Shown piece by piece: positions 1 to 64,000 of a stretch of 64,000 bases of DNA. How positions within the stretch are numbered: the stretch's first letter is position 1; every line of letters starts with the position of its first letter. Both the position numbers and the translations under genes were made by a program. Under the pieces are notes generated by a model. The model saw only the letters and a program-made list of their open reading frames with translations. It was not told the origin of the DNA and made no database searches. Origin of the DNA: Enterobacter sp. JBIWA008. Its GTDB lineage: Bacteria; Pseudomonadota; Gammaproteobacteria; Enterobacterales; Enterobacteriaceae. Location of the stretch: positions 496,001-560,000 of the forward strand of contig NZ_CP074149.1 in the NCBI RefSeq assembly GCF_019968765.1, written 5' to 3'.

Positions 1-195
1 CGCGGCGAACCGGCAGAATTCCCGGTCAACGGCGTGATCGCAGGCTGGATCGAAGCTCTGACCCTGATGCCGGTCGGTTCCAAATGGGAACTGACTATCC
101 CGCATAATCTGGCCTACGGCGAGCGCGGCGCTGGCGCGTCCATCCCGCCATTCAGCACCCTGGTCTTTGAAGTCGAGCTGCTGGAAATTCTGTAA
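1..195 (+). CDS. fklB: FKBP-type peptidyl-prolyl isomerase, C-terminal part
   Basis: Partial gene; the 5' end lies outside the window and 64 codons remain. The reading frame carries the end of an FKBP domain, with [13 protein letters not shown] and the conserved [13 protein letters not shown] loop, and ends ELLEIL. FklB (FKBP22) catalyses proline cis-trans isomerisation. Its position directly upstream of cycA matches the E. coli order. The identity of the family is clear; the choice of fklB over other FKBPs rests on both sequence and neighbourhood. Confidence 0.9.
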
Positions 196-506
196 TCGAC
201 TTTTCTTATTTCCTCTCCCCGATTGGGGAGGGGAAAATAGCGTGAAAACCTATAGTTACGACGTAATCAATATTTTATCTTGCAAACGAAACTGTTGCGT
301 GTATTTTTGTGAGCTGTTTCGCGCTGTATGAGTGATATGACACTCACTTCCAACATATTATTAACATAATATCTAAATCATAGTATTCATCCCGCCGATT
401 CTTACCTAATATCGATTAGCCCTTACAAGGGAACGTCATCTTTTGACGTATTTAAAGGCCAGAAGAGCCTTAACAACACAGTCAGGCATAAACAGGAAAA
501 TATCAC
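196..506 (+). promoter_or_regulatory. fklB-cycA intergenic region and cycA leader
   Basis: No gene is visible here. A C-rich/G-rich hairpin (CCTCTCCCC, loop GATT, GGGGAGGGG) lies at 212-233 just after fklB; it has no clear T-run, so it may be an mRNA end or a repeat-like palindrome. The DNA then becomes AT-rich (240-410), as expected for the cycA promoter. Two small hairpins precede the gene: CCCT-taca-AGGG near 421-432 and ACGTCA-tctt-TTGACGT near 433-450. Known cycA mRNAs are controlled by the small RNA GcvB; I did not identify a pairing site here. Confidence 0.4.
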
Positions 507-1916
507 ATGGTAGATCAGGTCAAAGTCGTCGCCGACGAAGAGGCGTCGTCTGAACAGTCGCTACGGCGCAATCTCACAAACCGTCATATTCAGCTCATTG
601 CCATCGGGGGTGCCATCGGTACCGGGCTGTTTATGGGGTCAGGCAAAACCATCAGTCTCGCCGGGCCGTCGATCATATTCGTTTATATGATCATCGGTTT
701 TATGCTGTTCTTCGTGATGCGTGCAATGGGTGAACTGCTGCTCTCGAACCTCGAATACAAATCCTTTAGCGACTTCGCTTCTGACCTGCTCGGGCCGTGG
801 GCTGGCTATTTCACCGGCTGGACCTACTGGTTCTGCTGGGTGGTCACCGGTATGGCGGACGTCGTGGCGATTACCGCCTACGCGCAGTTCTGGTTCCCGG
901 GGCTGTCGGACTGGGTCGCCTCGCTGGCGGTCATTATTCTGCTGCTGAGCCTGAACCTCGCCACCGTCAAAATGTTCGGTGAGATGGAGTTCTGGTTCGC
1001 GATGATCAAAATCGTGGCCATCGTTGGGCTCATCGTTGTGGGTCTGGTGATGGTGCTTACCCACTTCCAGTCGCCAACGGGCGTTCAGGCGTCGTTTACC
1101 CATCTGTGGAATGACGGCGGCTGGTTCCCGAAAGGCATTAGCGGCTTCTTTGCCGGCTTCCAGATCGCGGTGTTCGCGTTTGTGGGAATTGAGCTTGTCG
1201 GAACGACCGCTGCGGAAACCAAAGATCCGGAGAAGTCCCTGCCGCGCGCCATCAACTCCATTCCTGTGCGTATCATCATGTTCTACGTCTTCGCGCTGGT
1301 CATCATTATGTCCGTGACGCCGTGGAGCTCCGTGGTACCCACCAAGAGCCCGTTCGTTGAGCTGTTCGTGCTGGTAGGCTTGCCTGCTGCCGCGAGCCTG
1401 ATTAACTTCGTGGTGCTGACCTCTGCGGCCTCTTCCGCGAACAGCGGGGTGTTCTCCACCAGCCGCATGCTTTTTGGTCTGGCGCAGGAAGGCGTAGCGC
1501 CGAGCGCGTTCGCTAAGCTTTCTAAGCGTGCGGTACCGGCAAAAGGGCTGACCTTCTCCTGCATGTGTCTGCTGGGCGGCGTGGTGATGCTCTACGTGAA
1601 CCCAAGCGTGATTGGCGCGTTCACCATGATTACCACGGTCTCTGCGATTCTGTTTATGTTCGTATGGACCATCATCCTCTGTTCATACCTGGTGTACCGC
1701 AAGCAGCGTCCACACCTGCATGAAAAATCGATTTACAAGATGCCGCTGGGCAAGCTGATGTGCTGGGTGTGCATGGCGTTCTTCGTCTTCGTGCTGGTTC
1801 TGCTGACGCTGGAAGATGATACCCGTCAGGCACTCATCGTCACGCCGCTGTGGTTTATCGCGCTGGGGCTGGGCTGGGTGTTTATCGGTAAGAAACGTAT
1901 GGCAGGCGTAAGGTAA
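507..1916 (+). CDS. cycA: D-serine/D-alanine/glycine:H+ symporter
   Basis: The 469-residue product is a full-length amino acid-polyamine-organocation permease of the inner membrane, one residue different in length from E. coli CycA. It has about 12 hydrophobic segments. The N-terminal AIGGAIGTGLFMGSG stretch (about residues 32-46) is the family substrate-binding loop of TM1. CycA imports glycine, D-alanine, D-serine and D-cycloserine with protons. The ATG at 507 follows an aggaaa-type ribosome site and begins the expected MVDQVK N-terminus. It is followed by a strong terminator, so it is probably monocistronic. Confidence 0.96.
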   Translation: MVDQVKVVADEEASSEQSLRRNLTNRHIQLIAIGGAIGTGLFMGSGKTISLAGPSIIFVYMIIGFMLFFVMRAMGELLLSNLEYKSFSDFASDLLGPWAGYFTGWTYWFCWVVTGMADVVAITAYAQFWFPGLSDWVASLAVIILLLSLNLATVKMFGEMEFWFAMIKIVAIVGLIVVGLVMVLTHFQSPTGVQASFTHLWNDGGWFPKGISGFFAGFQIAVFAFVGIELVGTTAAETKDPEKSLPRAINSIPVRIIMFYVFALVIIMSVTPWSSVVPTKSPFVELFVLVGLPAAASLINFVVLTSAASSANSGVFSTSRMLFGLAQEGVAPSAFAKLSKRAVPAKGLTFSCMCLLGGVVMLYVNPSVIGAFTMITTVSAILFMFVWTIILCSYLVYRKQRPHLHEKSIYKMPLGKLMCWVCMAFFVFVLVLLTLEDDTRQALIVTPLWFIALGLGWVFIGKKRMAGVR

Positions 1917-1921
1917 AAGCA

Positions 1922-1949
1922 AAACGGCAACTTCGGTTGCCGTTTTTAG
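1922..1949 (+). terminator. cycA intrinsic terminator
   Basis: A perfect 10-bp stem, AAACGGCAAC with a TTCG tetraloop and GTTGCCGTTT, is followed by T-rich sequence. It starts six bases after the cycA stop. It also lies just downstream of ytfE on the other strand, and the A-run before the stem could let it work in both directions. Confidence 0.9.
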
Positions 1950-1954
1950 TTTTT

Positions 1955-2617
1955 CTATTCCCCAGCTAATGCCCGCGGGAACAGAACGTTGTTCTCAAGA
2001 CTGATGTGTTCCATCAGGTCGTCGATCATCTCGTTAATGCCGTTGTACATCGCTTTCCACGTTGTGCACGCTTCTGGCGGCGGCGTGACGTTGTGGGTGG
2101 TGTGTTTGATCACTTCCAGCAGTTCGCCCGCGTCATCATGCTCGCTTTCCATTACGCTGATAGGCCCCATCGCCTGGCTGCCCATTCCATGTTTGATCAT
2201 CGGGAAGAGGATCTGCTCTTCTTTCATCATATGGCTGGAAAGCTCTTCGTGCAGCAGGGTCAGGTACTTTGCCAGACCGCGCGGTACGGAAGGTTTGTCG
2301 GCATGTACGCGCTCAACTTTGGTCGCCTGCAGGATCAGTTCCGGCAGCTGTTCACGGTGACGGTCATGGTAACGTACGATGATATGGTCGATGATTTCAG
2401 CGAGCGGGGCGGTTCGCCAGTCTTTGTCGACGGGCTGCTCGGCCAGCAGCGCCAGCTCTGCTTCAATCACCTCAACGTCCAGCTCTTTGCGTGAGGCCGC
2501 ATGCGCAAGGGTTTGCTTACCGCCGCAGCAGTAATCCATATCGTATTTACGGAACAGCGCAGAAGCGCGAGGGATGGAGAGCGCCAGCTCGCCAAGGGGT
2601 TGGTCGCGAAAGGCCAT
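1955..2617 (-). CDS. ytfE: Iron-sulfur cluster repair di-iron protein YtfE (RIC)
   Basis: The 220-residue product has the E. coli length. Its N-terminal ScdA domain carries the C30-C31 pair (DYCCGGK). The hemerythrin-like four-helix domain shows the di-iron ligands H84, H105, H129, E133 and later histidines including the one in MEHISLEN. The protein restores Fe-S clusters damaged by nitric oxide and peroxide. A near-perfect NsrR operator sits 27 bp upstream, which fits nitrosative-stress control. Confidence 0.96.
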
Positions 2618-2643
2618 AGCAGTTACCTCGTCATCAATAATAT

Positions 2644-2666
2644 AAGATGCATATTAAATGCATCTT
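2644..2666 (-). promoter_or_regulatory. NsrR operator of ytfE
   Basis: Two perfectly inverted 9-bp arms, AAGATGCAT and ATGCATCTT, are separated by 5 bp (ATTAA). This is the known NsrR motif of two AAGATGCATTT-type half sites. Its position immediately before ytfE implies repression that nitric oxide relieves. Confidence 0.9.
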
Positions 2667-2795
2667 TATCGCGGCGCTATAACCCTTTAGAGGGAAGGGA
2701 GAAAGTGAGATGCAGATCACAAAAAAATACTGCATTTAACTCTCTGAATGGACTTAGGAAAGTGGTTTAGAAACTTTTTAAAGGTGTAGAAACAG

Positions 2796-2822
2796 TAAAC
2801 AACCCGCCGTGCCTGCCGATAT
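2796..2822 (+). promoter_or_regulatory. Sigma-28 (FliA) promoter of the first chemoreceptor
   Basis: TAAA (2796-2799), exactly 15 bases, then GCCGATAT (2815-2822) matches the flagellar sigma-28 consensus TAAA-N15-GCCGATAA at all but one position. It lies 40 bp before the receptor start and places the gene in the motility regulon. Confidence 0.85.
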
Positions 2823-2861
2823 ATCCACGTCAGACAAACCTGCATATAACAAAGGCAACGC

Positions 2862-4511
2862 ATGTTTAAACGTATAAAAGTCATTACCCTTCTGATTTCG
2901 GTGCTGCTTGTGCTCGGGATCATGCAAGTGATTTCCGCCGGTATCTTTATCAACGCGCTGAATAACGATAAAGACAACTTCACCGTGTCGCAGCTCTCCA
3001 GCAAGAACGTGGCGGAGTTTACCGATGCGTGGATCAGTCTGAACCAGGCGCGCGTCACCCTGAACCGCGGGATGTTGCGCCTGCAAAGCAGCATGGCCTC
3101 TCAGATTAACGGCGGTCAGCTCAATGAGTTGGTCAACACGGCGAAAAATCTGCTCGCCGATGCGCAGGTCCATTACGATAAATACTATGCCCTGCCAAAT
3201 ACGCCCGGCCTGGATGAGAACCTGACTAACCAACTCGAAGAGCAGTACCGCATGTACTCTGCAACGCTGACGCAAATGAACGTTCTGCTGAGCCAGGGCA
3301 ATCTGGAAGATATGTTCAAGCAGAACGCGGAGCAAAAGCAAAACGCGATGCAGAAGGTTTATCGTGAATGGCGCGAGGCGCAGGCAACGCTCACCGATAA
3401 AGGCATCCAGGACAATGAAAGTGATTACAAGCACATCCTGTGGATCCTCTCTGCGGTTATGCTGCTGGTGATAGTGGTGATTATTTCCAGCTGGGTAGCC
3501 ATGCGCCGCGTGCTGTTGCTGCCTCTGGAAGAGGTGATTAACCATATTCGTGCCATTGCGGCGGGGGATTTAACCCAGCCGATTCAGGCTGAAGGTAAGA
3601 ACGAAATGGCTATCCTGGCGCGCAACGTTCAGGAGATGCAAACCTCGCTAGCGAACACAGTAGGCGTGGTGCGTGAAGGCGCAGATACGATTTACACCGG
3701 TGCAGGAGAAATCTCTGCGGGCAGCAACGATCTCTCTTCACGTACCGAGCAGCAGGCCGCTTCTCTGGAAGAAACGGCAGCCAGCATGGAACAGCTGACG
3801 GCAACCGTGAAGCAGAACGCCGATAACGCGCGTCAGGCTTCCCGTCTGGCGCTGGACGCCTCCTCTACGGCGAAGAAGGGCGGAAACGTGGTTGAAGGCG
3901 TGGTGCGTACGATGGACGAAATCGCCACCAGTTCCAGTAAAATCGCGCAAATTACTAACGTGATCGACGGTATTGCCTTCCAGACTAACATCCTGGCGTT
4001 GAACGCGGCGGTGGAAGCGGCGCGCGCGGGCGAGCAGGGCCGTGGTTTTGCGGTGGTGGCAGGGGAAGTGCGTACTCTCGCCCAGCGCAGCGCCCAGGCG
4101 GCGAAAGAGATCAAAGCGCTGATCGATGATTCCGGTGAACGCGTGAGCGCGGGCTCCCAGCTGGTTAACGAAGCCGGGGAGACGATGGCAGAGATCGTCA
4201 ATGCGGTCACCCGCGTCACCGACATCATGGGTGAAATTGCCTCGGCCTCTGACGAGCAGAGCCGCGGTATCGACCAGGTGGGCCAGGCGGTAGCCGAGAT
4301 GGACCGCGTGACCCAGCAGAACGCCTCGCTGGTAGAGGAATCTGCAGCCGCGGCTGCGGCGCTGGAAGATCAGGCTGCACGCCTGAACGAAGCGGTGGCG
4401 GTGTTCAAAATTACCCGTAACCAGGCGGTCAAAGCGGCGCCGGTGAAAACCTATGTGCCAAAAGCGCAGCCTGTAGCGACGGCATCAGAAGGGAACTGGG
4501 AAACGTTTTAA
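2862..4511 (+). CDS. Methyl-accepting chemotaxis protein, Tsr-type
   Basis: A 549-residue transmembrane chemoreceptor. TM1 is about 7-30, a periplasmic four-helix bundle follows, TM2 is about 190-212, then HAMP and a long cytoplasmic coiled coil with the conserved tip ([20 protein letters not shown]). Residues R64, N68, R69 and R73 sit exactly where Tsr binds the amino-acid carboxylate and amino groups, so the ligand is probably an amino acid such as serine. The C-terminus ends in NWETF, the pentapeptide that tethers CheR and CheB, marking a high-abundance receptor. It is inserted between ytfE and ytfF compared with E. coli K-12. Confidence 0.93.
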
Positions 4512-4516
4512 CATCA

Positions 4517-4546
4517 TGCCGGGTAAGGCAAAGCCGCCCCCCGGCA
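4517..4546. repeat. REP-like palindrome between convergent genes
   Basis: The inverted pair TGCCGGG and CCCGGCA with a GC-rich centre (taaggcaaagccg) resembles enterobacterial REP elements. It fills the gap between the chemoreceptor and ytfF, which converge, and may protect or end both mRNAs. Confidence 0.6.
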
Positions 4547-4550
4547 AAAA

Positions 4551-5525
4551 TCACATCTCCGAAGCCGGAACGACCCTCGCTTTTTCCGGCTTCGCTCTTA
4601 CCGCCATCACCACCCCCACCACCAGCAGCGCGATCCCGCAGGCCGTGAATAACGGCGGCACGCTCTGGCGCATCAGGAAGGTATAAAGCAGTCCGGCCAG
4701 AGTTTCGAAGACAATCAGCGGCCCTAAAATCACCGTCGGCAGCTTCTGGCTGGCAATGTTCCAGCACAGCGCGCCCACCCACGAGCACAGCACCGCAATC
4801 GCAACCATTAAGCCAGTAAACACCCACGGTCTTGGCCCGAAGGGCTGGGCGAAGTCTGGCTGTTGATGGCCTAACCAGATGCACGCGCCGGCATATCCCA
4901 CCAGTGAGACGGGCAGCGTGACCAGCGCCTGCGCCGTCGCCCACATCATCGGGTGCTTGTCCGGGTTCTCCCGCAGCCAGCGCGCGTTGCGCAGGGCATA
5001 CCATGCCCAGCACGCCACGGAAATGAACGCCAGCACAATGCCAGTACCGTAACGCCACAGGTCAACACCAGCCTGCCCGTGACGTAGCTCAGCAATATTG
5101 ACGCATACCAGCCCCACGGCGGTACATACCAGCGCTGGCGCCATTTTTGACCACGCCAGTTTGCCATCGCGGTGGCTGTAGAGCAGGTTAGCAAAGACGG
5201 GGATGACGACCGGCAGCGTGCCGATAATCATGGTAGATACCGGAGCACCGGTACGCTGAATGGCACTCGCGAGGCAAACGTAGTAGATAAGATTGCCCAT
5301 CATGGTCAGCGCCAGCGCGGTCCCCCAGTCCTGACGGCTGAGCTGACGCAATCGCGTGCGTCCCAGCCACGCCAGGGGCAGAGCAATCAGCCCGAGCGCC
5401 AGATAACGTCCGGTCGACTGCAGTATTGCCGGATACTCGGGCACGATCAGCGGGCCGACAAAAATCAGTCCCCACATCATCCCGGCCAGCAGGGCATACA
5501 ACACTCCACTAATCATTTTTTCCAT
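4551..5525 (-). CDS. ytfF: DMT-family (EamA) transporter YtfF
   Basis: The 324-residue product has ten hydrophobic segments in the duplicated EamA arrangement and ends in a basic cytoplasmic tail. DMT proteins of this type are inner-membrane exporters or importers of small metabolites. The substrate of YtfF is not established. It starts 67 bp after the stop of an AraC-type regulator on the same strand, so the two may be co-transcribed and the regulator may control the transporter. Confidence 0.88.
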   Translation of the reverse strand: MEKMISGVLYALLAGMMWGLIFVGPLIVPEYPAILQSTGRYLALGLIALPLAWLGRTRLRQLSRQDWGTALALTMMGNLIYYVCLASAIQRTGAPVSTMIIGTLPVVIPVFANLLYSHRDGKLAWSKMAPALVCTAVGLVCVNIAELRHGQAGVDLWRYGTGIVLAFISVACWAWYALRNARWLRENPDKHPMMWATAQALVTLPVSLVGYAGACIWLGHQQPDFAQPFGPRPWVFTGLMVAIAVLCSWVGALCWNIASQKLPTVILGPLIVFETLAGLLYTFLMRQSVPPLFTACGIALLVVGVVMAVRAKPEKARVVPASEM

Positions 5526-5592
5526 CCACAGGTATTTACGCTGTATGCAGTGTAGGAGGGGAAAATGCGCGCGTATTGTATGAGGTTGCGCA

Positions 5593-6438
5593 TTAGCGCC
5601 GGGTGACCTGCTTCTGGTAGCGGACGGGGGTAATGCCGTAGCGGTGGGTAAACGCGCGGGTTAAATGCGACTGGTCGGTCAGTCCGGTCGCGGCGGCGAC
5701 CTCTGCCGCGGGCATGCCGTGCGTGAGGAACGCTTTGGCGCGCCAGAGGCGAATGGCCATCAGCATCTGGTGCGGCGTCACGTGAAAATGGGCTTTGAAC
5801 TGGCGCTGGAAGTGGTACGGGCTGAGCGAAACGACGCTGGCCAGCTCGTCCAGCGTCAGGGCGCGCATATAGTTGTCGTGCAGATACTCGCGCACGCGTT
5901 CGAAGCGGTGCGCGCCTTCCTGAACCACTGGCGCATGATGGGCAAACGGCCGGAAGGTCTCAATCAGATCCAGCAGTAATCCTTTTTGCGCAAGCGGATC
6001 GTCCGTATGCCACAAGCCGTAAATGAGCCTGCCAATTTGCTGCGAGCGCAGCGGGTCATGACGCGTGACATCGCTAAACCACCAGTGCCGGAGGCCGGTC
6101 ACCTCTTCCAGCAGATCGGGTTCGATATAGACCATCCGGTAGCGCCAGCCGCCTTCGGTGGCGGATTCGCCGGTATGGATCTCGTCCGGGTTCATGGTGA
6201 CGACGGATTTTTCCACCGCGAGATGCTGGGTACCGCGATAGCGAAAGCGCTCGGCACCGGTTTCAATCGTGCCGATCCCGAAGGCTTCATGGGTGTGAGG
6301 CTCAAAGGCGTAGTCAGAAATATGCGCATGATAAAGCTCCAGGCCCGGCAGCTGTGCCAGATGGCGAAAGCGTGCGCTGTCTCTTTCATCATTAAACTGT
6401 TCCGGTACGCCTTGCACGGTGAGCCTCCTCGTGGTCAT
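5593..6438 (-). CDS. AraC-family regulator with cupin-like sensor
   Basis: A 281-residue regulator. The N-terminal half has a His-rich cupin-like pattern (HAHISDYAFEPHTHEAFGIG, about residues 37-56) typical of AraC_binding domains. The C-terminal half carries two helix-turn-helix units (about 180-275), with LSPYHFQRQFKAHF and LTDQSHLTRAFTHRYG. AraC regulators next to efflux-type transporters commonly control them, and ytfF is the next gene. This gene is not at this place in E. coli K-12. The effector is unknown. Confidence 0.85.
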   Translation of the reverse strand: MTTRRLTVQGVPEQFNDERDSARFRHLAQLPGLELYHAHISDYAFEPHTHEAFGIGTIETGAERFRYRGTQHLAVEKSVVTMNPDEIHTGESATEGGWRYRMVYIEPDLLEEVTGLRHWWFSDVTRHDPLRSQQIGRLIYGLWHTDDPLAQKGLLLDLIETFRPFAHHAPVVQEGAHRFERVREYLHDNYMRALTLDELASVVSLSPYHFQRQFKAHFHVTPHQMLMAIRLWRAKAFLTHGMPAAEVAAATGLTDQSHLTRAFTHRYGITPVRYQKQVTRR

Positions 6439-6465
6439 CTTTTCATTATCAGAGATGATCGGGGT

Positions 6466-7509
6466 TTATGCACTAAACATCTTTGCCCGAACGGTTTTAC
6501 GGTAATCCCCCGGTGAAACCGTTGTTTTATGCTTAAACTGGCGATTGAAGTGCGCAATATCCTGATATCCAACCGCATTCGCGATTTCCTGAATGCTTAG
6601 ATTGGTGGATTGCAGCATTGTCATGGCGGATTCAATTCTGGCGGTTAATAAATACTGCAGAGGGGACATGTCGGTGGCATTTTTAAAGCGGCGATTAAAG
6701 TTGCGCAAACTCATGCCAGCCATATCTGCAAGATTTTGCATAGATATATCCGATGCGCAGTTGGCTTTTATCCAGATTTGAATTTGCACGATATCTTCAT
6801 CCGGATGGGGTTTGTTTTCTTCACTGTAGCATTGACGCTCAAACTGGCTACGAATTTCATGGAAAAATGTCCGTTGAGTATGTGTGGCTACGCGCTTCCC
6901 GTATATCGTTTCTATAAAATGGATCGTCAGATCTGACAGGGCCTTAACGCTTGCGGCGCAGAAAATATTATCGGCCTGCGTGAGAAAATGCTTTGTTTGT
7001 AATTTTACGCTGGGGTAGTCGCGCGCGAATTGTTTGAAGTAATGCCAGTGGGTGGTGGCGGGCTTCCCGTTGAGCAGTCCCGACTCCGCCAGAAAACAGC
7101 ACCCCGTTCCGACGGCGGCAATGCGGGTTCCTCGCGCGGCCTGCTCGGTCAGCCATTCCAGAAGTTCAGGCTGTTGTCTGACCACTGCGCGAGGATTGCG
7201 CCACAGGGCAGGAAGATAGATAACGTCATAGTGCCTGTATGCGGCAAGGGTGGTATCGGCGATAATACTAAAGCCGCTGTGCGTCAGGATGGGCTCGCTG
7301 TTTATGCCAATGGTGTTCACCTTCAGAATATTCTCCGGGCGACAGAGCCTGAAGGGTGACTTCTCCTGTTTGTGCGTGACTGCGTGGGATGTTATTTTTT
7401 GCTCGGCTAAATAGCTACTGGCTGCGGCTTTCCACATTTCAATCGGAAGACTGAGACCGGAACTTAGCATGCGTTCGCATAACACAAATCCTATTTGTGT
7501 ATTTGTCAT
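6466..7509 (-). CDS. GlxA-type transcriptional regulator (DJ-1/PfpI plus AraC HTH)
   Basis: The 347-residue product joins an N-terminal class-I glutamine amidotransferase-like fold (about 1-200, with VGTGCCFLAESGLLNGKPATT around the nucleophile-elbow position) to a C-terminal AraC double helix-turn-helix (about 240-340, LRNFNRRFKNAT and DIAHFNRQFKHK). It is transcribed divergently from the FabY-type synthase, with 176 bp between the starts, so it is the best candidate regulator of that gene. Its ligand cannot be read from the sequence. Confidence 0.88.
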   Translation of the reverse strand: MTNTQIGFVLCERMLSSGLSLPIEMWKAAASSYLAEQKITSHAVTHKQEKSPFRLCRPENILKVNTIGINSEPILTHSGFSIIADTTLAAYRHYDVIYLPALWRNPRAVVRQQPELLEWLTEQAARGTRIAAVGTGCCFLAESGLLNGKPATTHWHYFKQFARDYPSVKLQTKHFLTQADNIFCAASVKALSDLTIHFIETIYGKRVATHTQRTFFHEIRSQFERQCYSEENKPHPDEDIVQIQIWIKANCASDISMQNLADMAGMSLRNFNRRFKNATDMSPLQYLLTARIESAMTMLQSTNLSIQEIANAVGYQDIAHFNRQFKHKTTVSPGDYRKTVRAKMFSA

Positions 7510-7685
7510 TTATTATTAATACCTGTTTTGACTATTATTTTTGGCAGTTCATCGTTGTCCTGGCCAAAAAAGTCAGCATTTTGGCTGGATTTTCATATTA
7601 GCTTTTGTTGGTAATTTGTAAACTGATATCTGAAATTATCGCACTTACTTAATCAAATAAATTCACGACCACTACAGGATGAATT
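7510..7685. promoter_or_regulatory. Divergent promoter region of the GlxA-type regulator and fabY-like gene
   Basis: 176 bp of AT-rich sequence between two divergent starts. It contains TTTGGC/GCCAAAA-like inverted words (near 7540-7580: TTTTTGGCAG, TGGCCAAAAAAG, TTTTGGCTGG), which could be binding sites for the adjacent AraC-type regulator. No operator is certain. The fabY-like ATG at 7686 is preceded by acaggatgaatt as ribosome site. Confidence 0.4.
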
Positions 7686-9584
7686 ATGGTGAAATTACCC
7701 GTAATAACGGCTTTTGGCGGCTATAGTCCAGCTGGTCGTAGTTCTTCACATCATGCATTTCGGCGAATGATTATTGAGTCATTATCAGAAGAAGAAAGGC
7801 AGGAGACGTTATTATCGCTATCCGTCCTGATGGGCATGCTTAAATATGATGGAGATGGCTATTGCGATATTTCTGGTAAAAGACTTACACCCGCTCAGGC
7901 CGCAGAGAAGATAAAAGACGAGGTGCTTGAGGGAACCCTTATTAGAGAAATTACGCGCGACTATTTTAATGTCAATGCTATTGTCAGCCATGCAAAACTG
8001 AATATGGCTTCAGGCGAAGAAGGATTCAGTTTTAATATATCTGCCAGACAATTACCTCACCCCTTGCCGGCGGGATGGCACGTTGAAGAATTAGCGGATC
8101 GGCGTGTCCGTATCACCGTTCAGGGAGAGATGGACTGTAATATTGAGGCGTTGCTGCGCACGGAGGTTCAGGCGGCAGGGCTGTTGCCGCAGGGATTCCG
8201 CCCGGGTGACCATTACAATTCGCAGTTCCATCCGCGGGCGCTACAAATTGCGATTGTCGGCGCGTCAGACGCCATCAACGCCCTGGGGATCCCGTGGCGA
8301 GAGATACAGGCAAAAATCGCGCCGGATCGGCTCGGTGTCTATTCGGGCAATATCATGGGGCAGCTCGACGATTATGGCTTTGGCGGAATGCTGCAGTCGC
8401 GCCTTAAAGGCCAGCGCGTCAGCGCCAAACAGTGTCCGCTGGGCCTGAACAGCATGTGCGCCGATTTCCTCAATGCGTATGTGCTGGGTAGCGTCGGTCA
8501 TACCAGCGCCACGCTGGGGGCGTGCGCCACGTTTCTGTATAACCTGAATGCGGCAGTTGAAGATATCAAGGCGGGACGCATTCGCGTGGCCGTTGTGGGC
8601 AGCGCCGAAGCGCCGGTCACCTCCGAAGTGATTGAAGGATTCGACGCCATGGGCGCCCTGGCAACGGAGAGCAAGCTTAAGCACATTGATGAAACGGAAA
8701 CGGCCGACTGGCGCAACAGCAGCCGCCCGTTTGGCAACAGCTGCGGTTTTGTGATCGCAGAGTCCAGCCAGTATGTCGTGTTAATGGACGACGAACTGGC
8801 GCTGCAGCTTGGCGCAGAGATCCACGGTTCGGTGGGGAATGTCTTCATTAATGCTGACGGCTTTAAACGTTCTATTGCGTCACCGGGGCCGGGGAACTAC
8901 ATCACCATGGCGAAAGCCGTAGCCTCTGCGGTATCGATGGCCGGGATCGAGACGGTGCAGAAGGGATCGTTTATTCAGGCGCATGGATCAAGCACGCCGA
9001 AGAATTGCGTCTCCGAGGCGGATATTTTTGACCGCGTTGCGCAAGCCTTTTCAATTCGCAACTGGCCGGTGACGGCGGTGAAATCATATCTCGGTCACTC
9101 CCTGGGGCCCGCCAGCGGCGACCAGCTCATCAGCTGCCTCGGCGTCTTCCGCTATGGTATTTTGCCGGGAATTAAAAGCCTGTCGCACATTGCGCCGCAG
9201 GTGAATAACGCACGCTTAACCATTCCTGTTCAGGACTGCAAATTAGAGGAAGGCCAGGGGCAAATCGCCTTTATTAATTCAAAAGGCTTTGGCGGGAATA
9301 ACGCCACGGGGGTGGTTTACTCGCCAAAGCTTACCCATCAATGGTTGCGCAAACGCTACGGGGACGCGGTGTATGCGGATTATCAGCAGCGTAACCGCCT
9401 GGTGCGACGTCAGGCGAACGCATACGACGAGGCGGCGTCGCAGGGTGAGCTCAATGTCATTTATCTGTTCGGCCAGCAGGGAATAAATGAGGAAGATATT
9501 AAGATTGATATGAACGGCATCACCATTCCCGGATTTGAAAAACCGATAACGTACGCGAAGGATAAAGAATACCCGGACTTTTAA
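7686..9584 (+). CDS. FabY-type beta-ketoacyl-ACP synthase
   Basis: A 632-residue thiolase-fold synthase. Length and sequence recall Pseudomonas aeruginosa FabY (PA5174, about 634 residues), including the N-terminal ITAFGGYSPAGRSS and the SKGFGGNNATGV block. The active-site set is present: C280 (GACATFLYN), H433 (QAHGSSTP), K466 and H471 (VKSYLGHSLG). P. aeruginosa FabY condenses acetyl-CoA with malonyl-ACP to start fatty acid synthesis, replacing FabH. Enterobacteria already have FabH, so this is an accessory initiator or a dedicated synthase. The match is from memory of the family, not an alignment. Confidence 0.85.
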   Translation: MVKLPVITAFGGYSPAGRSSSHHAFRRMIIESLSEEERQETLLSLSVLMGMLKYDGDGYCDISGKRLTPAQAAEKIKDEVLEGTLIREITRDYFNVNAIVSHAKLNMASGEEGFSFNISARQLPHPLPAGWHVEELADRRVRITVQGEMDCNIEALLRTEVQAAGLLPQGFRPGDHYNSQFHPRALQIAIVGASDAINALGIPWREIQAKIAPDRLGVYSGNIMGQLDDYGFGGMLQSRLKGQRVSAKQCPLGLNSMCADFLNAYVLGSVGHTSATLGACATFLYNLNAAVEDIKAGRIRVAVVGSAEAPVTSEVIEGFDAMGALATESKLKHIDETETADWRNSSRPFGNSCGFVIAESSQYVVLMDDELALQLGAEIHGSVGNVFINADGFKRSIASPGPGNYITMAKAVASAVSMAGIETVQKGSFIQAHGSSTPKNCVSEADIFDRVAQAFSIRNWPVTAVKSYLGHSLGPASGDQLISCLGVFRYGILPGIKSLSHIAPQVNNARLTIPVQDCKLEEGQGQIAFINSKGFGGNNATGVVYSPKLTHQWLRKRYGDAVYADYQQRNRLVRRQANAYDEAASQGELNVIYLFGQQGINEEDIKIDMNGITIPGFEKPITYAKDKEYPDF

Positions 9585-9618
9585 TCGTTATATCTGATTT
9601 TATTAATAATAAAGATGA

Positions 9619-9647
9619 GCGGGCCGGGTAAGGGAAATCACCCGGCC
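9619..9647. repeat. REP-like palindrome / convergent terminator
   Basis: GGCCGGGT and ACCCGGCC flank a short loop (aagggaaatc) between the convergent fabY-like and qorB genes. It has the shape of a REP unit; no T-run follows. Confidence 0.55.
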
Positions 9648-9669
9648 GCAGGAAAGAACGGTGACACCG

Positions 9670-10518
9670 TTAAAGAATGGCTTTAATGCTCTGGGCCAGC
9701 GGCGTCGTTGCGCGCCCGATCAGTTTGCTCAGCGTATGGCTATCGTCAAACAGTCCCCCTTTAGACGCGCCCACATCGGAATCCGCCAGCATATCGGCTA
9801 GTCCGGCAGGCAGGCCGACGCTTTTCAGCGCGGCGGCAAAATCCGCTTCACTGAGATTCTGGTAGGTGACCGGCTTTCCGCTCTGTTTGCTGAGTTCAGC
9901 CGCCAGTTCGCTCAGCGTCCAGCCGTGGTCGCCCGCCAGTTCATACACCTTGCCTTCATGCCCCTCTTCAGCAATCACTTTGGCTGCCGCCGCGGCATAG
10001 TCTGCACGGGTCGCAGAGGCAATTTTGCCTTCGCCTGCCGCACCAATAAATACGCCGTGTTCCAGCGCAGGCGGCGCGCTCGCCAGATAGTTTTCGGTAT
10101 ACCATCCATTGCGCAGCAGGGCATAAGGAATGCCGGATTCCGCCAGCGCTTTTTCAGTGGCAACGTGTTCAACGTGCAGACCGAGCGGCGATTTGTCCGC
10201 ATGCAGCAGGCTGGTGTAGGCGATAAATTTCACGCCTGCCGTTTTGGCGGCGTTAATTACATTCTGGTGCTGGGTTGCGCGCTGGCCGACTTCGCTGGAC
10301 GAGATCAGCAGGAGCTTATCCACGCCGCTGAGCGCGGCGGTCAATGCGGCTTCATCCGTGTAGTCTGCCTGACGTACCACAATTCCCTGCTGGCTTAAGG
10401 CTTGCGCTTTCGCCGGGTTACGTACGATGGCCACAATCTGGTTGGCCTGTACGGTTTTCAACAGCTGTTCGATAACGAGATGGCCAAGCTGGCCGGTAGC
10501 GCCGGTAATCGCGATCAT
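9670..10518 (-). CDS. qorB: NAD(P)H:quinone oxidoreductase QorB
   Basis: The 282-residue product is an NmrA/SDR-fold protein with the N-terminal dinucleotide motif ITGATGQLGHLV (residues 3-14). It corresponds to E. coli YtfG/QorB, which reduces quinones with NADPH in the cytoplasm. The divergent HxlR-type gene at 10603 is the cognate regulator in E. coli. Start at 10518 has an aaggagattc ribosome site. Confidence 0.93.
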   Translation of the reverse strand: MIAITGATGQLGHLVIEQLLKTVQANQIVAIVRNPAKAQALSQQGIVVRQADYTDEAALTAALSGVDKLLLISSSEVGQRATQHQNVINAAKTAGVKFIAYTSLLHADKSPLGLHVEHVATEKALAESGIPYALLRNGWYTENYLASAPPALEHGVFIGAAGEGKIASATRADYAAAAAKVIAEEGHEGKVYELAGDHGWTLSELAAELSKQSGKPVTYQNLSEADFAAALKSVGLPAGLADMLADSDVGASKGGLFDDSHTLSKLIGRATTPLAQSIKAIL

Positions 10519-10602
10519 GATGAATCTCCTTCGTGTTTATCAGGTGTTGTGGCACACTAGCACCATAGCTAACTTTTAGTAAGTACGTACAAAAAGGTAA
10601 GT
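10519..10602. promoter_or_regulatory. qorB-qorR divergent promoter
   Basis: 84 bp separate the two starts. The stretch around 10575-10602 has repeated AGTAAGTAC/GTACG words, including the palindrome GTACGTAC (10583-10590) and a nearby GGTAAGTATG. HxlR-type dimers bind such short inverted sites, so this is the likely shared operator. The assignment is inferred. Confidence 0.5.
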
Positions 10603-10989
10603 ATGAAAACAACGATATTGACCCTCAGCGAACAAATGCGCGATGGCAATCTTTTCGCGGAGCAGTGCCCTTCACGCGAGGTGCTCAAACACGTGACCAG
10701 CCGCTGGGGTGTACTGATTCTGCTGGCCCTGCGCCAGGGAACGCATCGCTTTAGCGATCTGCGCCGTAAAATGGGCGGGGTGAGCGAAAAAATGCTGTCC
10801 CAGTCGCTCCAGGCGCTGGAGCAGGACGGGTTTGTCGATCGCGTATCCTATCCGGTGGTGCCGCCGCACGTAGAGTATAGCCTGACGCCGATGGGCGTTG
10901 AGGTGAGCGAGAAGGTCGCTGCGCTGGCGGACTGGATTGAGGTGAATACGCCGAAGGTGATGGCGAATCGGGACGATCGCGCGGCGTAA
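10603..10989 (+). CDS. ytfH: HxlR-family redox-type regulator (YtfH/QorR)
   Basis: A 128-residue winged-helix protein with the HxlR signature: a single N-terminal cysteine (C24, in EQCPSREVL), then SRWGVLILLALRQGTHRFSDLRRKMGGVSEKMLSQSLQALEQDGFV split by recognition helix and wing. Family members sense electrophiles or oxidants through that cysteine. Divergent placement next to qorB supports a role as its regulator. Confidence 0.9.
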   Translation: MKTTILTLSEQMRDGNLFAEQCPSREVLKHVTSRWGVLILLALRQGTHRFSDLRRKMGGVSEKMLSQSLQALEQDGFVDRVSYPVVPPHVEYSLTPMGVEVSEKVAALADWIEVNTPKVMANRDDRAA

Positions 10990-11012
10990 ACGCCGGGTAA
11001 GTAGGGCCTGAT

Positions 11013-11050
11013 GCCCTCACCCTGACCCTCTCCCACAGGGAGAGGGAACA
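11013..11050. repeat. Dispersed CCCTCACCC-type palindromic element (copy 1)
   Basis: CCCTCACCCTGA precedes a perfect hairpin, CCCTCTCCC-aca-GGGAGAGGG (11026-11046). Related copies occur at 44325, 52938 and 56594, always between genes. Here it separates the convergent ytfH and cpdB. Confidence 0.75.
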
Positions 11051-11067
11051 AAGTTGCCGTTTTGTTT

Positions 11068-13011
11068 TTACTTACTCAAATCCACCTGATAAATCGCGAA
11101 CCCAATATCATCCGTTGCGACCTGTTTCATCGGATACTGTGCCTTGTCCTTAATGAACGCGGCAGCCTTATCGGACGGTGACGTTTCAAAGCGGATATCC
11201 AGTTTCGTTTCGCTGTGGATCGGTGCCAGACGCCAGTTGTTGTCCACCGCCGGATGAATTTCGCCCGCCTTCTTCGACTCCGCGCTGATCCACGCCGCCA
11301 GCACCGAGCGGTTCTCGTCCGGCGAGGCAAAGGCGATGTGGCTATCTCCCGTACCGGCAAACTTACCGCCGTAGGCGCGGTAGTTATTGGTCGCCACCAG
11401 GAAGGTTACATTCGGGTCGATCGCCTTGCCGTTGAAGGTCAGATTTTTGATGCGCTCCGCCTGCGGGTTAATGGCCTGACATTCGCCGTCATATTTCGCC
11501 GGCTGGGTGACGTCAATCTGGTAGTCCACGCCGTCGATCACGTCGAAGTTATAGGTACGGAAGCCGTCCCAGTTAATCAGCGACTGCGGCTTACTGCTGT
11601 GCGGGTCAATCTGGTTAAACTGTCCGGCAGAGCACTCCAGCCACTCTTTCACCTCCTGGCCCGTCGCTTTTACCACCACCAGCGTGTTTGGATAGAGATA
11701 GAGATCGGCGGCGTTACGGAAGGTCAGCTGGCCCTTTTCGACTTCCACATAGCTTGCCGGGTCATTCTTACGCCCGCCCACCTTGAATGGTGCTGCGGCT
11801 GACAGGACAGGCAGTTTTGCCAGATCCGGATCGCCCTGCACAAAGTGTTTGGCATAGGCTTTCTGCGCCATGTTGACGACCTGAACGGTCGGGTCGTCCT
11901 GCACCAGCGCCAGGAAGCTGTACATGTTGTCGGCGGATTTGCCGATCGGCTTGCTGACGAATTCGCGCGTGGCGTCGTGATCGTGCTTCAGCACGTCGAC
12001 CAGTTTTTTATCTTCCGCCGCCAGAGATTTTTTAGCCGCAGCGTCGTAAATCGGGCGCGCTTCGGCTTTTGACTGCGTCACCTTCCAGCTGCCGCCGTCG
12101 TTATTCAGCACCAGATCCACCACGCCAAGATGGTCGCCCCACATGCCCGGCATCACCGACGGCACGCCGTTGAGCGTCCCTTTCACTATATCCGCCCCTT
12201 TGATGCTGGCGAAATCTTTGCCCGGGAAGACCGCGTGGGCGTGACCGAACAGGATCGCGTCGACGCCCGGAACTTCACTCAGATAGTAAACGGAGTTTTC
12301 TGCCATGGCCTGATACGGATCGGCGGAGAGACCCGAGTGGGCGACAACGACCACCAGATCGGCACCTTTTTCGCGCATTTCCGGCACGTATTTGCGCGCG
12401 GTATCGGTGATGTCGTTAACGATCACCTTACCGTCGAGGTTGGCCTTATCCCACGTCATGATCTGCGGCGGGACAAAACCGATATAGCCGATTTTCAGCG
12501 TCTGTTTGTTACCGTCCTGGTCGACGACGTTTGTCTCTTTAATGAGGTAAGGAGTGAAGAGCGGTTTTTGCGTCTTAACGTCGATGATATTGGCGTTAAC
12601 GTACGGGAATTTCGCACCGGCGAGCGCATCGTGCAGGTATGTCAGACCGTAGTTGAATTCGTGGTTACCGAGGTTGCCGACGGTGTAATCCAGGGTGTTC
12701 ATCGCTTTATAAACAGGATGGATCTCGCCTTTTTTCAGTCCCCTTGTCGCCATGTAATCCCCGAGCGGACTACCCTGAATGAGATCGCCATTGTCGACCA
12801 GCACGCTATTTTTCACTTCACCGCGCGCGGCATCGATCAAGCTTGCCGTGCGTACCAGGCCAAATTTTTCCGTCGGAGTATCTTTGTAGTAATCGAAGTC
12901 CATCATGTTGCTGTGCAGATCGGTCGTTTCCAGAATACGCAGATCTACCGTCGCCGCCTGCGCGCTCGTTGCAATCAGCGTCACCAGAAGCGTTGCACTA
13001 AACTTAATCAT
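11068..13011 (-). CDS. cpdB: 2',3'-cyclic-nucleotide 2'-phosphodiesterase/3'-nucleotidase
   Basis: Start chosen at 13011 (MIKFSATLL), which gives 647 residues, the E. coli CpdB length, and a clean signal peptide ending SAQA. The reading frame is open further upstream but lacks support. The periplasmic enzyme has an N-terminal metallophosphoesterase domain ([30 protein letters not shown]) and a C-terminal 5'-nucleotidase domain. It hydrolyses 2',3'-cyclic nucleotides and 3'-nucleotides for salvage. It diverges from cysQ. Confidence 0.95.
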
Positions 13012-13201
13012 CAGAGGAGTCCTTTTTTCGATGCAGACCACAAAAGAGTATGTATCTATAGCTTGTTGCTTACAGAAATGTGAATCCTGACAGAAAAAAG
13101 TAACCTGAAACCAGAATTGCTTCACAGATAGCGGAATTATTCACATTACGATATAACTAAAACAAAGAGTTAACCTCACTGCGTTAACAAAGAGGTGGAA
13201 A

Positions 13202-13942
13202 ATGCTAGATAAAATTTGTCAGCTCGCACGGGATGCGGGAGATGCCATCATGCAGGTGTATGACGGCAGTAAACCTGTGGAGGTTGTCAGCAAAGCCGAC
13301 GATTCTCCGGTCACGGCAGCGGATATTGCGGCGCATAAGGTGATCCTGAAAGGGTTACAGGCCTTAACGCCGGACATCCCTGTTCTGTCAGAAGAAGCGC
13401 CGCAAAGCTGGGACGAACGCCAGCACTGGCAGCGCTACTGGCTGGTCGATCCGCTGGACGGGACAAAAGAGTTCATCAAGCGCAACGGTGAATTTACCGT
13501 CAATATCGCCCTGATTGAGAAGGGTAAAGCGGTGCTGGGCGTGGTCTACGCGCCGGTGATGAAAGTGATGTACAGCGCTGCAGAAGGGAAGGCATGGAAG
13601 GAAGAGTGCGGCGTGCGCAAGCAGATCCAGGTGCGCGATGCGCGTCCACCGCTGGTGGTAATTAGCCGCTCGCACGGCGACAGCGAACTGCGGGAGTACC
13701 TGCAGCAGCTGGGTGAACACCAGACCACCTCGATTGGCTCATCGCTGAAATTCTGCCTGGTAGCGGAAGGTCAGGCGCAGCTGTATCCTCGCTTTGGGCC
13801 AACCAACGTCTGGGATACCGCGGCTGGTCATGCCGTTGCCGCGGCCGCCGGGGCGCATGTTCATGACTGGCAGGGCAAGCCGCTGGACTATACCCCGCGC
13901 GAATCCTTCCTCAACCCCGGCTTCCGCGTCTCTATTTACTGA
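13202..13942 (+). CDS. cysQ: 3'(2'),5'-bisphosphate nucleotidase
   Basis: The 246-residue product is an inositol-monophosphatase-fold enzyme with the metal motif DPLDGTKEF (residues about 83-91), EEAP (metal ligand glutamate) and WDTAAGHAV near the C-terminus. It converts PAP to AMP, removing a by-product of sulfate assimilation. The ATG at 13202 follows aaagaggtgg. The last 7 bp overlap the end of the convergent ytfJ. Confidence 0.95.
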
Positions 13943-14493
13943 GCCAGCAGCTTATGCAGCAGGTCGACAACCTGCTGCACCTCTTCCTGGGTTAACGCGC
14001 CGTCTTTCGCCCACTGTACGCGGCCCTCTTTATCCAGCACGATAATCGCAGAGCTCTCTTCCTCCAGCTGCCAGGCCTTACGGGTTACGCCGTTGCTGTC
14101 GACGATAAACTGCGACCACGGATAGAGCTTTTTATTGCTCTCAAGGCTGGAGCGCACAAACATCCCGGATCCCGGAATGGCGTCATCGGTATTCACAATT
14201 GTGGTGGTCTGGTAGCGGTCATGCGGGAATTTTGCAGATTTGATCGCTTCCACCAGGCTGGCATTTTTCTCTTTTGCGGATGTACGACCGGCAATATGTT
14301 GTACAACTCTCACTTTGCCCGCGAGCTGCGCGCTATTCCAGGGTTTGTAGCTAAACTTATCATTGTCGAGAATCAGTTCTCCCCGGTCAGCAATGCCGAC
14401 TGGCGGTACACGTTGTCCTTTTTCAATGCTGTGAGCGGAAGCCCACAGGGGCAGTAGCAGGCAGGCTGCTGCAAGGATATTACGTAGGGTCAT
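13936..14493 (-). CDS. ytfJ: YtfJ family periplasmic protein
   Basis: A 185-residue protein with a signal peptide (about residues 1-20, ending ASA before HSIEKGQ). The rest matches the YtfJ family, which has a thioredoxin-like fold but no CXXC motif here. Function is not established. Its stop codon overlaps the 3' end of cysQ on the other strand. Confidence 0.9.
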
Positions 14494-14817
14494 GGCGTTT
14501 CCTTATTGTTTGCAGGTGATCTGACCACTTGGTCTTACGCTTTTAATCATAAGTGCGATCAATGGGGTTTTCCCGCAATCCCGATGCCAGTTTGCGGGCG
14601 AACGCACATATCCATGAAAAAACGACGGCTTATACTGCGCCCGGTCACGCTTTGCAAAGATTATTCTGAATAATTGTAATCAAACGGTAAATAAACTTAT
14701 GCACACTGGGTAACACCGTAGTTCTGGTCTATAGTCATTGGGCATCAAAATTTGCGCTCAGGACAGTCGGGCCGATTGTGGCACCGCATGAGCGTATGAT
14801 TCGCAGGAGATACAAGA
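14494..14817. promoter_or_regulatory. ytfJ-ytfK divergent intergenic region
   Basis: 324 bp without a gene. The part near ytfK is AT-rich (14660-14705, e.g. attattctgaataattgtaatcaaac) and should hold the ytfK promoter. E. coli ytfK belongs to the PhoB and ppGpp-related regulons, but I could not identify a convincing Pho box. Confidence 0.35.
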
Positions 14818-15024
14818 ATGAAAATTTTCCAACGCTACAACCCGCTTCAGGTGGCGAAGTACGTGAAGATCCTGTTCCGTGGACGGTTGTATATCAAGGA
14901 TGTTGGCGCTTTTGAGTTTGATAAGGGCAAGATCCTTGTCCCAAAAGTGAAGGACAAACAGCACCTTTCTGTGATGTCCGAAGTCAACCGTCAGGTTATG
15001 CGTCTGCAAACTGAGATGGCTTAA
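14818..15024 (+). CDS. ytfK: YtfK, DUF1107 stringent-response modulator
   Basis: A 68-residue basic cytoplasmic protein, the same length as E. coli YtfK and plainly the same family ([20 protein letters not shown]). In E. coli it stimulates SpoT-dependent (p)ppGpp accumulation during phosphate and fatty acid starvation. The ATG follows a good aggagataca ribosome site. A strong terminator follows. Confidence 0.94.
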
Positions 15025-15050
15025 CCAAAGTGCTATGCAGTAGTTAAAAA

Positions 15051-15079
15051 AACGGCTCCCAATGGGAGCCGTTGATGTT
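15051..15079 (+). terminator. ytfK intrinsic terminator
   Basis: AACGGCTCCC, loop AAT, GGGAGCCGTT: a perfect 10-bp stem preceded by an A-run and followed by gatgttt. It lies between ytfK and the convergent ytfL and probably serves both. Confidence 0.8.
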
Positions 15080-15093
15080 TGTAGGGGGGCGCT

Positions 15094-16431
15094 TTACGCC
15101 GACACCTTCTCTTCCGCGTCCGGCAACTTCGGTACCAGTACGGTCGGTTTGTTGTCGATGCGCGTCACCAGCAGCTGATCGATGCGGTAGTTATCAATAT
15201 CCACCACCTCAAACTTGTAGCCGGAGAACTTCACCGAGTCGGTACGTTTCGGGATCTTACGCAGCATAAACATCATAAAGCCGCCGATGGTCTCGTAGTT
15301 GCCGGACTGCGGGAACTCGTCGATATCCAGCACGCGCATTACGTCTTCAATCGGTGTGCCGCCATCAATCAGCCATGAATTATCGTCACGCTGAACAATC
15401 TGCTCTTCCAGCCCCTGGCCAACCAGGTCGCCCATCAGCGTGGTCATCACGTCGTTCAGGGTGATAATCCCCACCACCAGCGCGTATTCGTTCATGATAA
15501 CCGCGAAGTCTTCCCCGGCGGTTTTGAAACTTTCCAGCGCTTCTGAGAGCGTCAGGGTGTCCGGTACAATCAGGGTGTTACGGATCTGCACGCCGCTGTT
15601 GAGCGCCAGGCTTTGGTTTGCCAGCACGCGGTTCAGCAGGTCTTTGGAGTCGACATAACCGATGATGTGGTCGATATCTTCATTACAGACCAGGAACTTA
15701 GAGTGCGGATGCTGCGCTACTTTGTTCTTCAGGCTCTGCTCATCTTCATGTAAATCGAACCAGATAATGTTCTCACGGCCCGTCATGGAAGACGGCACGG
15801 TACGGGATTCCAGTTCGAATACGTTCTCAATCAGCTCGTGTTCCTGCTTGCGCAGCACCCCGGCCAGCGCGCCGGCTTCCACGACCGCATAAATGTCGTC
15901 AGACGTGATGTCGTCTTTACGCACCATCGGCAGCTTAAAGATGCGGAAAATGACGTTTGCCAGGCCGTTGAAGAACCACACCAGCGGACGAAACACGTAC
16001 AGACAGAAGCGCATCGGGTTGATGATACGCAAAGCCACAGCTTCTGGCGCAATCATACCGATGCGTTTCGGGGTCAGGTCTGCAAAGAGGATGAACAGGC
16101 CGGTTACCAGCGAGAAGGAGAGGATAAAGCTCAGCTGTTCGGCCAGTTCAACGGACATGTACTGCACAAACAGGCTATAAAACGCCGGGGAAAACGCCGC
16201 ATCACCCACGATACCGCCGAGGATGGCGACCGCGTTGAGGCCAATCTGCACCACGGTGAAGAACATGCCGGGGTTTTCCTGCATTTTCAGGATGCGGGTG
16301 GCATTGATGTTGCCTTCATCGGCAAGCAGCTTCAGTTTGATTTTACGGGACGCGGCCAGCGAGATCTCAGATATCGAGAAAAACGCGCTGACGGCAATCA
16401 GACAAAGTATTACTAAAATACTGTTTAACAT
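15094..16431 (-). CDS. ytfL: Hemolysin-family CNNM/CBS membrane protein YtfL
   Basis: A 445-residue inner-membrane protein. The N-terminal DUF21/CNNM domain has about four hydrophobic segments (1-180). A CBS pair (about 205-335) and a C-terminal CorC/HlyC transporter-associated domain follow. E. coli YtfL has been linked to cadaverine or cation homeostasis; its exact role is less certain than its family. Its first codons and upstream region are contained in the 160-bp repeat that bounds the adjacent island. Confidence 0.92.
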   Translation of the reverse strand: MLNSILVILCLIAVSAFFSISEISLAASRKIKLKLLADEGNINATRILKMQENPGMFFTVVQIGLNAVAILGGIVGDAAFSPAFYSLFVQYMSVELAEQLSFILSFSLVTGLFILFADLTPKRIGMIAPEAVALRIINPMRFCLYVFRPLVWFFNGLANVIFRIFKLPMVRKDDITSDDIYAVVEAGALAGVLRKQEHELIENVFELESRTVPSSMTGRENIIWFDLHEDEQSLKNKVAQHPHSKFLVCNEDIDHIIGYVDSKDLLNRVLANQSLALNSGVQIRNTLIVPDTLTLSEALESFKTAGEDFAVIMNEYALVVGIITLNDVMTTLMGDLVGQGLEEQIVQRDDNSWLIDGGTPIEDVMRVLDIDEFPQSGNYETIGGFMMFMLRKIPKRTDSVKFSGYKFEVVDIDNYRIDQLLVTRIDNKPTVLVPKLPDAEEKVSA

Positions 16432-16580
16432 AGTTTATCCGGCTTCTCGCCAGATCCTCAGAAGGGGAGTTGATACCATTCGTGTGAAAACACATTGAAA
16501 ATCAGCTCGTAGCGTTGAGCCGATTATTTCAGCGGGTAGTATAGCGTAAAGAGATGTAAATCTGCCAGAGGTCACATTTT
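16421..16580. repeat. Left 160-bp direct repeat (attachment-site copy, ytfL side)
   Basis: Base-for-base identical to 25674-25833 by reading. It contains the first eleven bases of ytfL coding sequence on the minus strand and all of the upstream sequence to the edge of the island. Repeats flanking an integrase are expected products of site-specific integration; 160 bp is long for a core, so the true crossover is a shorter segment within it. Confidence 0.9.
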
Positions 16581-16650
16581 TACGCTTAAGTACCGAGAAG
16601 TGTTGTGCTTGGGAATTGATGGGAACCATTCTCATTTAAAGAGGGTTTTC

Positions 16651-17850
16651 ATGCAATCTTTACCAGATCTTTATCCAATCTTTATACAGCAAAATGTGCG
16701 TTTTTTAGACAGGACAGCTTCCTCTGAACGCTCTTTTATGTGGCAGCGTCGATTAGCTGGGAAACTTCTTCGAGTTAGCCTACGCACTCAGGACAGAAAT
16801 GTGGCTCAGTATCGTGCCGTAAAGCTCACTGAAGCCTTTATAAGGCTCTCTCAGCTAATGGGAAATACAAATCCACTATTGATTCGTGAAACGCTTCTAA
16901 AGGCCAGAGATAAGCAAATAGAGGATGAATTTTTATCCGCCGCCTCTGTATGTCATGTCTCGCCGCATCCAGTAATACAAGAAAAGAGCATTTCCCCTTT
17001 ATTGTCATCAGTACTTAATGAGTGGCTTGAGGAGATGAGTTCTGATTGGGCGAAGAGTACCAAAGTGCTTAATGAGAGAACGGTGAATGGTTTCCTGGAA
17101 TGGTGTGGGGATATCCCAGTAGCTTCAGTTACGAAAAAGACGGTGAGTACTTATAAAAAGTTTCTTGATAAGTCGGGTAAGTCACCTCGATCCAGACAAG
17201 ATGCCATTATTAAGGTTTCTGCGATGTTCAATTTCGCTATGAAGCAACGTGATTACATCGTGAAGAATCCTTTTTTGGGGATGAACTATAAGAATGTTGA
17301 AAATGTGAGTATTAAAACGGGTGTTTCATTAAGGGAGCATCAAAAAATAATTTCTTCTGAGCATGTTGGTAATACCAGGTCCTTATGGTGGTTACTAAAC
17401 CTACTTTTTTACACAGGAGTACGTATCGGTGAGGCGATCCAAATCTCTTCAAATGATTATATTGAGAAAGAAGACCAAGGAATACTCATCAAGTGTATCA
17501 GCATTAATGATGCGGGTACTAAAACCGTTAAGAATAACGAGTCAATTCGCGATATACCTTTAAGTGATAGTCTTCTAAAGGCTGGTATATGGGAAGAGAA
17601 ACCAATATATCATTGGGTTAATAATTCATCTGCAAGTAATGCCGTAAGCAAGGCTTTCAAAAAAGCAGGTATGAAACATACAGCACATGACTATAGATAT
17701 GGCTTGTCAGACCGATTGAGAGATCTTCAAGAAGTACCAGACCATATAAGATTCTCGATACTTGGACATGCTCATCGAACAATGACGGATAGAACATACA
17801 GGAGTAAACAACCACTTCTGCAAATGAAACAAGTGATTGATCGTATCTGA
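16651..17850 (+). CDS. int: Tyrosine-type site-specific integrase
   Basis: Start chosen at 16651 (MQSLPDLYP), where aaagagggttttc supplies a ribosome site; an upstream in-frame ATG at 16600 has none. The 399-residue product has a P4-integrase-like N-terminal half, a core-binding SAM-like domain (about 115-205) and a catalytic domain with all six expected positions: R in TGVRIGEA, K in AGTKTVKNN, H-x-x-R in HDYRYG, H in LGHAH and nucleophile Y in DRTYRSK. It sits 71 bp inside the left repeat, the usual position for an integrase beside its att site, and should catalyse insertion and excision. Confidence 0.93.
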   Translation: MQSLPDLYPIFIQQNVRFLDRTASSERSFMWQRRLAGKLLRVSLRTQDRNVAQYRAVKLTEAFIRLSQLMGNTNPLLIRETLLKARDKQIEDEFLSAASVCHVSPHPVIQEKSISPLLSSVLNEWLEEMSSDWAKSTKVLNERTVNGFLEWCGDIPVASVTKKTVSTYKKFLDKSGKSPRSRQDAIIKVSAMFNFAMKQRDYIVKNPFLGMNYKNVENVSIKTGVSLREHQKIISSEHVGNTRSLWWLLNLLFYTGVRIGEAIQISSNDYIEKEDQGILIKCISINDAGTKTVKNNESIRDIPLSDSLLKAGIWEEKPIYHWVNNSSASNAVSKAFKKAGMKHTAHDYRYGLSDRLRDLQEVPDHIRFSILGHAHRTMTDRTYRSKQPLLQMKQVIDRI

Positions 17851-17975
17851 ATTAAAAGCAAGCACATGGATGTGTTATCGGGAGGTACATTACTTTAAAT
17901 CATTCGTGAAATTCTTTCCCTTTATATCCTATACTAAAAGGGGTAATGAATTTATAAAAATGTGAGGTTTAAATT

Positions 17976-18134
17976 ATGAGAATGAAAGAATATTATTATG
18001 ATAAGGCACTATCTTATTATAAGTTATTAGAAGAAGAGTATGAATGTATTATAAGGAATGAGGAAAGAGTGTTTTCTAAAGGCAGCAATAAGAAGTTGTT
18101 AATAAAATCAAATATAAGCAATGCTAAAAAATAA
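17976..18134 (+). CDS. Small charged hypothetical protein (52 aa)
   Basis: Unrecognised. The ORF starts MRMKEYYYDKAL, is rich in Glu, Lys and Tyr, and is predicted helical (YYKLLEEEYECIIRNEER). A GAGG at 17964-17967, eight bases before the ATG, is a convincing ribosome site. Its 3' end overlaps the next small ORF by 14 bases, which suggests coupling. Its place after the integrase is where excisionases are often found, but no HTH is evident, so that idea is weak. Confidence 0.5.
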   Translation: MRMKEYYYDKALSYYKLLEEEYECIIRNEERVFSKGSNKKLLIKSNISNAKK

Positions 18135-18306
18135 TCCACATTCATTTTTATTTTATGGGTTTTTATATGTGCTGAATATTTTTGTCACTGTTCATTTTTA
18201 TTCTTTGGTTATGACATTGAAATTTACATCATATTTTCAATGGGTAACCGATTCCTTAGTTTTTATGTTTTACGATAGAAACAGGTGCGTTGCTATTATT
18301 CCATAA
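18121..18306 (+). CDS. Small hydrophobic hypothetical protein (61 aa)
   Basis: Unrecognised. One or two membrane segments are likely (FLFYGFLYVLNIFVTVHFYSLVM, split by a His), followed by a polar tail. There is no ribosome site, but the ATG lies inside the end of the preceding 52-codon ORF, so translation could be coupled. A hydrophilic/hydrophobic overlapping pair may be a regulator-toxin unit; that is speculation. Confidence 0.35.
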   Translation: MLKNNPHSFLFYGFLYVLNIFVTVHFYSLVMTLKFTSYFQWVTDSLVFMFYDRNRCVAIIP

Positions 18307-18384
18307 TCTAAAGGCGGGTTACTTAGCAACACTTATTAATACAAGCCATTAAATATAAATGTACTAAAAAACACATATTTCATC

Positions 18385-18414
18385 CCCTATAAATATCTAC
18401 CGATATTTATAGGG
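18385..18414. repeat. Perfect 12-bp inverted repeat
   Basis: CCCTATAAATAT, loop CTACCG, ATATTTATAGGG. The stem is perfect but not followed by a T-run on either side, so it is more likely an operator, an RNA element or the 5' border of the structured region that follows than a terminator. Confidence 0.6.
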
Positions 18415-18479
18415 AGAGAAGAAAAAAATGAAATGAATTTAAATTATGTCCTATACTATATGTATAGTTAAAAATCCTG

Positions 18480-19290
18480 TTGGTGTACCCGTTAGTCGTG
18501 GGTTAATGATAAGAGCGTCATTATCCTTGGTATAATAAATTAAAACCTGATCCTATCGACAAGTAGATGGCAGATGAGTTGTTCAACAGAACGCAGTGCA
18601 AATGAAACCCGTGCAAATTTCCCGAGCGTAAATTCCAGACAAAAAAGACGAAAACGCAGGAGTCACGGCAATGTGGCACTATAAAGGAATCGGATAATAC
18701 CCCGTAGATTCCCTTGATAGACATATAAGGCCAATCCTTACCAAATGGTATAAGGGAGTCTATTACTTCTAATAGATTCTGTGGCGAATTTATACAATAT
18801 AGATCCGTCCAGAATTTGAGAAGTACTTAGACGCTTATAGGAGTTATTCATACAGCTTTTATAAGAAGAGTAGCGATGAGCTACGACCGTTGCAGAGAAT
18901 GGCGATAGGAAGAAACAGGGCAACCCGCTTCCGCTTGAGTACAATATAGTTGTATTCAAAATTCGCTGTATGAAATGTTGATGAGTATCAGCGTCAAGAA
19001 ATACAAATTATTTGTATATCTTGAATTTCTTCCCCCTTAGTGGGGGATCAAAATGTATCCAAGAAATCCCGTCAAGGGGTAACGCTGTTAAAGCTAATCA
19101 GTACCTAATAAACGTATCGCTAAAGCAAAACTTAATATCCAATGAATTGATATTCGACTTTAATTGAACGCAGTGAGATTAAATCGAATGAAATTCCTGG
19201 TTCGCTTGTAAAGCGAGACAGTCAATATTCAATGAAAGTATCAGTTCAATTGGATATCGTAAGGATTGATAATTTCAATTTTTCTTTGTG
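18480..19290 (+). ncRNA. Candidate large structured noncoding RNA
   Basis: About 800 bp with no credible ORF but dense nested complementarity. Helices seen: CTAT..AAGGAATC with GATTCCCTT..ATAG (18678-18721); TCTATTA-cttc-TAATAGA; GTAGC-gatga-GCTAC; GGAAG..GGG-caa-CCC..CTTCC (18908-18932); GAGTACAA-tatag-TTGTATTC; a GGCGA/TCGCT closing pair; CAGCGT (18989) with ACGCTG (19082) enclosing three hairpins, one with 15-nt arms (18994-19024); ATATCCAAT with ATTGGATAT enclosing two further hairpins (19136-19258). Two pairs are G-U if read on the plus strand but A-C on the minus strand, favouring plus-strand transcription. Ends are approximate. No known RNA family was recognised. Confidence 0.55.
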
Positions 19291-19554
19291 AGCACGCCTT
19301 GCTATGAACTCTTCATTAATTAATGCTTGTGTTTAATGCAGTTACAATGACTCAGGAAACATTAGTACATAATAATGACACTTGTATGATACTCATTTTA
19401 TAAACTTGCCATAGGCGTTTACAGAGCGTTTAAGCATGATTATTAAAGTTGCTAATGGATCGAACTTATTGAGTCATGTACTATAGTTAGAACTTCCACC
19501 TTTCACTACCTCGGGTAGGTTTGTTAACGGTGATTGGTGGAAGTACTAATTGTG
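19291..19554. other. Island noncoding region with one long stem
   Basis: No gene is visible. AT-rich sequence follows the structured segment; a stem ACTTCCACC (19492-19500) pairs with GGTGGAAGT (19536-19544) and encloses a smaller perfect hairpin, CTACC-tcg-GGTAG. It lies just downstream of the CI-like gene on the minus strand and could end that mRNA, but no T-run follows; it could instead be a last domain of the structured RNA. Confidence 0.4.
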
Positions 19555-20166
19555 CTAATTAACTTTGTTAACAATCATCACTACAGTACCAATGACATTG
19601 ATGCTTTTCATATCTTCAAAAGCGACCGTGATTGATGGGTAATTGTCATTATCACTCAGTAAGCGTACTCCATCCATGAGTACCTGTACTCTCTTAAACA
19701 AATAATTCCCGCTCTGTTTTAATACTACAAGTTTGTTATCAGTTAAATCTGTATCGTTAGTATCAATGAGTAGCACTGCACCCGTGAGAAAAGTAGGAGT
19801 CATTACATCGGTACTGACCCTGATGGCACGCAGAGAGTGTAAACCCTTCACCTCAACCAGTTGAGCATCAAGTTTCAACATTTCATCGGCATGATCAATA
19901 AAAGGTACACATATGACATCTGAATCAGTGATGCCCATGCTCGATTGTTGGCCTGTAGCCAGCCACTCAATAGAGACATTGCCTGCTTTTGCCAAGAGTA
20001 CCAAGTTATCCAGTGTAGGGCTTGATGAACCGTGCATGTAGTTGTGAACAGTACTATAGCCAATACCCGCACGTTTTGAGAACTCTCTACCCGTTGTTCC
20101 AAGTTCTGCTATGACGTGCTTTAAGCGTTCACTGAACTCTTTAGTACTCTGCTTTTTATTGTTCAT
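19555..20166 (-). CDS. CI-like repressor (XRE HTH plus S24-like domain, serine absent)
   Basis: Start taken at MNNKKQ (20166); an ATG five codons upstream is also possible. About 203 residues. The N-terminal XRE helix-turn-helix (REFSKRAGIGYSTVHNYMHG, about 27-46 from the upstream start) is joined to a LexA/CI-type C-terminal domain. At the self-cleavage site the usual GDSM is TDVM (in RVSTDVMTPT), so the nucleophile serine is replaced by valine, while the base lysine (YLFKRVQ) remains. The repressor should still dimerise but not self-cleave in the SOS response. It faces the Ner-like gene, forming a lysogeny-type switch. Confidence 0.85.
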   Translation of the reverse strand: MNNKKQSTKEFSERLKHVIAELGTTGREFSKRAGIGYSTVHNYMHGSSSPTLDNLVLLAKAGNVSIEWLATGQQSSMGITDSDVICVPFIDHADEMLKLDAQLVEVKGLHSLRAIRVSTDVMTPTFLTGAVLLIDTNDTDLTDNKLVVLKQSGNYLFKRVQVLMDGVRLLSDNDNYPSITVAFEDMKSINVIGTVVMIVNKVN

Positions 20167-20265
20167 TCTATCGCCATTCAACTTAAGGAATTGTATTCCT
20201 AATTCGATTTGACTTGTTCATTTTATTGATCAATCATGTTCATGATTAAGTAATGAGTGATCATA
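20167..20265. promoter_or_regulatory. CI-like/Ner-like divergent switch region
   Basis: About 100 bp between the two divergent regulator starts. It holds a perfect inverted repeat, AATCATG-tt-CATGATT (20232-20247), flanked by related TGATCA words (20227-20232 and 20258-20263). These are likely operators for one or both regulators. Confidence 0.65.
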
Positions 20266-20529
20266 ATGAAGAATCATAAACAAGAAGGATCTCAAAAAAA
20301 GGAATCAAATGCCAGTACTCGAAACTGGCATCGGGCCGATGTACTTGCAGCTATACGCAAGAAAGGTAGTTCGTTGGCTAAGTTGTCCCGAGACAACGGC
20401 TTACATGAACGAACGCTATACAACGCCCTTGAGAGGCATTGGCCAAAAGGTGAGCAGATCATTGCCGATTATATTGGGGTCACCCGAGAAGAAATCTGGC
20501 CCGAACGTTACAGCAATAGTGAGGAATAA
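20266..20529 (+). CDS. Ner/Nlp-family DNA-binding regulator
   Basis: Start taken at ATG 20266 (MKNHKQEG), preceded by GAG at 20255-20257; a GTG at 20257 is the alternative. The 87-residue product matches the Ner/SfsB winged helix-turn-helix family (WHRADVLAAIRKKGSSLAKL and LHERTLYNALERHWPKGEQI). In phage Mu, Ner represses early and repressor promoters, so this protein probably opposes the divergent CI-like repressor. It appears to be the first gene of a plus-strand operon running to 22008. Confidence 0.85.
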   Translation: MKNHKQEGSQKKESNASTRNWHRADVLAAIRKKGSSLAKLSRDNGLHERTLYNALERHWPKGEQIIADYIGVTREEIWPERYSNSEE

Positions 20530-20532
20530 ATT

Positions 20533-20700
20533 GTGGCATACGCAACATATACAGTGGTTTGTCCGCATTGTGGATGTACTACGACAGTTAACACCGGAAT
20601 AAAAAGCAGTGGTACAGGTGTAGGTTCGTGCGGAGCATGTAGAAAACTTGTCAGAGTAGAAGTTGACTCCCTCGGTAATATAAAACGAGTATTAAAATAA
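20533..20700 (+). CDS. Small zinc-ribbon protein (55 aa)
   Basis: GTG start at 20533 with GAGG at 20521-20524. The gene begins three bases after the Ner-like stop. The product contains two cysteine knuckles, CPHCGC (residues 10-15) and CGACR (about 33-37), as in zinc ribbons, and nothing else recognisable. Its spacing and ribosome site indicate a real co-transcribed gene. Role unknown; a DNA- or RNA-binding adaptor is possible. Confidence 0.7.
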   Translation: MAYATYTVVCPHCGCTTTVNTGIKSSGTGVGSCGACRKLVRVEVDSLGNIKRVLK

Positions 20701-20715
20701 CAAGGGAAAATAAAA

Positions 20716-21576
20716 ATGAAGAAAATACAGTTTTTTGTTTATATGGGATTCGGTTTAATCATGGCGTCCATGGTTTATAGTTATTTTAGTACATTCAATG
20801 AACCAGGGATGTCATTTGCTACAGTATTACTTGCATTAGTTACTTTAGCATTTTGGAGTATGGTTATGATCATCTCATTTTGGTGGTCAATTATAGCCAT
20901 TCCATCTATACAAGAAAACCACCCCGCATTAACGCAAAAATTTCCAAAGTTTTTTAATAACTTTCTTCTGCCTATCATCATTGTCATTTTATTATTAATA
21001 GCTGGGCAAGCTAATGTATATATGATGAACCTACAAGGAAAGAATCTTGGTTTTATGATCGAAGATCAATTCTCTGAAGCGAAGAGTGCCGGGATCTTTA
21101 ACAGAGAAAAGTGGATTGAGGTTAAAGCTAAGCAAGATGAGTCAATAAAATTAGCCGATAAACATGCTGCCGCTGTAGCATTAGAAAAAAAGAACAAAGA
21201 CTACATCGAAAGTAAGATTAATAGTCTCGACAAGAGTAGTGGTAAGTACTTAGTAGCTGAAAATATCTACAAACAACATGGTGTTTGGGTCGATGATTAC
21301 ATTGCTGTTCAAAAGAAGTCATGCTCACGTGAATTCAATCGACTGTTAGCTGCTAATGCAGCGTCTGAGCAAGCCATTGAGTACTGGAATGAAACCTCTG
21401 ATTCTTTAACCCAGTCGGGTATTTCGCCATTTGCAGGGGGGAGGAGTCCTACAACCGATCCTGACATCCAGAGAGCCAACAACGATATTAGATTTGCCCG
21501 TTCTCAATTAGAAAACTGTGGTATAGCTCATCTTAACGAGATAGAACATCGTGTTACAGTACAAACTGATAATTGA
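20716..21576 (+). CDS. Hypothetical membrane protein with three N-terminal helices
   Basis: Not recognised. The 286-residue product has three hydrophobic segments (about 5-25, 35-62, 78-103) and then a polar helical domain of about 175 residues. That domain contains two cysteines (about 196 and 270) and a Lys/Asp-rich segment. It starts 15 bp after the zinc-ribbon gene with aaggga as ribosome site, and the LprI-like gene follows after 15 bp, so the three are one operon under the Ner-like/CI-like switch. Confidence 0.75.
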   Translation: MKKIQFFVYMGFGLIMASMVYSYFSTFNEPGMSFATVLLALVTLAFWSMVMIISFWWSIIAIPSIQENHPALTQKFPKFFNNFLLPIIIVILLLIAGQANVYMMNLQGKNLGFMIEDQFSEAKSAGIFNREKWIEVKAKQDESIKLADKHAAAVALEKKNKDYIESKINSLDKSSGKYLVAENIYKQHGVWVDDYIAVQKKSCSREFNRLLAANAASEQAIEYWNETSDSLTQSGISPFAGGRSPTTDPDIQRANNDIRFARSQLENCGIAHLNEIEHRVTVQTDN

Positions 21577-21591
21577 AATGGATTCAGGATT

Positions 21592-22008
21592 ATGTATTTT
21601 AAAGCGGTTGTTATAAGTTTAAGTTTGCTATTGTGTTTATCGGCCTCTGCTGATGAACTTAAGCAAAATATTGATAGCACATTACAAAAATGCAAGATGG
21701 ATGCTGTTAGTACCATTGACTCACAGAATTGCTATATTAAAGCTACTACAGCGTGGGATACTGAGCTTGGGAATCAATATAAACTGCTAATGAAAGATCA
21801 GCCTGAAAATGTGCGTGCTGCCCTAAGAGATTCACAAAGGCAATGGATAAAATACAGAGATTCGTATAATAAAGGAATTGAGGCTTTTTATCAAAAAGAA
21901 GAGGGTACTATCTGGAGTTTGATTGCGGCTGAAAGCAAAATGAATATCATCCGCGATAAAACATTAGATCTTTATCGACTCAGGAATAGTACAAATCTTG
22001 GTGGCTGA
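21592..22008 (+). CDS. LprI/DUF1311-family secreted protein
   Basis: The 138-residue product begins with a signal peptide (about 1-20, LLLCLSASA) and continues as a DUF1311 (lysozyme inhibitor LprI-like) domain: a cysteine pair (C34 and C46), then the family pattern of W..ELG..YK and RAALRDSQRQWIKYRD. LprI proteins inhibit lysozyme in Mycobacterium, but most DUF1311 members are uncharacterised. On a mobile island it could be a periplasmic partner of the preceding membrane protein. Last gene of its operon, with a strong terminator after it. Confidence 0.82.
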   Translation: MYFKAVVISLSLLLCLSASADELKQNIDSTLQKCKMDAVSTIDSQNCYIKATTAWDTELGNQYKLLMKDQPENVRAALRDSQRQWIKYRDSYNKGIEAFYQKEEGTIWSLIAAESKMNIIRDKTLDLYRLRNSTNLGG

Positions 22009-22014
22009 TGTTAA

Positions 22015-22038
22015 AAGGTAGCGTAGGCTACCTTTTTT
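22015..22038. terminator. Bidirectional intrinsic terminator
   Basis: AAGGTAGC, loop GTAG, GCTACCTT, then six T on the plus strand; on the minus strand the stem is followed by TTTT. It ends the LprI-like operon and the converging serine recombinase transcript. Confidence 0.9.
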
Positions 22039-22213
22039 ATTGCCATCGATGAGTCAGGGCTGGTGGATAACCGCTATTAATAATTCTTAAAGTACTTTCA
22101 TCACTCCATTCACACAGCAAAACGCCAAACATCACGTAATCTTCTGTTCCAGTATCAAAGTATTTGTGCATTAGGTCATGCAAAGTCTTTTCTGTTTGTG
22201 TGAAAGAAATCAT
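22037..22213 (-). CDS. Small hypothetical protein downstream of the recombinase (58 aa)
   Basis: Unrecognised. The ORF starts MISFTQTEKTLHDLMHK, nine bases after the recombinase stop, and ends inside the bidirectional terminator stem, so it would be the last gene of that transcript. It has no strong ribosome site. The product is acidic with a hydrophobic centre (YVMFGVLLCEW). Confidence 0.45.
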   Translation of the reverse strand: MISFTQTEKTLHDLMHKYFDTGTEDYVMFGVLLCEWSDESTLRIINSGYPPALTHRWQ

Positions 22214-22222
22214 TTGCTTAAC

Positions 22223-22789
22223 TTAAGATGCCGCACAGTTCATTTCTTTCTTGATTCGGCTAATAGTGTTGGTACTTACACCGAAGTCAGCAGCTACAGA
22301 GCGAACACTTCCGCCAGATGCCAATGCCGCGAGGATTTCAGTACGCGGGATATGCCTACCATTTCCACGTCCAGCAATACGACCAGCAGCCTTAGCTGCT
22401 TCGTAACCCTCTCTTTGCCTGAGCAGCATCATTTCACGTTCCATTTGGCAAATTCCCGAAAGTAAAGTTAGAACCAGTTTACCAGTAGGTGAGTTATCTC
22501 CCGTCTTAATGCCTTCATGATGAAACTGGATCGCGACACCCCGTTTAGTCAAAGTATCTACAGTTGAGAGAAGGTCGGTTGTATTACGGGCAAGGCGGCT
22601 GATGTCATGCACATGCAAAGTATCGCCTTCGCGTAAGTACTCCATCATCGCTAAGAATGCTTCACGATTGGTATCTTTCGCACTTACTTTCTCAGTGAAT
22701 ACTTTTTCAAAGGTGATCCCCGTATCTGCTAATTGTCGCTCGCTGTTTTGTTGCAAGCTGGATACGCGAATATAAGCGATGTGTGCCAT
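22223..22789 (-). CDS. Serine recombinase, resolvase/invertase family
   Basis: The 188-residue product has the catalytic domain of small serine recombinases: YIRVSSLQQNSERQ with the nucleophile serine at residue 10, HVHDISRLARNT with the conserved arginines, and the long E helix (QMEREMMLLRQREGYEAAK). A C-terminal helix-turn-helix of the Hin/Pin type follows (GGSVRSVAADFGVSTNTISRI, split by valine). It could resolve, invert or regulate. Inverted repeats just upstream are likely binding sites. Presence of a second recombinase class on an island that has a tyrosine integrase is unusual. Confidence 0.92.
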   Translation of the reverse strand: MAHIAYIRVSSLQQNSERQLADTGITFEKVFTEKVSAKDTNREAFLAMMEYLREGDTLHVHDISRLARNTTDLLSTVDTLTKRGVAIQFHHEGIKTGDNSPTGKLVLTLLSGICQMEREMMLLRQREGYEAAKAAGRIAGRGNGRHIPRTEILAALASGGSVRSVAADFGVSTNTISRIKKEMNCAAS

Positions 22790-23150
22790 GTCAAAATCTC
22801 TATACTGTATCGATTTGTATGTTGCGATTTATTATAGAGTGTAGCGATGAAAAATCAAGGCAGATCGCTACGCTTAATCAGGCTTTAGGAGGATATGCGG
22901 TATGTAGCGATTAAGGATGCTTAATCGCTACATATGAATTATTTAACCCTTCAAATCATTTTTAATTCAATAGGTTTTTCCTATTGTTTTTTAATTAAAG
23001 AGTGGGGGTTCCTGATATTACAAAAGAGTGAGATTTGGTATACAAATTGCTTGGCTTTGTGGGTGAAATAGACGTTTACTGTGATGTAAGAATTGTTTAA
23101 AGTCTATTAGTACATCTACAATTTCAGATGCTGGTGCATAAGGAATAAGA
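22790..23150. promoter_or_regulatory. Recombinase-ATPase intergenic region with inverted repeats
   Basis: 361 bp without a gene. GTAGCGAT (22841-22848) and ATCGCTAC (22864-22871) form one inverted pair. A second, perfect pair has 15-bp arms: TATGTAGCGATTAAG (22901-22915), loop GATG, CTTAATCGCTACATA (22920-22934). The shared TAGCGAT word and spacing resemble subsites of a serine-recombinase res site or an operator. The remainder (22935-23150) is AT-rich and should hold the ATPase promoter. Confidence 0.7.
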
Positions 23151-24440
23151 ATGAATACTATAGCTTCTGTTTATATCAAAGGCCTGTGGGGGCATCAAGA
23201 TATAAACATATATATTAATAGCAAAACAAATTTTATAATAGGTGTTAATGGTACAGGGAAAACTACACTTATTAATCTACTTGCCGCGGCACTCACCTTT
23301 GATTATGAGAAGCTTTTAAGGATTGAATTTGATAGTATTTTAATTCGGCTTAAAGAAATTGGTGGTTCCCGTCGACCAAGCATTCGTGTTAGAAAAGAGC
23401 CATTGGCATCAGAAGAAAGTCTAATATATGAAATCAAAATGGCGGCGAAAGAGGAGCCTATAGTAATCCCTTTTGACCCTCGATTCGATCGAGTTTATAT
23501 AGAAACGAAGGATGGAAACAGGATCGTAAGCAGAAGAAGGGGGACTAATCAGGAATCTCATTCTTTAAGTGAGATAAGTCTTGCCTTAAAAGAATTGATT
23601 AAGGTTTCATGGTTATCCGTAAACCGCTCAGATAATTTGTACTTTAGAGATGCCGACAAAAGAGCTTTAACGACTATTGACCATAAGATTATTGAATTGA
23701 ACAATAATCTTGTCCGTTATTTTTCGGTACTATCTCAAAATTTTTCTGATCATACGATTGAATTTCAGAAAAAAAGCTTCCTTGCTCTGATTAATAATGA
23801 GGGAGCAGACCCCATATTTCAATTCTCAAGTTCGATCGACATCGATCAAGAACGTAAAACATTAGTAGAAGTTTTTGATGTTCTTGGTGTTGATAATAAG
23901 TATTATCTCAAAAAACTAAATGAACACTTTTCTCGATTAGAAAAAATTAAACAAAGAGCAAATTCCAAAGCTATTTCCGTAGATGATTTTTCGGTGATGT
24001 ATAATTCTTGGCGTGCTCATACATTAGTTGCCGATTATGAAATTTTACAGACTAAAAAAGCCAGTATATTTAAACCCAGAGATAACTTTATTTCTTTACT
24101 TAATTCAATGTTTAATGGTCGTAAAAAGTTCTCTGTTTCTGATAAAAGCGAACTTGTAGTTATGACTAAAGATGGTCGATTAATTGAGTTGGAAGAATTA
24201 TCATCAGGGGAAAAACAGTTACTTATTATTCTTGGTGAAACATTACTACAACAATCTCAGCATGTTATATATATCGCAGATGAACCTGAGTTATCATTGC
24301 ATGTCATTTGGCAAGAACAACTGATTGGGGCTATTACGAAGCTAAATCCAAATGCACAAATTATTTTTGCTACTCACTCTCCTGATATTGTAGGTGTTGA
24401 GCAAGATGCTGTCATTGATATGGAGGATTTGGTTTCATGA
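23151..24440 (+). CDS. AAA/ABC-type ATPase, PARIS AriA-like
   Basis: A 429-residue SMC/RecF-type ATPase: Walker A GVNGTGKTT (residues 31-39), signature LSSGEKQ (about 350-356), Walker B VIYIADEPE (catalytic E378) and H-loop FATHSPDIVG. The middle is helical and unlike repair proteins. The next gene, a DUF4435 protein, overlaps by ATGA. This ATPase plus DUF4435 arrangement is that of PARIS, in which AriA holds AriB inactive until a phage anti-restriction protein such as Ocr is sensed. The assignment rests on architecture and gene pairing, not on a search. Confidence 0.78.
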   Translation: MNTIASVYIKGLWGHQDINIYINSKTNFIIGVNGTGKTTLINLLAAALTFDYEKLLRIEFDSILIRLKEIGGSRRPSIRVRKEPLASEESLIYEIKMAAKEEPIVIPFDPRFDRVYIETKDGNRIVSRRRGTNQESHSLSEISLALKELIKVSWLSVNRSDNLYFRDADKRALTTIDHKIIELNNNLVRYFSVLSQNFSDHTIEFQKKSFLALINNEGADPIFQFSSSIDIDQERKTLVEVFDVLGVDNKYYLKKLNEHFSRLEKIKQRANSKAISVDDFSVMYNSWRAHTLVADYEILQTKKASIFKPRDNFISLLNSMFNGRKKFSVSDKSELVVMTKDGRLIELEELSSGEKQLLIILGETLLQQSQHVIYIADEPELSLHVIWQEQLIGAITKLNPNAQIIFATHSPDIVGVEQDAVIDMEDLVS

Positions 24441-25345
24441 CTTTTTCAAGAACAGCGAGTGGATTAAGAAATTATAATATATTTTATAAAGTCGAAGCTG
24501 TTGTTTATATTGAGGGGAGACTTTTAGAAAAATCAACTACACAACAGAGTACCGATGATTCGAAAGTGTTTGATGTTATTTTTTATACCTCTTTGTTTAA
24601 AGTGTTTACTCCTCACCATAATGTTAAAATAAAGATTGTTGGTTGCAAGGATAATGTATTAGATTATCATGATAAAATAGTTAATGAGAAAATATCTAAT
24701 TCTTTTGCAATTATAGATCGTGATTATGATGGAGTGTATTTCACAAGGACCAATTCAGAGAAGCTGATTGTTACTCACGGCTATAGCTGGGAAAATGATT
24801 TTTGGTCTCCTAATCTTTATTTCGAACTGGCAAGATTGCTTAGTTTAGATAGTGATCTTGCGTGCGATATTGTACAACAAAAATTAGTGCGTTCTATCCG
24901 GAGATTATGCTTAATTAATAGGGCTAACTTGGTCTCGAAATTCTTTGGTAATGGTATTTTCCCCATAGGAAAAAAAGGTGGGGATAAAGGGTTTAGGTAT
25001 GATGTTAATTTAAAATATCCATTGCAATTATGTGAGGTAAAAAGGCTTTTTAATAAAATATCAGAGGATGTAAAAACAGATCCTGAACTCCATGAGTTAA
25101 TTGTTGCAACTAAGCTTGATTTTAATAACCTTATCCAAGGTCATTTTTATGAGTATATGATTTTGCAAATTTTGTCTTATGCATATAAAATAACTTCTGG
25201 TATAACTCATAATATTGCTGATTTTAATTTAATAAAAAATGTAGCATTCAATAATTTTAAAATGAAACCCGATTACTACTTAGAACCTTCTACGCTGAGT
25301 CATTATGAACAGCAGTTCTCGAGAGTACTTCAAGCTGCATACTGA
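24437..25345 (+). CDS. DUF4435 TOPRIM-like nuclease, PARIS AriB-like
   Basis: The 302-residue product carries the DUF4435/OLD-type TOPRIM pattern: E26 in VVYIEGR, KIVGCKDN after the first alpha-beta unit, and the acidic pair D94/D96 in AIIDRDYDG. The C-terminal half is helical. AriB of PARIS is a TOPRIM effector that, once released, cuts host tRNA-Lys and stops phage growth. The ATGA overlap with the ATPase gene implies coupled translation. Codons are AT-rich like the rest of the island. Conserved acidic residues suggest the effector is intact. Confidence 0.78.
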   Translation: MTFSRTASGLRNYNIFYKVEAVVYIEGRLLEKSTTQQSTDDSKVFDVIFYTSLFKVFTPHHNVKIKIVGCKDNVLDYHDKIVNEKISNSFAIIDRDYDGVYFTRTNSEKLIVTHGYSWENDFWSPNLYFELARLLSLDSDLACDIVQQKLVRSIRRLCLINRANLVSKFFGNGIFPIGKKGGDKGFRYDVNLKYPLQLCEVKRLFNKISEDVKTDPELHELIVATKLDFNNLIQGHFYEYMILQILSYAYKITSGITHNIADFNLIKNVAFNNFKMKPDYYLEPSTLSHYEQQFSRVLQAAY

Positions 25346-25350
25346 AGTAT

Positions 25351-25375
25351 AAAGCCAGTCATTTTGACTGGCTTT
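25351..25375 (+). terminator. Terminator of the ATPase-DUF4435 operon
   Basis: A perfect 10-bp stem, AAAGCCAGTC, loop ATTTT, GACTGGCTTT, starts six bases after the DUF4435 stop and is followed by attatta. Confidence 0.9.
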
Positions 25376-25564
25376 ATTATTATCAGTGTATAGCGATTAA
25401 TTAACAACTCCATCGCTGACAAGCCCCTATTGATTTTATGTAAAACAGCCTTTTCAATACCAATTAACATCATAATTAGTATGGTATTATTTAACCATGT
25501 TTGGACTTTAATCATCATGGTCAGTTCAGTCATATTAAAATAAATTACTTAAGCTAAATAAAAC
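25376..25564. other. Right-end noncoding part of the island
   Basis: AT-rich sequence between the defence-operon terminator and the chimeric small ORF. It contains TAGCGATTAA at 25391-25400, the same ten bases found in the inverted repeat at 22905-22914. Nothing else is supported. Confidence 0.4.
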
Positions 25565-25684
25565 CTACCAACTTGATCCCTTCTGTTCTCTGTCATATGG
25601 TCCAATACTCATAATCACCATCAAACCCGCACCAACACTGACATACTGCCCCAGTAAAGTGGATTCAAAATGGCTGTTTAACAT
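25565..25684 (-). CDS. Chimeric small ORF fused to the duplicated ytfL start
   Basis: The right repeat carries a second copy of the ytfL promoter region, ribosome site and codons MLNS. Reading inward, the frame stays open for 39 codons (MLNSHFESTLLGQYVSVGAG...) and ends TAG at 25565. The middle is hydrophobic (VSVGAGLMVIMSIG). The island end is therefore positioned so that a host promoter and start codon would express island-encoded residues. No family recognised; it may be a chance ORF. Confidence 0.4.
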   Translation of the reverse strand: MLNSHFESTLLGQYVSVGAGLMVIMSIGPYDREQKGSSW

Positions 25685-25833
25685 AGTTTATCCGGCTTCT
25701 CGCCAGATCCTCAGAAGGGGAGTTGATACCATTCGTGTGAAAACACATTGAAAATCAGCTCGTAGCGTTGAGCCGATTATTTCAGCGGGTAGTATAGCGT
25801 AAAGAGATGTAAATCTGCCAGAGGTCACATTTT
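25674..25833. repeat. Right 160-bp direct repeat (attachment-site copy, msrA side)
   Basis: Identical to 16421-16580. Flanking bases differ on both sides (g against a before it, g against t after it), which fixes the repeat length at 160. The backbone sequence leading to msrA begins directly after it. Confidence 0.9.
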
Positions 25834-25938
25834 GACGAAGGTGGCCGGAAGGGGCGGCTAATGTGTGGTTGTTATATGATGAGACAACGCTGTCGTTTGC
25901 TTAAGTGCCACGCGGCTCGCGTGGCACTGGATCGGCAA

Positions 25939-26580
25939 TCAGGCCAGCTGTGGCGGCAGGCATACGCCGATGCCCCCGATACCGCAGTAGCCGTACGGGT
26001 TTTTATGCAGATACTGCTGGTGATCGTCCTCGGCATAGTAGAACGGTTTCGCGGTGGCGATTTCCGTCGTTACCTCGCGCGTATCGCCCGCTTCACGCAT
26101 GGCCTGCTGAAAACGCTCAAGGCTGGCGCGCGCGGCGGCATCCTGCTCAGGCGTGAGCGGATAAATGGCCGAGCGGTACTGGGTGCCGTGGTCGTTGCCC
26201 TGACGCATGCCCTGCGCCGGGTCGTGGTTTTCCCAGAAGACCTGCAGGAGCTGCTCGTAGCTAATCACCTCAGGGTCATAGACCACGCGTACCGCTTCCG
26301 CATGCCCGGTTTCGCCAGAGCAAACTTCGCGATAGGTAGGATTCGGCGTGTAACCGCCCGTGTAGCCAGCCGCGGTGCTGTAAACGCCGGGCAGCTGCCA
26401 GAAGAGGCGCTCAACGCCCCAGAAACAGCCCATGGCGAACAGGGCGATTTCCATTCCCTCCGGTACGTTGGTCATGGAATGGTTATTGACGGCGTGTAAG
26501 GTCGCCACAGGCATAGGAGTGTTGCGTCCCGGTAATGCATCGGTTTGTGAAACCAGGTGCTTTTTGTCGAATAAACTCAC
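25939..26580 (-). CDS. msrA: Peptide methionine-S-sulfoxide reductase A
   Basis: The 213-residue cytoplasmic enzyme has the catalytic [11 protein letters not shown] motif (Cys about 52), the conserved [24 protein letters not shown] region (split here after Y) and C-terminal resolving cysteines in GYCGIGG and GVCLP. It repairs S-methionine sulfoxide. It ends 105 bp from the right repeat of the island, so its gene was not disturbed by insertion. It diverges from tamA. Confidence 0.95.
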
Positions 26581-26804
26581 GATGGGGCCTCCCGGGGTGC
26601 GATGTTTCAGTTAAGGTTGTCACGAAGCGTTTAATTGAACACAATAAATGCGCTGAATGAGTCTAGATTTAATCATAAGAAATATTTGGGTGTTACACCT
26701 ATTTTCAACCCGCGATTTGGGTTTTTGGCCAATAGGCCGTATTTTGCCGCGGAGCGGCACTTCATTTGCTTCCAGGGTGGAAACAGGGATATTCAGGAGA
26801 AAAC
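26581..26804. promoter_or_regulatory. msrA-tamA divergent region
   Basis: 224 bp without a gene, AT-rich between 26630 and 26710 where both promoters should lie. No operator was recognised. Confidence 0.35.
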
Positions 26805-28538
26805 GTGACAAAAATCCGCCAGTTATGTTTGGTCAGTGTGTTGCTGACAAGCGGGATTGCCAGCGCGGCGAATGTCCGTTTGCAGGTTGAGGGGTTATCC
26901 GGGGCGCTGGAAAAAAACGTGCGTGCGCAGCTATCGACCATCCAGAGTGATGAGGTGACGCCGGACCGACGTTTTCGCGCGCGCGTCGATGACGCCATCC
27001 GTGAAGGACTGAAAGCGCTGGGGTATTACGAACCCACCATTGATTTCGATCTCCGTCCGCCGCCAAAGAAGGGGCGTCAGGTTCTTATTGCCCGCGTTTC
27101 GCCGGGTGAGCCGGTACTGATTGGCGGCACGAACGTCATCCTGCGCGGCGGGGCGCGTACCGACCGGGATTATCTGGACCTGCTCAGCACGCGGCCGAAA
27201 GTCGGTACCGTGCTTAACCACGGCGACTACGACCATTTCAAAAAAGAGCTGACGAGCGTTTCCCTGCGTAAGGGCTACTTTGACAGCCAGTTCAATAAAA
27301 GCCAGCTGGGCATTGCGCTGGATCGACGTCAGGCCTTCTGGGATATCGACTACGACAGCGGGGAACGCTACCGCTTTGGCGATGTGACGTTTGAAGGTTC
27401 GCAAATTCGTGAAGAGTATCTGCAAAACCTCGTGCCGTTCAAAAAAGGGGATTACTACCAGTCGAGGGACCTGGCGGAACTGAACCGCCGTCTTTCTGCT
27501 ACCGGCTGGTTTAACTCCGTGGTTGTCGCACCGGAATTTGATAAGTCTCGCAAAACCAAGGTGTTGCCGCTGCATGGCGTTGTCTCGCCGCGCACCGAGA
27601 ACACCATTGAGACCGGTGTTGGCTACTCGACGGATGTCGGACCACGCGTGAAAACCTCGTGGAAAAAACCGTGGATGAACTCGTATGGTCACAGCCTGAC
27701 CACCAGCCTGAGCCTCTCTGCGCCCGAGCAGCAGCTGGATTTCAGCTACAAAATGCCGCTGCTGAAAAATCCGCTTGAGCAATATTATCTTCTGCAGGGC
27801 GGTTTTAAGCGCACCGATTTGAACGACACAAAGCAGGACTCTACGACGCTTGCCGTCTCCCGCTTCTGGGATCTCTCCAGCGGCTGGCAGCGCGCCATTA
27901 ACCTGCGCTGGAGCCTGGACCACTTTACGCAGGCCAACGTCACCAATACCACCATGCTGCTTTATCCGGGCGTGATGATCAGCCGTACCCGCTCGCGTGG
28001 GGGCCTGATGCCGACCTGGGGCGACTCGCAGCGCTACTCCATCGATTATTCCAACTCCGCCTGGGGCTCCGACGTGGATTTCTCCGTCATGCAGGCGCAA
28101 AACGTCTGGATCCGCACGCTGTATGACAAACACCGCTTTGTGATGCGCGGCAATCTCGGCTGGATTGAAACGGGAGACTTCGAGCGCGTTCCGCCGGATC
28201 TGCGCTTCTTCGCGGGGGGCGACCGCAGCATTCGTGGGTATAAGTACAAATCGATCTCACCTGAGAACGAAAAAGGTCAGCTAACCGGTGCGTCAAAACT
28301 GGCGACGGGATCGCTGGAGTATCAGTACAACGTCAGCGGAAAGTGGTGGGGCGCCATGTTTGTTGACGGCGGTGAAGCGGTGAACGATATCCGCCGCAGC
28401 GACTTTAAAACCGGCGCGGGCGTGGGCGTACGCTGGCAGTCACCCGTCGGGCCCATCAAGCTCGATTTCGCCGTGCCTGTCGGCGACAAAGAAGAACACG
28501 GATTACAGTTTTACATCGGTCTGGGGCCTGAATTATGA
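26805..28538 (+). CDS. tamA: Translocation and assembly module outer-membrane subunit TamA
   Basis: GTG start at 26805 with AGGAG five bases before it; this gives 577 residues, the E. coli TamA length, and a signal peptide ending ASA before ANVRLQVEG. Three POTRA domains (about 22-265) precede a 16-strand Omp85 beta-barrel with the [13 protein letters not shown] lid-loop motif (about 478-490). TamA works with TamB in outer-membrane protein insertion and phospholipid transport. The tamB start overlaps the stop (ATGA). Confidence 0.97.
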
Positions 28539-31500
28539 GTTTATGGAAGAAAATAAGCCTCGGGGTGCTGATTTTTATCGTGCTGCTGCTCGGTACGGTG
28601 GCGTTTCTGGTGGGAACGACGACCGGGCTTCATCTGCTGTTTAACGCCGCGAACCGCTGGGTGCCGGGGCTGGAGATTGGCCAGGTAACGGGCGGCTGGC
28701 GCGATCTGCGTCTGAAGAACATCCGCTATGAGCAGCCGGGCGTGGCGGTGAACGCCGGGGAGTTTCACCTGGCGGTGAAGCTGGGCTGTCTGCGTGACAG
28801 CAAGCTTTGCGTCAACGATCTGTCGCTCAAAGACGTCAACGTGGCGATAGATTCGAAAAAAATGCCGAAGTCTGCTCCGGTCGAGGAAGAGGACAGCGGC
28901 CCGCTGAATCTCTCCACGCCGTACCCGATCGCGCTCTATCGGGTGGCGCTCGATAACGTCAATATCAAAATCGACGACACCACCGTATCGGTGATGGATT
29001 TCACCTCCGGCCTGCGCTGGCAGGAGAAAAACCTGACCCTGACGCCAACGTCCCTGCAGGGCCTGCTGATCGCGCTGCCGAAAGTGGCCGACGTGGCGCA
29101 GGAAGAGATCGTCGAGCCGAAGATCCAGAACCCGCAGCCGGAAGAAAAGCCGCTGGGCGAAACGCTGAAAGACCTCTTCTCGAAGCCTGTCCTGCCGGAA
29201 ATGACCGACGTTCATCTGCCGCTGAACCTCAACATTGAGGAGTTCAAAGGCGAGCAGCTGCGCCTGACCGGCGATACCGATCTGACGGTCTACACCATGC
29301 TGCTGAAGGTCAGCAGCATTGACGGCAACATGAAGCTCGACGCGCTGGATATCGACACCAACCAGGGCTCGGTGAATGCGTCAGGCAACGCCCTGCTGCG
29401 CGACAACTGGCCGGTAGATATCACCCTCAACAGCGCGCTTAACATTGACCCGCTGAAAGGCGAAAAGGTGAAGGTCAAAGTGGGCGGGGCGCTGCGCGAT
29501 AAGCTGGATGTCGGGGTGAATCTCTCTGGCCCGGTGGACATGGTCCTGCGCGCGCAAACGCAGCTGGCGGAAGTCGGGCTGCCGCTCAATCTGGAGGTTA
29601 TCAGCAAGCAGCTTTACTGGCCGTTCACCGGCGAAAAGCAGTTCCAGGCCGATGACCTGAAGCTGAAGCTGAGCGGCAAGATGACCGACTACACGCTCTC
29701 GTTCCGCACCGCGGTGAAGGGGCAGGGCGTTCCGCCCGCGAACATCACGCTGGATGCGAAGGGCAACGAACAGCAGGTCAACCTCGACAAGCTGACCGTC
29801 GCGGCGCTGGAAGGCAAAACCGAGCTGACCGCGCTGCTCGACTGGCAGCAGGCGATCAGCTGGCGCGGCGAGCTGAAGCTGACGGGCATTAACACCGCCA
29901 AAGAGGTGCCGGACTGGCCGTCGAAGCTGGATGGCCTGATTAAGACCCGCGGCAGCCTGTACGGCGGTACGTGGCAGATGGACGTGCCGGAGATCAAGCT
30001 AGCCGGGAACGTGAAGCAGAACAAGGTAAAAATTGAAGGCTCGCTGAAAGGCAACAGCTATCTGCAGTGGATTATCCCGGGGCTGCACGTGGCGCTGGGC
30101 CGCAACACGGCGGATATCAAAGGCGAGCTGGGGGTGAAAGATCTCAACCTTGACGCCACCATCGACGCGCCGAATCTGGATAACGCCCTGCCGGGGCTTG
30201 GCGGCACGGCGAAAGGTCTCGTGAAGGTGCGCGGTACGGTAGACGCGCCGCAGCTGCTGGCGGATATCACCGCCAATAGCCTGCGCTGGCAGGAGCTGAG
30301 CGTTGCCCGCGTCCGCGTGGAAGGGGATGTGAAATCCGCCGATCAGATCGGCGGTAAACTGAACCTGCGCGTGGAGCGCATTGTTCAGCCGGACGTGAAC
30401 ATTAGCCTTGTTACCCTGGACGCCAAAGGGAACGAGAAGCAGCACGACCTCCAGCTGCGCGTGCAGGGCGAGCCGGTCTCCGGCCAGCTTCACTTGACCG
30501 GCAGCTTCGACCGCAAGGAAGAACGCTGGAAAGGTCTGCTTGATAACACGCGTTTCAATACGCCGGTCGGGCCGCTGGCGCTGTCGCGCTCCATTGCCCT
30601 GGACTATCGCAACACCGAGCAGAAGATCAGCATTGGGCCGCACTGCTGGACCAACCCGAATGCGGAGCTTTGCGTGCCTCAGACCATTGATGCGGGCGCG
30701 GAAGGGCGGGCGCAGATCAACCTCAACCGCTTCGACCTGGCGATGCTGAAGCCGTTTATGCCGGACACGACGCAGGCCAGCGGCGTCTTCAGCGGTAAAG
30801 CCGATGTAGCCTGGGACACCACCAAAGAGGGGCTACCGCAGGGCAGCGTCACGCTGTCAGGGCGTAACGTGAAGGTGACGCAGGAAGTCAACAACGCGCC
30901 GCTGCCTGTGGCGTTCGACACCCTGAACCTGAGTGCCGATCTGCATAACAATCGCGCACAGCTGGGGTGGACGATTCGCCTGACCAATAACGGTCAGCTG
31001 GACGGGCAGGTCCAGATTACCGATCCGCAGGGACGGCGTAATCTGGGCGGCAACGTCAACATCCGTAACTTCAACCTGGCGATGGTGAACCCGATTTTCG
31101 CGCGCGGGGAAAAAGCGGAGGGCATGCTGAACGCTAACCTGCGCCTGGCAGGTAACGCGCAAAGCCCGCAGCTGTTCGGTCAGATGCGGCTCAGCGGCGT
31201 GGATATCGACGGCAACTTCATGCCGTTTGACATGCAGCCCAGCCAGATCGCGATGAACTTCAACGGCATGAGCTCGACGCTGAGCGGCTCGGTATTGACG
31301 CAGCAGGGGCAAATCAACCTGAGTGGCGACGCGGACTGGAGCCAGCTCGACAACTGGCGCGCCCGTATTGCCGCGAAGGGCAGTAAGGTGCGCATCACCG
31401 TACCGCCGATGGTGCGCCTGGACGTATCGCCTGATGTGGTCTTTGAAGCCACGCCAAGCCTCTTCACGCTTGACGGACGCGTCGACGTCCCGTGGGCGCG

Positions 31501-32311
31501 CATTGTGGTTCACGACGTGCCGGAAAGCGCGGTCGGCGTCTCAAGTGATGAAGTTATGCTCAATGAAAATCTGAAACCTGTCGAACAGAAGAGCGCGGGC
31601 ATACCGATTAATAGTAACCTTATCGTGCACGTGGGGAATAACGTGCGGTTGGATGCGTTTGGGCTGAAGGCGAGGCTCACGGGCGACCTGAAGGTGGCGC
31701 AGGATAAACAAGGTCTTGGCCTGAACGGGCAAATTAATATTCCTGAAGGACGATTCCACGCCTATGGTCAGGATCTGATTGTCCGTAAAGGCGAGCTGCT
31801 GTTCTCCGGTCCACCGGATCAACCCCTGTTGAACATCGAAGCGATTCGTAACCCGGAAGCGACGGAAAACGACGTCATTGCTGGCGTACGCGTTACCGGC
31901 TCTGCCGACGAACCGAAGGCGGAGATCTTCTCTGACCCGGCGATGTCGCAGCAGGAAGCCCTCTCTTATCTGCTGCGTGGACAAGGTCTGGACAGCGGAC
32001 AAAACGACAGTGCGGCGATGACCTCGATGTTAGTCGGTCTGGGGGTTGCACAAAGTGGGCAGGTTGTGGGTAAAATCGGCGAGACGTTCGGCGTAAGCAA
32101 TCTGGCGCTGGACACCCAGGGCGTGGGTGACTCCTCGCAGGTGGTGGTCAGCGGCTATGTGCTGCCGGGTCTGCAGGTAAAATATGGTGTGGGGATCTTT
32201 GACTCACTGGCAACACTCACGCTACGCTATCGCCTGATGCCTAAGCTATATCTGGAAGCAGTGTCCGGCGTAGACCAGGCACTTGATCTGCTCTATCAGT
32301 TTGAGTTTTAG
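28535..32311 (+). CDS. tamB: Translocation and assembly module inner-membrane subunit TamB
   Basis: A 1,258-residue AsmA-like protein, one residue from E. coli TamB. A single N-terminal signal anchor (about 5-27, [19 protein letters not shown]) is followed by long beta-rich repeats that form a periplasm-spanning groove, and a C-terminal DUF490 domain ending LLYQFEF, which contacts TamA. It is proposed to carry lipids between membranes. Translation is coupled to tamA by the 4-bp overlap. Confidence 0.97.
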
Positions 32312-32313
32312 CA

Positions 32314-32658
32314 ATGCGAATATTTGTCTACGGCAGTTTACGAACCAAGCAAGGCAACAGTCACTGGATGACCAATGCCCTGCTGTTGGGTAATTACAAT
32401 ATCGAGAACTACCAGTTGTACAGCCTGGGCCACTATCCAGGCGCGGTTCCGGGCGAAGGAACAGTACAGGGTGAAGTGTATCGTATTGATAATGCGACAC
32501 TTGCCGAACTTGATGCCTTGCGCACCAGGGGCGGTGAATACGCACGCCAGTTGATCCAGACGCCGTACGGAAGTGCGTGGATGTATGTCTACCAGCGTCC
32601 GGTCGAAGGGTTAACGCGGATTGTAAGCGGTAACTGGTTAGACAGAGACCAGTACTGA
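32314..32658 (+). CDS. ytfP: Gamma-glutamylcyclotransferase-like protein YtfP
   Basis: The 114-residue product has the GGCT fold signature MRIFVYGSLRTKQGN (YGSL substrate loop) and the conserved E in DALRTRGGEY. E. coli YtfP has this fold; its physiological substrate is not established. It begins two bases after the tamB stop, so it belongs to the tamAB operon, and ends at a strong terminator. Confidence 0.93.
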   Translation: MRIFVYGSLRTKQGNSHWMTNALLLGNYNIENYQLYSLGHYPGAVPGEGTVQGEVYRIDNATLAELDALRTRGGEYARQLIQTPYGSAWMYVYQRPVEGLTRIVSGNWLDRDQY

Positions 32659-32664
32659 AAAACG

Positions 32665-32697
32665 ACAACGCCACCGTGAGGTGGCGTTGTTTTTTTG
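32665..32697 (+). terminator. tamAB-ytfP operon terminator
   Basis: ACAACGCCAC, loop CGTGAG, GTGGCGTTGT, then a run of six further T: a strong rho-independent terminator. Confidence 0.93.
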
Positions 32698-32702
32698 TTC
32701 CT

Positions 32703-32996
32703 TCAACTCTCTTCTGTATCCCGGCGCCGGGTTAAAAAAAGAGGAACGAACAGCATGATATAGGGGGCAATAAGCCATAATAAACACAGGGCGCGAGAAC
32801 GGCCATAGTGGTTTATGCACCGCGTATTGCTTGAAATGACGGGCAGGAAAAACAGTAAAAACAGCAGAATCGCATAATCGCTACGATAAGGGATCCATAA
32901 GTAAAACAAAAACCAGGCAAGCTGGAATGTCATGATGCAGAGATACTGCCATTTGCTGTCTTTGCCGTAACAGTCAAACGCCTTTATGTAGCCCAT
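32703..32996 (-). CDS. Small polytopic membrane protein, DUF805-like
   Basis: Start taken at MGYIKAFDCYG (32996); an in-frame ATG at 33026 would overlap the previous gene by 53 bp instead of 23. About 97 residues with three hydrophobic segments. The N-terminus and the TRCINHYGRSRAL stretch recall DUF805 proteins (usual pattern RRLHDIGRSG), but the match is partial. It is the last gene of a minus-strand trio whose first member is a broken toxin-like gene, so an immunity role is possible. Confidence 0.6.
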   Translation of the reverse strand: MGYIKAFDCYGKDSKWQYLCIMTFQLAWFLFYLWIPYRSDYAILLFLLFFLPVISSNTRCINHYGRSRALCLLWLIAPYIMLFVPLFLTRRRDTEES

Positions 32997-33444
32997 CTTT
33001 ATGCTTTGAAGAAAGAAACTTAGCATGTATAACGCTCACGATCGCGACGGTCAGGAGTGTGCTCGTCAGCAACGCCCCTAAAAAATAGCTGTGGGTGATA
33101 TCAGTAGCACCCGAGCCTAAAGTATGTAATTTACTATATCCTCTATCTACTGCAACAAAAAGCGTATATAGACCGATGTTAATACAGAACTGAAGCAGAC
33201 AAGAAGTGATAATATTTACTGGGATTCTTTTTAATAGAGTAAGTGACGCATAAATAATACTTGCAGATAGAGCGAAGTAAAGCCCGTTAAATAAACTGGA
33301 TAGTAATGAGCTATTTATTTGACTGAAAATTAAATTATCGCTTCCATAGTACCATGAAAGATATTCAACATACGTACTTCTTCCAAATATAAAGGAGGCA
33401 ATAATAAGAACGAATAGGCTCACAATATGGCTTTTCTTACTCAT
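32974..33444 (-). CDS. Hypothetical four-helix membrane protein
   Basis: Unrecognised. The 156-residue product has about four hydrophobic segments (7-22, 48-68, 75-100, 122-142) and a basic end. Its ATG overlaps the stop of the upstream broken gene as ATGA, a sign of former co-translation. Small membrane proteins coupled to secreted toxin genes are often immunity proteins; here that is only an inference. Confidence 0.65.
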   Translation of the reverse strand: MSKKSHIVSLFVLIIASFIFGRSTYVEYLSWYYGSDNLIFSQINSSLLSSLFNGLYFALSASIIYASLTLLKRIPVNIITSCLLQFCINIGLYTLFVAVDRGYSKLHTLGSGATDITHSYFLGALLTSTLLTVAIVSVIHAKFLSSKHKDGLHKGV

Positions 33445-34029
33445 AATTTTGCTCCCTTAGATAGTAGTTCCTTCATCGTTTTACTGGCTTCTAGCTGATC
33501 TTTGATTATGGCAAGGTCACGAGTATTGTGGTTATATTTTGCAATAGCGGTTGGCGTACCTTTACCACCATTGTCCATAAAGAAGAACTTGTGGTATGGG
33601 ATCCCGCCCATAACTCACCGCCTGCGGCAGGGAGTGGATAGACTCTGTCGTGAGGAACCGAGGAATATTTTCATGCTCAATATTACCTAAAGGCGTTGTG
33701 GCAACAAGAGATCCAATAAAATCGGTCGTATACACTAACGCATCTGTATCTTTGGTCGTTACTTTCGAGCCCGTAATATATTTTATCTGTTGCCAAAGGG
33801 TAATATCTTTAGGGGAAACCTTAACGCCATCCATAAACATATCTTGCTTGCGTTTTAGCTGAATGACAGTACGGTGCAGCTGAGTCAAAGAGGGGCTGAT
33901 TTCCCCAATAGAAGGCATAAGGCCATCGCGGGAATAGAGCCGTTCAATGATAAAATAAATCCCAGTTGGGCGGGCAACATCAATGTTAATGGATAATATA
34001 TGAATCCTATAATGAAGAGGGATTAATGT
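33441..34029 (-). pseudogene. Frameshifted, truncated toxin-like gene remnant
   Basis: One frame reads from 34029 (no start codon of its own; ATG at 33918) through VSPKDITLWQQIKYITG and LTTESIHSLPQAVSYG, then breaks. Another frame continues as GGIPYHKFFFMDNGGKGT and on to EASKTMKELLSKGAKL, ending TGA at 33441. The break lies in GGGCGGG (cccgccc at 33603-33609): one extra G explains it. The 5' part of the gene is missing. I do not recognise the family; the coupled membrane proteins downstream suggest a secreted effector's C-terminal part. Confidence 0.65.
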
Positions 34030-34221
34030 TCATCATGACAGTATGTTGTGAACAGCCAGGCTATTCAACCACTCCCACCATAAATGATAGGACGTCTTTT
34101 CTGTTTTTAATGTCCAAATCAAAAAGAATGGAATTTTTCTTAAATAACCCGTTTTTGCCGATTTTAACCAAATAAATAAAAAAGCCCCGACCAGCGGGGC
34201 TTTATCGATCGGCAGTAAGAA
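34030..34221. other. Gap between the remnant and ppa
   Basis: AT-rich sequence with no supported gene, ending in the ppa terminator. The missing 5' part of the toxin-like gene would have lain here, so this is probably a deletion junction. Confidence 0.4.
34181..34203 (-). terminator. ppa intrinsic terminator
   Basis: On the minus strand AAAGCCCCG, loop CTGGT, CGGGGCTTT is followed by TTTATTTATT. It starts just after the ppa stop. Confidence 0.92.
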
Positions 34222-34752
34222 TTACTTCTTAGCAGCGCGTTCGAAAGAGGCGATGATTTCTGCTTTCGCCGCTTCTGCGTTGTCCCAGCCGTCAACCTTA
34301 ACCCACTTGCCTTTTTCGAGGTCTTTGTAGTGCTCGAAGAAGTGGCTGATCTGCGCTTTCAGCAGCTCTGGCAGGTCGTTCACATCTTTAATGTGATCGT
34401 ATTCTTTGCTCAGCTTGGTGTGCGGTACCGCAACCAGTTTCGCATCTTCACCGGCTTCGTCGGTCATTTTCAGCACGCCAACTGGACGGCAGCGAATGAC
34501 TGAGCCTGGCTGCAGTGGGTATGGCGTTGGGACCAGCACGTCAACCGGATCTCCGTCCAGAGACAGGGTGTTGTTGATGTAACCGTAGTTGCACGGGTAG
34601 AACATCGCGGTAGACATAAAGCGGTCAACGAACAGCGCACCAGTGTCTTTGTCGATTTCGTATTTGATCGGATCTGCGTTAGCCGGGATTTCGATAACTA
34701 CGTAGATGTCTTCTGGCAGTTCTTTACCCGCAGGGACGTTGAGTAAGCTCAT
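34222..34752 (-). CDS. ppa: Inorganic pyrophosphatase
   Basis: Start chosen at 34752 ([18 protein letters not shown]), with aaaggacacc as ribosome site; the frame is open 17 codons further up without support. The 176-residue product is a classical family I pyrophosphatase with the signature [12 protein letters not shown] (metal aspartates) and E/K/Y residues [12 protein letters not shown]. It drives biosynthesis by removing pyrophosphate in the cytoplasm. Confidence 0.97.
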
Positions 34753-34969
34753 GTCGGTGTCCTTTAAAATGGATGGTAAACAAGTGGCAGGTATTATAGC
34801 CAACTCGCGCTGAATGTCTCCGCCTGTTTTCGCTTTCTCTCCCCGCTTTCACCACTTTTCAGACCGATTCCATGACAGGAAAATCCATAAACTCAGCCGC
34901 ATTTTTCATGGCGAAATGAAAGCGATTACAAACTTGTGATTAACGTTTTATTCACTTTTCTGAAGTGTG

Positions 34970-34990
34970 ATGTAACGCAATTCGTTACAT
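34970..34990. promoter_or_regulatory. 21-bp inverted repeat upstream of ytfQ
   Basis: ATGTAACG (34970-34977), 5-bp spacer CAATT, CGTTACAT (34983-34990). It lies in the promoter region of the galactofuranose operon, 72 bp before the ytfQ start, and overlaps a TGTGATG word that could be half of a CRP site. It is a good operator candidate for an unidentified repressor. Confidence 0.6.
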
Positions 34991-35061
34991 ATTTCATGGG
35001 CTATAGTCATTCCGCAGAACATCTTTTAACCAACAATAACTCACCCTACGAGGACGTTCAT

Positions 35062-36018
35062 ATGTGGAAGCGCTTACTCCTGGTCACAGCAGTTTCGGCA
35101 GCCATGTCGTCTATGGCGATGGCCGCTCCCTTAACCGTAGGTTTTTCGCAAGTCGGCTCTGAATCTGGCTGGCGAGCGGCAGAAACCAACGTTGCGAAAA
35201 GCGAGGCTCAGAAACGCGGCATTACCCTGAAAATCGCCGATGGTCAGCAAAAACAAGAGAATCAGATCAAAGCCGTGCGCTCCTTTATCGCCCAGGGCGT
35301 GGATGCCATCTTTATTGCACCCGTCGTGGCGACCGGCTGGGAACCCGTCCTGAAGGAAGCAAAAGACGCTGAGATCCCGGTCTTCCTGCTCGACCGTTCC
35401 ATCGACGTCAAAGACAAATCCCTCTATATGACCACCGTGACGGCCAATAACGTTCTTGAAGGACAGTTAATTGGTGACTGGCTGGTGAAACAGGTCGACG
35501 GCAAGCCGTGTAACGTCGTTGAGCTGCAGGGCACCGTCGGCGCGAGCGTGGCCATCGACCGTAAAAAAGGCTTTGCTGAGGCCATAGCTAAAGCGCCAAA
35601 CATCAAGATCATCCGCTCTCAGTCCGGCGACTTTACGCGCAGTAAAGGTAAAGAGGTCATGGAGAGCTTCATTAAGGCTGAAAACAACGGCAAGAACATC
35701 TGCATGGTTTACGCCCACAACGATGACATGGTGATCGGTGCGATTCAGGCAATTAAAGAAGCGGGCCTGAAGCCGGGCAAAGATATCCTCACCGGTTCTA
35801 TCGACGGCGTGCCGGACATCTACAAAGCGATGATCGATGGCGAAGCCAACGCCAGCGTGGAGCTGACGCCAAACATGGCGGGCCCGGCATTCGACGCGCT
35901 GGAGAAATTCAAGAAAGACGGCACGATGCCTGAGAAGGTGACGGTCACCAGGTCCACGCTCTACCTGCCTGACACGGCGAAAGAAGAGTTAGAGAAGAAG
36001 AAAAATATGGGCTACTGA
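35062..36018 (+). CDS. ytfQ: Galactofuranose ABC transporter, substrate-binding protein
   Basis: Start chosen at 35062 (MWKRLLLVTAV) with ribosome site acgagg; this gives 318 residues, as in E. coli, and a signal peptide ending AMA before APLTVGFSQ. The periplasmic type I sugar-binding fold contains ESGWRAAETN at the front lobe and DRSIDVKDK near the sugar contact region. YtfQ binds galactofuranose. A REP element separates it from ytfR. Confidence 0.96.
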   Translation: MWKRLLLVTAVSAAMSSMAMAAPLTVGFSQVGSESGWRAAETNVAKSEAQKRGITLKIADGQQKQENQIKAVRSFIAQGVDAIFIAPVVATGWEPVLKEAKDAEIPVFLLDRSIDVKDKSLYMTTVTANNVLEGQLIGDWLVKQVDGKPCNVVELQGTVGASVAIDRKKGFAEAIAKAPNIKIIRSQSGDFTRSKGKEVMESFIKAENNGKNICMVYAHNDDMVIGAIQAIKEAGLKPGKDILTGSIDGVPDIYKAMIDGEANASVELTPNMAGPAFDALEKFKKDGTMPEKVTVTRSTLYLPDTAKEELEKKKNMGY

Positions 36019-36029
36019 TCCAGTGAAAT

Positions 36030-36061
36030 TGCCGGGTGGCTCTGCGCTTACCCGGCCTACG
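36030..36061. repeat. REP element between ytfQ and ytfR
   Basis: GCCGGGTGGC, tctgcgc, TTACCCGGCC followed by TACGG is the classic enterobacterial REP shape. Inside an operon after the binding-protein gene, such an element is known to stabilise the upstream mRNA and allow excess binding protein. Confidence 0.8.
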
Positions 36062-36083
36062 GGAATGTGCCGGGGGAGTAAAT

Positions 36084-37586
36084 ATGAAAACTGAACAACA
36101 CCAGGAAATCCTCCGCACAGAGGGCCTGAGTAAATTCTTTCCCGGCGTAAAGGCGCTGGATAGCGTTGATTTCAGCCTGCGGCGCGGTGAGATTATGGCG
36201 CTGCTGGGCGAGAACGGCGCGGGAAAATCGACGCTGATTAAATCCCTCACCGGCGTGTATCACGCCGATCGCGGCACCATCTGGCTGGAAGGCAACGCCA
36301 TTTCGCCGAAAAACACCGCCCATGCCCAGCAGCTGGGGATCGGGACGGTGTACCAGGAAGTGAACCTGCTGCCGAATATGTCGGTGGCGGATAACCTGTT
36401 TATTGGCCGTGAGCCACGCCGCTTTGGCCTGCTGCGCCGCAAAGAGATGGAGGCGCGGGCCACGAAGCTGATGGAATCGTACGGCTTCTCCCTCGACGTT
36501 CGCGAGCCACTGAACCGCTTTTCCGTGGCGATGCAGCAGATCGTCGCCATCTGTCGCGCGATCGATCTCTCCGCGAAGGTACTCATCCTCGATGAACCCA
36601 CCGCCAGCCTCGATACCCAGGAAGTGGAGATGCTCTTTACCCTGATGCGCCAGCTGCGCGATCAGGGCGTCAGCCTGATCTTCGTTACCCATTTCCTCGA
36701 TCAGGTATATGAGGTAAGCGATCGTATCACGGTGCTGCGCAACGGAAGCTTTGTCGGCTGCCGCGAAACCCGCGATCTGCCGCAGATCGAGCTGGTGAAA
36801 ATGATGCTGGGCCGCGAGCTGGAAACCAACGCCCTGCAGCGTGCAGGGCGCACGCTGCTGAGTGAGAAACCGGTCGCCGCGTTCAGCGATTACGGTAAAA
36901 AAGGGACGATCTCGCCGTTTAACCTTGAGGTGCGGCCAGGCGAAATCGTCGGGCTGGCGGGCCTGCTGGGCTCCGGCCGGACCGAAACCGCCGAGGTGAT
37001 CTTCGGGATCAAACCGGCGGACAGCGGCACCGCGCTGATCAAGGGCAAACCGCAAACTCTGCGATCGCCGCATCAGGCCTCCTGCCTGGGCGTCGGCTTC
37101 TGCCCGGAAGACAGGAAAACGGACGGCATTATTGCCGCGGCCTCGGTGCGGGAAAATATCATCCTGGCGCTGCAGGCCCAGCGCTGCTGGCTGCGCCCGA
37201 TCCCTAAGCGTGAGCAAAACGCCATTGCCGAGCGCTTTATTCGCCAGCTCGGCATCCGCACGCCGAGCGCGGAACAGCCCATCGAGTTCCTCTCCGGCGG
37301 CAACCAGCAGAAGGTTCTCCTCTCGCGCTGGCTGCTGACCAAACCGCAATTCCTGATCCTCGACGAACCGACCCGGGGCATTGACGTGGGGGCGCACGCC
37401 GAAATTATCCGGCTTATCGAAACCCTGTGTGCAGACGGTCTGGCCCTGCTGGTCATTTCGTCCGAGCTGGAAGAGCTGGTGGGCTATGCCGATCGCGTCA
37501 TCATCATGCGCGATCGCAAACAGGTGGCTGAGATCCCGCTGGATAAGCTGTCCGTTCCGGCGATCATGAATGCCATCGCGGCATAA
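36084..37586 (+). CDS. ytfR: Galactofuranose ABC transporter, ATP-binding protein
   Basis: Start at 36084 (MKTEQHQ) after gggggagtaaat; 500 residues as in E. coli. Two ABC domains of the carbohydrate-uptake-2 type: first Walker A GENGAGKST (about 46-54) and Walker B LILDEPTAS; second signature LSGGNQQKV and Walker B LILDEPTRG, with the degenerate second P-loop LLGSGRTE typical of the family. It powers YtfT-YjfF. Confidence 0.96.
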   Translation: MKTEQHQEILRTEGLSKFFPGVKALDSVDFSLRRGEIMALLGENGAGKSTLIKSLTGVYHADRGTIWLEGNAISPKNTAHAQQLGIGTVYQEVNLLPNMSVADNLFIGREPRRFGLLRRKEMEARATKLMESYGFSLDVREPLNRFSVAMQQIVAICRAIDLSAKVLILDEPTASLDTQEVEMLFTLMRQLRDQGVSLIFVTHFLDQVYEVSDRITVLRNGSFVGCRETRDLPQIELVKMMLGRELETNALQRAGRTLLSEKPVAAFSDYGKKGTISPFNLEVRPGEIVGLAGLLGSGRTETAEVIFGIKPADSGTALIKGKPQTLRSPHQASCLGVGFCPEDRKTDGIIAAASVRENIILALQAQRCWLRPIPKREQNAIAERFIRQLGIRTPSAEQPIEFLSGGNQQKVLLSRWLLTKPQFLILDEPTRGIDVGAHAEIIRLIETLCADGLALLVISSELEELVGYADRVIIMRDRKQVAEIPLDKLSVPAIMNAIAA

Positions 37587-37596
37587 GGAGTGAATC

Positions 37597-38622
37597 GTGA
37601 TGCCCCGTTCGCTTTCGCAAACCGGTGAGACAAAGCGCCGCTTCAGCTGGCCGACCGGCACGCCGCAAATCGCGGCGCTGCTGGTGGTACTGCTGGTGGA
37701 TAGCCTGGTCGCGCCGCATTTCTTCCAGATTATCGTGCAGGATGGCCGCCTGTTTGGTAGCCCGATAGACATCCTGAACCGTGCCGCGCCCGTGGCGCTG
37801 CTGGCCATCGGGATGACGCTGGTCATCGCCACCGGTGGAATTGACCTCTCCGTCGGCGCGGTGATGGCTATCGCCGGGGCCACGGCCGCCTCCATGACCG
37901 TGGCCGGACACAGCCTGCCGGTGGTACTGCTGGCGGCCTTAGGCACCGGCGTGCTGGCCGGATTATGGAACGGCATTCTGGTGGCGGTGCTGAAAATTCA
38001 GCCCTTTGTCGCCACCCTTATCTTAATGGTAGCCGGGCGCGGCGTGGCGCAGCTGATTACCTCCGGACAGATCGTCACCTTTAACTCCCCGAGCCTGGCG
38101 TGGCTCGGTAGCGGCAACCTTCTGTTCTTCCCGACGCCGGTGATTATTGCCCTCGTGACGCTGGTTATCTTTTGGCTCTTTACCCGCAAAACGGCGCTCG
38201 GCATGTTTATTGAAGCGGTGGGGATCAACATCCGCGCCGCGCGCAACGCCGGGGTCAACACCCGCTTGATGGTGATGCTGACCTACGTGCTGAGCGGCGT
38301 CTGCGCCGCCATTGCCGGGGTCATCGTCGCGGCGGATATTCGCGGGGCCGATGCCAACAATGCGGGGCTCTGGCTGGAGCTGGATGCGATCCTCGCGGTG
38401 GTGATCGGCGGCGGGTCGCTGATGGGCGGGCGCTTTAACCTGCTGCTCTCGGTGATTGGCGCGCTGATCATTCAGGGCATGAACACCGGGATCCTGCTCT
38501 CCGGTTTTCAGCCAGAACTCAACCAGGTGGTGAAAGCGGTGGTCGTGCTCTGCGTGCTGATCGTCCAGTCGCCGCGCTTTGTCAGCGTCATTAAGGGGAT
38601 CCGTGGCCATGATAAAACGTAA
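37597..38622 (+). CDS. ytfT: Galactofuranose ABC transporter permease YtfT
   Basis: GTG at 37597 (with ATG as second codon) after ataaggagtgaatc; 341 residues as in E. coli. A BPD_transp_2 permease with eight to ten membrane helices and the conserved ATGGIDLSVGA motif (about 75-85). It forms the inner-membrane channel with YjfF. Its end overlaps the yjfF start by 14 bp. Confidence 0.95.
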   Translation: MMPRSLSQTGETKRRFSWPTGTPQIAALLVVLLVDSLVAPHFFQIIVQDGRLFGSPIDILNRAAPVALLAIGMTLVIATGGIDLSVGAVMAIAGATAASMTVAGHSLPVVLLAALGTGVLAGLWNGILVAVLKIQPFVATLILMVAGRGVAQLITSGQIVTFNSPSLAWLGSGNLLFFPTPVIIALVTLVIFWLFTRKTALGMFIEAVGINIRAARNAGVNTRLMVMLTYVLSGVCAAIAGVIVAADIRGADANNAGLWLELDAILAVVIGGGSLMGGRFNLLLSVIGALIIQGMNTGILLSGFQPELNQVVKAVVVLCVLIVQSPRFVSVIKGIRGHDKT

Positions 38623-39610
38623 TTTACCGTTGATGATCACGCTGGGCGTGTTTGTGCTGGGGTATCTCTACTGCCTCACCCAGTTCCCCGGTTTTGCGTC
38701 GACGCGGGTGATTTGCAATATCCTGACCGATAACGCCTTTTTAGGCATCATCGCCGTCGGAATGACCTTTGTGATCCTCTCCGGCGGGATCGATCTCTCC
38801 GTCGGCTCGGTGATTGCGTTTACGGGCGTGTTCCTCGCGAAGGCGATCGGCTTCTGGGGGATCTCTCCGCTGGTGGCGTTCCCGCTGGTGCTGGCGATGG
38901 GCTGCGCGTTTGGCGCCTTTATGGGGCTGCTGATCGACGCGCTGAAAATTCCGGCCTTTATCATCACCCTCGCCGGGATGTTCTTCCTGCGCGGCGTGAG
39001 CTATCTGGTGTCGGAGGAGTCGATCCCGATTAACCACCCGATCTACGACACGCTCTCCAGCCTGGCGTGGAAAATTCCCGGCGGCGGCCGCCTTAGCGCG
39101 ATGGGGCTGCTGATGCTGGGCGTGGTAGTGATTGGCATCTTCCTCGCCCATCGTACCCGTTTTGGCAATCAGGTTTACGCCATCGGCGGTAACGCCACGT
39201 CGGCAAACCTGATGGGGATCTCCACCCGTAGCACCACCATCCGCATTTATATGCTCTCTACGGGGCTGGCGACGCTGGCGGGTATCGTCTTCTCGGTGTA
39301 TACCCAGGCGGGCTATGCCCTTGCAGGGGTGGGCGTTGAGCTGGATGCGATTGCTTCTGTGGTTATCGGCGGCACGTTGCTCAGCGGCGGGGTGGGTACG
39401 GTGCTGGGGACGCTGTTCGGCGTGGCTATCCAGGGGCTGATACAAACCTATATCAACTTTGACGGCACGCTCAGCTCATGGTGGACGAAGATCGCCATCG
39501 GCATTCTGCTGTTTATTTTTATCGCCCTGCAGCGTGGCCTGACGGTGCTCTGGGAGAACCGTCAAAGCTCGCCTGTTACCCGCGTAAACACATCGGTAAC
39601 AGAGCGATAA
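38609..39610 (+). CDS. yjfF: Galactofuranose ABC transporter permease YjfF
   Basis: Start chosen at 38609 (MIKRNLPLMITLG), matching E. coli YjfF; upstream in-frame ATG at 38579 would enlarge the overlap with ytfT. 333 residues with the paired motif LSGGIDLSVGS. Last gene of the ytfQRT-yjfF operon. Only the C-terminal few residues differ markedly from the E. coli protein as I know it. Confidence 0.95.
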   Translation: MIKRNLPLMITLGVFVLGYLYCLTQFPGFASTRVICNILTDNAFLGIIAVGMTFVILSGGIDLSVGSVIAFTGVFLAKAIGFWGISPLVAFPLVLAMGCAFGAFMGLLIDALKIPAFIITLAGMFFLRGVSYLVSEESIPINHPIYDTLSSLAWKIPGGGRLSAMGLLMLGVVVIGIFLAHRTRFGNQVYAIGGNATSANLMGISTRSTTIRIYMLSTGLATLAGIVFSVYTQAGYALAGVGVELDAIASVVIGGTLLSGGVGTVLGTLFGVAIQGLIQTYINFDGTLSSWWTKIAIGILLFIFIALQRGLTVLWENRQSSPVTRVNTSVTER

Positions 39611-39632
39611 CACGCTGAATTTGCTTAAAGTC

Positions 39633-39659
39633 TAAACATTTTCCGGTAGCGGCCGATAC
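39633..39659 (+). promoter_or_regulatory. Sigma-28 promoter of the second chemoreceptor
   Basis: TAAA (39633-39636), 15 bases, GCCGATAC (39652-39659): a near-perfect FliA promoter 44 bp before the receptor start. The promoter is partly enclosed by an 11-bp inverted repeat, TTCCGGTAGCG (39641-39651) and CGCTACCGGAA (39685-39695). Confidence 0.85.
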
Positions 39660-39703
39660 TCTTTTTTTATGCCCAGAAATATCTCGCTACCGGAAATAAT
39701 ATC

Positions 39704-41275
39704 ATGCTTAAAACGCTATCGATTCGTACCGGCTTGCTCTCTTTACTGGCCGTTATGACCCTTCTGCTGCTGATTGTCAGCGGCATTGGCATTTATGCCC
39801 TCACACAGAGTTCTTCTTCACTGCAGCGTATTAATCACCTTCAGGGTGAGCAGATGGTGCAGCTTAATTCAGGCTATACGCTGATCCTGCGCGCGCGCAA
39901 TGAGGCGGGCCAGGCCGTCCGCCTGATGGAAATCGGCATGCTGGACGATGCGGCCAAAGCGGTAAAAAACATCAATCAGGAAGTGGCCCTGGCCCAGAAA
40001 ACGCTGAAAAGCGTGATCGACGGCGGCGTGGCTGACGAGCATGGGCAACAGCTGCTCGACAAAGTGGCGGCCAGCCTGGCGATGTATAATCAGCAGGGGA
40101 TCGACCCGATGCTGAAAACCCTGAATGACCAGAGCGCGGACGGGTATTACGATCTGCTGGAGAAGTCGCTGATTCCGGTGGCGAAGCAGTTTGATAACGA
40201 TATGCAGGCGTTTCAGAAATGGAGCGAAGCGCGCGGTCAGGCGGAAGTCAGCGCCGTCCAGGCGAGTAAAACCCGCGTACTGATCCTGATTATCGTCGCC
40301 GCGCTGCTGACGGCGGGCATTATCGTACTCGCCTGGCTGGTGCTGCGCCATATGCTGCTCAAGCCGCTCTCGGCATCGATTGTTCAACTGGAGAGCGTGG
40401 CGGCGGGTGATTTAACCCATACGCTGAATGCGCCCGCGAGCCAGGAGTTTAACCGCCTCAACGCGGTGATAGAGGAGATGCGACAGTCGCTGATGAACTC
40501 GGTTCTGAGGGTACGCGATGCCAGCTCGCAAATTGACACCGGTAGCCGCGAGCTGACGCTGGGGAATCGGGATCTTGCCGAGCGTACGGAATCCACCGCC
40601 ACGTCTCTCGAGCAGACGGCGGCCAGCATGGAACAGATCACTGCGACGGTGAAGCTCAACGCCGATAATGCCGAGCAGGCGCACCAGCTGGCGAAGTCGG
40701 TGTCCGACACGGCCGATCACGGCAGCGAGATGGTCTGCTACGTGATTGAAAAAATGCGCGATATCTCCGGCAGCTCGGCGCGCATCGCCGACATCCTGAG
40801 CGTGATCGACGGTATTGCCTTCCAGACCAATATTCTGGCGCTTAACGCCTCCGTGGAAGCGGCGCGCGCGGGCGAGCAGGGGCGCGGGTTTGCCGTCGTC
40901 GCGGGCGAGGTGCGCAACCTTGCCAGCCGCAGCGCCGACGCGGCGAAGGAGATCCGATCGCTCATCAGTGATTCGCAGACCCACGTTAACGAGGGCAGCG
41001 AGCTGGCCCAGCAGGCTGGCGAAACGATGGATGAGATTGCAACAGAAGTGCTGCGCATGACCAAACTGATGCGCGAGATTGCAACCGCGTCTCAGGAGCA
41101 GAGTCGCGGTATCGAGCAGGTGAATATTGCGGTGAACCAGATGGACGAAACTGCGCAGCAGAATGCGGCTCTGGTTCAGCAATCCTCCGCCGCGACCCGC
41201 TCCCTTGAGGAGCAGTCGCGTCAGCTGATGGACGCTATGTCATCATTCAAAGTGACGACTCAGACCGCTGCATAA
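39704..41275 (+). CDS. Methyl-accepting chemotaxis protein without tether peptide
   Basis: A 523-residue chemoreceptor: TM1 about 9-32, periplasmic four-helix bundle, TM2 about 190-213, HAMP, and a signalling coiled coil with the usual tip ([20 protein letters not shown]). Its ligand region has R63, R65 and R73 (ILRARNEAGQAVR), so an acidic or amino-acid ligand is plausible but unproven. The C-terminus ends TTQTAA and lacks NWETF, as in low-abundance receptors such as Tap and Trg, which rely on others for efficient methylation. Not present here in E. coli K-12. Confidence 0.92.
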   Translation: MLKTLSIRTGLLSLLAVMTLLLLIVSGIGIYALTQSSSSLQRINHLQGEQMVQLNSGYTLILRARNEAGQAVRLMEIGMLDDAAKAVKNINQEVALAQKTLKSVIDGGVADEHGQQLLDKVAASLAMYNQQGIDPMLKTLNDQSADGYYDLLEKSLIPVAKQFDNDMQAFQKWSEARGQAEVSAVQASKTRVLILIIVAALLTAGIIVLAWLVLRHMLLKPLSASIVQLESVAAGDLTHTLNAPASQEFNRLNAVIEEMRQSLMNSVLRVRDASSQIDTGSRELTLGNRDLAERTESTATSLEQTAASMEQITATVKLNADNAEQAHQLAKSVSDTADHGSEMVCYVIEKMRDISGSSARIADILSVIDGIAFQTNILALNASVEAARAGEQGRGFAVVAGEVRNLASRSADAAKEIRSLISDSQTHVNEGSELAQQAGETMDEIATEVLRMTKLMREIATASQEQSRGIEQVNIAVNQMDETAQQNAALVQQSSAATRSLEEQSRQLMDAMSSFKVTTQTAA

Positions 41276-41603
41276 TATTACCCAGCCCCGGTATGCTCTG
41301 TGCCGGGGTTTTATTTATCCCGGAGTTAACTGCCCCAATATTATCGTGAATTTCACCCATTAATGTTTCCAGCGAGCTGGTTAAGGCTAACGCTTTTTCC
41401 GTCGGTTCAAGATATAAACCTTTACGGAAAAATAGGGGTTCATCAAAGAGTTGATTAAAGCGCTTTAATGCCAGGCTTACCGCGGGGCGGGACATCTCCA
41501 GACGCAAAGAGGCCTTTGCCATGCTGCCGCAGCGGACGATTTCAATAAATACAGGGATAAGATTTAAATCAATGCCGGTATTAGCACGGGAATAATTTTT
41601 CAT
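41247..41603 (-). pseudogene. LysR-family regulator, DNA-binding half only
   Basis: Start taken at MKNYSRANTG (41603). The 118-residue frame holds a complete LysR helix-turn-helix and linker helix (LNLIPVFIEIVRCGSMAKA, split after; SRPAVSLALKRFNQLFDEPLF) and then stops about 30 residues on. LysR proteins are normally about 300 residues, so the effector domain is missing. The frame also runs through the receptor's terminator. It is most simply a truncated remnant, though a DNA-binding-only protein could still act. Confidence 0.7.
41286..41312 (+). terminator. Chemoreceptor terminator
   Basis: CCCCGG, loop tatgctctgtg, CCGGGG then TTTTATTT. It ends the second chemoreceptor gene and lies inside the 3' part of the converging LysR fragment frame. 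Confidence 0.85.
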
Positions 41604-41753
41604 TGCGATTTTGCTCCACGAAATATTTTTCAAACTGTTATGGAAATAATGCAGGAGCAATGGTGAATATTAAAGCATGTTTTTTATAAACACTTATACG
41701 GTAAAATATATAAATGACCAGGGGAGCCGTACTGGCTCCCCTGAAGAGAGGTA

Positions 41754-42752
41754 TTATGCGTCCGGGTACTCACGGATAAAACGTTCAACGTCTTCAACCA
41801 TGTGGTTGTTGCCGACGAAGAATGAACGGCGCTGGTGAAGGCTTTCCGGCACGATATCCAGAATACGCTCTTTACCGTCGCTCGCCTTGCCGCCCGCCTG
41901 TTCGGCCAGGAACGCCATCGGGTTGCATTCGTACAGCAGACGCAGTTTCCCGTCCGGGTGGCTGGCGGTGCTTGGGTAGAGGTAGATACCGCCTTTCAGC
42001 AGGTTACGGTGGAAATCCGCGACCAGAGAGCCAATATAGCGGGACGTGTACGGGCGTTGGGTCGCTTTATCTTCTTCCTGGCAGAATTTGATGTACTTCT
42101 TCACGCCGTTCGGGAATCGGATGTAGTTGCCTTCGTTGATGGAGTAGGTGTTGCCCTTCTCCGGGAAGCGCATGCGTTCCTGGCTCAGACAGAAAACGCC
42201 CAGTGAAGGATCGTACGTAAAGGCATGAACCCCGCACCCGGTGGTGTACACCAGCATGGTGGAGGAACCATAAACGACGTAACCGGCAGCCACCTGATTA
42301 ATGCCCGGCTGCAGGAAATCTTCTTCGGTCACCGGCGTACCAACGGGCGTGACGCGGCGGTAGATGGAGAAAATGGTACCGACAGAAACGTTAACGTCGA
42401 TGTTTGAGGAACCGTCAAGCGGATCCATCAGGACAACGTATTTCGCGTGTTCGCACCCTTCGAAAACAACAATCTCATCTTCTTCTTCGGAGGCGATACC
42501 CGCAACGATGTCGCGCGCGCGCAGTGCAGCTTTCAATTTTTCATTTGCGAACAGATCGAGTTTCTGCTGAACCTCGCCCTGAACGTTCTCGGCACCGCTG
42601 GCACCCAGGATATCGACCAGACCGGCCTTGTTGATATCACGGTGGATGATCTTAGCGCCCAGCTTTATTGCCGACAGCAAAGCAGTGAGTTCACCGGTAG
42701 CATGAGAGAACTCGTGCTGCTTTTCGACAATAAATTCACCTAACGTTTTCAT
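41754..42752 (-). CDS. fbp: Fructose-1,6-bisphosphatase class I
   Basis: Start chosen at 42752 ([12 protein letters not shown]), 332 residues as in E. coli; the frame is open 15 codons upstream without support. The product has the metal motif [24 protein letters not shown] and the sugar-phosphate site region [14 protein letters not shown]. It catalyses the committed step of gluconeogenesis in the cytoplasm. It diverges from mpl with 197 bp between. Confidence 0.97.
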
Positions 42753-42949
42753 AACACTTTCCCTGCATCTTTGTGAGTAGAGCGATTGTATGTTCACTAA
42801 AACGACTAAAGCCCAACAATCTTAACAAATATTCAAATAGTAGCGCAGAGGTGAATCGCGCCAGCAGGATACGGATTTTCCTGAAATGCGTTTCACACCC
42901 GCTGACATGTGGGTAAAATGTGCGCCACATTGAAGAAGGATAGTGACGT

Positions 42950-44323
42950 ATGCGCATTCATATATTGGGGATTTGTGGCACTTTCATGGGCGGACTGGCA
43001 ATGCTGGCGCGCTCGCTGGGCCATGAGGTGACAGGTTCGGACGCCAATGTGTATCCGCCAATGAGCACACTTCTGGAGAAACAGGGCATCTCTTTAATTC
43101 AGGGTTACGATGCCAGCCAGCTGGATCCCGAGCCGGACCTGGTGATCATTGGCAACGCCATGACCCGCGGCAACCCGTGCGTCGAGGCGGTGCTGGAACG
43201 CAATATTCCGTTCATGTCCGGTCCGCAGTGGCTGCATGACTTCGTCCTGCGCGACCGCTGGGTGGTTGCCGTTGCCGGTACCCATGGCAAAACCACTACC
43301 GCGGGCATGGCAACCTGGATCCTCGAAGCCTGCGGCTACAAGCCGGGCTTTGTGATCGGCGGCGTACCGGGCAACTTTGACGTTTCTGCGCGCCTGGGCG
43401 ATAGCCCGTTCTTTGTGATCGAAGCCGATGAATACGACTGCGCGTTCTTCGACAAACGCTCCAAGTTCGTGCATTACTGCCCGCGCACGCTGATCCTCAA
43501 CAACCTTGAGTTCGACCACGCGGATATTTTTGACGACCTGAAAGCCATTCAGAAACAGTTCCACCACCTGGTGCGCATTGTTCCGGGCCAGGGACGCATC
43601 ATCCTGCCGGAGAACGACATCAACCTGAAGCAGACGATGGCGATGGGCTGCTGGAGCGAGCAGGAGCTAGTGGGCGAGCAGGGTCACTGGCAGGCGAAGA
43701 AACTCAACGCCGATGCCTCCGAGTGGGAAGTGCTGCTCGACGGTGAAAAAGTGGGCGAGGTGAAGTGGGGCCTGGTAGGCGAGCACAACATGCACAACGG
43801 CCTGATGGCCATTGCTGCGGCGCGTCATGTGGGCGTTCTGCCTGCGGATGCGGCCAATGCGCTGGGCTCGTTTATCAATGCCCGTCGACGTCTGGAACTG
43901 CGCGGTGAAGCCCACGGCGTCACCGTGTATGACGATTTCGCGCACCACCCAACGGCCATTCTGGCAACGCTTGCCGCTCTGCGCGGTAAGGTCGGCGGCA
44001 CAGCCCGCATTCTGGCGGTGCTGGAACCGCGCTCTAACACCATGAAGATGGGCATCTGCAAAGATGACCTCGCGCCGTCGTTAGGACGTGCCGATGAGGT
44101 CTTCCTGCTGCAGCCGCAGCATATTCCGTGGCAGGTGGCCGAAGTGGCCGATGCCTGCATTCAGCCTGCGCACTGGAGTGCGGATGTGGATGTGCTCGCG
44201 GATATGGTGGTGAAAGCCGCTCAGCCTGGCGACCACATTCTGGTGATGAGCAACGGCGGTTTTGGTGGGATCCATCAGAAGCTGCTGGACGGTCTGGCGA
44301 AGAAAGCGCAAGCGGCAGAGTAA
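42950..44323 (+). CDS. mpl: UDP-MurNAc:tripeptide ligase Mpl
   Basis: The 457-residue Mur-ligase family enzyme has the N-terminal Rossmann motif ILGICGTFMGGLA, the ATP site VAGTHGKTTTAGM (about 105-117) and the C-terminal domain with DDFAHHPTAI. Mpl joins the recycled tripeptide L-Ala-gamma-D-Glu-mDAP to UDP-MurNAc, saving wall peptide. Clear ortholog of the E. coli enzyme. Confidence 0.96.
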   Translation: MRIHILGICGTFMGGLAMLARSLGHEVTGSDANVYPPMSTLLEKQGISLIQGYDASQLDPEPDLVIIGNAMTRGNPCVEAVLERNIPFMSGPQWLHDFVLRDRWVVAVAGTHGKTTTAGMATWILEACGYKPGFVIGGVPGNFDVSARLGDSPFFVIEADEYDCAFFDKRSKFVHYCPRTLILNNLEFDHADIFDDLKAIQKQFHHLVRIVPGQGRIILPENDINLKQTMAMGCWSEQELVGEQGHWQAKKLNADASEWEVLLDGEKVGEVKWGLVGEHNMHNGLMAIAAARHVGVLPADAANALGSFINARRRLELRGEAHGVTVYDDFAHHPTAILATLAALRGKVGGTARILAVLEPRSNTMKMGICKDDLAPSLGRADEVFLLQPQHIPWQVAEVADACIQPAHWSADVDVLADMVVKAAQPGDHILVMSNGGFGGIHQKLLDGLAKKAQAAE

Positions 44324-44324
44324 G

Positions 44325-44374
44325 CCCCTAACCCCAGCCCTCTCCCCTTTGAGGAGAGGGTCAGGGGTGAGGAA
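44325..44374. repeat. Dispersed CCCTCACCC-type palindromic element (copy 2)
   Basis: Outer arms CCCCTAACCCC and GGGGTGAGG enclose CCCTCTCC-cctttga-GGAGAGGG (44338-44360). It fills the whole gap between mpl and the convergent yjgA, as copy 1 fills the ytfH-cpdB gap. Confidence 0.75.
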
Positions 44375-44378
44375 CAGA

Positions 44379-44930
44379 TTACTCTTCGTTCTCAGACAGC
44401 TCGCGCAGATACTGGAAAATCAGGCGCGCAGACTTCGGCGGCTTATTCCCTTCTTTCTCTTTCTGCGCGTTGCGGATCAATGAACGCAGCTGCTGGCGGT
44501 CGGCATCCGGCCACAGGTTCAGCACTTCCGGTACGGCATCATCACCCTGTTCAATCAGGCGATCGCGGATCTGCTCAAGCTTATGGAAAAACGCAACCTG
44601 CTGGTTGTGGCGGTTTTTCAGCTTGTCCAGCGCCTGGCGGATCGGATCGACGTCGCGCTGACGCAGCATTTTCCCGATAAGCTGAAGCTGGCGACGACGG
44701 CCTTCTTTTTTGATTTTCTGTGCCAGTTCAATGGCATCACGCAGATCCTGGTCGAGCGGGATCTTATCCAGCGCGTTTTTACCCAGTTCTACCATTTCTG
44801 CGCCAAGCTGTTTTAACTCTTCGGCGTCACGTTTAATTTCACTTTTACTGACCCAGATGATCTCATCATCTTCGTCTTCGATGTCATCACCGGGAACGTC
44901 GTCGAGCCAGTCTTCGGGCTGCTTAGTCAT
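44379..44930 (-). CDS. yjgA: Ribosome-associated protein YjgA/DarP
   Basis: The 183-residue acidic protein (N-terminus rich in Asp/Glu: [14 protein letters not shown]) matches E. coli YjgA, now DarP, a late 50S assembly factor that binds the ribosomal subunit. The helical region [16 protein letters not shown] is characteristic. It diverges from pmbA. Confidence 0.94.
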
Positions 44931-45025
44931 GTCAGGCTCCTTAAAAAAAGAGGCTAATGTTACCAGTTAAGACGCGCACTGAAAAACGGTTCTCTGTTAG
45001 ACTTCAGATAACTCTCTCTTACAGT

Positions 45026-46378
45026 ATGGCATTTGCGATGAAAGTAACCTCACAAGTTGAAGCGCAGCGTAAGATTCTTGAAGAAGCCGTCTCCACCGCG
45101 CTGATGCTTGCTTCAGAAAAATCAGATGGCGCCGAAGTGGCGGTCAGCAAAACCACCGGCATCAGCGTGAGTACCCGCTATGGTGAAGTGGAGAATGTAG
45201 AATTTAACAGCGATGGCGCGCTTGGGATCACGGTGTATCACCAGAATCGCAAAGGCAGCGCATCATCCACCGATCTCAGCCCGGATGCCATTGCCCGTAC
45301 GGTACAGGCGGCGCTGGATATCGCCCGTTATACCTCTCCGGATCCTTACGCTGGCGTGGCGGATAAAGAACTGCTGGCGTTTGACGCGCCGGATCTCGAT
45401 CTTTTCCACCCGGCGGAAGTGACCCCCGACGAAGCGATCGAGCTGGCCGCGCGCGCCGAGCAGGCTTCCCTGCAGGCTGATAAGCGCATCACCAATACCG
45501 AAGGCGGCAGCTTCAATAGCCATTACGGCATCAAAGTCTTCGGCAACAGCCACGGCATGCTGCAGGGATACTGCTCCACCCGTCATTCACTCTCCAGCTG
45601 CGTCATCGCCGAAGAGAACGGTGACATGGAGCGCGACTACGCCTACACCATTGGCCGCGCGTTGGGGGATTTGCAGTCTCCTGAGTGGGTGGGTAAAGAG
45701 TGTGCCGAACGCACGCTGTCTCGCCTGTCGCCGCGTAAACTCTCCACCATGAAGGCCCCGGTCATTTTTGCTAACGAAGTGGCAACCGGTCTGTTTGGCC
45801 ATCTGGTGGGCGCTATCGCAGGCGGCTCGGTTTATCGTAAATCGACCTTCCTCCTCGACTCGCTGGGCAAGCAGATCCTGCCGGAATGGCTGACCATCGA
45901 AGAGCATCCGCACCTGCTGAAAGGGCTGGCCTCCACGCCGTTCGACAGCGAAGGTGTGCGTACCGAACGTCGCGATATCGTTAAAGACGGTATTCTGACC
46001 CAGTGGCTGCTGACCAACTACTCCGCGCGCAAGCTGGGGCTGAAAAGCACCGGACACGCTGGCGGCATCCACAACTGGCGCATTGCCGGGCAGGGCCTCA
46101 ACTTTGAGCAGATGCTGAAAGAGATGGGCACTGGCCTGGTCGTAACGGAACTGATGGGTCAGGGCGTAAGCGGCATCACCGGAGACTACTCGCGCGGTGC
46201 GGCGGGCTTCTGGGTGGAAAACGGCGAAATCCAGTATCCGGTGAGCGAAATTACTATCGCCGGCAACCTGAAGGACATGTGGCGCAATATCGTTACGGTC
46301 GGTAACGATATTGAAACACGTAGCAATATACAGTGTGGTTCTGTACTTCTGCCGGAAATGAAAATCGCCGGTCAGTAA
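45026..46378 (+). CDS. pmbA: Metalloprotease PmbA/TldE
   Basis: Start chosen at 45026 ([14 protein letters not shown]), giving 450 residues as in E. coli. The protein is the TldE partner of the TldD/TldE protease, which degrades unfolded peptides and processes microcin B17 and CcdA. As expected for TldE it lacks the HExxxH zinc motif that is present in TldD. The C-terminal [17 protein letters not shown] is typical. Confidence 0.96.
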
Positions 46379-46419
46379 TACCCGTAAAGGCGTTTTAATA
46401 ATAAAAAAGGAAGTGAGCA

Positions 46420-46806
46420 ATGCGTAAACATCTGTTAGCGATCGTCGCGGCTTCAACGCTGGTTCTTGGCTCTTCTGCGTTTGCTGCCGATCTTGAAGAC
46501 GATATGGGCATCCTCGGTCAAAACCTGAAGGTGGTGCAGAAAACGGACAATGCGGCTGAAATGAAAGACGCGCTGACCAAAATGCGTGAAGCGGCGCTGG
46601 ACGCACAAAAAGCGACGCCTCCGAAGCTGGAAAGCAAAGCGGCAGACAGCGCAGAGATGAAAGACTATCGCCACGGCTTTGACGTGCTGGTCGGCCAGAT
46701 CGACGGCGCGCTGAAGCTGGCTAACGAAGGCAAAGTGAAGGAAGCCCAGGCGGCGGCAGAACAGTTTGTGACCACGCGCAACACGTATCATAAAAAGTAT
46801 CGTTAA
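46420..46806 (+). CDS. cybC: Soluble cytochrome b562
   Basis: The 128-residue precursor has a signal peptide ending AFA before [10 protein letters not shown]. The mature four-helix bundle has the haem ligands Met7 (DDMG) and His near the C-terminus (TYHKKYR). It is a periplasmic electron carrier of uncertain partner. Unlike the broken copy in E. coli K-12, this gene is full length with its signal peptide. Confidence 0.95.
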
Positions 46807-46837
46807 TTGGGTGCCTGAGCTGTACGTCCTTCCCCGT

Positions 46838-46866
46838 ATGCGGAGGCGCATTACGCGCCTCCGCAT
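46838..46866. terminator. Hairpin between cybC and hok
   Basis: ATGCGGAGGCG, loop CATTACG, CGCCTCCGCAT. The 11-bp stem is perfect, but only a weak T-tract follows; it can serve as the end of cybC or of the hok mRNA. Confidence 0.6.
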
Positions 46867-46875
46867 CCTTGCTCC

Positions 46876-47031
46876 CTACTGGCCGGAGCGACACTCCATC
46901 CGCGCGGTCACTTCAAGCGAGCCGTTTCGAAAACGGATCTCGCACAGTGTTTTCCTCGTCACCAGCGTTAAGATGATTATCGTCAAAGAAATAATCATCA
47001 AAATCCCGATACTTGGGTTTCTGCGTTTCAT
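46876..47031 (-). CDS. Hok/Gef-family type I toxin
   Basis: A 51-residue peptide starting MKRRNPSIGILM with aaggagg as a strong ribosome site. One membrane helix (about 7-24) is followed by the family signature TRKTLCEIRFRNG and EVTARMECRSGQ, close to Hok of plasmid R1 (TRKSLCEIRYRDG). Hok peptides depolarise the inner membrane and kill the cell unless their translation is blocked by antisense Sok RNA. The leader upstream has the Mok/Sok arrangement. It appears intact. Confidence 0.9.
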   Translation of the reverse strand: MKRRNPSIGILMIISLTIIILTLVTRKTLCEIRFRNGSLEVTARMECRSGQ

Positions 47032-47167
47032 GGATGCCTCCTTGCTGTAAAGCGGGCGAGGTAGCAAACATCACGTGGCTAGACGTGTCGTTTACAGCCC
47101 CGTCCTGATTTAAATTCAGGTAGGGGCTTTCCACTTTCCGTCCCAGGCCTGAGACGGTCAGTCTCAA
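46913..47167 (-). CDS. Mok-like overlapping leader ORF
   Basis: An 84-codon frame that begins upstream of hok and overlaps most of it in another frame, as mok does in hok/sok systems. In those systems translation of mok is required for hok translation and Sok blocks mok. The peptide itself probably has no role. The exact start is uncertain. Confidence 0.5.
   Translation of the reverse strand: MRLTVSGLGRKVESPYLNLNQDGAVNDTSSHVMFATSPALQQGGIHETQKPKYRDFDDYFFDDNHLNAGDEENTVRDPFSKRLA
47065..47131 (+). ncRNA. Sok-like antisense RNA
   Basis: On the strand opposite the hok leader, AGCCCC (47096-47101) and GGGGCT (47123-47128), with inner CCTGA/TCAGG, form a terminator hairpin followed by TTT. This AGCCCC hairpin is typical of the Sok 3' end. 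The 5' end given is approximate and no promoter was assigned with confidence. Confidence 0.5.
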
Positions 47168-47449
47168 GCACCCGCCGCCACTCTACCCATTCCCCATAAG
47201 AAAACCTTATCCACGTCACATTTCTACGAGCTTGCTCGGAATCTTTTCCACTCTGCTTACCCGTTCGTTACCGCTTAATAGCGTGATAATCATCACACGA
47301 ATGCATCGATTAATTCAGATTCACCGCATTTATGTGGCACAGATCACTGCTGCGGCTCGCCTTTCCACTTCGAAGTGGAAAACAACTCGCTACAAACAAT
47401 TCCCCCCCAACGTTAGTTTTATTCCAGAGCCATTAACGGGGTAAGACCA
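47168..47449. promoter_or_regulatory. Upstream region of the amino-sugar-acid operon
   Basis: About 280 bp without a supported gene, between the hok leader and the PRD gene. It contains the 20-bp palindrome at 47362-47381 and AT-rich promoter-like sequence near 47270-47330 (gcgtgataatcatcacac). A CRP-like TGTGGCACAGATCAC word at 47333-47347 is possible. Confidence 0.45.
47362..47381. promoter_or_regulatory. 20-bp perfect palindrome, likely operator of the PRD regulator
   Basis: TTTCCACTTC and GAAGTGGAAA meet without a spacer, giving a perfect palindrome 87 bp before the first operon gene. Sites of this kind (TTCCACTT..AAGTGGAA) are what a DNA-binding PRD activator dimer would use. The gene for such a regulator closes the cluster at 54172-56082. 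Confidence 0.6.
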
Positions 47450-47467
47450 GTGATTAACGGAGCGGTA

Positions 47468-47788
47468 ATGAACGACGTTGGGGAACAGGCGGAGCAAACA
47501 GAACAGCTCGCGAATACCATGCTGCAGCAGGTTTATGCCCTGCTGGCCCGGAACAACATCATCCCCAATGCGGTACAGGAGCAGATGCTCACTTCCCACG
47601 TGCGCGCAATGGCGCACCGGTCCGTGACCGGCGAGCCGCTGCCGGAGGTTGAAGCAGAGCTGTTTGACGAAATTTCACCGGATTCAATGCGGCTCGCCCG
47701 TGAAGTGGTCGCGCAGTTTGGCAATCTTCCTGATGAAGAAGCCTGGCTGCTCTCCGTTCACTTTGAAGTCGCGAAAGACAACCTTTAA
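47468..47788 (+). CDS. Standalone PRD-domain protein
   Basis: Start chosen at ATG 47468, which has GGAG six bases before it; a GTG at 47450 in frame is the alternative. The 106-residue product is a single PTS-regulation domain (HVRAMAHRSVTGEPLP and the C-terminal AWLLSVHFEVAKDN, with conserved histidines). PRDs are normally phosphorylated parts of antiterminators or activators. As a separate protein it may modulate the cluster's PRD regulator or report sugar status. It is the first gene of the operon. Confidence 0.8.
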   Translation: MNDVGEQAEQTEQLANTMLQQVYALLARNNIIPNAVQEQMLTSHVRAMAHRSVTGEPLPEVEAELFDEISPDSMRLAREVVAQFGNLPDEEAWLLSVHFEVAKDNL

Positions 47789-47798
47789 GGAGTAACAC

Positions 47799-48161
47799 AT
47801 GGAACAGATTACAGTCGTGATTGGCGATCGCCTCGGTAAAGGTCAGAAAGTGGCTGCCGGTGTGGAGAAAGCAGGTGGACGCGCGGTGGTCGTGCCGGGC
47901 ATGGCAGCGGACATGAAGCTCGGCGACGTGATGAAAGCGGAAAACGCCACCTTCGGCATCTCCTTCTGCGGCAGCGGCGGCGCGGGTGCCATCACAGCCC
48001 AAACTAAATATGGCTACAAGGCCAAATACGGCATGCGTTCCGTGGAAGAGGGCGTGACCGCCATCAACGAAGGCTGCAACGTGCTGGGCTTCGGCTTTAT
48101 GGATAAAGAAGAGCTGGGCGAGCGTCTGGTGCAGGCGTGGCAGAAGAAATACGGCGCATAA
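47799..48161 (+). CDS. SFCGS family glycine-rich protein
   Basis: The 120-residue protein carries the namesake motif GISFCGSGGAGA (about 51-62) and a Rossmann-like pattern (ITVVIGDRLGKGQKV). The layout resembles DUF2620 (E. coli YhfU), which sits beside the YhfT permease. Function is not established. Genes 47799-49917 are tightly packed (2-23 bp gaps) and occur before catabolic enzymes, so a soluble component of an uptake system is the working idea. Confidence 0.82.
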   Translation: MEQITVVIGDRLGKGQKVAAGVEKAGGRAVVVPGMAADMKLGDVMKAENATFGISFCGSGGAGAITAQTKYGYKAKYGMRSVEEGVTAINEGCNVLGFGFMDKEELGERLVQAWQKKYGA

Positions 48162-48163
48162 GC

Positions 48164-48463
48164 ATGAAAGAACAGTTCACAACCACGGTGAGAGTGAAGG
48201 GGAAAGGCGACGCCAAAGCGCGCGCCTTTGCCGACGCGCTCAACCACGTTCAGGCCGCGGTGATGAAAGCCTCACCGCATATCTTACTGCGTATTGAGCC
48301 ACAGGATGTGCAGGTTGTTCAGGCGCAAGAAGCGGTGCGTAAAGAAGCGTTTCTGTTCTTCTTTCTGCGCCGGGAAAGACGCACCTACAGCGTGGAGCTG
48401 GATGTGACCGTCAACGTGACCGCTATCAATCTCGACCAGGTGGATTTCGTCACGCAACGCTGA
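48164..48463 (+). CDS. DUF4312 family protein
   Basis: Start chosen at 48164 (MKEQFTTTVRVKG), two bases after the SFCGS gene stop. The 99-residue product is soluble and alpha-beta in pattern, with no catalytic motif that I recognise. The DUF4312 name follows its place in the conserved SFCGS-DUF4312-DUF4311-DUF4310 set. Function unknown. Confidence 0.8.
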   Translation: MKEQFTTTVRVKGKGDAKARAFADALNHVQAAVMKASPHILLRIEPQDVQVVQAQEAVRKEAFLFFFLRRERRTYSVELDVTVNVTAINLDQVDFVTQR

Positions 48464-48485
48464 TTATTCATAAAAGGGCAGACTG

Positions 48486-49262
48486 ATGTTCTTAATTATA
48501 TTAATAAAATCGCTCATCATTGGCGGCCTGGTTGGCGTCGGTGTCGGAGCCGGTGCTGCACGCATGTTTCATGCGCCTACCACTCAGGGGATGGGCGCGT
48601 TTCGTACGTTGGGGGAACTGAACTCCTGTGAAGGGGATCCGGCGTCCCACTTCTCCTTTGGGTTAGGTTTCTTCTTTAATGCCTGGGCCTCTTCCGTGGC
48701 CGCAGGTGCCTTCACACAGGACGTTGACCACCGCATCATCCCGAACTGGGGTGCTGCTGCACTGATGATCAAAAACCGTAACGTCGGCGAAACGCTGCAC
48801 GACCCGCGCAAAATGGCGATTGCCTGCGGCCTGATCGGCATGATTGTCGTGACTTTCCTCAACCTGACCGCCTCCTCCGTTCCGGCTGCGCTTCAGGTCA
48901 CCGCCGTGAAGGTGCTGGTGCCGGCGGCAAACCTGCTGGTCAATACCGTGATGCCGGTGATCTTTTGGCTGGCGGCCATCGACGCGGGTAAAAAATCGGG
49001 CTTCTGGGCCACCATCTTTGGCGGCGCGGCGCAGCTGATCATGGGGAACGCCGTACCGGGCCTGGTGCTGGGGATCCTAATCGGTAAAGGCGTGGAAGAG
49101 AGCGGCTGGAACCACGTTACCAAAGTGATGATGGCGGCTATCGTCCTGCTGTTCGTGCTGAGCGGCTTCTTCCGCGGCTTCGACATGAAGATGATCGAAT
49201 CCTTCCATCTGACCGTGCCGAACTGGCTCGACATGATCCACAACTCGCTCAGCGGTAAATAA
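48486..49262 (+). CDS. DUF4311 integral membrane protein
   Basis: The 258-residue product has about six membrane segments and glycine-rich helices (GGLVGVGVGAGAARMF). A conserved polar stretch LGELNSCEGDPASHFSFG (about 42-59) could line a substrate path. Together with the next gene it would give about 12 helices, the size of the single-chain YhfT permease of E. coli. Likely half of a transporter; the mechanism is unknown. Confidence 0.82.
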   Translation: MFLIILIKSLIIGGLVGVGVGAGAARMFHAPTTQGMGAFRTLGELNSCEGDPASHFSFGLGFFFNAWASSVAAGAFTQDVDHRIIPNWGAAALMIKNRNVGETLHDPRKMAIACGLIGMIVVTFLNLTASSVPAALQVTAVKVLVPAANLLVNTVMPVIFWLAAIDAGKKSGFWATIFGGAAQLIMGNAVPGLVLGILIGKGVEESGWNHVTKVMMAAIVLLFVLSGFFRGFDMKMIESFHLTVPNWLDMIHNSLSGK

Positions 49263-49275
49263 CAGGAGCCTCTAC

Positions 49276-49917
49276 ATGGAACAGAATAAAGGTTTTTGGT
49301 ATGCCGACTGGTCGTTCCCGATCTTTGTTGGCCTGCTCTCCTCCGGCGTGTTTGCCGGGACGCACATGTACTACCTCTACGGCATCGGCGCGTTTAACGA
49401 AGTGGCCTTCGTGGCGATGCTGAAAGCGGGGATTGATACCGGCGTTTACGGCGCGGTGGCGGCGTTCGGCGCGAGCTTCCTGTTCGCCCGCATTATCGAA
49501 GGGTCGCTGGTCGGTATTCTTGACATCGGCGGTGCGATCCAGACCGGCGTGGGCCTGGGGGTTCCGGCGCTGCTGCTGGGCGCGGGCATCATGTTCCCGG
49601 TGACCAACTTCATTGCTGCACTGATTACCGGTCTGGTGATTGGCCTGGCGATTGGCTACGTCATCATCCTGGCGCGTAAGTTCACCATCAACCAGAGCAA
49701 CTCCACCTACGGCGCAGACGTGATGATGGGGGCGGGCAACGCCTCCGGCCGCTTCCTCGGGCCGTTGATTATCCTCAGCGCCATGACCGCCTCCATTCCT
49801 ATCGGCGTCGGTTCCCTGCTGGGTGCGCTGGTGTTCTACATCTGGCAGAAGCCGATTACCGGTGGCGCCATTCTTGGTGCAATGCTGTTGGGCTGGCTGT
49901 TCCCGGTCGCCCTTTAA
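49276..49917 (+). CDS. DUF4310 integral membrane protein
   Basis: The 213-residue product has about six membrane helices with repeated glycine motifs (GGAIQTGVGLGVPALLLG) and a polar GADVMMGAGNASGRF loop (about 151-165). It follows the DUF4311 gene by 13 bp. The two proteins are proposed here to form the membrane part of one permease. Confidence 0.82.
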   Translation: MEQNKGFWYADWSFPIFVGLLSSGVFAGTHMYYLYGIGAFNEVAFVAMLKAGIDTGVYGAVAAFGASFLFARIIEGSLVGILDIGGAIQTGVGLGVPALLLGAGIMFPVTNFIAALITGLVIGLAIGYVIILARKFTINQSNSTYGADVMMGAGNASGRFLGPLIILSAMTASIPIGVGSLLGALVFYIWQKPITGGAILGAMLLGWLFPVAL

Positions 49918-49959
49918 TACCTGCGGGCGCTCAGGCGCCCGCCTTATCAGGAGATCCTC

Positions 49960-51093
49960 ATGTTTGATTTACTCCTGCGCCGTGCGCGCCTTGCCGACGA
50001 TACCCTGACCGATATCGCCATTCAGGACGGGAAGATCGCGGCGCTGGGCGAGATTAACGCCCCTGCGCATAAAACGGTTGAGCTGAACGGCGACGTGTTC
50101 GTCAGCGCAGGCTGGATTGACTCCCACGTACACTGCTACCCGAACTCCCCGATTTACCACGACGAGCCGGACAGCGTGGGCATTGCCACCGGCGTCACCA
50201 CCGTGGTGGACGCGGGCAGCACCGGGGCCGACGACGTGGACGATTTCTATAACATTACCCGCAAAGCTTCTACCGAGGTGTTTGCCCTGCTGAACATCTC
50301 CCGCGTGGGGCTGATTGCCCAAAACGAACTGGCCAACATGGCGAATATCGACGCCGATGCGGTGAAAGAGGCGGTGAAGCGCCACCCTGATTTTATCGTC
50401 GGCCTGAAGGCGCGCATGAGCAGCAGCGTGGTCGGTGAAAACGGCATTACGCCGCTGGAGCGGGCGAAAGCCATTCAGAAAGAGAACGGCGATCTGCCGC
50501 TGATGGTGCACATCGGCAACAACCCGCCAAACCTCGACGACATTGCCGAGCTGCTGAGCTCGGGCGACATCATTACCCACTGCTACAACGGCAAACCCAA
50601 CCGCATTCTGACGCCCTCCGGCGAGCTACGCGCCTCTATCACCTCTGCCCTGAAGCGCGGCGTGCGTCTGGACGTCGGCCACGGTACGGCGAGCTTCAGC
50701 TTCGAAGTGGCGAAACGCGCCATCGCGATGGGCATTCTGCCGCACACCATCAGCTCGGATATCTACTGCCGCAACCGCATCAACGGCCCGGTGGGCTCGC
50801 TGGCAAGCGTAATGTCGAAATTCCTCGCCATCGGCATGTCATTGCCGCAGGTGATTGACTGCGTGACCGCCAACGCCGCAGACGGCCTGCGCCTGACGCG
50901 CAAGGGCCGCATTCAGCCGGGCCTCGACGCCGACCTGACGCTGTTCACGATTAAACGCCAGCCGACGGTGCTGACGGACGCTGAAAACGACAGCCTGCAG
51001 GCTGAACACATTCTGGTGCCGCTTGCCGCGATCCGCGCGGGCAAGGGCTACATGACCGAACAAGGGAGCACGGAACATGCCTTCGATTTATGA
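49960..51093 (+). CDS. Amidohydrolase/deacetylase family metallohydrolase
   Basis: The 377-residue product is a dihydroorotase-like TIM-barrel amidohydrolase: metal ligands in WIDSHVHCYPN (H56, H58), a lysine in FIVGLKARMSS that may be carbamylated, and later histidines in LMVHIGNNP, ITHCYNG and DVGHGTASF. It resembles the EF_0837-type group that is encoded next to DgaE and KDGP aldolase. It probably removes an N-acyl group from an amino-sugar acid. The 3' end overlaps the next gene by 17 bp. Confidence 0.86.
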   Translation: MFDLLLRRARLADDTLTDIAIQDGKIAALGEINAPAHKTVELNGDVFVSAGWIDSHVHCYPNSPIYHDEPDSVGIATGVTTVVDAGSTGADDVDDFYNITRKASTEVFALLNISRVGLIAQNELANMANIDADAVKEAVKRHPDFIVGLKARMSSSVVGENGITPLERAKAIQKENGDLPLMVHIGNNPPNLDDIAELLSSGDIITHCYNGKPNRILTPSGELRASITSALKRGVRLDVGHGTASFSFEVAKRAIAMGILPHTISSDIYCRNRINGPVGSLASVMSKFLAIGMSLPQVIDCVTANAADGLRLTRKGRIQPGLDADLTLFTIKRQPTVLTDAENDSLQAEHILVPLAAIRAGKGYMTEQGSTEHAFDL

Positions 51094-52195
51094 GAAGTAC
51101 AACTTAAAGCAGGTTATCAACACCTCTGGCCGCATGACGGCGCTGGGCGTCTCCACGCCGCGCCCGGAAGTGGTGCAGGCGGCGATGGACGGCATGAATC
51201 ACTATTTCGAGATGAAGGATCTGGTCAATAAAACCGGGGAATACATCGCGAAGCTGTTGGATGTGGAAGGCGCGACGGTGGTCTCCTGCGCGTCGGCGGG
51301 CATTGCCCAGTCCGTGGCGGCGGTGCTGGTCAAAGACAGCGACTGGCTGCTGGAAAACCTGCACGTGACCCCGATTGAGAACAACGAAATCGTTCTGCCG
51401 AAAGGCCACAACGTCAACTTTGGCGCGCCGGTGGGCGCCATGGTGGCGCTGGGCGGCGGCAGGCTGGTGGAAGCGGGCTACGCCAACGAATGCTCCGCCG
51501 ATCAGCTGGCGGCGGCGATCGGCCCACGCACCGCGGCGATCATGTACATCAAATCTCACCACTGCGTGCAGAAAAGCATGCTCAGCGTCGAGCAGGCGGC
51601 GGTCGTGGCGCGCAAGCACGATCTCCCGCTGATCGTCGATGCGGCGGCGGAAGAAGATCTTCACGTGTACTACCGCTCCGGCGCGGACCTGGTGATCTAC
51701 AGCGGCGCGAAGGCGATTGAAGGACCAACCAGCGGGCTGGTGATCGGCAAAACCCGGTACGTTGAGTGGGTGAAGCGTCAGACGGCGGGCATTGGCCGCG
51801 CGATGAAGGTGGGCAAAGAGGGCATTCTCGGCCTGACCTGCGCCATTGAACACTACCTGACGGCCACCAAAGAGAGCGGGGCTGAGATGGTGGCGAAGAT
51901 GACGCCGTTTATTGACGCGCTCAACACCCTCAACGGCGTGACCGCGCGCGTGGTCTGGGACAGCGCCGGTCGCGATATCGCCCGCACCGAGATTAAGTTC
52001 GACGAAGCCGCAACCGGCGTCGGCACGGGCGATCTGGTGGCGAAGCTCAAGCAGGGGGAATACGCCATTTACTTCCGTGGCTACAAGGCCAACGAAGGGA
52101 TTATCGAGGCGGACGTGCGCAGCGTTAATGCTGACCAACTGAACATCGTGTACCGCCGCATTAGCGAAGTGTTAGGCCAGGAGAAAAACGCATGA
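51077..52195 (+). CDS. DgaE-family PLP-dependent ammonia lyase
   Basis: The 372-residue SelA-like aminotransferase-fold protein has the PLP lysine K212 in YSGAKAIEGP and the ring-nitrogen aspartate D188 in LIVDAAAEED. DgaE of Salmonella converts D-glucosaminate-6-phosphate to KDGP and ammonia. The substrate here may be the same or a related amino-sugar acid phosphate. Start overlaps the amidohydrolase gene and the stop overlaps the aldolase start (ATGA), indicating coupled translation. Confidence 0.88.
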   Translation: MPSIYEKYNLKQVINTSGRMTALGVSTPRPEVVQAAMDGMNHYFEMKDLVNKTGEYIAKLLDVEGATVVSCASAGIAQSVAAVLVKDSDWLLENLHVTPIENNEIVLPKGHNVNFGAPVGAMVALGGGRLVEAGYANECSADQLAAAIGPRTAAIMYIKSHHCVQKSMLSVEQAAVVARKHDLPLIVDAAAEEDLHVYYRSGADLVIYSGAKAIEGPTSGLVIGKTRYVEWVKRQTAGIGRAMKVGKEGILGLTCAIEHYLTATKESGAEMVAKMTPFIDALNTLNGVTARVVWDSAGRDIARTEIKFDEAATGVGTGDLVAKLKQGEYAIYFRGYKANEGIIEADVRSVNADQLNIVYRRISEVLGQEKNA

Positions 52196-52932
52196 AACTG
52201 ACCCCAAACTTTTACCGTGACCGCGTCTGCCTGAACGTGCTGGCAGGATCGAAAGCCAACGCCAGCGCCATCTACGAGGCGGCGGAAGGCCATGTGCTGG
52301 TGGGCGTGCTCTCCAAAAATTACCCGGACGTGGCGAGCGCCGTTGCCGATATGCGTGAATATGCCGCGCTGATCGATAACGCGCTCTCCGTGGGCCTCGG
52401 CGCGGGGGATCCGAATCAGTCGGCGATGGTGAGCGAGATCTCCCGTCGGGTGCAGCCGCAGCACGTAAACCAGGTGTTCACCGGCGTGGCCACCAGCCGC
52501 GCGCTGCTGGGGCAGAATGAGTCCGTGGTCAACGGTCTGGTCTCTCCGACCGGCACCGTGGGCATGGTGAAAATCTCCACCGGACCGCTGAGCAGCAACG
52601 CGCCGGACGGTATCGTACCGGTTGAAACCGCGATTGCCCTGCTGAAAGATTTCGGCGGCAGCTCCATCAAATACTTCCCGATGGGCGGCCTGAAGTGCCG
52701 TGATGAGTATAAAGCGGTGGCGGAAGCCTGCGCCCGTCACGACTTCTGGCTGGAGCCAACGGGCGGTATCGATCTGGAAAACTATGAGGAGATCCTGCAG
52801 ATCGCCTTCGACGCAGGCGTGAGCAAAATCATCCCGCATATCTACAGCTCGATTATCGACAAAGCCAGCGGCGATACGCGCCCGGAAGACGTGCGCACCC
52901 TGCTTGCGATGACGAAGAAGCTGGTTAAGTAA
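52192..52932 (+). CDS. KDGP aldolase family protein
   Basis: The 246-residue product matches the DgaF-type 2-dehydro-3-deoxyphosphogluconate aldolase: TIM-barrel pattern with EPTGGIDLENYEE near the phosphate site and SSIKYFPMGG carrying the probable Schiff-base lysine. It would cleave KDGP to pyruvate and glyceraldehyde-3-phosphate, the last step of this route. It overlaps DgaE by 4 bp. Confidence 0.88.
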   Translation: MKLTPNFYRDRVCLNVLAGSKANASAIYEAAEGHVLVGVLSKNYPDVASAVADMREYAALIDNALSVGLGAGDPNQSAMVSEISRRVQPQHVNQVFTGVATSRALLGQNESVVNGLVSPTGTVGMVKISTGPLSSNAPDGIVPVETAIALLKDFGGSSIKYFPMGGLKCRDEYKAVAEACARHDFWLEPTGGIDLENYEEILQIAFDAGVSKIIPHIYSSIIDKASGDTRPEDVRTLLAMTKKLVK

Positions 52933-52937
52933 TATCT

Positions 52938-52983
52938 GCCCTCACCCTAACCCTCTCCCTTTGGGAGAGGGCCGGGGTGAGGG
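52938..52983. repeat. Dispersed CCCTCACCC-type palindromic element (copy 3)
   Basis: Outer arms CCCTCACCC and GGGGTGAGGG enclose CCCTCTCCC-ttt-GGGAGAGGG (52951-52971). It lies between the aldolase and lactonase genes on one strand, so unlike copies 1 and 2 it is inside a probable operon. Confidence 0.8.
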
Positions 52984-53015
52984 AAAACAAACCGCACACA
53001 CCCGAAGGAGCCACC

Positions 53016-54152
53016 ATGCACACCCGTACCCTGCTTGTTGCTTCACTCTCAATGTTCGCCACCGCCGCTATCGCCCAGACGCAATACGCCTGGGTGGGCA
53101 CCTATAATCCCAACGGCGAAGGGCTGTACCGCTTTACCGTTGACCCGCAAAGCGGCGCGCTGGGGAATAAAACGCTGGTGAGCAAACTGCCGAACGCCGC
53201 GCAGCTGGCCGTCTCACGCGACGGCAAAACGCTGTATCTGGCAAGCGAAGTTGAGCAGGGCGTGGTGCAGGCGCTGCGGGTGGGAGATAACGGCGAGCTG
53301 AGCGAGCTGAATCAGGTGGCCTCCGGCGGGGCGGGGCCGGTGTACCTGTCGCTGACGCCGAACGGTCGCTATCTTCTGGTGGCGAACTACGTCAGCGGAT
53401 CTATCGCAGTGCTGCCCGTTAACGCAGACGGCAGCCTGGGTGAGGCCACAGACACACATCAGGATCAGGGCGAACCGGGTGCGGCGAAGCCGGAAGCGGC
53501 AGCGGAGGGCAGCTTTGCCATCAGCGATCATAACGGCCCCCACGCGCACATGATCGCCGCCGATCCCAGGGGGAAATACGTGTTTTCCACCGATCTTGGG
53601 CTGGATCGCCTCTACCAGTACCGTTTTGACGATCGAACAGGGAAGCTGACGCCGAACGATCCGCCGTTTATCAGCGCCTCCTCAAAAGGCGCCGGGCCGC
53701 GCCACTTCGTCTTTACGCCAAAAGGCGATGCCCTGTGGCTGATTAACGAGGAGGCGTCGACGCTCACCCATTATACCGTGAGCGCTAACGGCACCTTAAA
53801 AGAGGGCAAAACGCTTTCAGCCCTGCCGGAGGGTTACAAAGGCACCAGCTTTGCTGCCGGGCTCGCATTAAGCGCCGACGGTAAACAGCTGTATGTGGCT
53901 AACCGTTTGCATAACAGCATCGGGCACTTTACCGTAACAGCGGAGGGCACGCTGACGCATCAGGACGACGTGTGGACGCGCGGCGACTACCCGCGCACCC
54001 TGACGCTCGATAAACAGGGACGCTGGCTGTACGTCATGAACCAGCGCAGCGACAACATTACCCGTTTCCGCGTCGGTCAGGACGGCAAGCTCAGCTTCGA
54101 ACCGGACTACACGCCGGTCGGCAGCCCATCCCAGATGGTCATTTCACCTTAA
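53016..54152 (+). CDS. Exported beta-propeller lactonase
   Basis: Start chosen at 53016 (MHTRTLLVASLS) with GAAGGAG before it. A signal peptide ends AIA before QTQYAWVGTYNPN. The remaining 360 residues are a seven-bladed propeller of the Pgl/YbhE (6-phosphogluconolactonase) type, with repeats such as LAVSRDGKTLYLASEV and DHNGPHAHMIAADPRGKYVF around the active-site histidine and arginine. Cytoplasmic Pgl lacks a signal peptide; export here suggests hydrolysis of an external aldonolactone before uptake. Confidence 0.85.
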   Translation: MHTRTLLVASLSMFATAAIAQTQYAWVGTYNPNGEGLYRFTVDPQSGALGNKTLVSKLPNAAQLAVSRDGKTLYLASEVEQGVVQALRVGDNGELSELNQVASGGAGPVYLSLTPNGRYLLVANYVSGSIAVLPVNADGSLGEATDTHQDQGEPGAAKPEAAAEGSFAISDHNGPHAHMIAADPRGKYVFSTDLGLDRLYQYRFDDRTGKLTPNDPPFISASSKGAGPRHFVFTPKGDALWLINEEASTLTHYTVSANGTLKEGKTLSALPEGYKGTSFAAGLALSADGKQLYVANRLHNSIGHFTVTAEGTLTHQDDVWTRGDYPRTLTLDKQGRWLYVMNQRSDNITRFRVGQDGKLSFEPDYTPVGSPSQMVISP

Positions 54153-54171
54153 GCCGTAAGAGGACAACCCC

Positions 54172-56082
54172 GTGCGATTTCCGAACCAACGTTTAGCGCA
54201 ACTTTTCGATCTGTTGCAAAACGAGACGCTGCCGCAGGACGAGCTGGCGCAGCGGCTGTCGGTCTCCACGCGAACCGTCCGTGCCGATATTACCGCCCTG
54301 AACGCGCTGCTGGCGAGCCACGGCGCGCAGTTTATATTGAGCCGGGGCAACGGCTATCAGCTCAAAATTAATGATGTCGTGCGCTACCAGCAGCTGCAGG
54401 CATCCCACCCGCGCGCGCTGCGTATTCCCCGGACCGGGCCGGAACGCGTGCATTATCTGGTGGTGCGTTTTCTGACTTCGGCATTTTCCCTCAAGCTCGA
54501 GGATCTGGCGGAAGAGTGGTTTGTCAGCCGCGCCACGCTGCAAAGCGACATGGCGGAAGTCCGCGAGTGGTTCCATCGCTATAACCTGACGCTGGAAACG
54601 CGTCCGCGCCACGGCATGAAGCTGTTTGGCAGCGAGATGTCGACCCGCGCCTGCCTGACCGATCTGCTCTGGGAGCTGGCGCAGCAGGATAGCCTGAACC
54701 CGCTGGTGACCGACGTGGCGCTGAATGCAGGCGTGGCGGAGCAGATGGTGCCCGTGCTGCACGAGGCGCTGACGCGTCATCACATCCGTCTGACCGATGA
54801 AGGCGAGCTGTTCCTGCGCCTGTACTGTGCGGTGTCGGTGCGCCGCATCAGCGAGGGCTATCCGCTGCCGGAATTCCACGCCGAAGACGTGGAGGAGAAC
54901 GTGCGAGAGGCGGCGAAGGATATCGCCGTCACTATCCAGCAGCTGGCGGGCAAAGCGCTTTCGCCGTCGGAGGAGAGCTGGCTCTGCGTGCACATTGCGG
55001 CGCGGCAGATTCAGGAGATAGCGCCGAGCGCCATTAACGCCGACGACGACGAAGCGCTGGTCAACTACATCCTGCGCTACATCAACACCCACTATAACTA
55101 CAACCTGCTCAGCGACGAGCAGCTGCACGCGGACCTGCTCACGCACATCAAAACCATGATCACCCGCGTGCGGTATCAAATCATGATCCCCAATCCGCTG
55201 CTGGACAACATCAAGCAGCACTACCCGATGGCGTGGGATATGACCCTCGCGGCGGTGTCTAGCTGGGGTAAATACACGCCGTATGCGATCAGCGAAAACG
55301 AGATTGGCTTCCTGGTGCTGCATATCGGCGTCGGGCTGGAGCGCCATTACAACATCGGCTACCAGCGCCAGCCGCGCGTGCTGCTGGTGTGCGACGCCGG
55401 GAATGCTATGGTCCGCATGATTGAGGCGGTGCTGCAGCGTAAATACCCACAGATTGAGGTCACGCGCACGCTCACCCTGCGCGAGTACGAGCTGGCGGAA
55501 ACCATTAGCGAAGACTTCGTGATTTCCACCGCTCGCGTCAGCGAAAAATCCAAACCGGTGGTGACGATCGCCCCGTTCCCGACAGACTATCAGTTAGAGC
55601 AGATCGGCAAGCTGGTACTGGTGGACCGCACCCGCCCGTGGATGCTGGATAAATACTTCGACGCGGCCCATTTCCGCATTATCGACAAGCCCGTTGACCA
55701 GCAAACGCTGTTTCGCGAGCTGTGCGCGCAGCTTGAAGGCGAGGGGTTTGTCGGCGCGGAGTTCCTGGATTCGGTCGTCGAGCGTGAAGCCATCGTCAGC
55801 ACCATGCTCGGCGACGGCATCGCGCTGCCGCACTCTCTCGGCCTTTTAGCGCAGAAAACCGTGGTCTATACCGTGCTCGCCCCGCACGGCGTTCAGTGGG
55901 GCGACGAAACCGCGCACGTTATCTTCCTGCTCGCCATCAGCAAAAGCGAATACGAAGAGGCGATGGCGATTTACGATATTTTCGTCACCTTCCTGCGTGA
56001 ACGGGCGATGTCGCGGCTCTGTAGCTGCGGAGATTTTGCCGGGTTTAAGGCGGTGGCGATGGAGAGTTTGAGCCGGTTTTGA
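54172..56082 (+). CDS. PRD/EIIB/EIIA-domain transcriptional regulator
   Basis: GTG start at 54172. The 636-residue protein has an HTH_11 domain (about 1-60), an Mga-like second HTH (about 85-165), two PRDs (about 185-285 and 295-390), a GatB-like EIIB domain with phospho-acceptor Cys in LLVCDAGNAM, and a C-terminal EIIA domain with GIALPHSL (phospho-His). Such activators respond to PTS phosphorylation. It lacks a sigma-54 AAA domain, so it differs from Salmonella DgaR. No PTS permease is encoded nearby, so the signal source is open. Confidence 0.88.
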   Translation: MRFPNQRLAQLFDLLQNETLPQDELAQRLSVSTRTVRADITALNALLASHGAQFILSRGNGYQLKINDVVRYQQLQASHPRALRIPRTGPERVHYLVVRFLTSAFSLKLEDLAEEWFVSRATLQSDMAEVREWFHRYNLTLETRPRHGMKLFGSEMSTRACLTDLLWELAQQDSLNPLVTDVALNAGVAEQMVPVLHEALTRHHIRLTDEGELFLRLYCAVSVRRISEGYPLPEFHAEDVEENVREAAKDIAVTIQQLAGKALSPSEESWLCVHIAARQIQEIAPSAINADDDEALVNYILRYINTHYNYNLLSDEQLHADLLTHIKTMITRVRYQIMIPNPLLDNIKQHYPMAWDMTLAAVSSWGKYTPYAISENEIGFLVLHIGVGLERHYNIGYQRQPRVLLVCDAGNAMVRMIEAVLQRKYPQIEVTRTLTLREYELAETISEDFVISTARVSEKSKPVVTIAPFPTDYQLEQIGKLVLVDRTRPWMLDKYFDAAHFRIIDKPVDQQTLFRELCAQLEGEGFVGAEFLDSVVEREAIVSTMLGDGIALPHSLGLLAQKTVVYTVLAPHGVQWGDETAHVIFLLAISKSEYEEAMAIYDIFVTFLRERAMSRLCSCGDFAGFKAVAMESLSRF

Positions 56083-56114
56083 GGTAAGGGCGGACGGATA
56101 ACATCCGCCTTTGT

Positions 56115-56579
56115 TCAACGCAGATGATGCACTACCTGATTACTGCTGCCGCGCCAGATCAGCGCCGGGTCTTTTAAATCCTGCACGAACTTGCCGTCGA
56201 CCAGGACGTTAATCAGATCCACCACTTCCATTTGCTGCGCGTTCAGCTCTTCCAGCCTGTAGCCTGTCCAGACCCAGATGTCCTTTCCCGCGCACTCGCG
56301 GCGAATACGCTTCACCAGCTTCAGGATATCCGGCACGTTTTGCGGGTGCAGGGGGTCGCCGCCGGAGAGCGAAATCCCCTGGCGTTTGATGCGGGTGTCG
56401 TTCAGGTCGTTGACGATCTTGTCTTCCATCTCAGCGGTAAACGGCATGCCGGAGTTCAGACGCCAGGTGCTTTTGTTGTAGCAGCCGGGGCATTCGTGAA
56501 TGCACCCTGAAACAAACAGGGTGCAGCGGGTGCCGGGGCCGTTGACGATGTCGACGGGGTAGTATTGATGATAATTCAT
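56115..56579 (-). CDS. nrdG: Anaerobic ribonucleotide reductase activating enzyme
   Basis: The 154-residue radical-SAM enzyme has C26, C30 and C33 (SGCIHECPGCYN) for its 4Fe-4S cluster and SLSGGDPLHP for SAM binding. It generates the glycyl radical on NrdD. Same length as in E. coli. It is transcribed after nrdD. Confidence 0.96.
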   Translation of the reverse strand: MNYHQYYPVDIVNGPGTRCTLFVSGCIHECPGCYNKSTWRLNSGMPFTAEMEDKIVNDLNDTRIKRQGISLSGGDPLHPQNVPDILKLVKRIRRECAGKDIWVWTGYRLEELNAQQMEVVDLINVLVDGKFVQDLKDPALIWRGSSNQVVHHLR

Positions 56580-56593
56580 AGCCTTAACCTGAT

Positions 56594-56633
56594 GCCCTCA
56601 CCCCTCCCCCTCCCCCTTGAGGGAGAGGGGGAG
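56594..56633. repeat. Dispersed CCCTCACCC-type palindromic element (copy 4)
   Basis: CCCTCACCCCTCCCCCTCCC runs into TTGA and GGGAGAGGGGGAG. It lies in the nrdD-nrdG gap, on one strand, like the REP inside ytfQ-ytfR. The arms are less regular than in copies 1-3. Confidence 0.65.
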
Positions 56634-56648
56634 AAACCTGCGCAGAAC

Positions 56649-58787
<2,139 letters not shown>

Positions 58788-59130
58788 GATCACTCCATTT
58801 TTGAAAACAGGTTATCCACAGAGGTGGGGAAGTCATAACCGGGCGTATTCCCCGTCGGGCCAAAGACTTCCCGCGTTCCCAGCTCGTGTTATCCACAATT
58901 CCGGCCAGCGTAAGCGCCGTCTTGTTGTTGGAATAGTAGACGATAAATACAAGATGTTGGGTCGGCGTGCATTTTAAGTGCTACATATAGTGATTTGCAT
59001 CAAACATGTTTGCGATTTATTTGATGCAGAACAAAGTAAAAAGACGAGAGTACAAACGACGGGCGCTTCAGCGATTGTAAAGGCGCGCGAGAAAAATCTG
59101 ATTAATTATTCAACAAAAACAGTAAAGTAA
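58788..59130. promoter_or_regulatory. nrdD upstream region with FNR box
   Basis: About 340 bp without a gene. GTGAT-TTGC-ATCAA at 58990-59003 matches the FNR consensus TTGAT-N4-ATCAA with one mismatch. A second TTGATG-containing word lies near 59020. ATG-proximal sequence also has TTATCCACA repeats (58810-58818 and 58889-58897), which resemble DnaA or NrdR-type boxes. Confidence 0.6.
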
Positions 59131-59154
59131 GCCGGGTGCTGAGCCGCACCCGGC
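59131..59154. repeat. REP-like hairpin after treC
   Basis: GCCGGGTG, loop ctgagccg, CACCCGGC. It lies just downstream of treC on the minus strand and has the REP arm sequence; it may also end the treBC mRNA. Confidence 0.65.
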
Positions 59155-59162
59155 AGGGAAGG

Positions 59163-60806
59163 TTACTGTTGCAACCACCAGACGGCTTCAAATGGACGCA
59201 GCGACGTCGTTTGCGGTGCCGGGTAGTTACTCATCAGCGCCTGCGACCTATCGCTGAGAGCGTCTGTCTGCCATTCCTGAGGCGTATTGCTCAGGTTCGC
59301 CACCACCATCAGCGTCTGCCCCTGCCACTGACGGCGATAGCACCAAAGGGAAGGATGCTCCGGCAGGAGATCCTCATAATCCCCCCACGTCAGCACCGGC
59401 AGGGTTTTGCGCAGGCTAATCAGCGACTGGTAGGCGTAGAACACCGAATCCGGGTCGTCGAGCGCGGCGCGGGCGTTCACCGTCTCGTAATTGTCGCAGA
59501 CCCCAATCCACGGCTCGCCCCCGGTAAAGCCCGCATTGTGCGAAGCGTCCCACTGCATTGGGGTTCGCCCGTTATCGCGTGACTTACTCGCCAGAATCGC
59601 CAGCAATTCCTCCGGTTCGCGGCCGTTCGCCCTCAGTTCGGAGAACATGTTCAGGCTCTCCACGTCGCGGTAATCGGTGATGCGGCTGAAGTGCGGGTTA
59701 GTCATTCCCAGCTCCTCGCCCTGGTAGATATACGGCGTACCCTGCATGCCGTGCAGCACCATGCCGAGCATCTTCGCGGCCTGTACGCGGTATTCCCCTT
59801 CGTCACCAAAGCGCGACACGATGCGCGGCTGATCGTGGTTACACCAGAACAGCGCGTTCCAGGCCCTGTTGTGCATCCCCTGCTGCCAGTGGCGGAAGAG
59901 GCTTTTCAGCGCCACGAAGTCCGGCTTCGCCTTCGTCCACTTTTCGCCGCCGGGATAGTCCACCTTCAGGTGGTGGAAGTTAAAGGTCATCGACAGCTCG
60001 CGTCCGTCGAGCGAGGCGTACTGCTGGCAGTTCTCCAGCGAGGTCGAGGACATCTCGCCCACCGTCATCAGGCTGCGCGGGGTGAAGACGTCGCGGCTCA
60101 TCTCCTGCAGATATTCGTGAACGCGCGGCCCGTCGGTGTAGAAGCGGCGGCCGTCTCCGGCGTTGTCGTCCGGGAAATCCTGGTCTTTTGAAATCAGGTT
60201 AATCACGTCGAGACGCAAGCCGTCCACGCCGCGATCGGCCCAGAACTCGCACACCTTTTTCAGCTCGGCGCGCACTTCAGGGTTTTCCCAGTTGAGGTCC
60301 GCCTGCTCCGGGGCGAAAAGGTGCAGGTAATACTGCTCGCTCTCGGCGTGCCAGCGCCAGGCGTTGCCGCCAAACTTGGAGCGCCAGTTGTTGGGAAGCT
60401 GCTCCGGCGTGCCGTCGCGCCAGATGTAGAACTGGCGGTACGGGCTCTCTTTATTTAGTGATTCGCGGAACCAGGCGTGCTGCGTGGAGGTGTGGTTAAA
60501 CACCATGTCCAGGACAATGCGGATGCCGCGCTCGTGCGCCTCGGCAACCAGCTCGTCGAAATCATCCAGCGTGCCGTAGGCCGGGTCGATGGCGGTGTAA
60601 TTCGCCACGTCGTAGCCGTTATCCACCTGCGGGGAGATATAAAACGGCGTCAGCCAGATGGCGTCGATGCCAAGGGTTTTCAGGTAGTCCAGGCGCTGCG
60701 TCACGCCGCGCAGATCGCCGGTGCCGCTGCCGGTGGTGTCCTGGAAACTCTTTGGATAAATCTGATAGATGACGCCGTTCTGCCACCAGTGAGGAAGGGT
60801 ATTCAT
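59163..60806 (-). CDS. treC: Trehalose-6-phosphate hydrolase
   Basis: Start chosen at 60806 (MNTLPHWWQNGV), 547 residues. A GH13 alpha-amylase-family barrel with conserved regions DMVFNHTS, GLRLDVINL (nucleophile Asp), VGEMSS (acid Glu) and NHDQPRI. It splits trehalose-6-phosphate into glucose and glucose-6-phosphate. It follows treB by 51 bp in an operon. Confidence 0.96.
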   Translation of the reverse strand: MNTLPHWWQNGVIYQIYPKSFQDTTGSGTGDLRGVTQRLDYLKTLGIDAIWLTPFYISPQVDNGYDVANYTAIDPAYGTLDDFDELVAEAHERGIRIVLDMVFNHTSTQHAWFRESLNKESPYRQFYIWRDGTPEQLPNNWRSKFGGNAWRWHAESEQYYLHLFAPEQADLNWENPEVRAELKKVCEFWADRGVDGLRLDVINLISKDQDFPDDNAGDGRRFYTDGPRVHEYLQEMSRDVFTPRSLMTVGEMSSTSLENCQQYASLDGRELSMTFNFHHLKVDYPGGEKWTKAKPDFVALKSLFRHWQQGMHNRAWNALFWCNHDQPRIVSRFGDEGEYRVQAAKMLGMVLHGMQGTPYIYQGEELGMTNPHFSRITDYRDVESLNMFSELRANGREPEELLAILASKSRDNGRTPMQWDASHNAGFTGGEPWIGVCDNYETVNARAALDDPDSVFYAYQSLISLRKTLPVLTWGDYEDLLPEHPSLWCYRRQWQGQTLMVVANLSNTPQEWQTDALSDRSQALMSNYPAPQTTSLRPFEAVWWLQQ

Positions 60807-60857
60807 AATGCGTTCCTGCAAATGCGAAGGGGCGCAACTGCGCCCCGAAAGAAGAAG

Positions 60858-62279
60858 TTAAACAATCTGCAGCGAGCCCTGACGGAACTTACGCTGGTAA
60901 ACCACGGTGGTGAGCGCCATTGGGACGATGATCGCGATGGCCATCGCCAGGGCAAACACCTGCCAGTAAGCGGGCTGGATGGAGAGGATGCCCGGCAGGC
61001 CGCCGACGCCAATCCCGTTCGCCATCACGCCGTTCAGACCACACACCAGGCCAGCCAGACCGGAACCGATCATCGCGCAGAGCATCGGGAAGCGGTATTT
61101 CAGATTGATACCGTACATCGCCGGTTCGGTGACGCCGAGGTAGGCGGAGATGGCTGCCGGAACGGAGATCTCACGCTCGTTGTGCTTGCGGCTGACGATG
61201 ATGATGCCGGTAACCGCCGACGCCTGTGCAATGTTAGACAGGGCGATAATCGGCCAGACCGGCGTGCCGCCGAGGCTCTGGATCATCTGCATGTCGATAG
61301 CCAGCGTGGTCTGGTGCACGCCGGTGATCACCAGCGGGGCGTACAGGAAGCCAAACAGCGCGGCACCAATCGGCGCGAAGCTGCCGGTCATCAGGTGACG
61401 GACCGCGAAGGCCACGCCGTCGCCGATCATGCGGCCAAACGGACCGATAAAGGCGTGCGCCAGGAATACCGCCAGGATCAGCGAGCAGACCGGCACCACC
61501 ACCAGATAGAGGTAATCCGGCACGATGCGCTTCAGGCGCGTTTCAATAAAGCCCAGCGCCAGACCCGCCAGCAGGGCCGGAATAACCTGCGCCTGATAGC
61601 CCACTTTGGCGATGGTAAACAGGCCGAAGTTCCACACCTCAGGCACCTGCTGGCCAAGTAAGTAAGCGTTCATTAACTGTGGAGAGACCAGCGTAACGCC
61701 CAGCACGATACCGAGGATCGGCGTGCCGCCCATTTTGCGCACCGCGGACCAGCAAATCCCGACCGGCAGATAGAAGAAGATGGCTTCGCCAATCAGCCAC
61801 AGGAAGTCGTAAACGGTTTTCAGCGCCGGATACATCTGCGCCAGGGTTTTGCCGTCGCTCATCGGCACATCGCCGATGACGTTACGGAAGCCTAAGATTA
61901 AGCCCCCGCTGATCAGCGCGGGCAGCAGCGGGAAGAAAATTTCCGCGAAGTGGGAAATCAGCTGCTCGTGCCACTTCATATTCTGGCGCGCGGCCTTCTT
62001 CGCCTGCTCTTTATCGGCGGAAGAGTGCCCGGTTGTCGCCAGCAGAGCCTGATAGTAATCGCCCACTTCGGTACCAATAACGACCTGGAACTGCCCGGCG
62101 TTGGTGAAGCAGCCTTTGACCATGGAAAGTTCTTCAATGGCCTTCGGGTTGGCTTTGGCCGGATCGTTCAGCACGAAGCGCAGGCGGGTAATGCAATGGC
62201 TGACGGTGGCGATGTTCTCGCGTCCGCCGACCAGGACGATCAGCCGATCGATATCTGCTTGTTTGACTTTACTCATCAT
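60858..62279 (-). CDS. treB: Trehalose PTS transporter, EIIBC
   Basis: The 473-residue protein has the E. coli TreB length. An N-terminal EIIB domain with phospho-Cys in VSHCITRLRF (about residue 29) is followed by a ten-helix EIIC domain (VPVCSLILAVFLAHA, GVTEPAMYGINL). It imports trehalose as trehalose-6-phosphate and, like TreB, has no EIIA, which is borrowed from the glucose PTS. Confidence 0.96.
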   Translation of the reverse strand: MMSKVKQADIDRLIVLVGGRENIATVSHCITRLRFVLNDPAKANPKAIEELSMVKGCFTNAGQFQVVIGTEVGDYYQALLATTGHSSADKEQAKKAARQNMKWHEQLISHFAEIFFPLLPALISGGLILGFRNVIGDVPMSDGKTLAQMYPALKTVYDFLWLIGEAIFFYLPVGICWSAVRKMGGTPILGIVLGVTLVSPQLMNAYLLGQQVPEVWNFGLFTIAKVGYQAQVIPALLAGLALGFIETRLKRIVPDYLYLVVVPVCSLILAVFLAHAFIGPFGRMIGDGVAFAVRHLMTGSFAPIGAALFGFLYAPLVITGVHQTTLAIDMQMIQSLGGTPVWPIIALSNIAQASAVTGIIIVSRKHNEREISVPAAISAYLGVTEPAMYGINLKYRFPMLCAMIGSGLAGLVCGLNGVMANGIGVGGLPGILSIQPAYWQVFALAMAIAIIVPMALTTVVYQRKFRQGSLQIV

Positions 62280-62353
62280 GAAACCTCATGACAGATGGTG
62301 AGGGGTGTAATGACCTGAGCGCAAGCCTACTCCTTCAGCGTGACGGCGAAAAT

Positions 62354-62374
62354 GGGAACGTTCCCGAAATCGGG
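62354..62374. promoter_or_regulatory. TreR operator upstream of treBC
   Basis: The palindrome GGGAACGTTCCC (62354-62365) is immediately followed by a second, CCCG-aaat-CGGG. TreR of E. coli binds a GGGAACGTTCCC-type site before treB. A TCACAATAATCTGTGT word at 62382-62397 could be a CRP site. Confidence 0.75.
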
Positions 62375-62403
62375 CAAAGATCACAATAATCTGTGTTAGG
62401 GGG

Positions 62404-63351
62404 TTACGAAAGGTGGGCCGGAATAACGATCTGACGCGGCTCAGCGCGCCCGTTGATCTGCTCGATCAGCTGCGCGGCGGCCTGTCTGCCGGACTCGGCG
62501 TAGCCCGGATCGACGGTGATGATCTCCGGGTGCAGGAACTTCATCAGCGGCGTGCTGCCGACGCTCGCCACCTGCAGGCTTTCGATGCGCTGCTCCTGCA
62601 GATATTTGCTGGCACCCAGCGCCAGGGTATCCGTGGCGCACACCAGCGCGGTGGTCTGCGGCGTCAGAACGCTGGCGACCTGCTCGTAGCCCTGCTTCAT
62701 GCCCAGCCCGGGCAGGGAGGCCACGGCGGAAAGATTGTGCTTTTTGCAAAAGGCCAGGTACGCCTCATGACGACGCTTGCCGGTGGTGACGTCCGCGTGC
62801 GGGACACCGAGGAAGCTGATGTGGCGATGGCCTTCGTCATACAGGCGCTGCATCAGGGTGATAATTGCGCCCTCGTCGTCATAGCAGACGGAGGCAAAGC
62901 CGTGGGCATCGCGCGCCAGCAGCACCAGCGATGGCTGCCAGGGTTTTAGCATCTCGTCCTTAATGCCGGTAAAACCGAACAGCACCACGCCATCAATGTT
63001 GCGCCTCTGGAGCATACCCAGATGCTCTTCAACCAGTTGCGACGAGAACTGGCTTTCCATCATGATCGGATCATACCCCTGCTCATAGAAGGCGGGGAGC
63101 ATGGTCTGCACGGCGAGGTTTTCAGACAGAGAGTCCAGACGCGAGACAATGATGGCGACGACTTTGTCACTCTGCCCGCGCATGGCGCGCGCGGAGCGGG
63201 AAGGGGAAAATCCGTGCTGATTCATGACCGCCTCAACGCGCTCGCGGGTGCGTTCGCTGACGCCGCTCTCGTTGTTCAGCACGCGTGAGACGGTCGATTT
63301 CCCCACGCCGCTTAAACGCGCGATGTCTTTAATCGTAAGGCGGTTCTGCAT
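62404..63351 (-). CDS. treR: Trehalose operon repressor
   Basis: Start chosen at 63351 (MQNRLTIKDIARLSG), 315 residues as in E. coli; the frame is open much further upstream. A LacI-type HTH with hinge helix (KSTVSRVLNNESGVS, about 18-32) precedes a periplasmic-binding-like domain. TreR binds trehalose-6-phosphate as inducer and controls treBC. Confidence 0.96.
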   Translation of the reverse strand: MQNRLTIKDIARLSGVGKSTVSRVLNNESGVSERTRERVEAVMNQHGFSPSRSARAMRGQSDKVVAIIVSRLDSLSENLAVQTMLPAFYEQGYDPIMMESQFSSQLVEEHLGMLQRRNIDGVVLFGFTGIKDEMLKPWQPSLVLLARDAHGFASVCYDDEGAIITLMQRLYDEGHRHISFLGVPHADVTTGKRRHEAYLAFCKKHNLSAVASLPGLGMKQGYEQVASVLTPQTTALVCATDTLALGASKYLQEQRIESLQVASVGSTPLMKFLHPEIITVDPGYAESGRQAAAQLIEQINGRAEPRQIVIPAHLS

Positions 63352-63742
63352 GCTGTATTCCCTGTAACAACGACGATGTAGTGAATTGAGCCTAATGCTA
63401 TAGCGCGATTTCGCTATGGGCAAAGTCTGGTTTACGTTCGGTTTATTTGCAGGGGGGTATAATACCGCCCGAATCGTCATAAAGGGTATGCCTAAATCCC
63501 TGGACTGCGCGGCGACACCCTACTTTTTACTTACCGGAGGCTTCATGGATCCCGATCCCACACCTCTCCTGAACGGGAGAATGCGTTCTTTCCGGTAAGC
63601 CAGCCTGTTGCTGACTCACCGGTGATGTGAGGCAGCAACGTCTTAAACGTTCCTGCTTGAAAAATTGAGTGCCTCTCAGGTACGGCTTTGCCACGCCTGA
63701 AGGAATTGCTGCGTCCGCCCCGGCGGATGCGGAGGAATGACT
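63352..63742 (+). promoter_or_regulatory. mgtA promoter and 5' leader
   Basis: The treR-mgtA divergent region contains the long mgtA leader. After the MgtL coding sequence, GC-rich inverted stretches (63600-63660 and around 63690-63740) can form the alternative hairpins by which the E. coli and Salmonella mgtA leader senses magnesium. I did not map individual helices. PhoP boxes were not identified. Confidence 0.6.
63545..63598 (+). CDS. mgtL: MgtL leader peptide
   Basis: A 17-residue peptide, MDPDPTPLLNGRMRSFR, preceded by taccggaggcttc. The DPDPTPL core is that of E. coli MgtL, in which acidic and proline residues destabilise the translating ribosome at low magnesium, so that transcription continues into mgtA. 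Confidence 0.9.
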   Translation: MDPDPTPLLNGRMRSFR

Positions 63743-64000
63743 ATGTTTAAAAATATCACCCGGCAGCTGCAGGCCCTGATGAGCCGCCACCTGCCACACC
63801 GTCTTGTTCAGCGCGACCCGCTGCCCAATGCCAAAAGCATGGCGGGCACCGCGATCCCCGCGTCCCTGACCGAACGCTGCCTGAACGTGGCGGCGATGGA
63901 TGAAAACGAAGTCTGGCGCGCGTTCGGCGGGCACCCGGAAGGGCTGAACGCGGCAGAAGTGGAAAAAATCCGCGCCGTGCATGGCGATAACCTCATTCCG
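63743..64000 (+). CDS. mgtA: Mg2+-importing P-type ATPase, N-terminal part
   Basis: Partial: 86 codons before the window end. The product starts MFKNITRQLQALMSRHLPHR and continues HRLVQRDPLPNAKS and AEVEKIRAVHGDNLIP, matching the N-terminal cytoplasmic region of MgtA. A strong ggaggaatgact site precedes the ATG. The catalytic P-type ATPase domains lie outside the window. Confidence 0.93.
   Translation, partial: MFKNITRQLQALMSRHLPHRLVQRDPLPNAKSMAGTAIPASLTERCLNVAAMDENEVWRAFGGHPEGLNAAEVEKIRAVHGDNLIP

Follow-up and report, generated by a model that had tools for sequence, protein, structure and literature searches.

A stretch of roughly 760 bases in the window (the 64,000 nucleotides of DNA analysed here) is predicted to be the gene of a large structured RNA, which lies within a chromosomal island and belongs to a family that has no Rfam match and displays strong covariation, including at a pseudoknot. 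That this RNA family is real is very nearly certain. Sequence comparisons indicate that the RNA is a jumbo-phage gene, which goes beyond what the preliminary description of this DNA could tell. We propose, with a probability of roughly 0.4 and by analogy with phage T4, that it may be a transcription-primed, cis-acting replication origin that the island took from a jumbo phage.

The RNA gene and its conserved elements are located in the window as follows.

18429..18457, plus strand: phage-type promoter TGAAAT-N17-TATACT (family consensus TGRRAY, 17 or 18 nt, TATAMT)
18464..19222, plus strand: predicted RNA, with the 5' end inferred from the promoter and the 3' end from the last conserved hairpin
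18546..18758, plus strand: domain A (53-row alignment A1)
18547-18573, 18578-18592, 18686-18712 and 18726-18740, plus strand: domain A helices P2, P3, P5 and P6
18595-18599 with 18676-18680, plus strand: domain A helix P1
18609-18612 with 18665-18668, plus strand: domain A helix P4
18883..19074, plus strand: domain B (52-row alignment A2)
18889-18893 with 18920-18924, plus strand: domain B pseudoknot
18902-18905 with 18963-18966, plus strand: domain B helix Q2
18908-18932, plus strand: domain B helix Q1
19033-19045, plus strand: domain B hairpin Q4
19196..19221, plus strand: 3' hairpin, the window's variant of the family's TTGRC-stem-GGC hairpin

The preliminary description had proposed a new large ornate noncoding RNA at 18480..19290, between an integrase and a repressor. 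Its placement relative to these two genes is correct, and its limits need adjustment: the RNA starts at about 18464, and the conserved part ends at about 19222. The statement that the stretch holds no plausible gene is upheld, as the only open reading frames of at least 60 aa inside it are two on the minus strand (67 and 73 aa). The plus strand at 18468-19265 folds to -228 kcal/mol compared with a mean of -174.9 kcal/mol for dinucleotide shuffles, bettering 20 of 20 (z = -6.49); the minus strand also folds better than its shuffles, less strongly (z = -4.67). We did not take the minimum-free-energy fold of one sequence as evidence for individual helices. Rfam searches at curated and permissive thresholds returned only chance-level matches in this stretch, and five phage copies and an E. 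coli locus match no family at curated cut-offs; ARAGORN identified no tRNA genes in the window. Elsewhere, the window contains a sok antitoxin match at 47029-47173 (RF01794; 63.3 bits, barely exceeding the cut-off of 59) and an ordinary Magnesium-II riboswitch at 63530-63644 (RF01056).

We located 67 copies of the RNA and removed 10 near-duplicates and 4 truncated copies, leaving 53 for alignment A1; alignment A2 has 52 rows, as two rows are identical in domain B. A second E. coli genome (L007) carries the same element as the first and was left out of the alignments. Sequences were aligned with MAFFT, which is blind to structure, and the structure was then written by hand. Within domain A (31 pairs), 94.7% of cells are paired, compared with 75.4% in shuffled and 30-46% in slid controls, the latter being somewhat favourable to the structure because it was derived from the same sequences; changes on both sides occur in 22 of the 31 pairs. 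Within domain B (23 pairs, 52 rows), 92.7% are paired, compared with 82.1% when shuffled and 46-54% when slid (with the same leaning of the slid controls), and 11 pairs have changes on both sides. The pseudoknot, which forms in the Q1 loop, pairs in all rows having both letters, with CG, AU and UA as alternatives, and together with Q1 it reaches 100% pairing with double changes. Hairpin Q4 varies through wobble only and contains an invariant run of G. A further candidate helix, Q3 (A2 columns 127-142), is 67.7% paired with zero double changes; it was kept in the count and rejected as a helix. Weaker measures separated the structure from its controls less clearly: the observed number of further pair types was reached by 24 of 500 shuffles for A1 and by 500 of 500 for A2, making it the one of five measures that is not above shuffles in domain B, and the number of A2 pairs with a double change was reached by 10 of 500. 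With Q3 and the final pair of P6 excluded, the kept pairs comprise 105 G-U cells against 16 A-C cells; this excess supports a plus-strand RNA, the orientation that the preliminary description had suggested, and does so across the whole family. Its proposal of a new structured RNA is supported by the lack of an Rfam match, by the existence of homologues and by their covariation in both domains.

Past domain B, the 3' hairpin pattern TTGRC-stem-GGC is present in 29 of 53 copies compared with 3 of 1060 shuffles, and the window's own hairpin is a variant outside the strict pattern. The motifs that had been described as two long arms are present in the window, CAGCGT at 18989 with ACGCTG at 19082 and ATATCCAAT at 19135 with ATTGGATAT at 19249; the helices that covary (P1-P6, Q1, Q2 and the pseudoknot) are other ones. 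Among eight aligned 3' regions, close relatives have partial counterparts of these arms at best; the arms were not observed in the wider family, and we rejected them as defining helices. The repeated sequence GAACGCAGTG does occur in two regions of the RNA, at 18589 as first described and at 19166 rather than 19167. Letters resembling GAACGNAGTG return in the 3' region of some other family copies.

A short-word blastn search with the window stretch identified 31 phage records and 2 of 5,426 E. coli genomes. A second search, started from a phage copy, returned 31 of 50,697 phage records with 144 places, five in each of 20 records and four in each of 11; BF, CBB and GAP32 are each counted twice among the 31 (GenBank and RefSeq). 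Escherichia phage Sharanji, whose record gives E. coli K-12 MG1655 as its host, is among those with four places. All 31 records are jumbo phages of 310-378 kb, and their hosts are E. coli, Salmonella, Serratia, Erwinia, Cronobacter, Pectobacterium, Klebsiella and Xanthomonas. Among the 20 records listed, the match lies under no feature in 15, under hypothetical proteins in 4 and in an unannotated record in 1. The window aligns to the best phage copies with only 72-73% identity. A degenerate pattern identified 49 stretches in IMG/VR contigs, and in the 11 viral contigs with at least two pattern hits (43 hits), all hits within a contig are on one strand. A covariance model identified five copies each in XaC1, BF, GAP32 and CBB and four in PBECO4 (128-199 bits). 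In RaK2 (JQ513383), it found three weak, diverged copies (50-71 bits, at 6.9, 191 and 280 kb), which would widen the family; with strict filters, there was no match in XacN1, PA5oct or Atu_ph07. ARAGORN identified no tRNA genes in any of the 15 phage loci scanned (3.5-8.7 kb each).

The phage copies are mostly 55-90 kb apart and all on one strand. Their uniform orientation is weak evidence, because the RNA's strand holds about 85% of the coding sequence in GAP32 and about 83% in XaC1. In all eight phages tested, the copies are spaced more evenly than expected by chance (CV 0.10-0.32 versus 0.73-0.78, P 0.0003-0.022); these phages are relatives, so that the P values are not independent, and a circular genome was assumed. 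Where the ends have been determined, such genomes are described as linear molecules whose terminal repeats measure about 20 kb (PMC13070987). In an IQ-TREE analysis of 27 rows from six phages, with loci assigned by their order along the genome, locus labels required 4 changes, the minimum, compared with 22 for phage labels; an earlier locus-label count on 18 rows, with CBB_32 left out, gave the same result as these 27 rows, which include CBB_32 and two more phages. The copies of the GAP32/CBB/BF group are orthologous by locus, whereas those of XaC1 and PBECO4 cluster mostly by phage. GC skew at four-fold sites, used as an indicator of replication direction, has opposite signs in GAP32 and XaC1, calculated with few minus-strand genes (29 and 26). 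In both phages, the endonuclease VII locus is near a coding-strand switch.

The promoter motif TGRRAY-spacer-TATAMT was found upstream of the RNA in 51 of 53 aligned copies, including those of the window, Silvania and E. coli islands, with a spacer of 17 nt in 47 and 18 nt in 4. We take it not to be a MotA box. It resembles the second promoter class of CBB and GAP32, which is described for CBB as a -35 sequence TGAAACG with a TATA -10 and noted as present in GAP32; 11 of its 18 sites in CBB precede a region with many genes for DNA synthesis (PMC5259590). GAP32 contains 28 instances of the strict form TGAAAC-N14-17-TATAAT, always on the plus strand; XaC1, whose RNA promoters end in TATACT, contains none. 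No AT-rich unwinding peak was detected behind the promoter in 51 copies. Downstream, 41 of 50 phage copies have the start of a plus-strand open reading frame no more than 222 nt from domain B, and a crude scan placed a terminator behind only 9 of 53 copies.

The island in the window measures about 9 kb and lies in an enterobacterial chromosome between two perfect 160-bp direct repeats. The host sRNA STnc450 is its integration site and has been duplicated by the island (16490-16546 and 25743-25799).

16421..16580, no strand: attL, 160-bp direct repeat with 100% identity to 25674-25833 (blast of the ends), containing STnc450
16600..17850, plus strand: island tyrosine integrase (Pfam Phage_integrase, 8.9e-8; PHROG 1, 1.5e-30)
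19555..20181, minus strand: CI-like repressor, convergent with the RNA (Pfam Peptidase_S24, 2.2e-14, and HTH_3; PHROG 4, 8.5e-43)
20257..20529, plus strand: winged-HTH regulator (HTH_35)
20716..21576, plus strand: 286-aa island-backbone protein without a Pfam match, with a distant relative in the E. coli island
21592..22008, plus strand: LprI-like protein (Pfam, 5.2e-16)
22223..22789, minus strand: resolvase/invertase
23151..24440, plus strand: cargo, AriA-like ATPase (PADLOC AriA, 7.1e-43; PDB AriA, 5e-15)
24437..25345, plus strand: 302-aa gene overlapping the AriA-like ATPase gene, at the expected place of AriB
25674..25833, no strand: attR, second copy of the 160-bp repeat (blast of the ends; STnc450 match)

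The genes at 23151-25345 are possibly a PARIS-like defence cargo in which the 302-aa neighbour is a divergent AriB; this protein has no match in Pfam, PADLOC or PHROGs and only a weak PDB match (0.0058). No virion or replication proteins were recognised among the eight island proteins scanned with Pfam and PHROG, two of which had no match. The island thus has the marks of a phage satellite: an integrase with att repeats, no recognised structural gene among those eight proteins, and an RNA gene and promoter held in common with candidate helper jumbo phages.

Bacterial carriers of the RNA are the window's island, islands in Enterobacteriaceae bacterium RIT714 and Silvania hatchlandensis, and one other island common to the two E. 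coli genomes. The degenerate pattern gave two hits, Silvania and RIT714, in 84,980 species genomes, a set from which the window's own genome may be absent; in overlapping samples of 392 family and 394 order genomes, it matched the window's own genome only. Among plasmids, neither the RNA of the window nor that of the E. coli island had a match, and nor did the window's island as a whole. The window, RIT714 and Silvania islands have backbone genes in common and two kinds of integrase. Four backbone proteins are 73-93% identical between the window and Silvania, whose recombinases (tyrosine versus large serine) and integration sites differ. The E. coli island lies at the ffs locus, and all that it has in common with the window is a distant relative each of the 286-aa protein and of the integrase; no copy of the window's backbone was found among E. 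coli genomes. The 286-aa protein has 56 database relatives (the named ones in Enterobacter, Klebsiella, Raoultella and others). A search for it in 61 genomes of the window's genus matched four, and a pattern search of viral contigs gave five stretches, none of them a relative. Its three close matches (window, Silvania and RIT714) all carry the RNA.

In the tree, the window and Silvania copies group with XaC1 copies (bootstrap/SH-aLRT 98/100), and the E. coli island copy groups with BF-type copies at the 174-kb locus (100/98); the nearest-neighbour pairing of window and Silvania is unsupported (79/45). A tree constrained to unite the three islands is worse by 114 log-likelihood units (p-AU 0.0033), which rejects a single origin. 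Because the islands are placed with two different phage lineages, satellite-like islands probably captured the RNA at least twice. With the covariance model, the copies in the islands reach 159-177 bits.

The covariance model, run with default filters, had no match in four loci that encode distant relatives of the 286-aa protein (L181-L184); in L181 and L184, searching the corresponding gap without filters gave only chance-level matches. The E. coli island backbone is 77-78% identical to that of L181 and L184, and the alignable part begins directly after RNA domain B. In the E. coli island, the RNA and a 303-aa gene occupy the place of another gene in L181 and L184, one that resembles helicases weakly in L184 and has no such match in L181; since the same backbone carries another gene in its place, the RNA looks like a swappable module. 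Both L181 (8597-9357) and L184 (5143-6120) contain an extended noncoding gap whose repeats resemble hairpins, together with an AT-rich inverted repeat, CTATTGATT...AATAG; this is perhaps a control or origin region of their own.

If the RNA gene acts as an origin, jumbo-phage infection would bring a transcription programme that activates the island's RNA promoter as it does those of the phage's own copies. Once folded, the nascent RNA would keep an RNA-DNA hybrid in place on the template; cleavage of this hybrid by the T4-like RNase H of the phage would leave a primer, and phage replication proteins would extend the primer into copies of the excised island. Phage heads would take up these copies, and the island's integrase would restore it to the chromosome at STnc450; the island would be a satellite that carries only the parts required in cis. 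In the phage itself, about five such origins would fire around the 350-kb genome. An island would need its own copy of the RNA only for a role in cis or for interference, because a multi-copy helper would supply any trans product. The probable repeated capture by islands, the lack of a recognised replication protein among the island proteins scanned and the transduction of islands by a jumbo phage of another group also favour an origin.

The model for this reading is T4, which has at least five origins; two of them, oriF and oriG, consist of a middle-mode promoter and an unwinding element, are primed through an R-loop and replicate plasmids in infected cells, and T4 origins are described as having no sequence motif in common (PMC3016281). 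According to the account in PMC5259590, CBB encodes homologues of five of the eight T4 replisome proteins and also of T4 RNase H, UvsW and Dda; the three without a homologue there are gp45, gp62 and gp59. The present family fits the T4 model in its phage-type promoter, its several spaced sites (four or five per genome) and this set of T4-like replication proteins, RNase H and UvsW among them. It differs in that an RNA structure of about 600 nt is conserved and that no unwinding element was found. A conserved pseudoknotted RNA is not something the T4 model requires, as T4 origins share no motif, and it looks more like a trans-acting molecule; the missing unwinding element and the lack of a T4-model reason for conserved folds keep our estimate for an origin where it stands and give a trans-acting RNA a substantial probability as well. 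We also count against an origin the nearby plus-strand reading frames and few terminators, which fit an mRNA leader too, the three T4 replisome proteins missing from CBB, the clustering of XaC1 and PBECO4 copies by phage, the RNA-less L181-L184 and the unmatched phages XacN1, PA5oct and Atu_ph07.

A trans-acting ornate RNA, similar in manner to GOLLD and ROOL, is the strongest competitor, plausible if somewhat doubtful: the phage would need the structured RNA, alone or with a protein, from multiple genes for dosage, and the island version would titrate or redirect the phage's partner, as defence or as control of the helper. Conserved loops, covarying stems and a pseudoknot are what such an RNA would be expected to have, the window's island carries PARIS-like cargo, and the most abundant transcripts of ICP1 and of PLE satellites are predicted to be noncoding (PMC7567579). 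Dosage, however, requires neither even spacing nor the orthologous loci seen in one phage group, and the helper already supplies the product, a point that the interference version escapes. Should the DNA itself be what matters in cis, whether for packaging, for partition or as homology used by recombination-dependent phage replication to copy the island, several copies would provide several targets, and T4 is reported to replicate origin-less plasmids too if they share homology with it (PMC3016281); selection has acted, though, on RNA pairing (G-U-tolerant and on one strand) and on a promoter rather than on DNA identity, which makes a DNA element other than an origin rather unlikely.

The closeness of plus-strand reading frames to domain B, and the plus-strand gene that follows at the endonuclease VII locus of XaC1, would suit a giant mRNA leader, such as a riboswitch or attenuator, that controls the genes behind it. 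We consider a leader improbable: at this same locus, an opposing gene follows in GAP32 and PBECO4 and a terminator-like hairpin stands behind the BF and CBB copies, the next gene in the window and Silvania islands is the convergent repressor, and the first reading frame behind one locus varies from 79 to 311 aa between phages. Least probable is that the island copies are inert relics of phage fragments acquired by chance. The rarity of the RNA in bacteria (two of the E. coli genomes, and two species-genome hits besides the window's own) is in line with a relic, but the island copies score inside the range of the five well-matched phages, and the promoter is kept in islands that probably stem from at least two captures.

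The preliminary description had likened the RNA to GOLLD and ROOL, which form nanocages, are often near tRNA islands and are described as having unknown functions (PMC12286853). The likeness holds in style, as the family is large (600-800 nt or more), multi-domain, pseudoknotted and phage-borne; identity with either is rejected, as neither Rfam model matches, and the family further differs in having no tRNA in the scanned stretches and four to five dispersed copies per phage, and in occurring also in satellite-like islands. ColE1 RNA II is a structured transcript that primes replication from an RNA-DNA hybrid, at a single site on a plasmid; the present RNA can be likened to it as a structured transcript that may serve as a primer and that has an invariant G run in Q4. 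By analogy, the nearest precedent for a phage and a satellite both making such RNAs is the Vibrio cholerae phage ICP1 with PLE, each with a dominant noncoding transcript; the two RNAs are not presented as one family in the account in PMC7567579, whereas here phage and island share one. Transduction of islands by a jumbo phage of another group has also been described (PMC12595487): I55/JPTI55 is likewise an island that encodes an integrase and defence cargo, lacks transfer genes and is moved by a jumbo phage, and it differs in its size (55 kb), its host (Pseudomonas) and its 276-kb phage, with no shared RNA mentioned in that description.

Among the matches listed in a search of PMC titles and abstracts, none concerned this RNA; supplements, preprints outside PMC and subscription papers lay outside that search, and an earlier report is possible. 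The words noncoding and intergenic are absent from the main texts of PMC5259590, PMC5852040, PMC3622015 and PMC13070987, where the repeats mentioned, as far as these accounts go, are terminal repeats or unrelated.

The covariation of this family is unusually clean, and we know of no other phage RNA with several spaced copies per phage, locus-orthologous in one phage group, and apparent independent capture by chromosomal islands. The family points to satellite-like islands for a major group of jumbo phages, and it makes the replication start sites of giant phage genomes and the role of large phage RNAs open to test. Tentatively, phages of the RaK2/GAP32/PBECO4 kind might fire about five origins, each defined by a large pseudoknotted RNA transcribed from a phage promoter, and satellites might have stolen this RNA-coded origin at least twice, from different phage lineages. 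If so, an RNA-coded replication origin would serve as a password between giant phages and their satellites.
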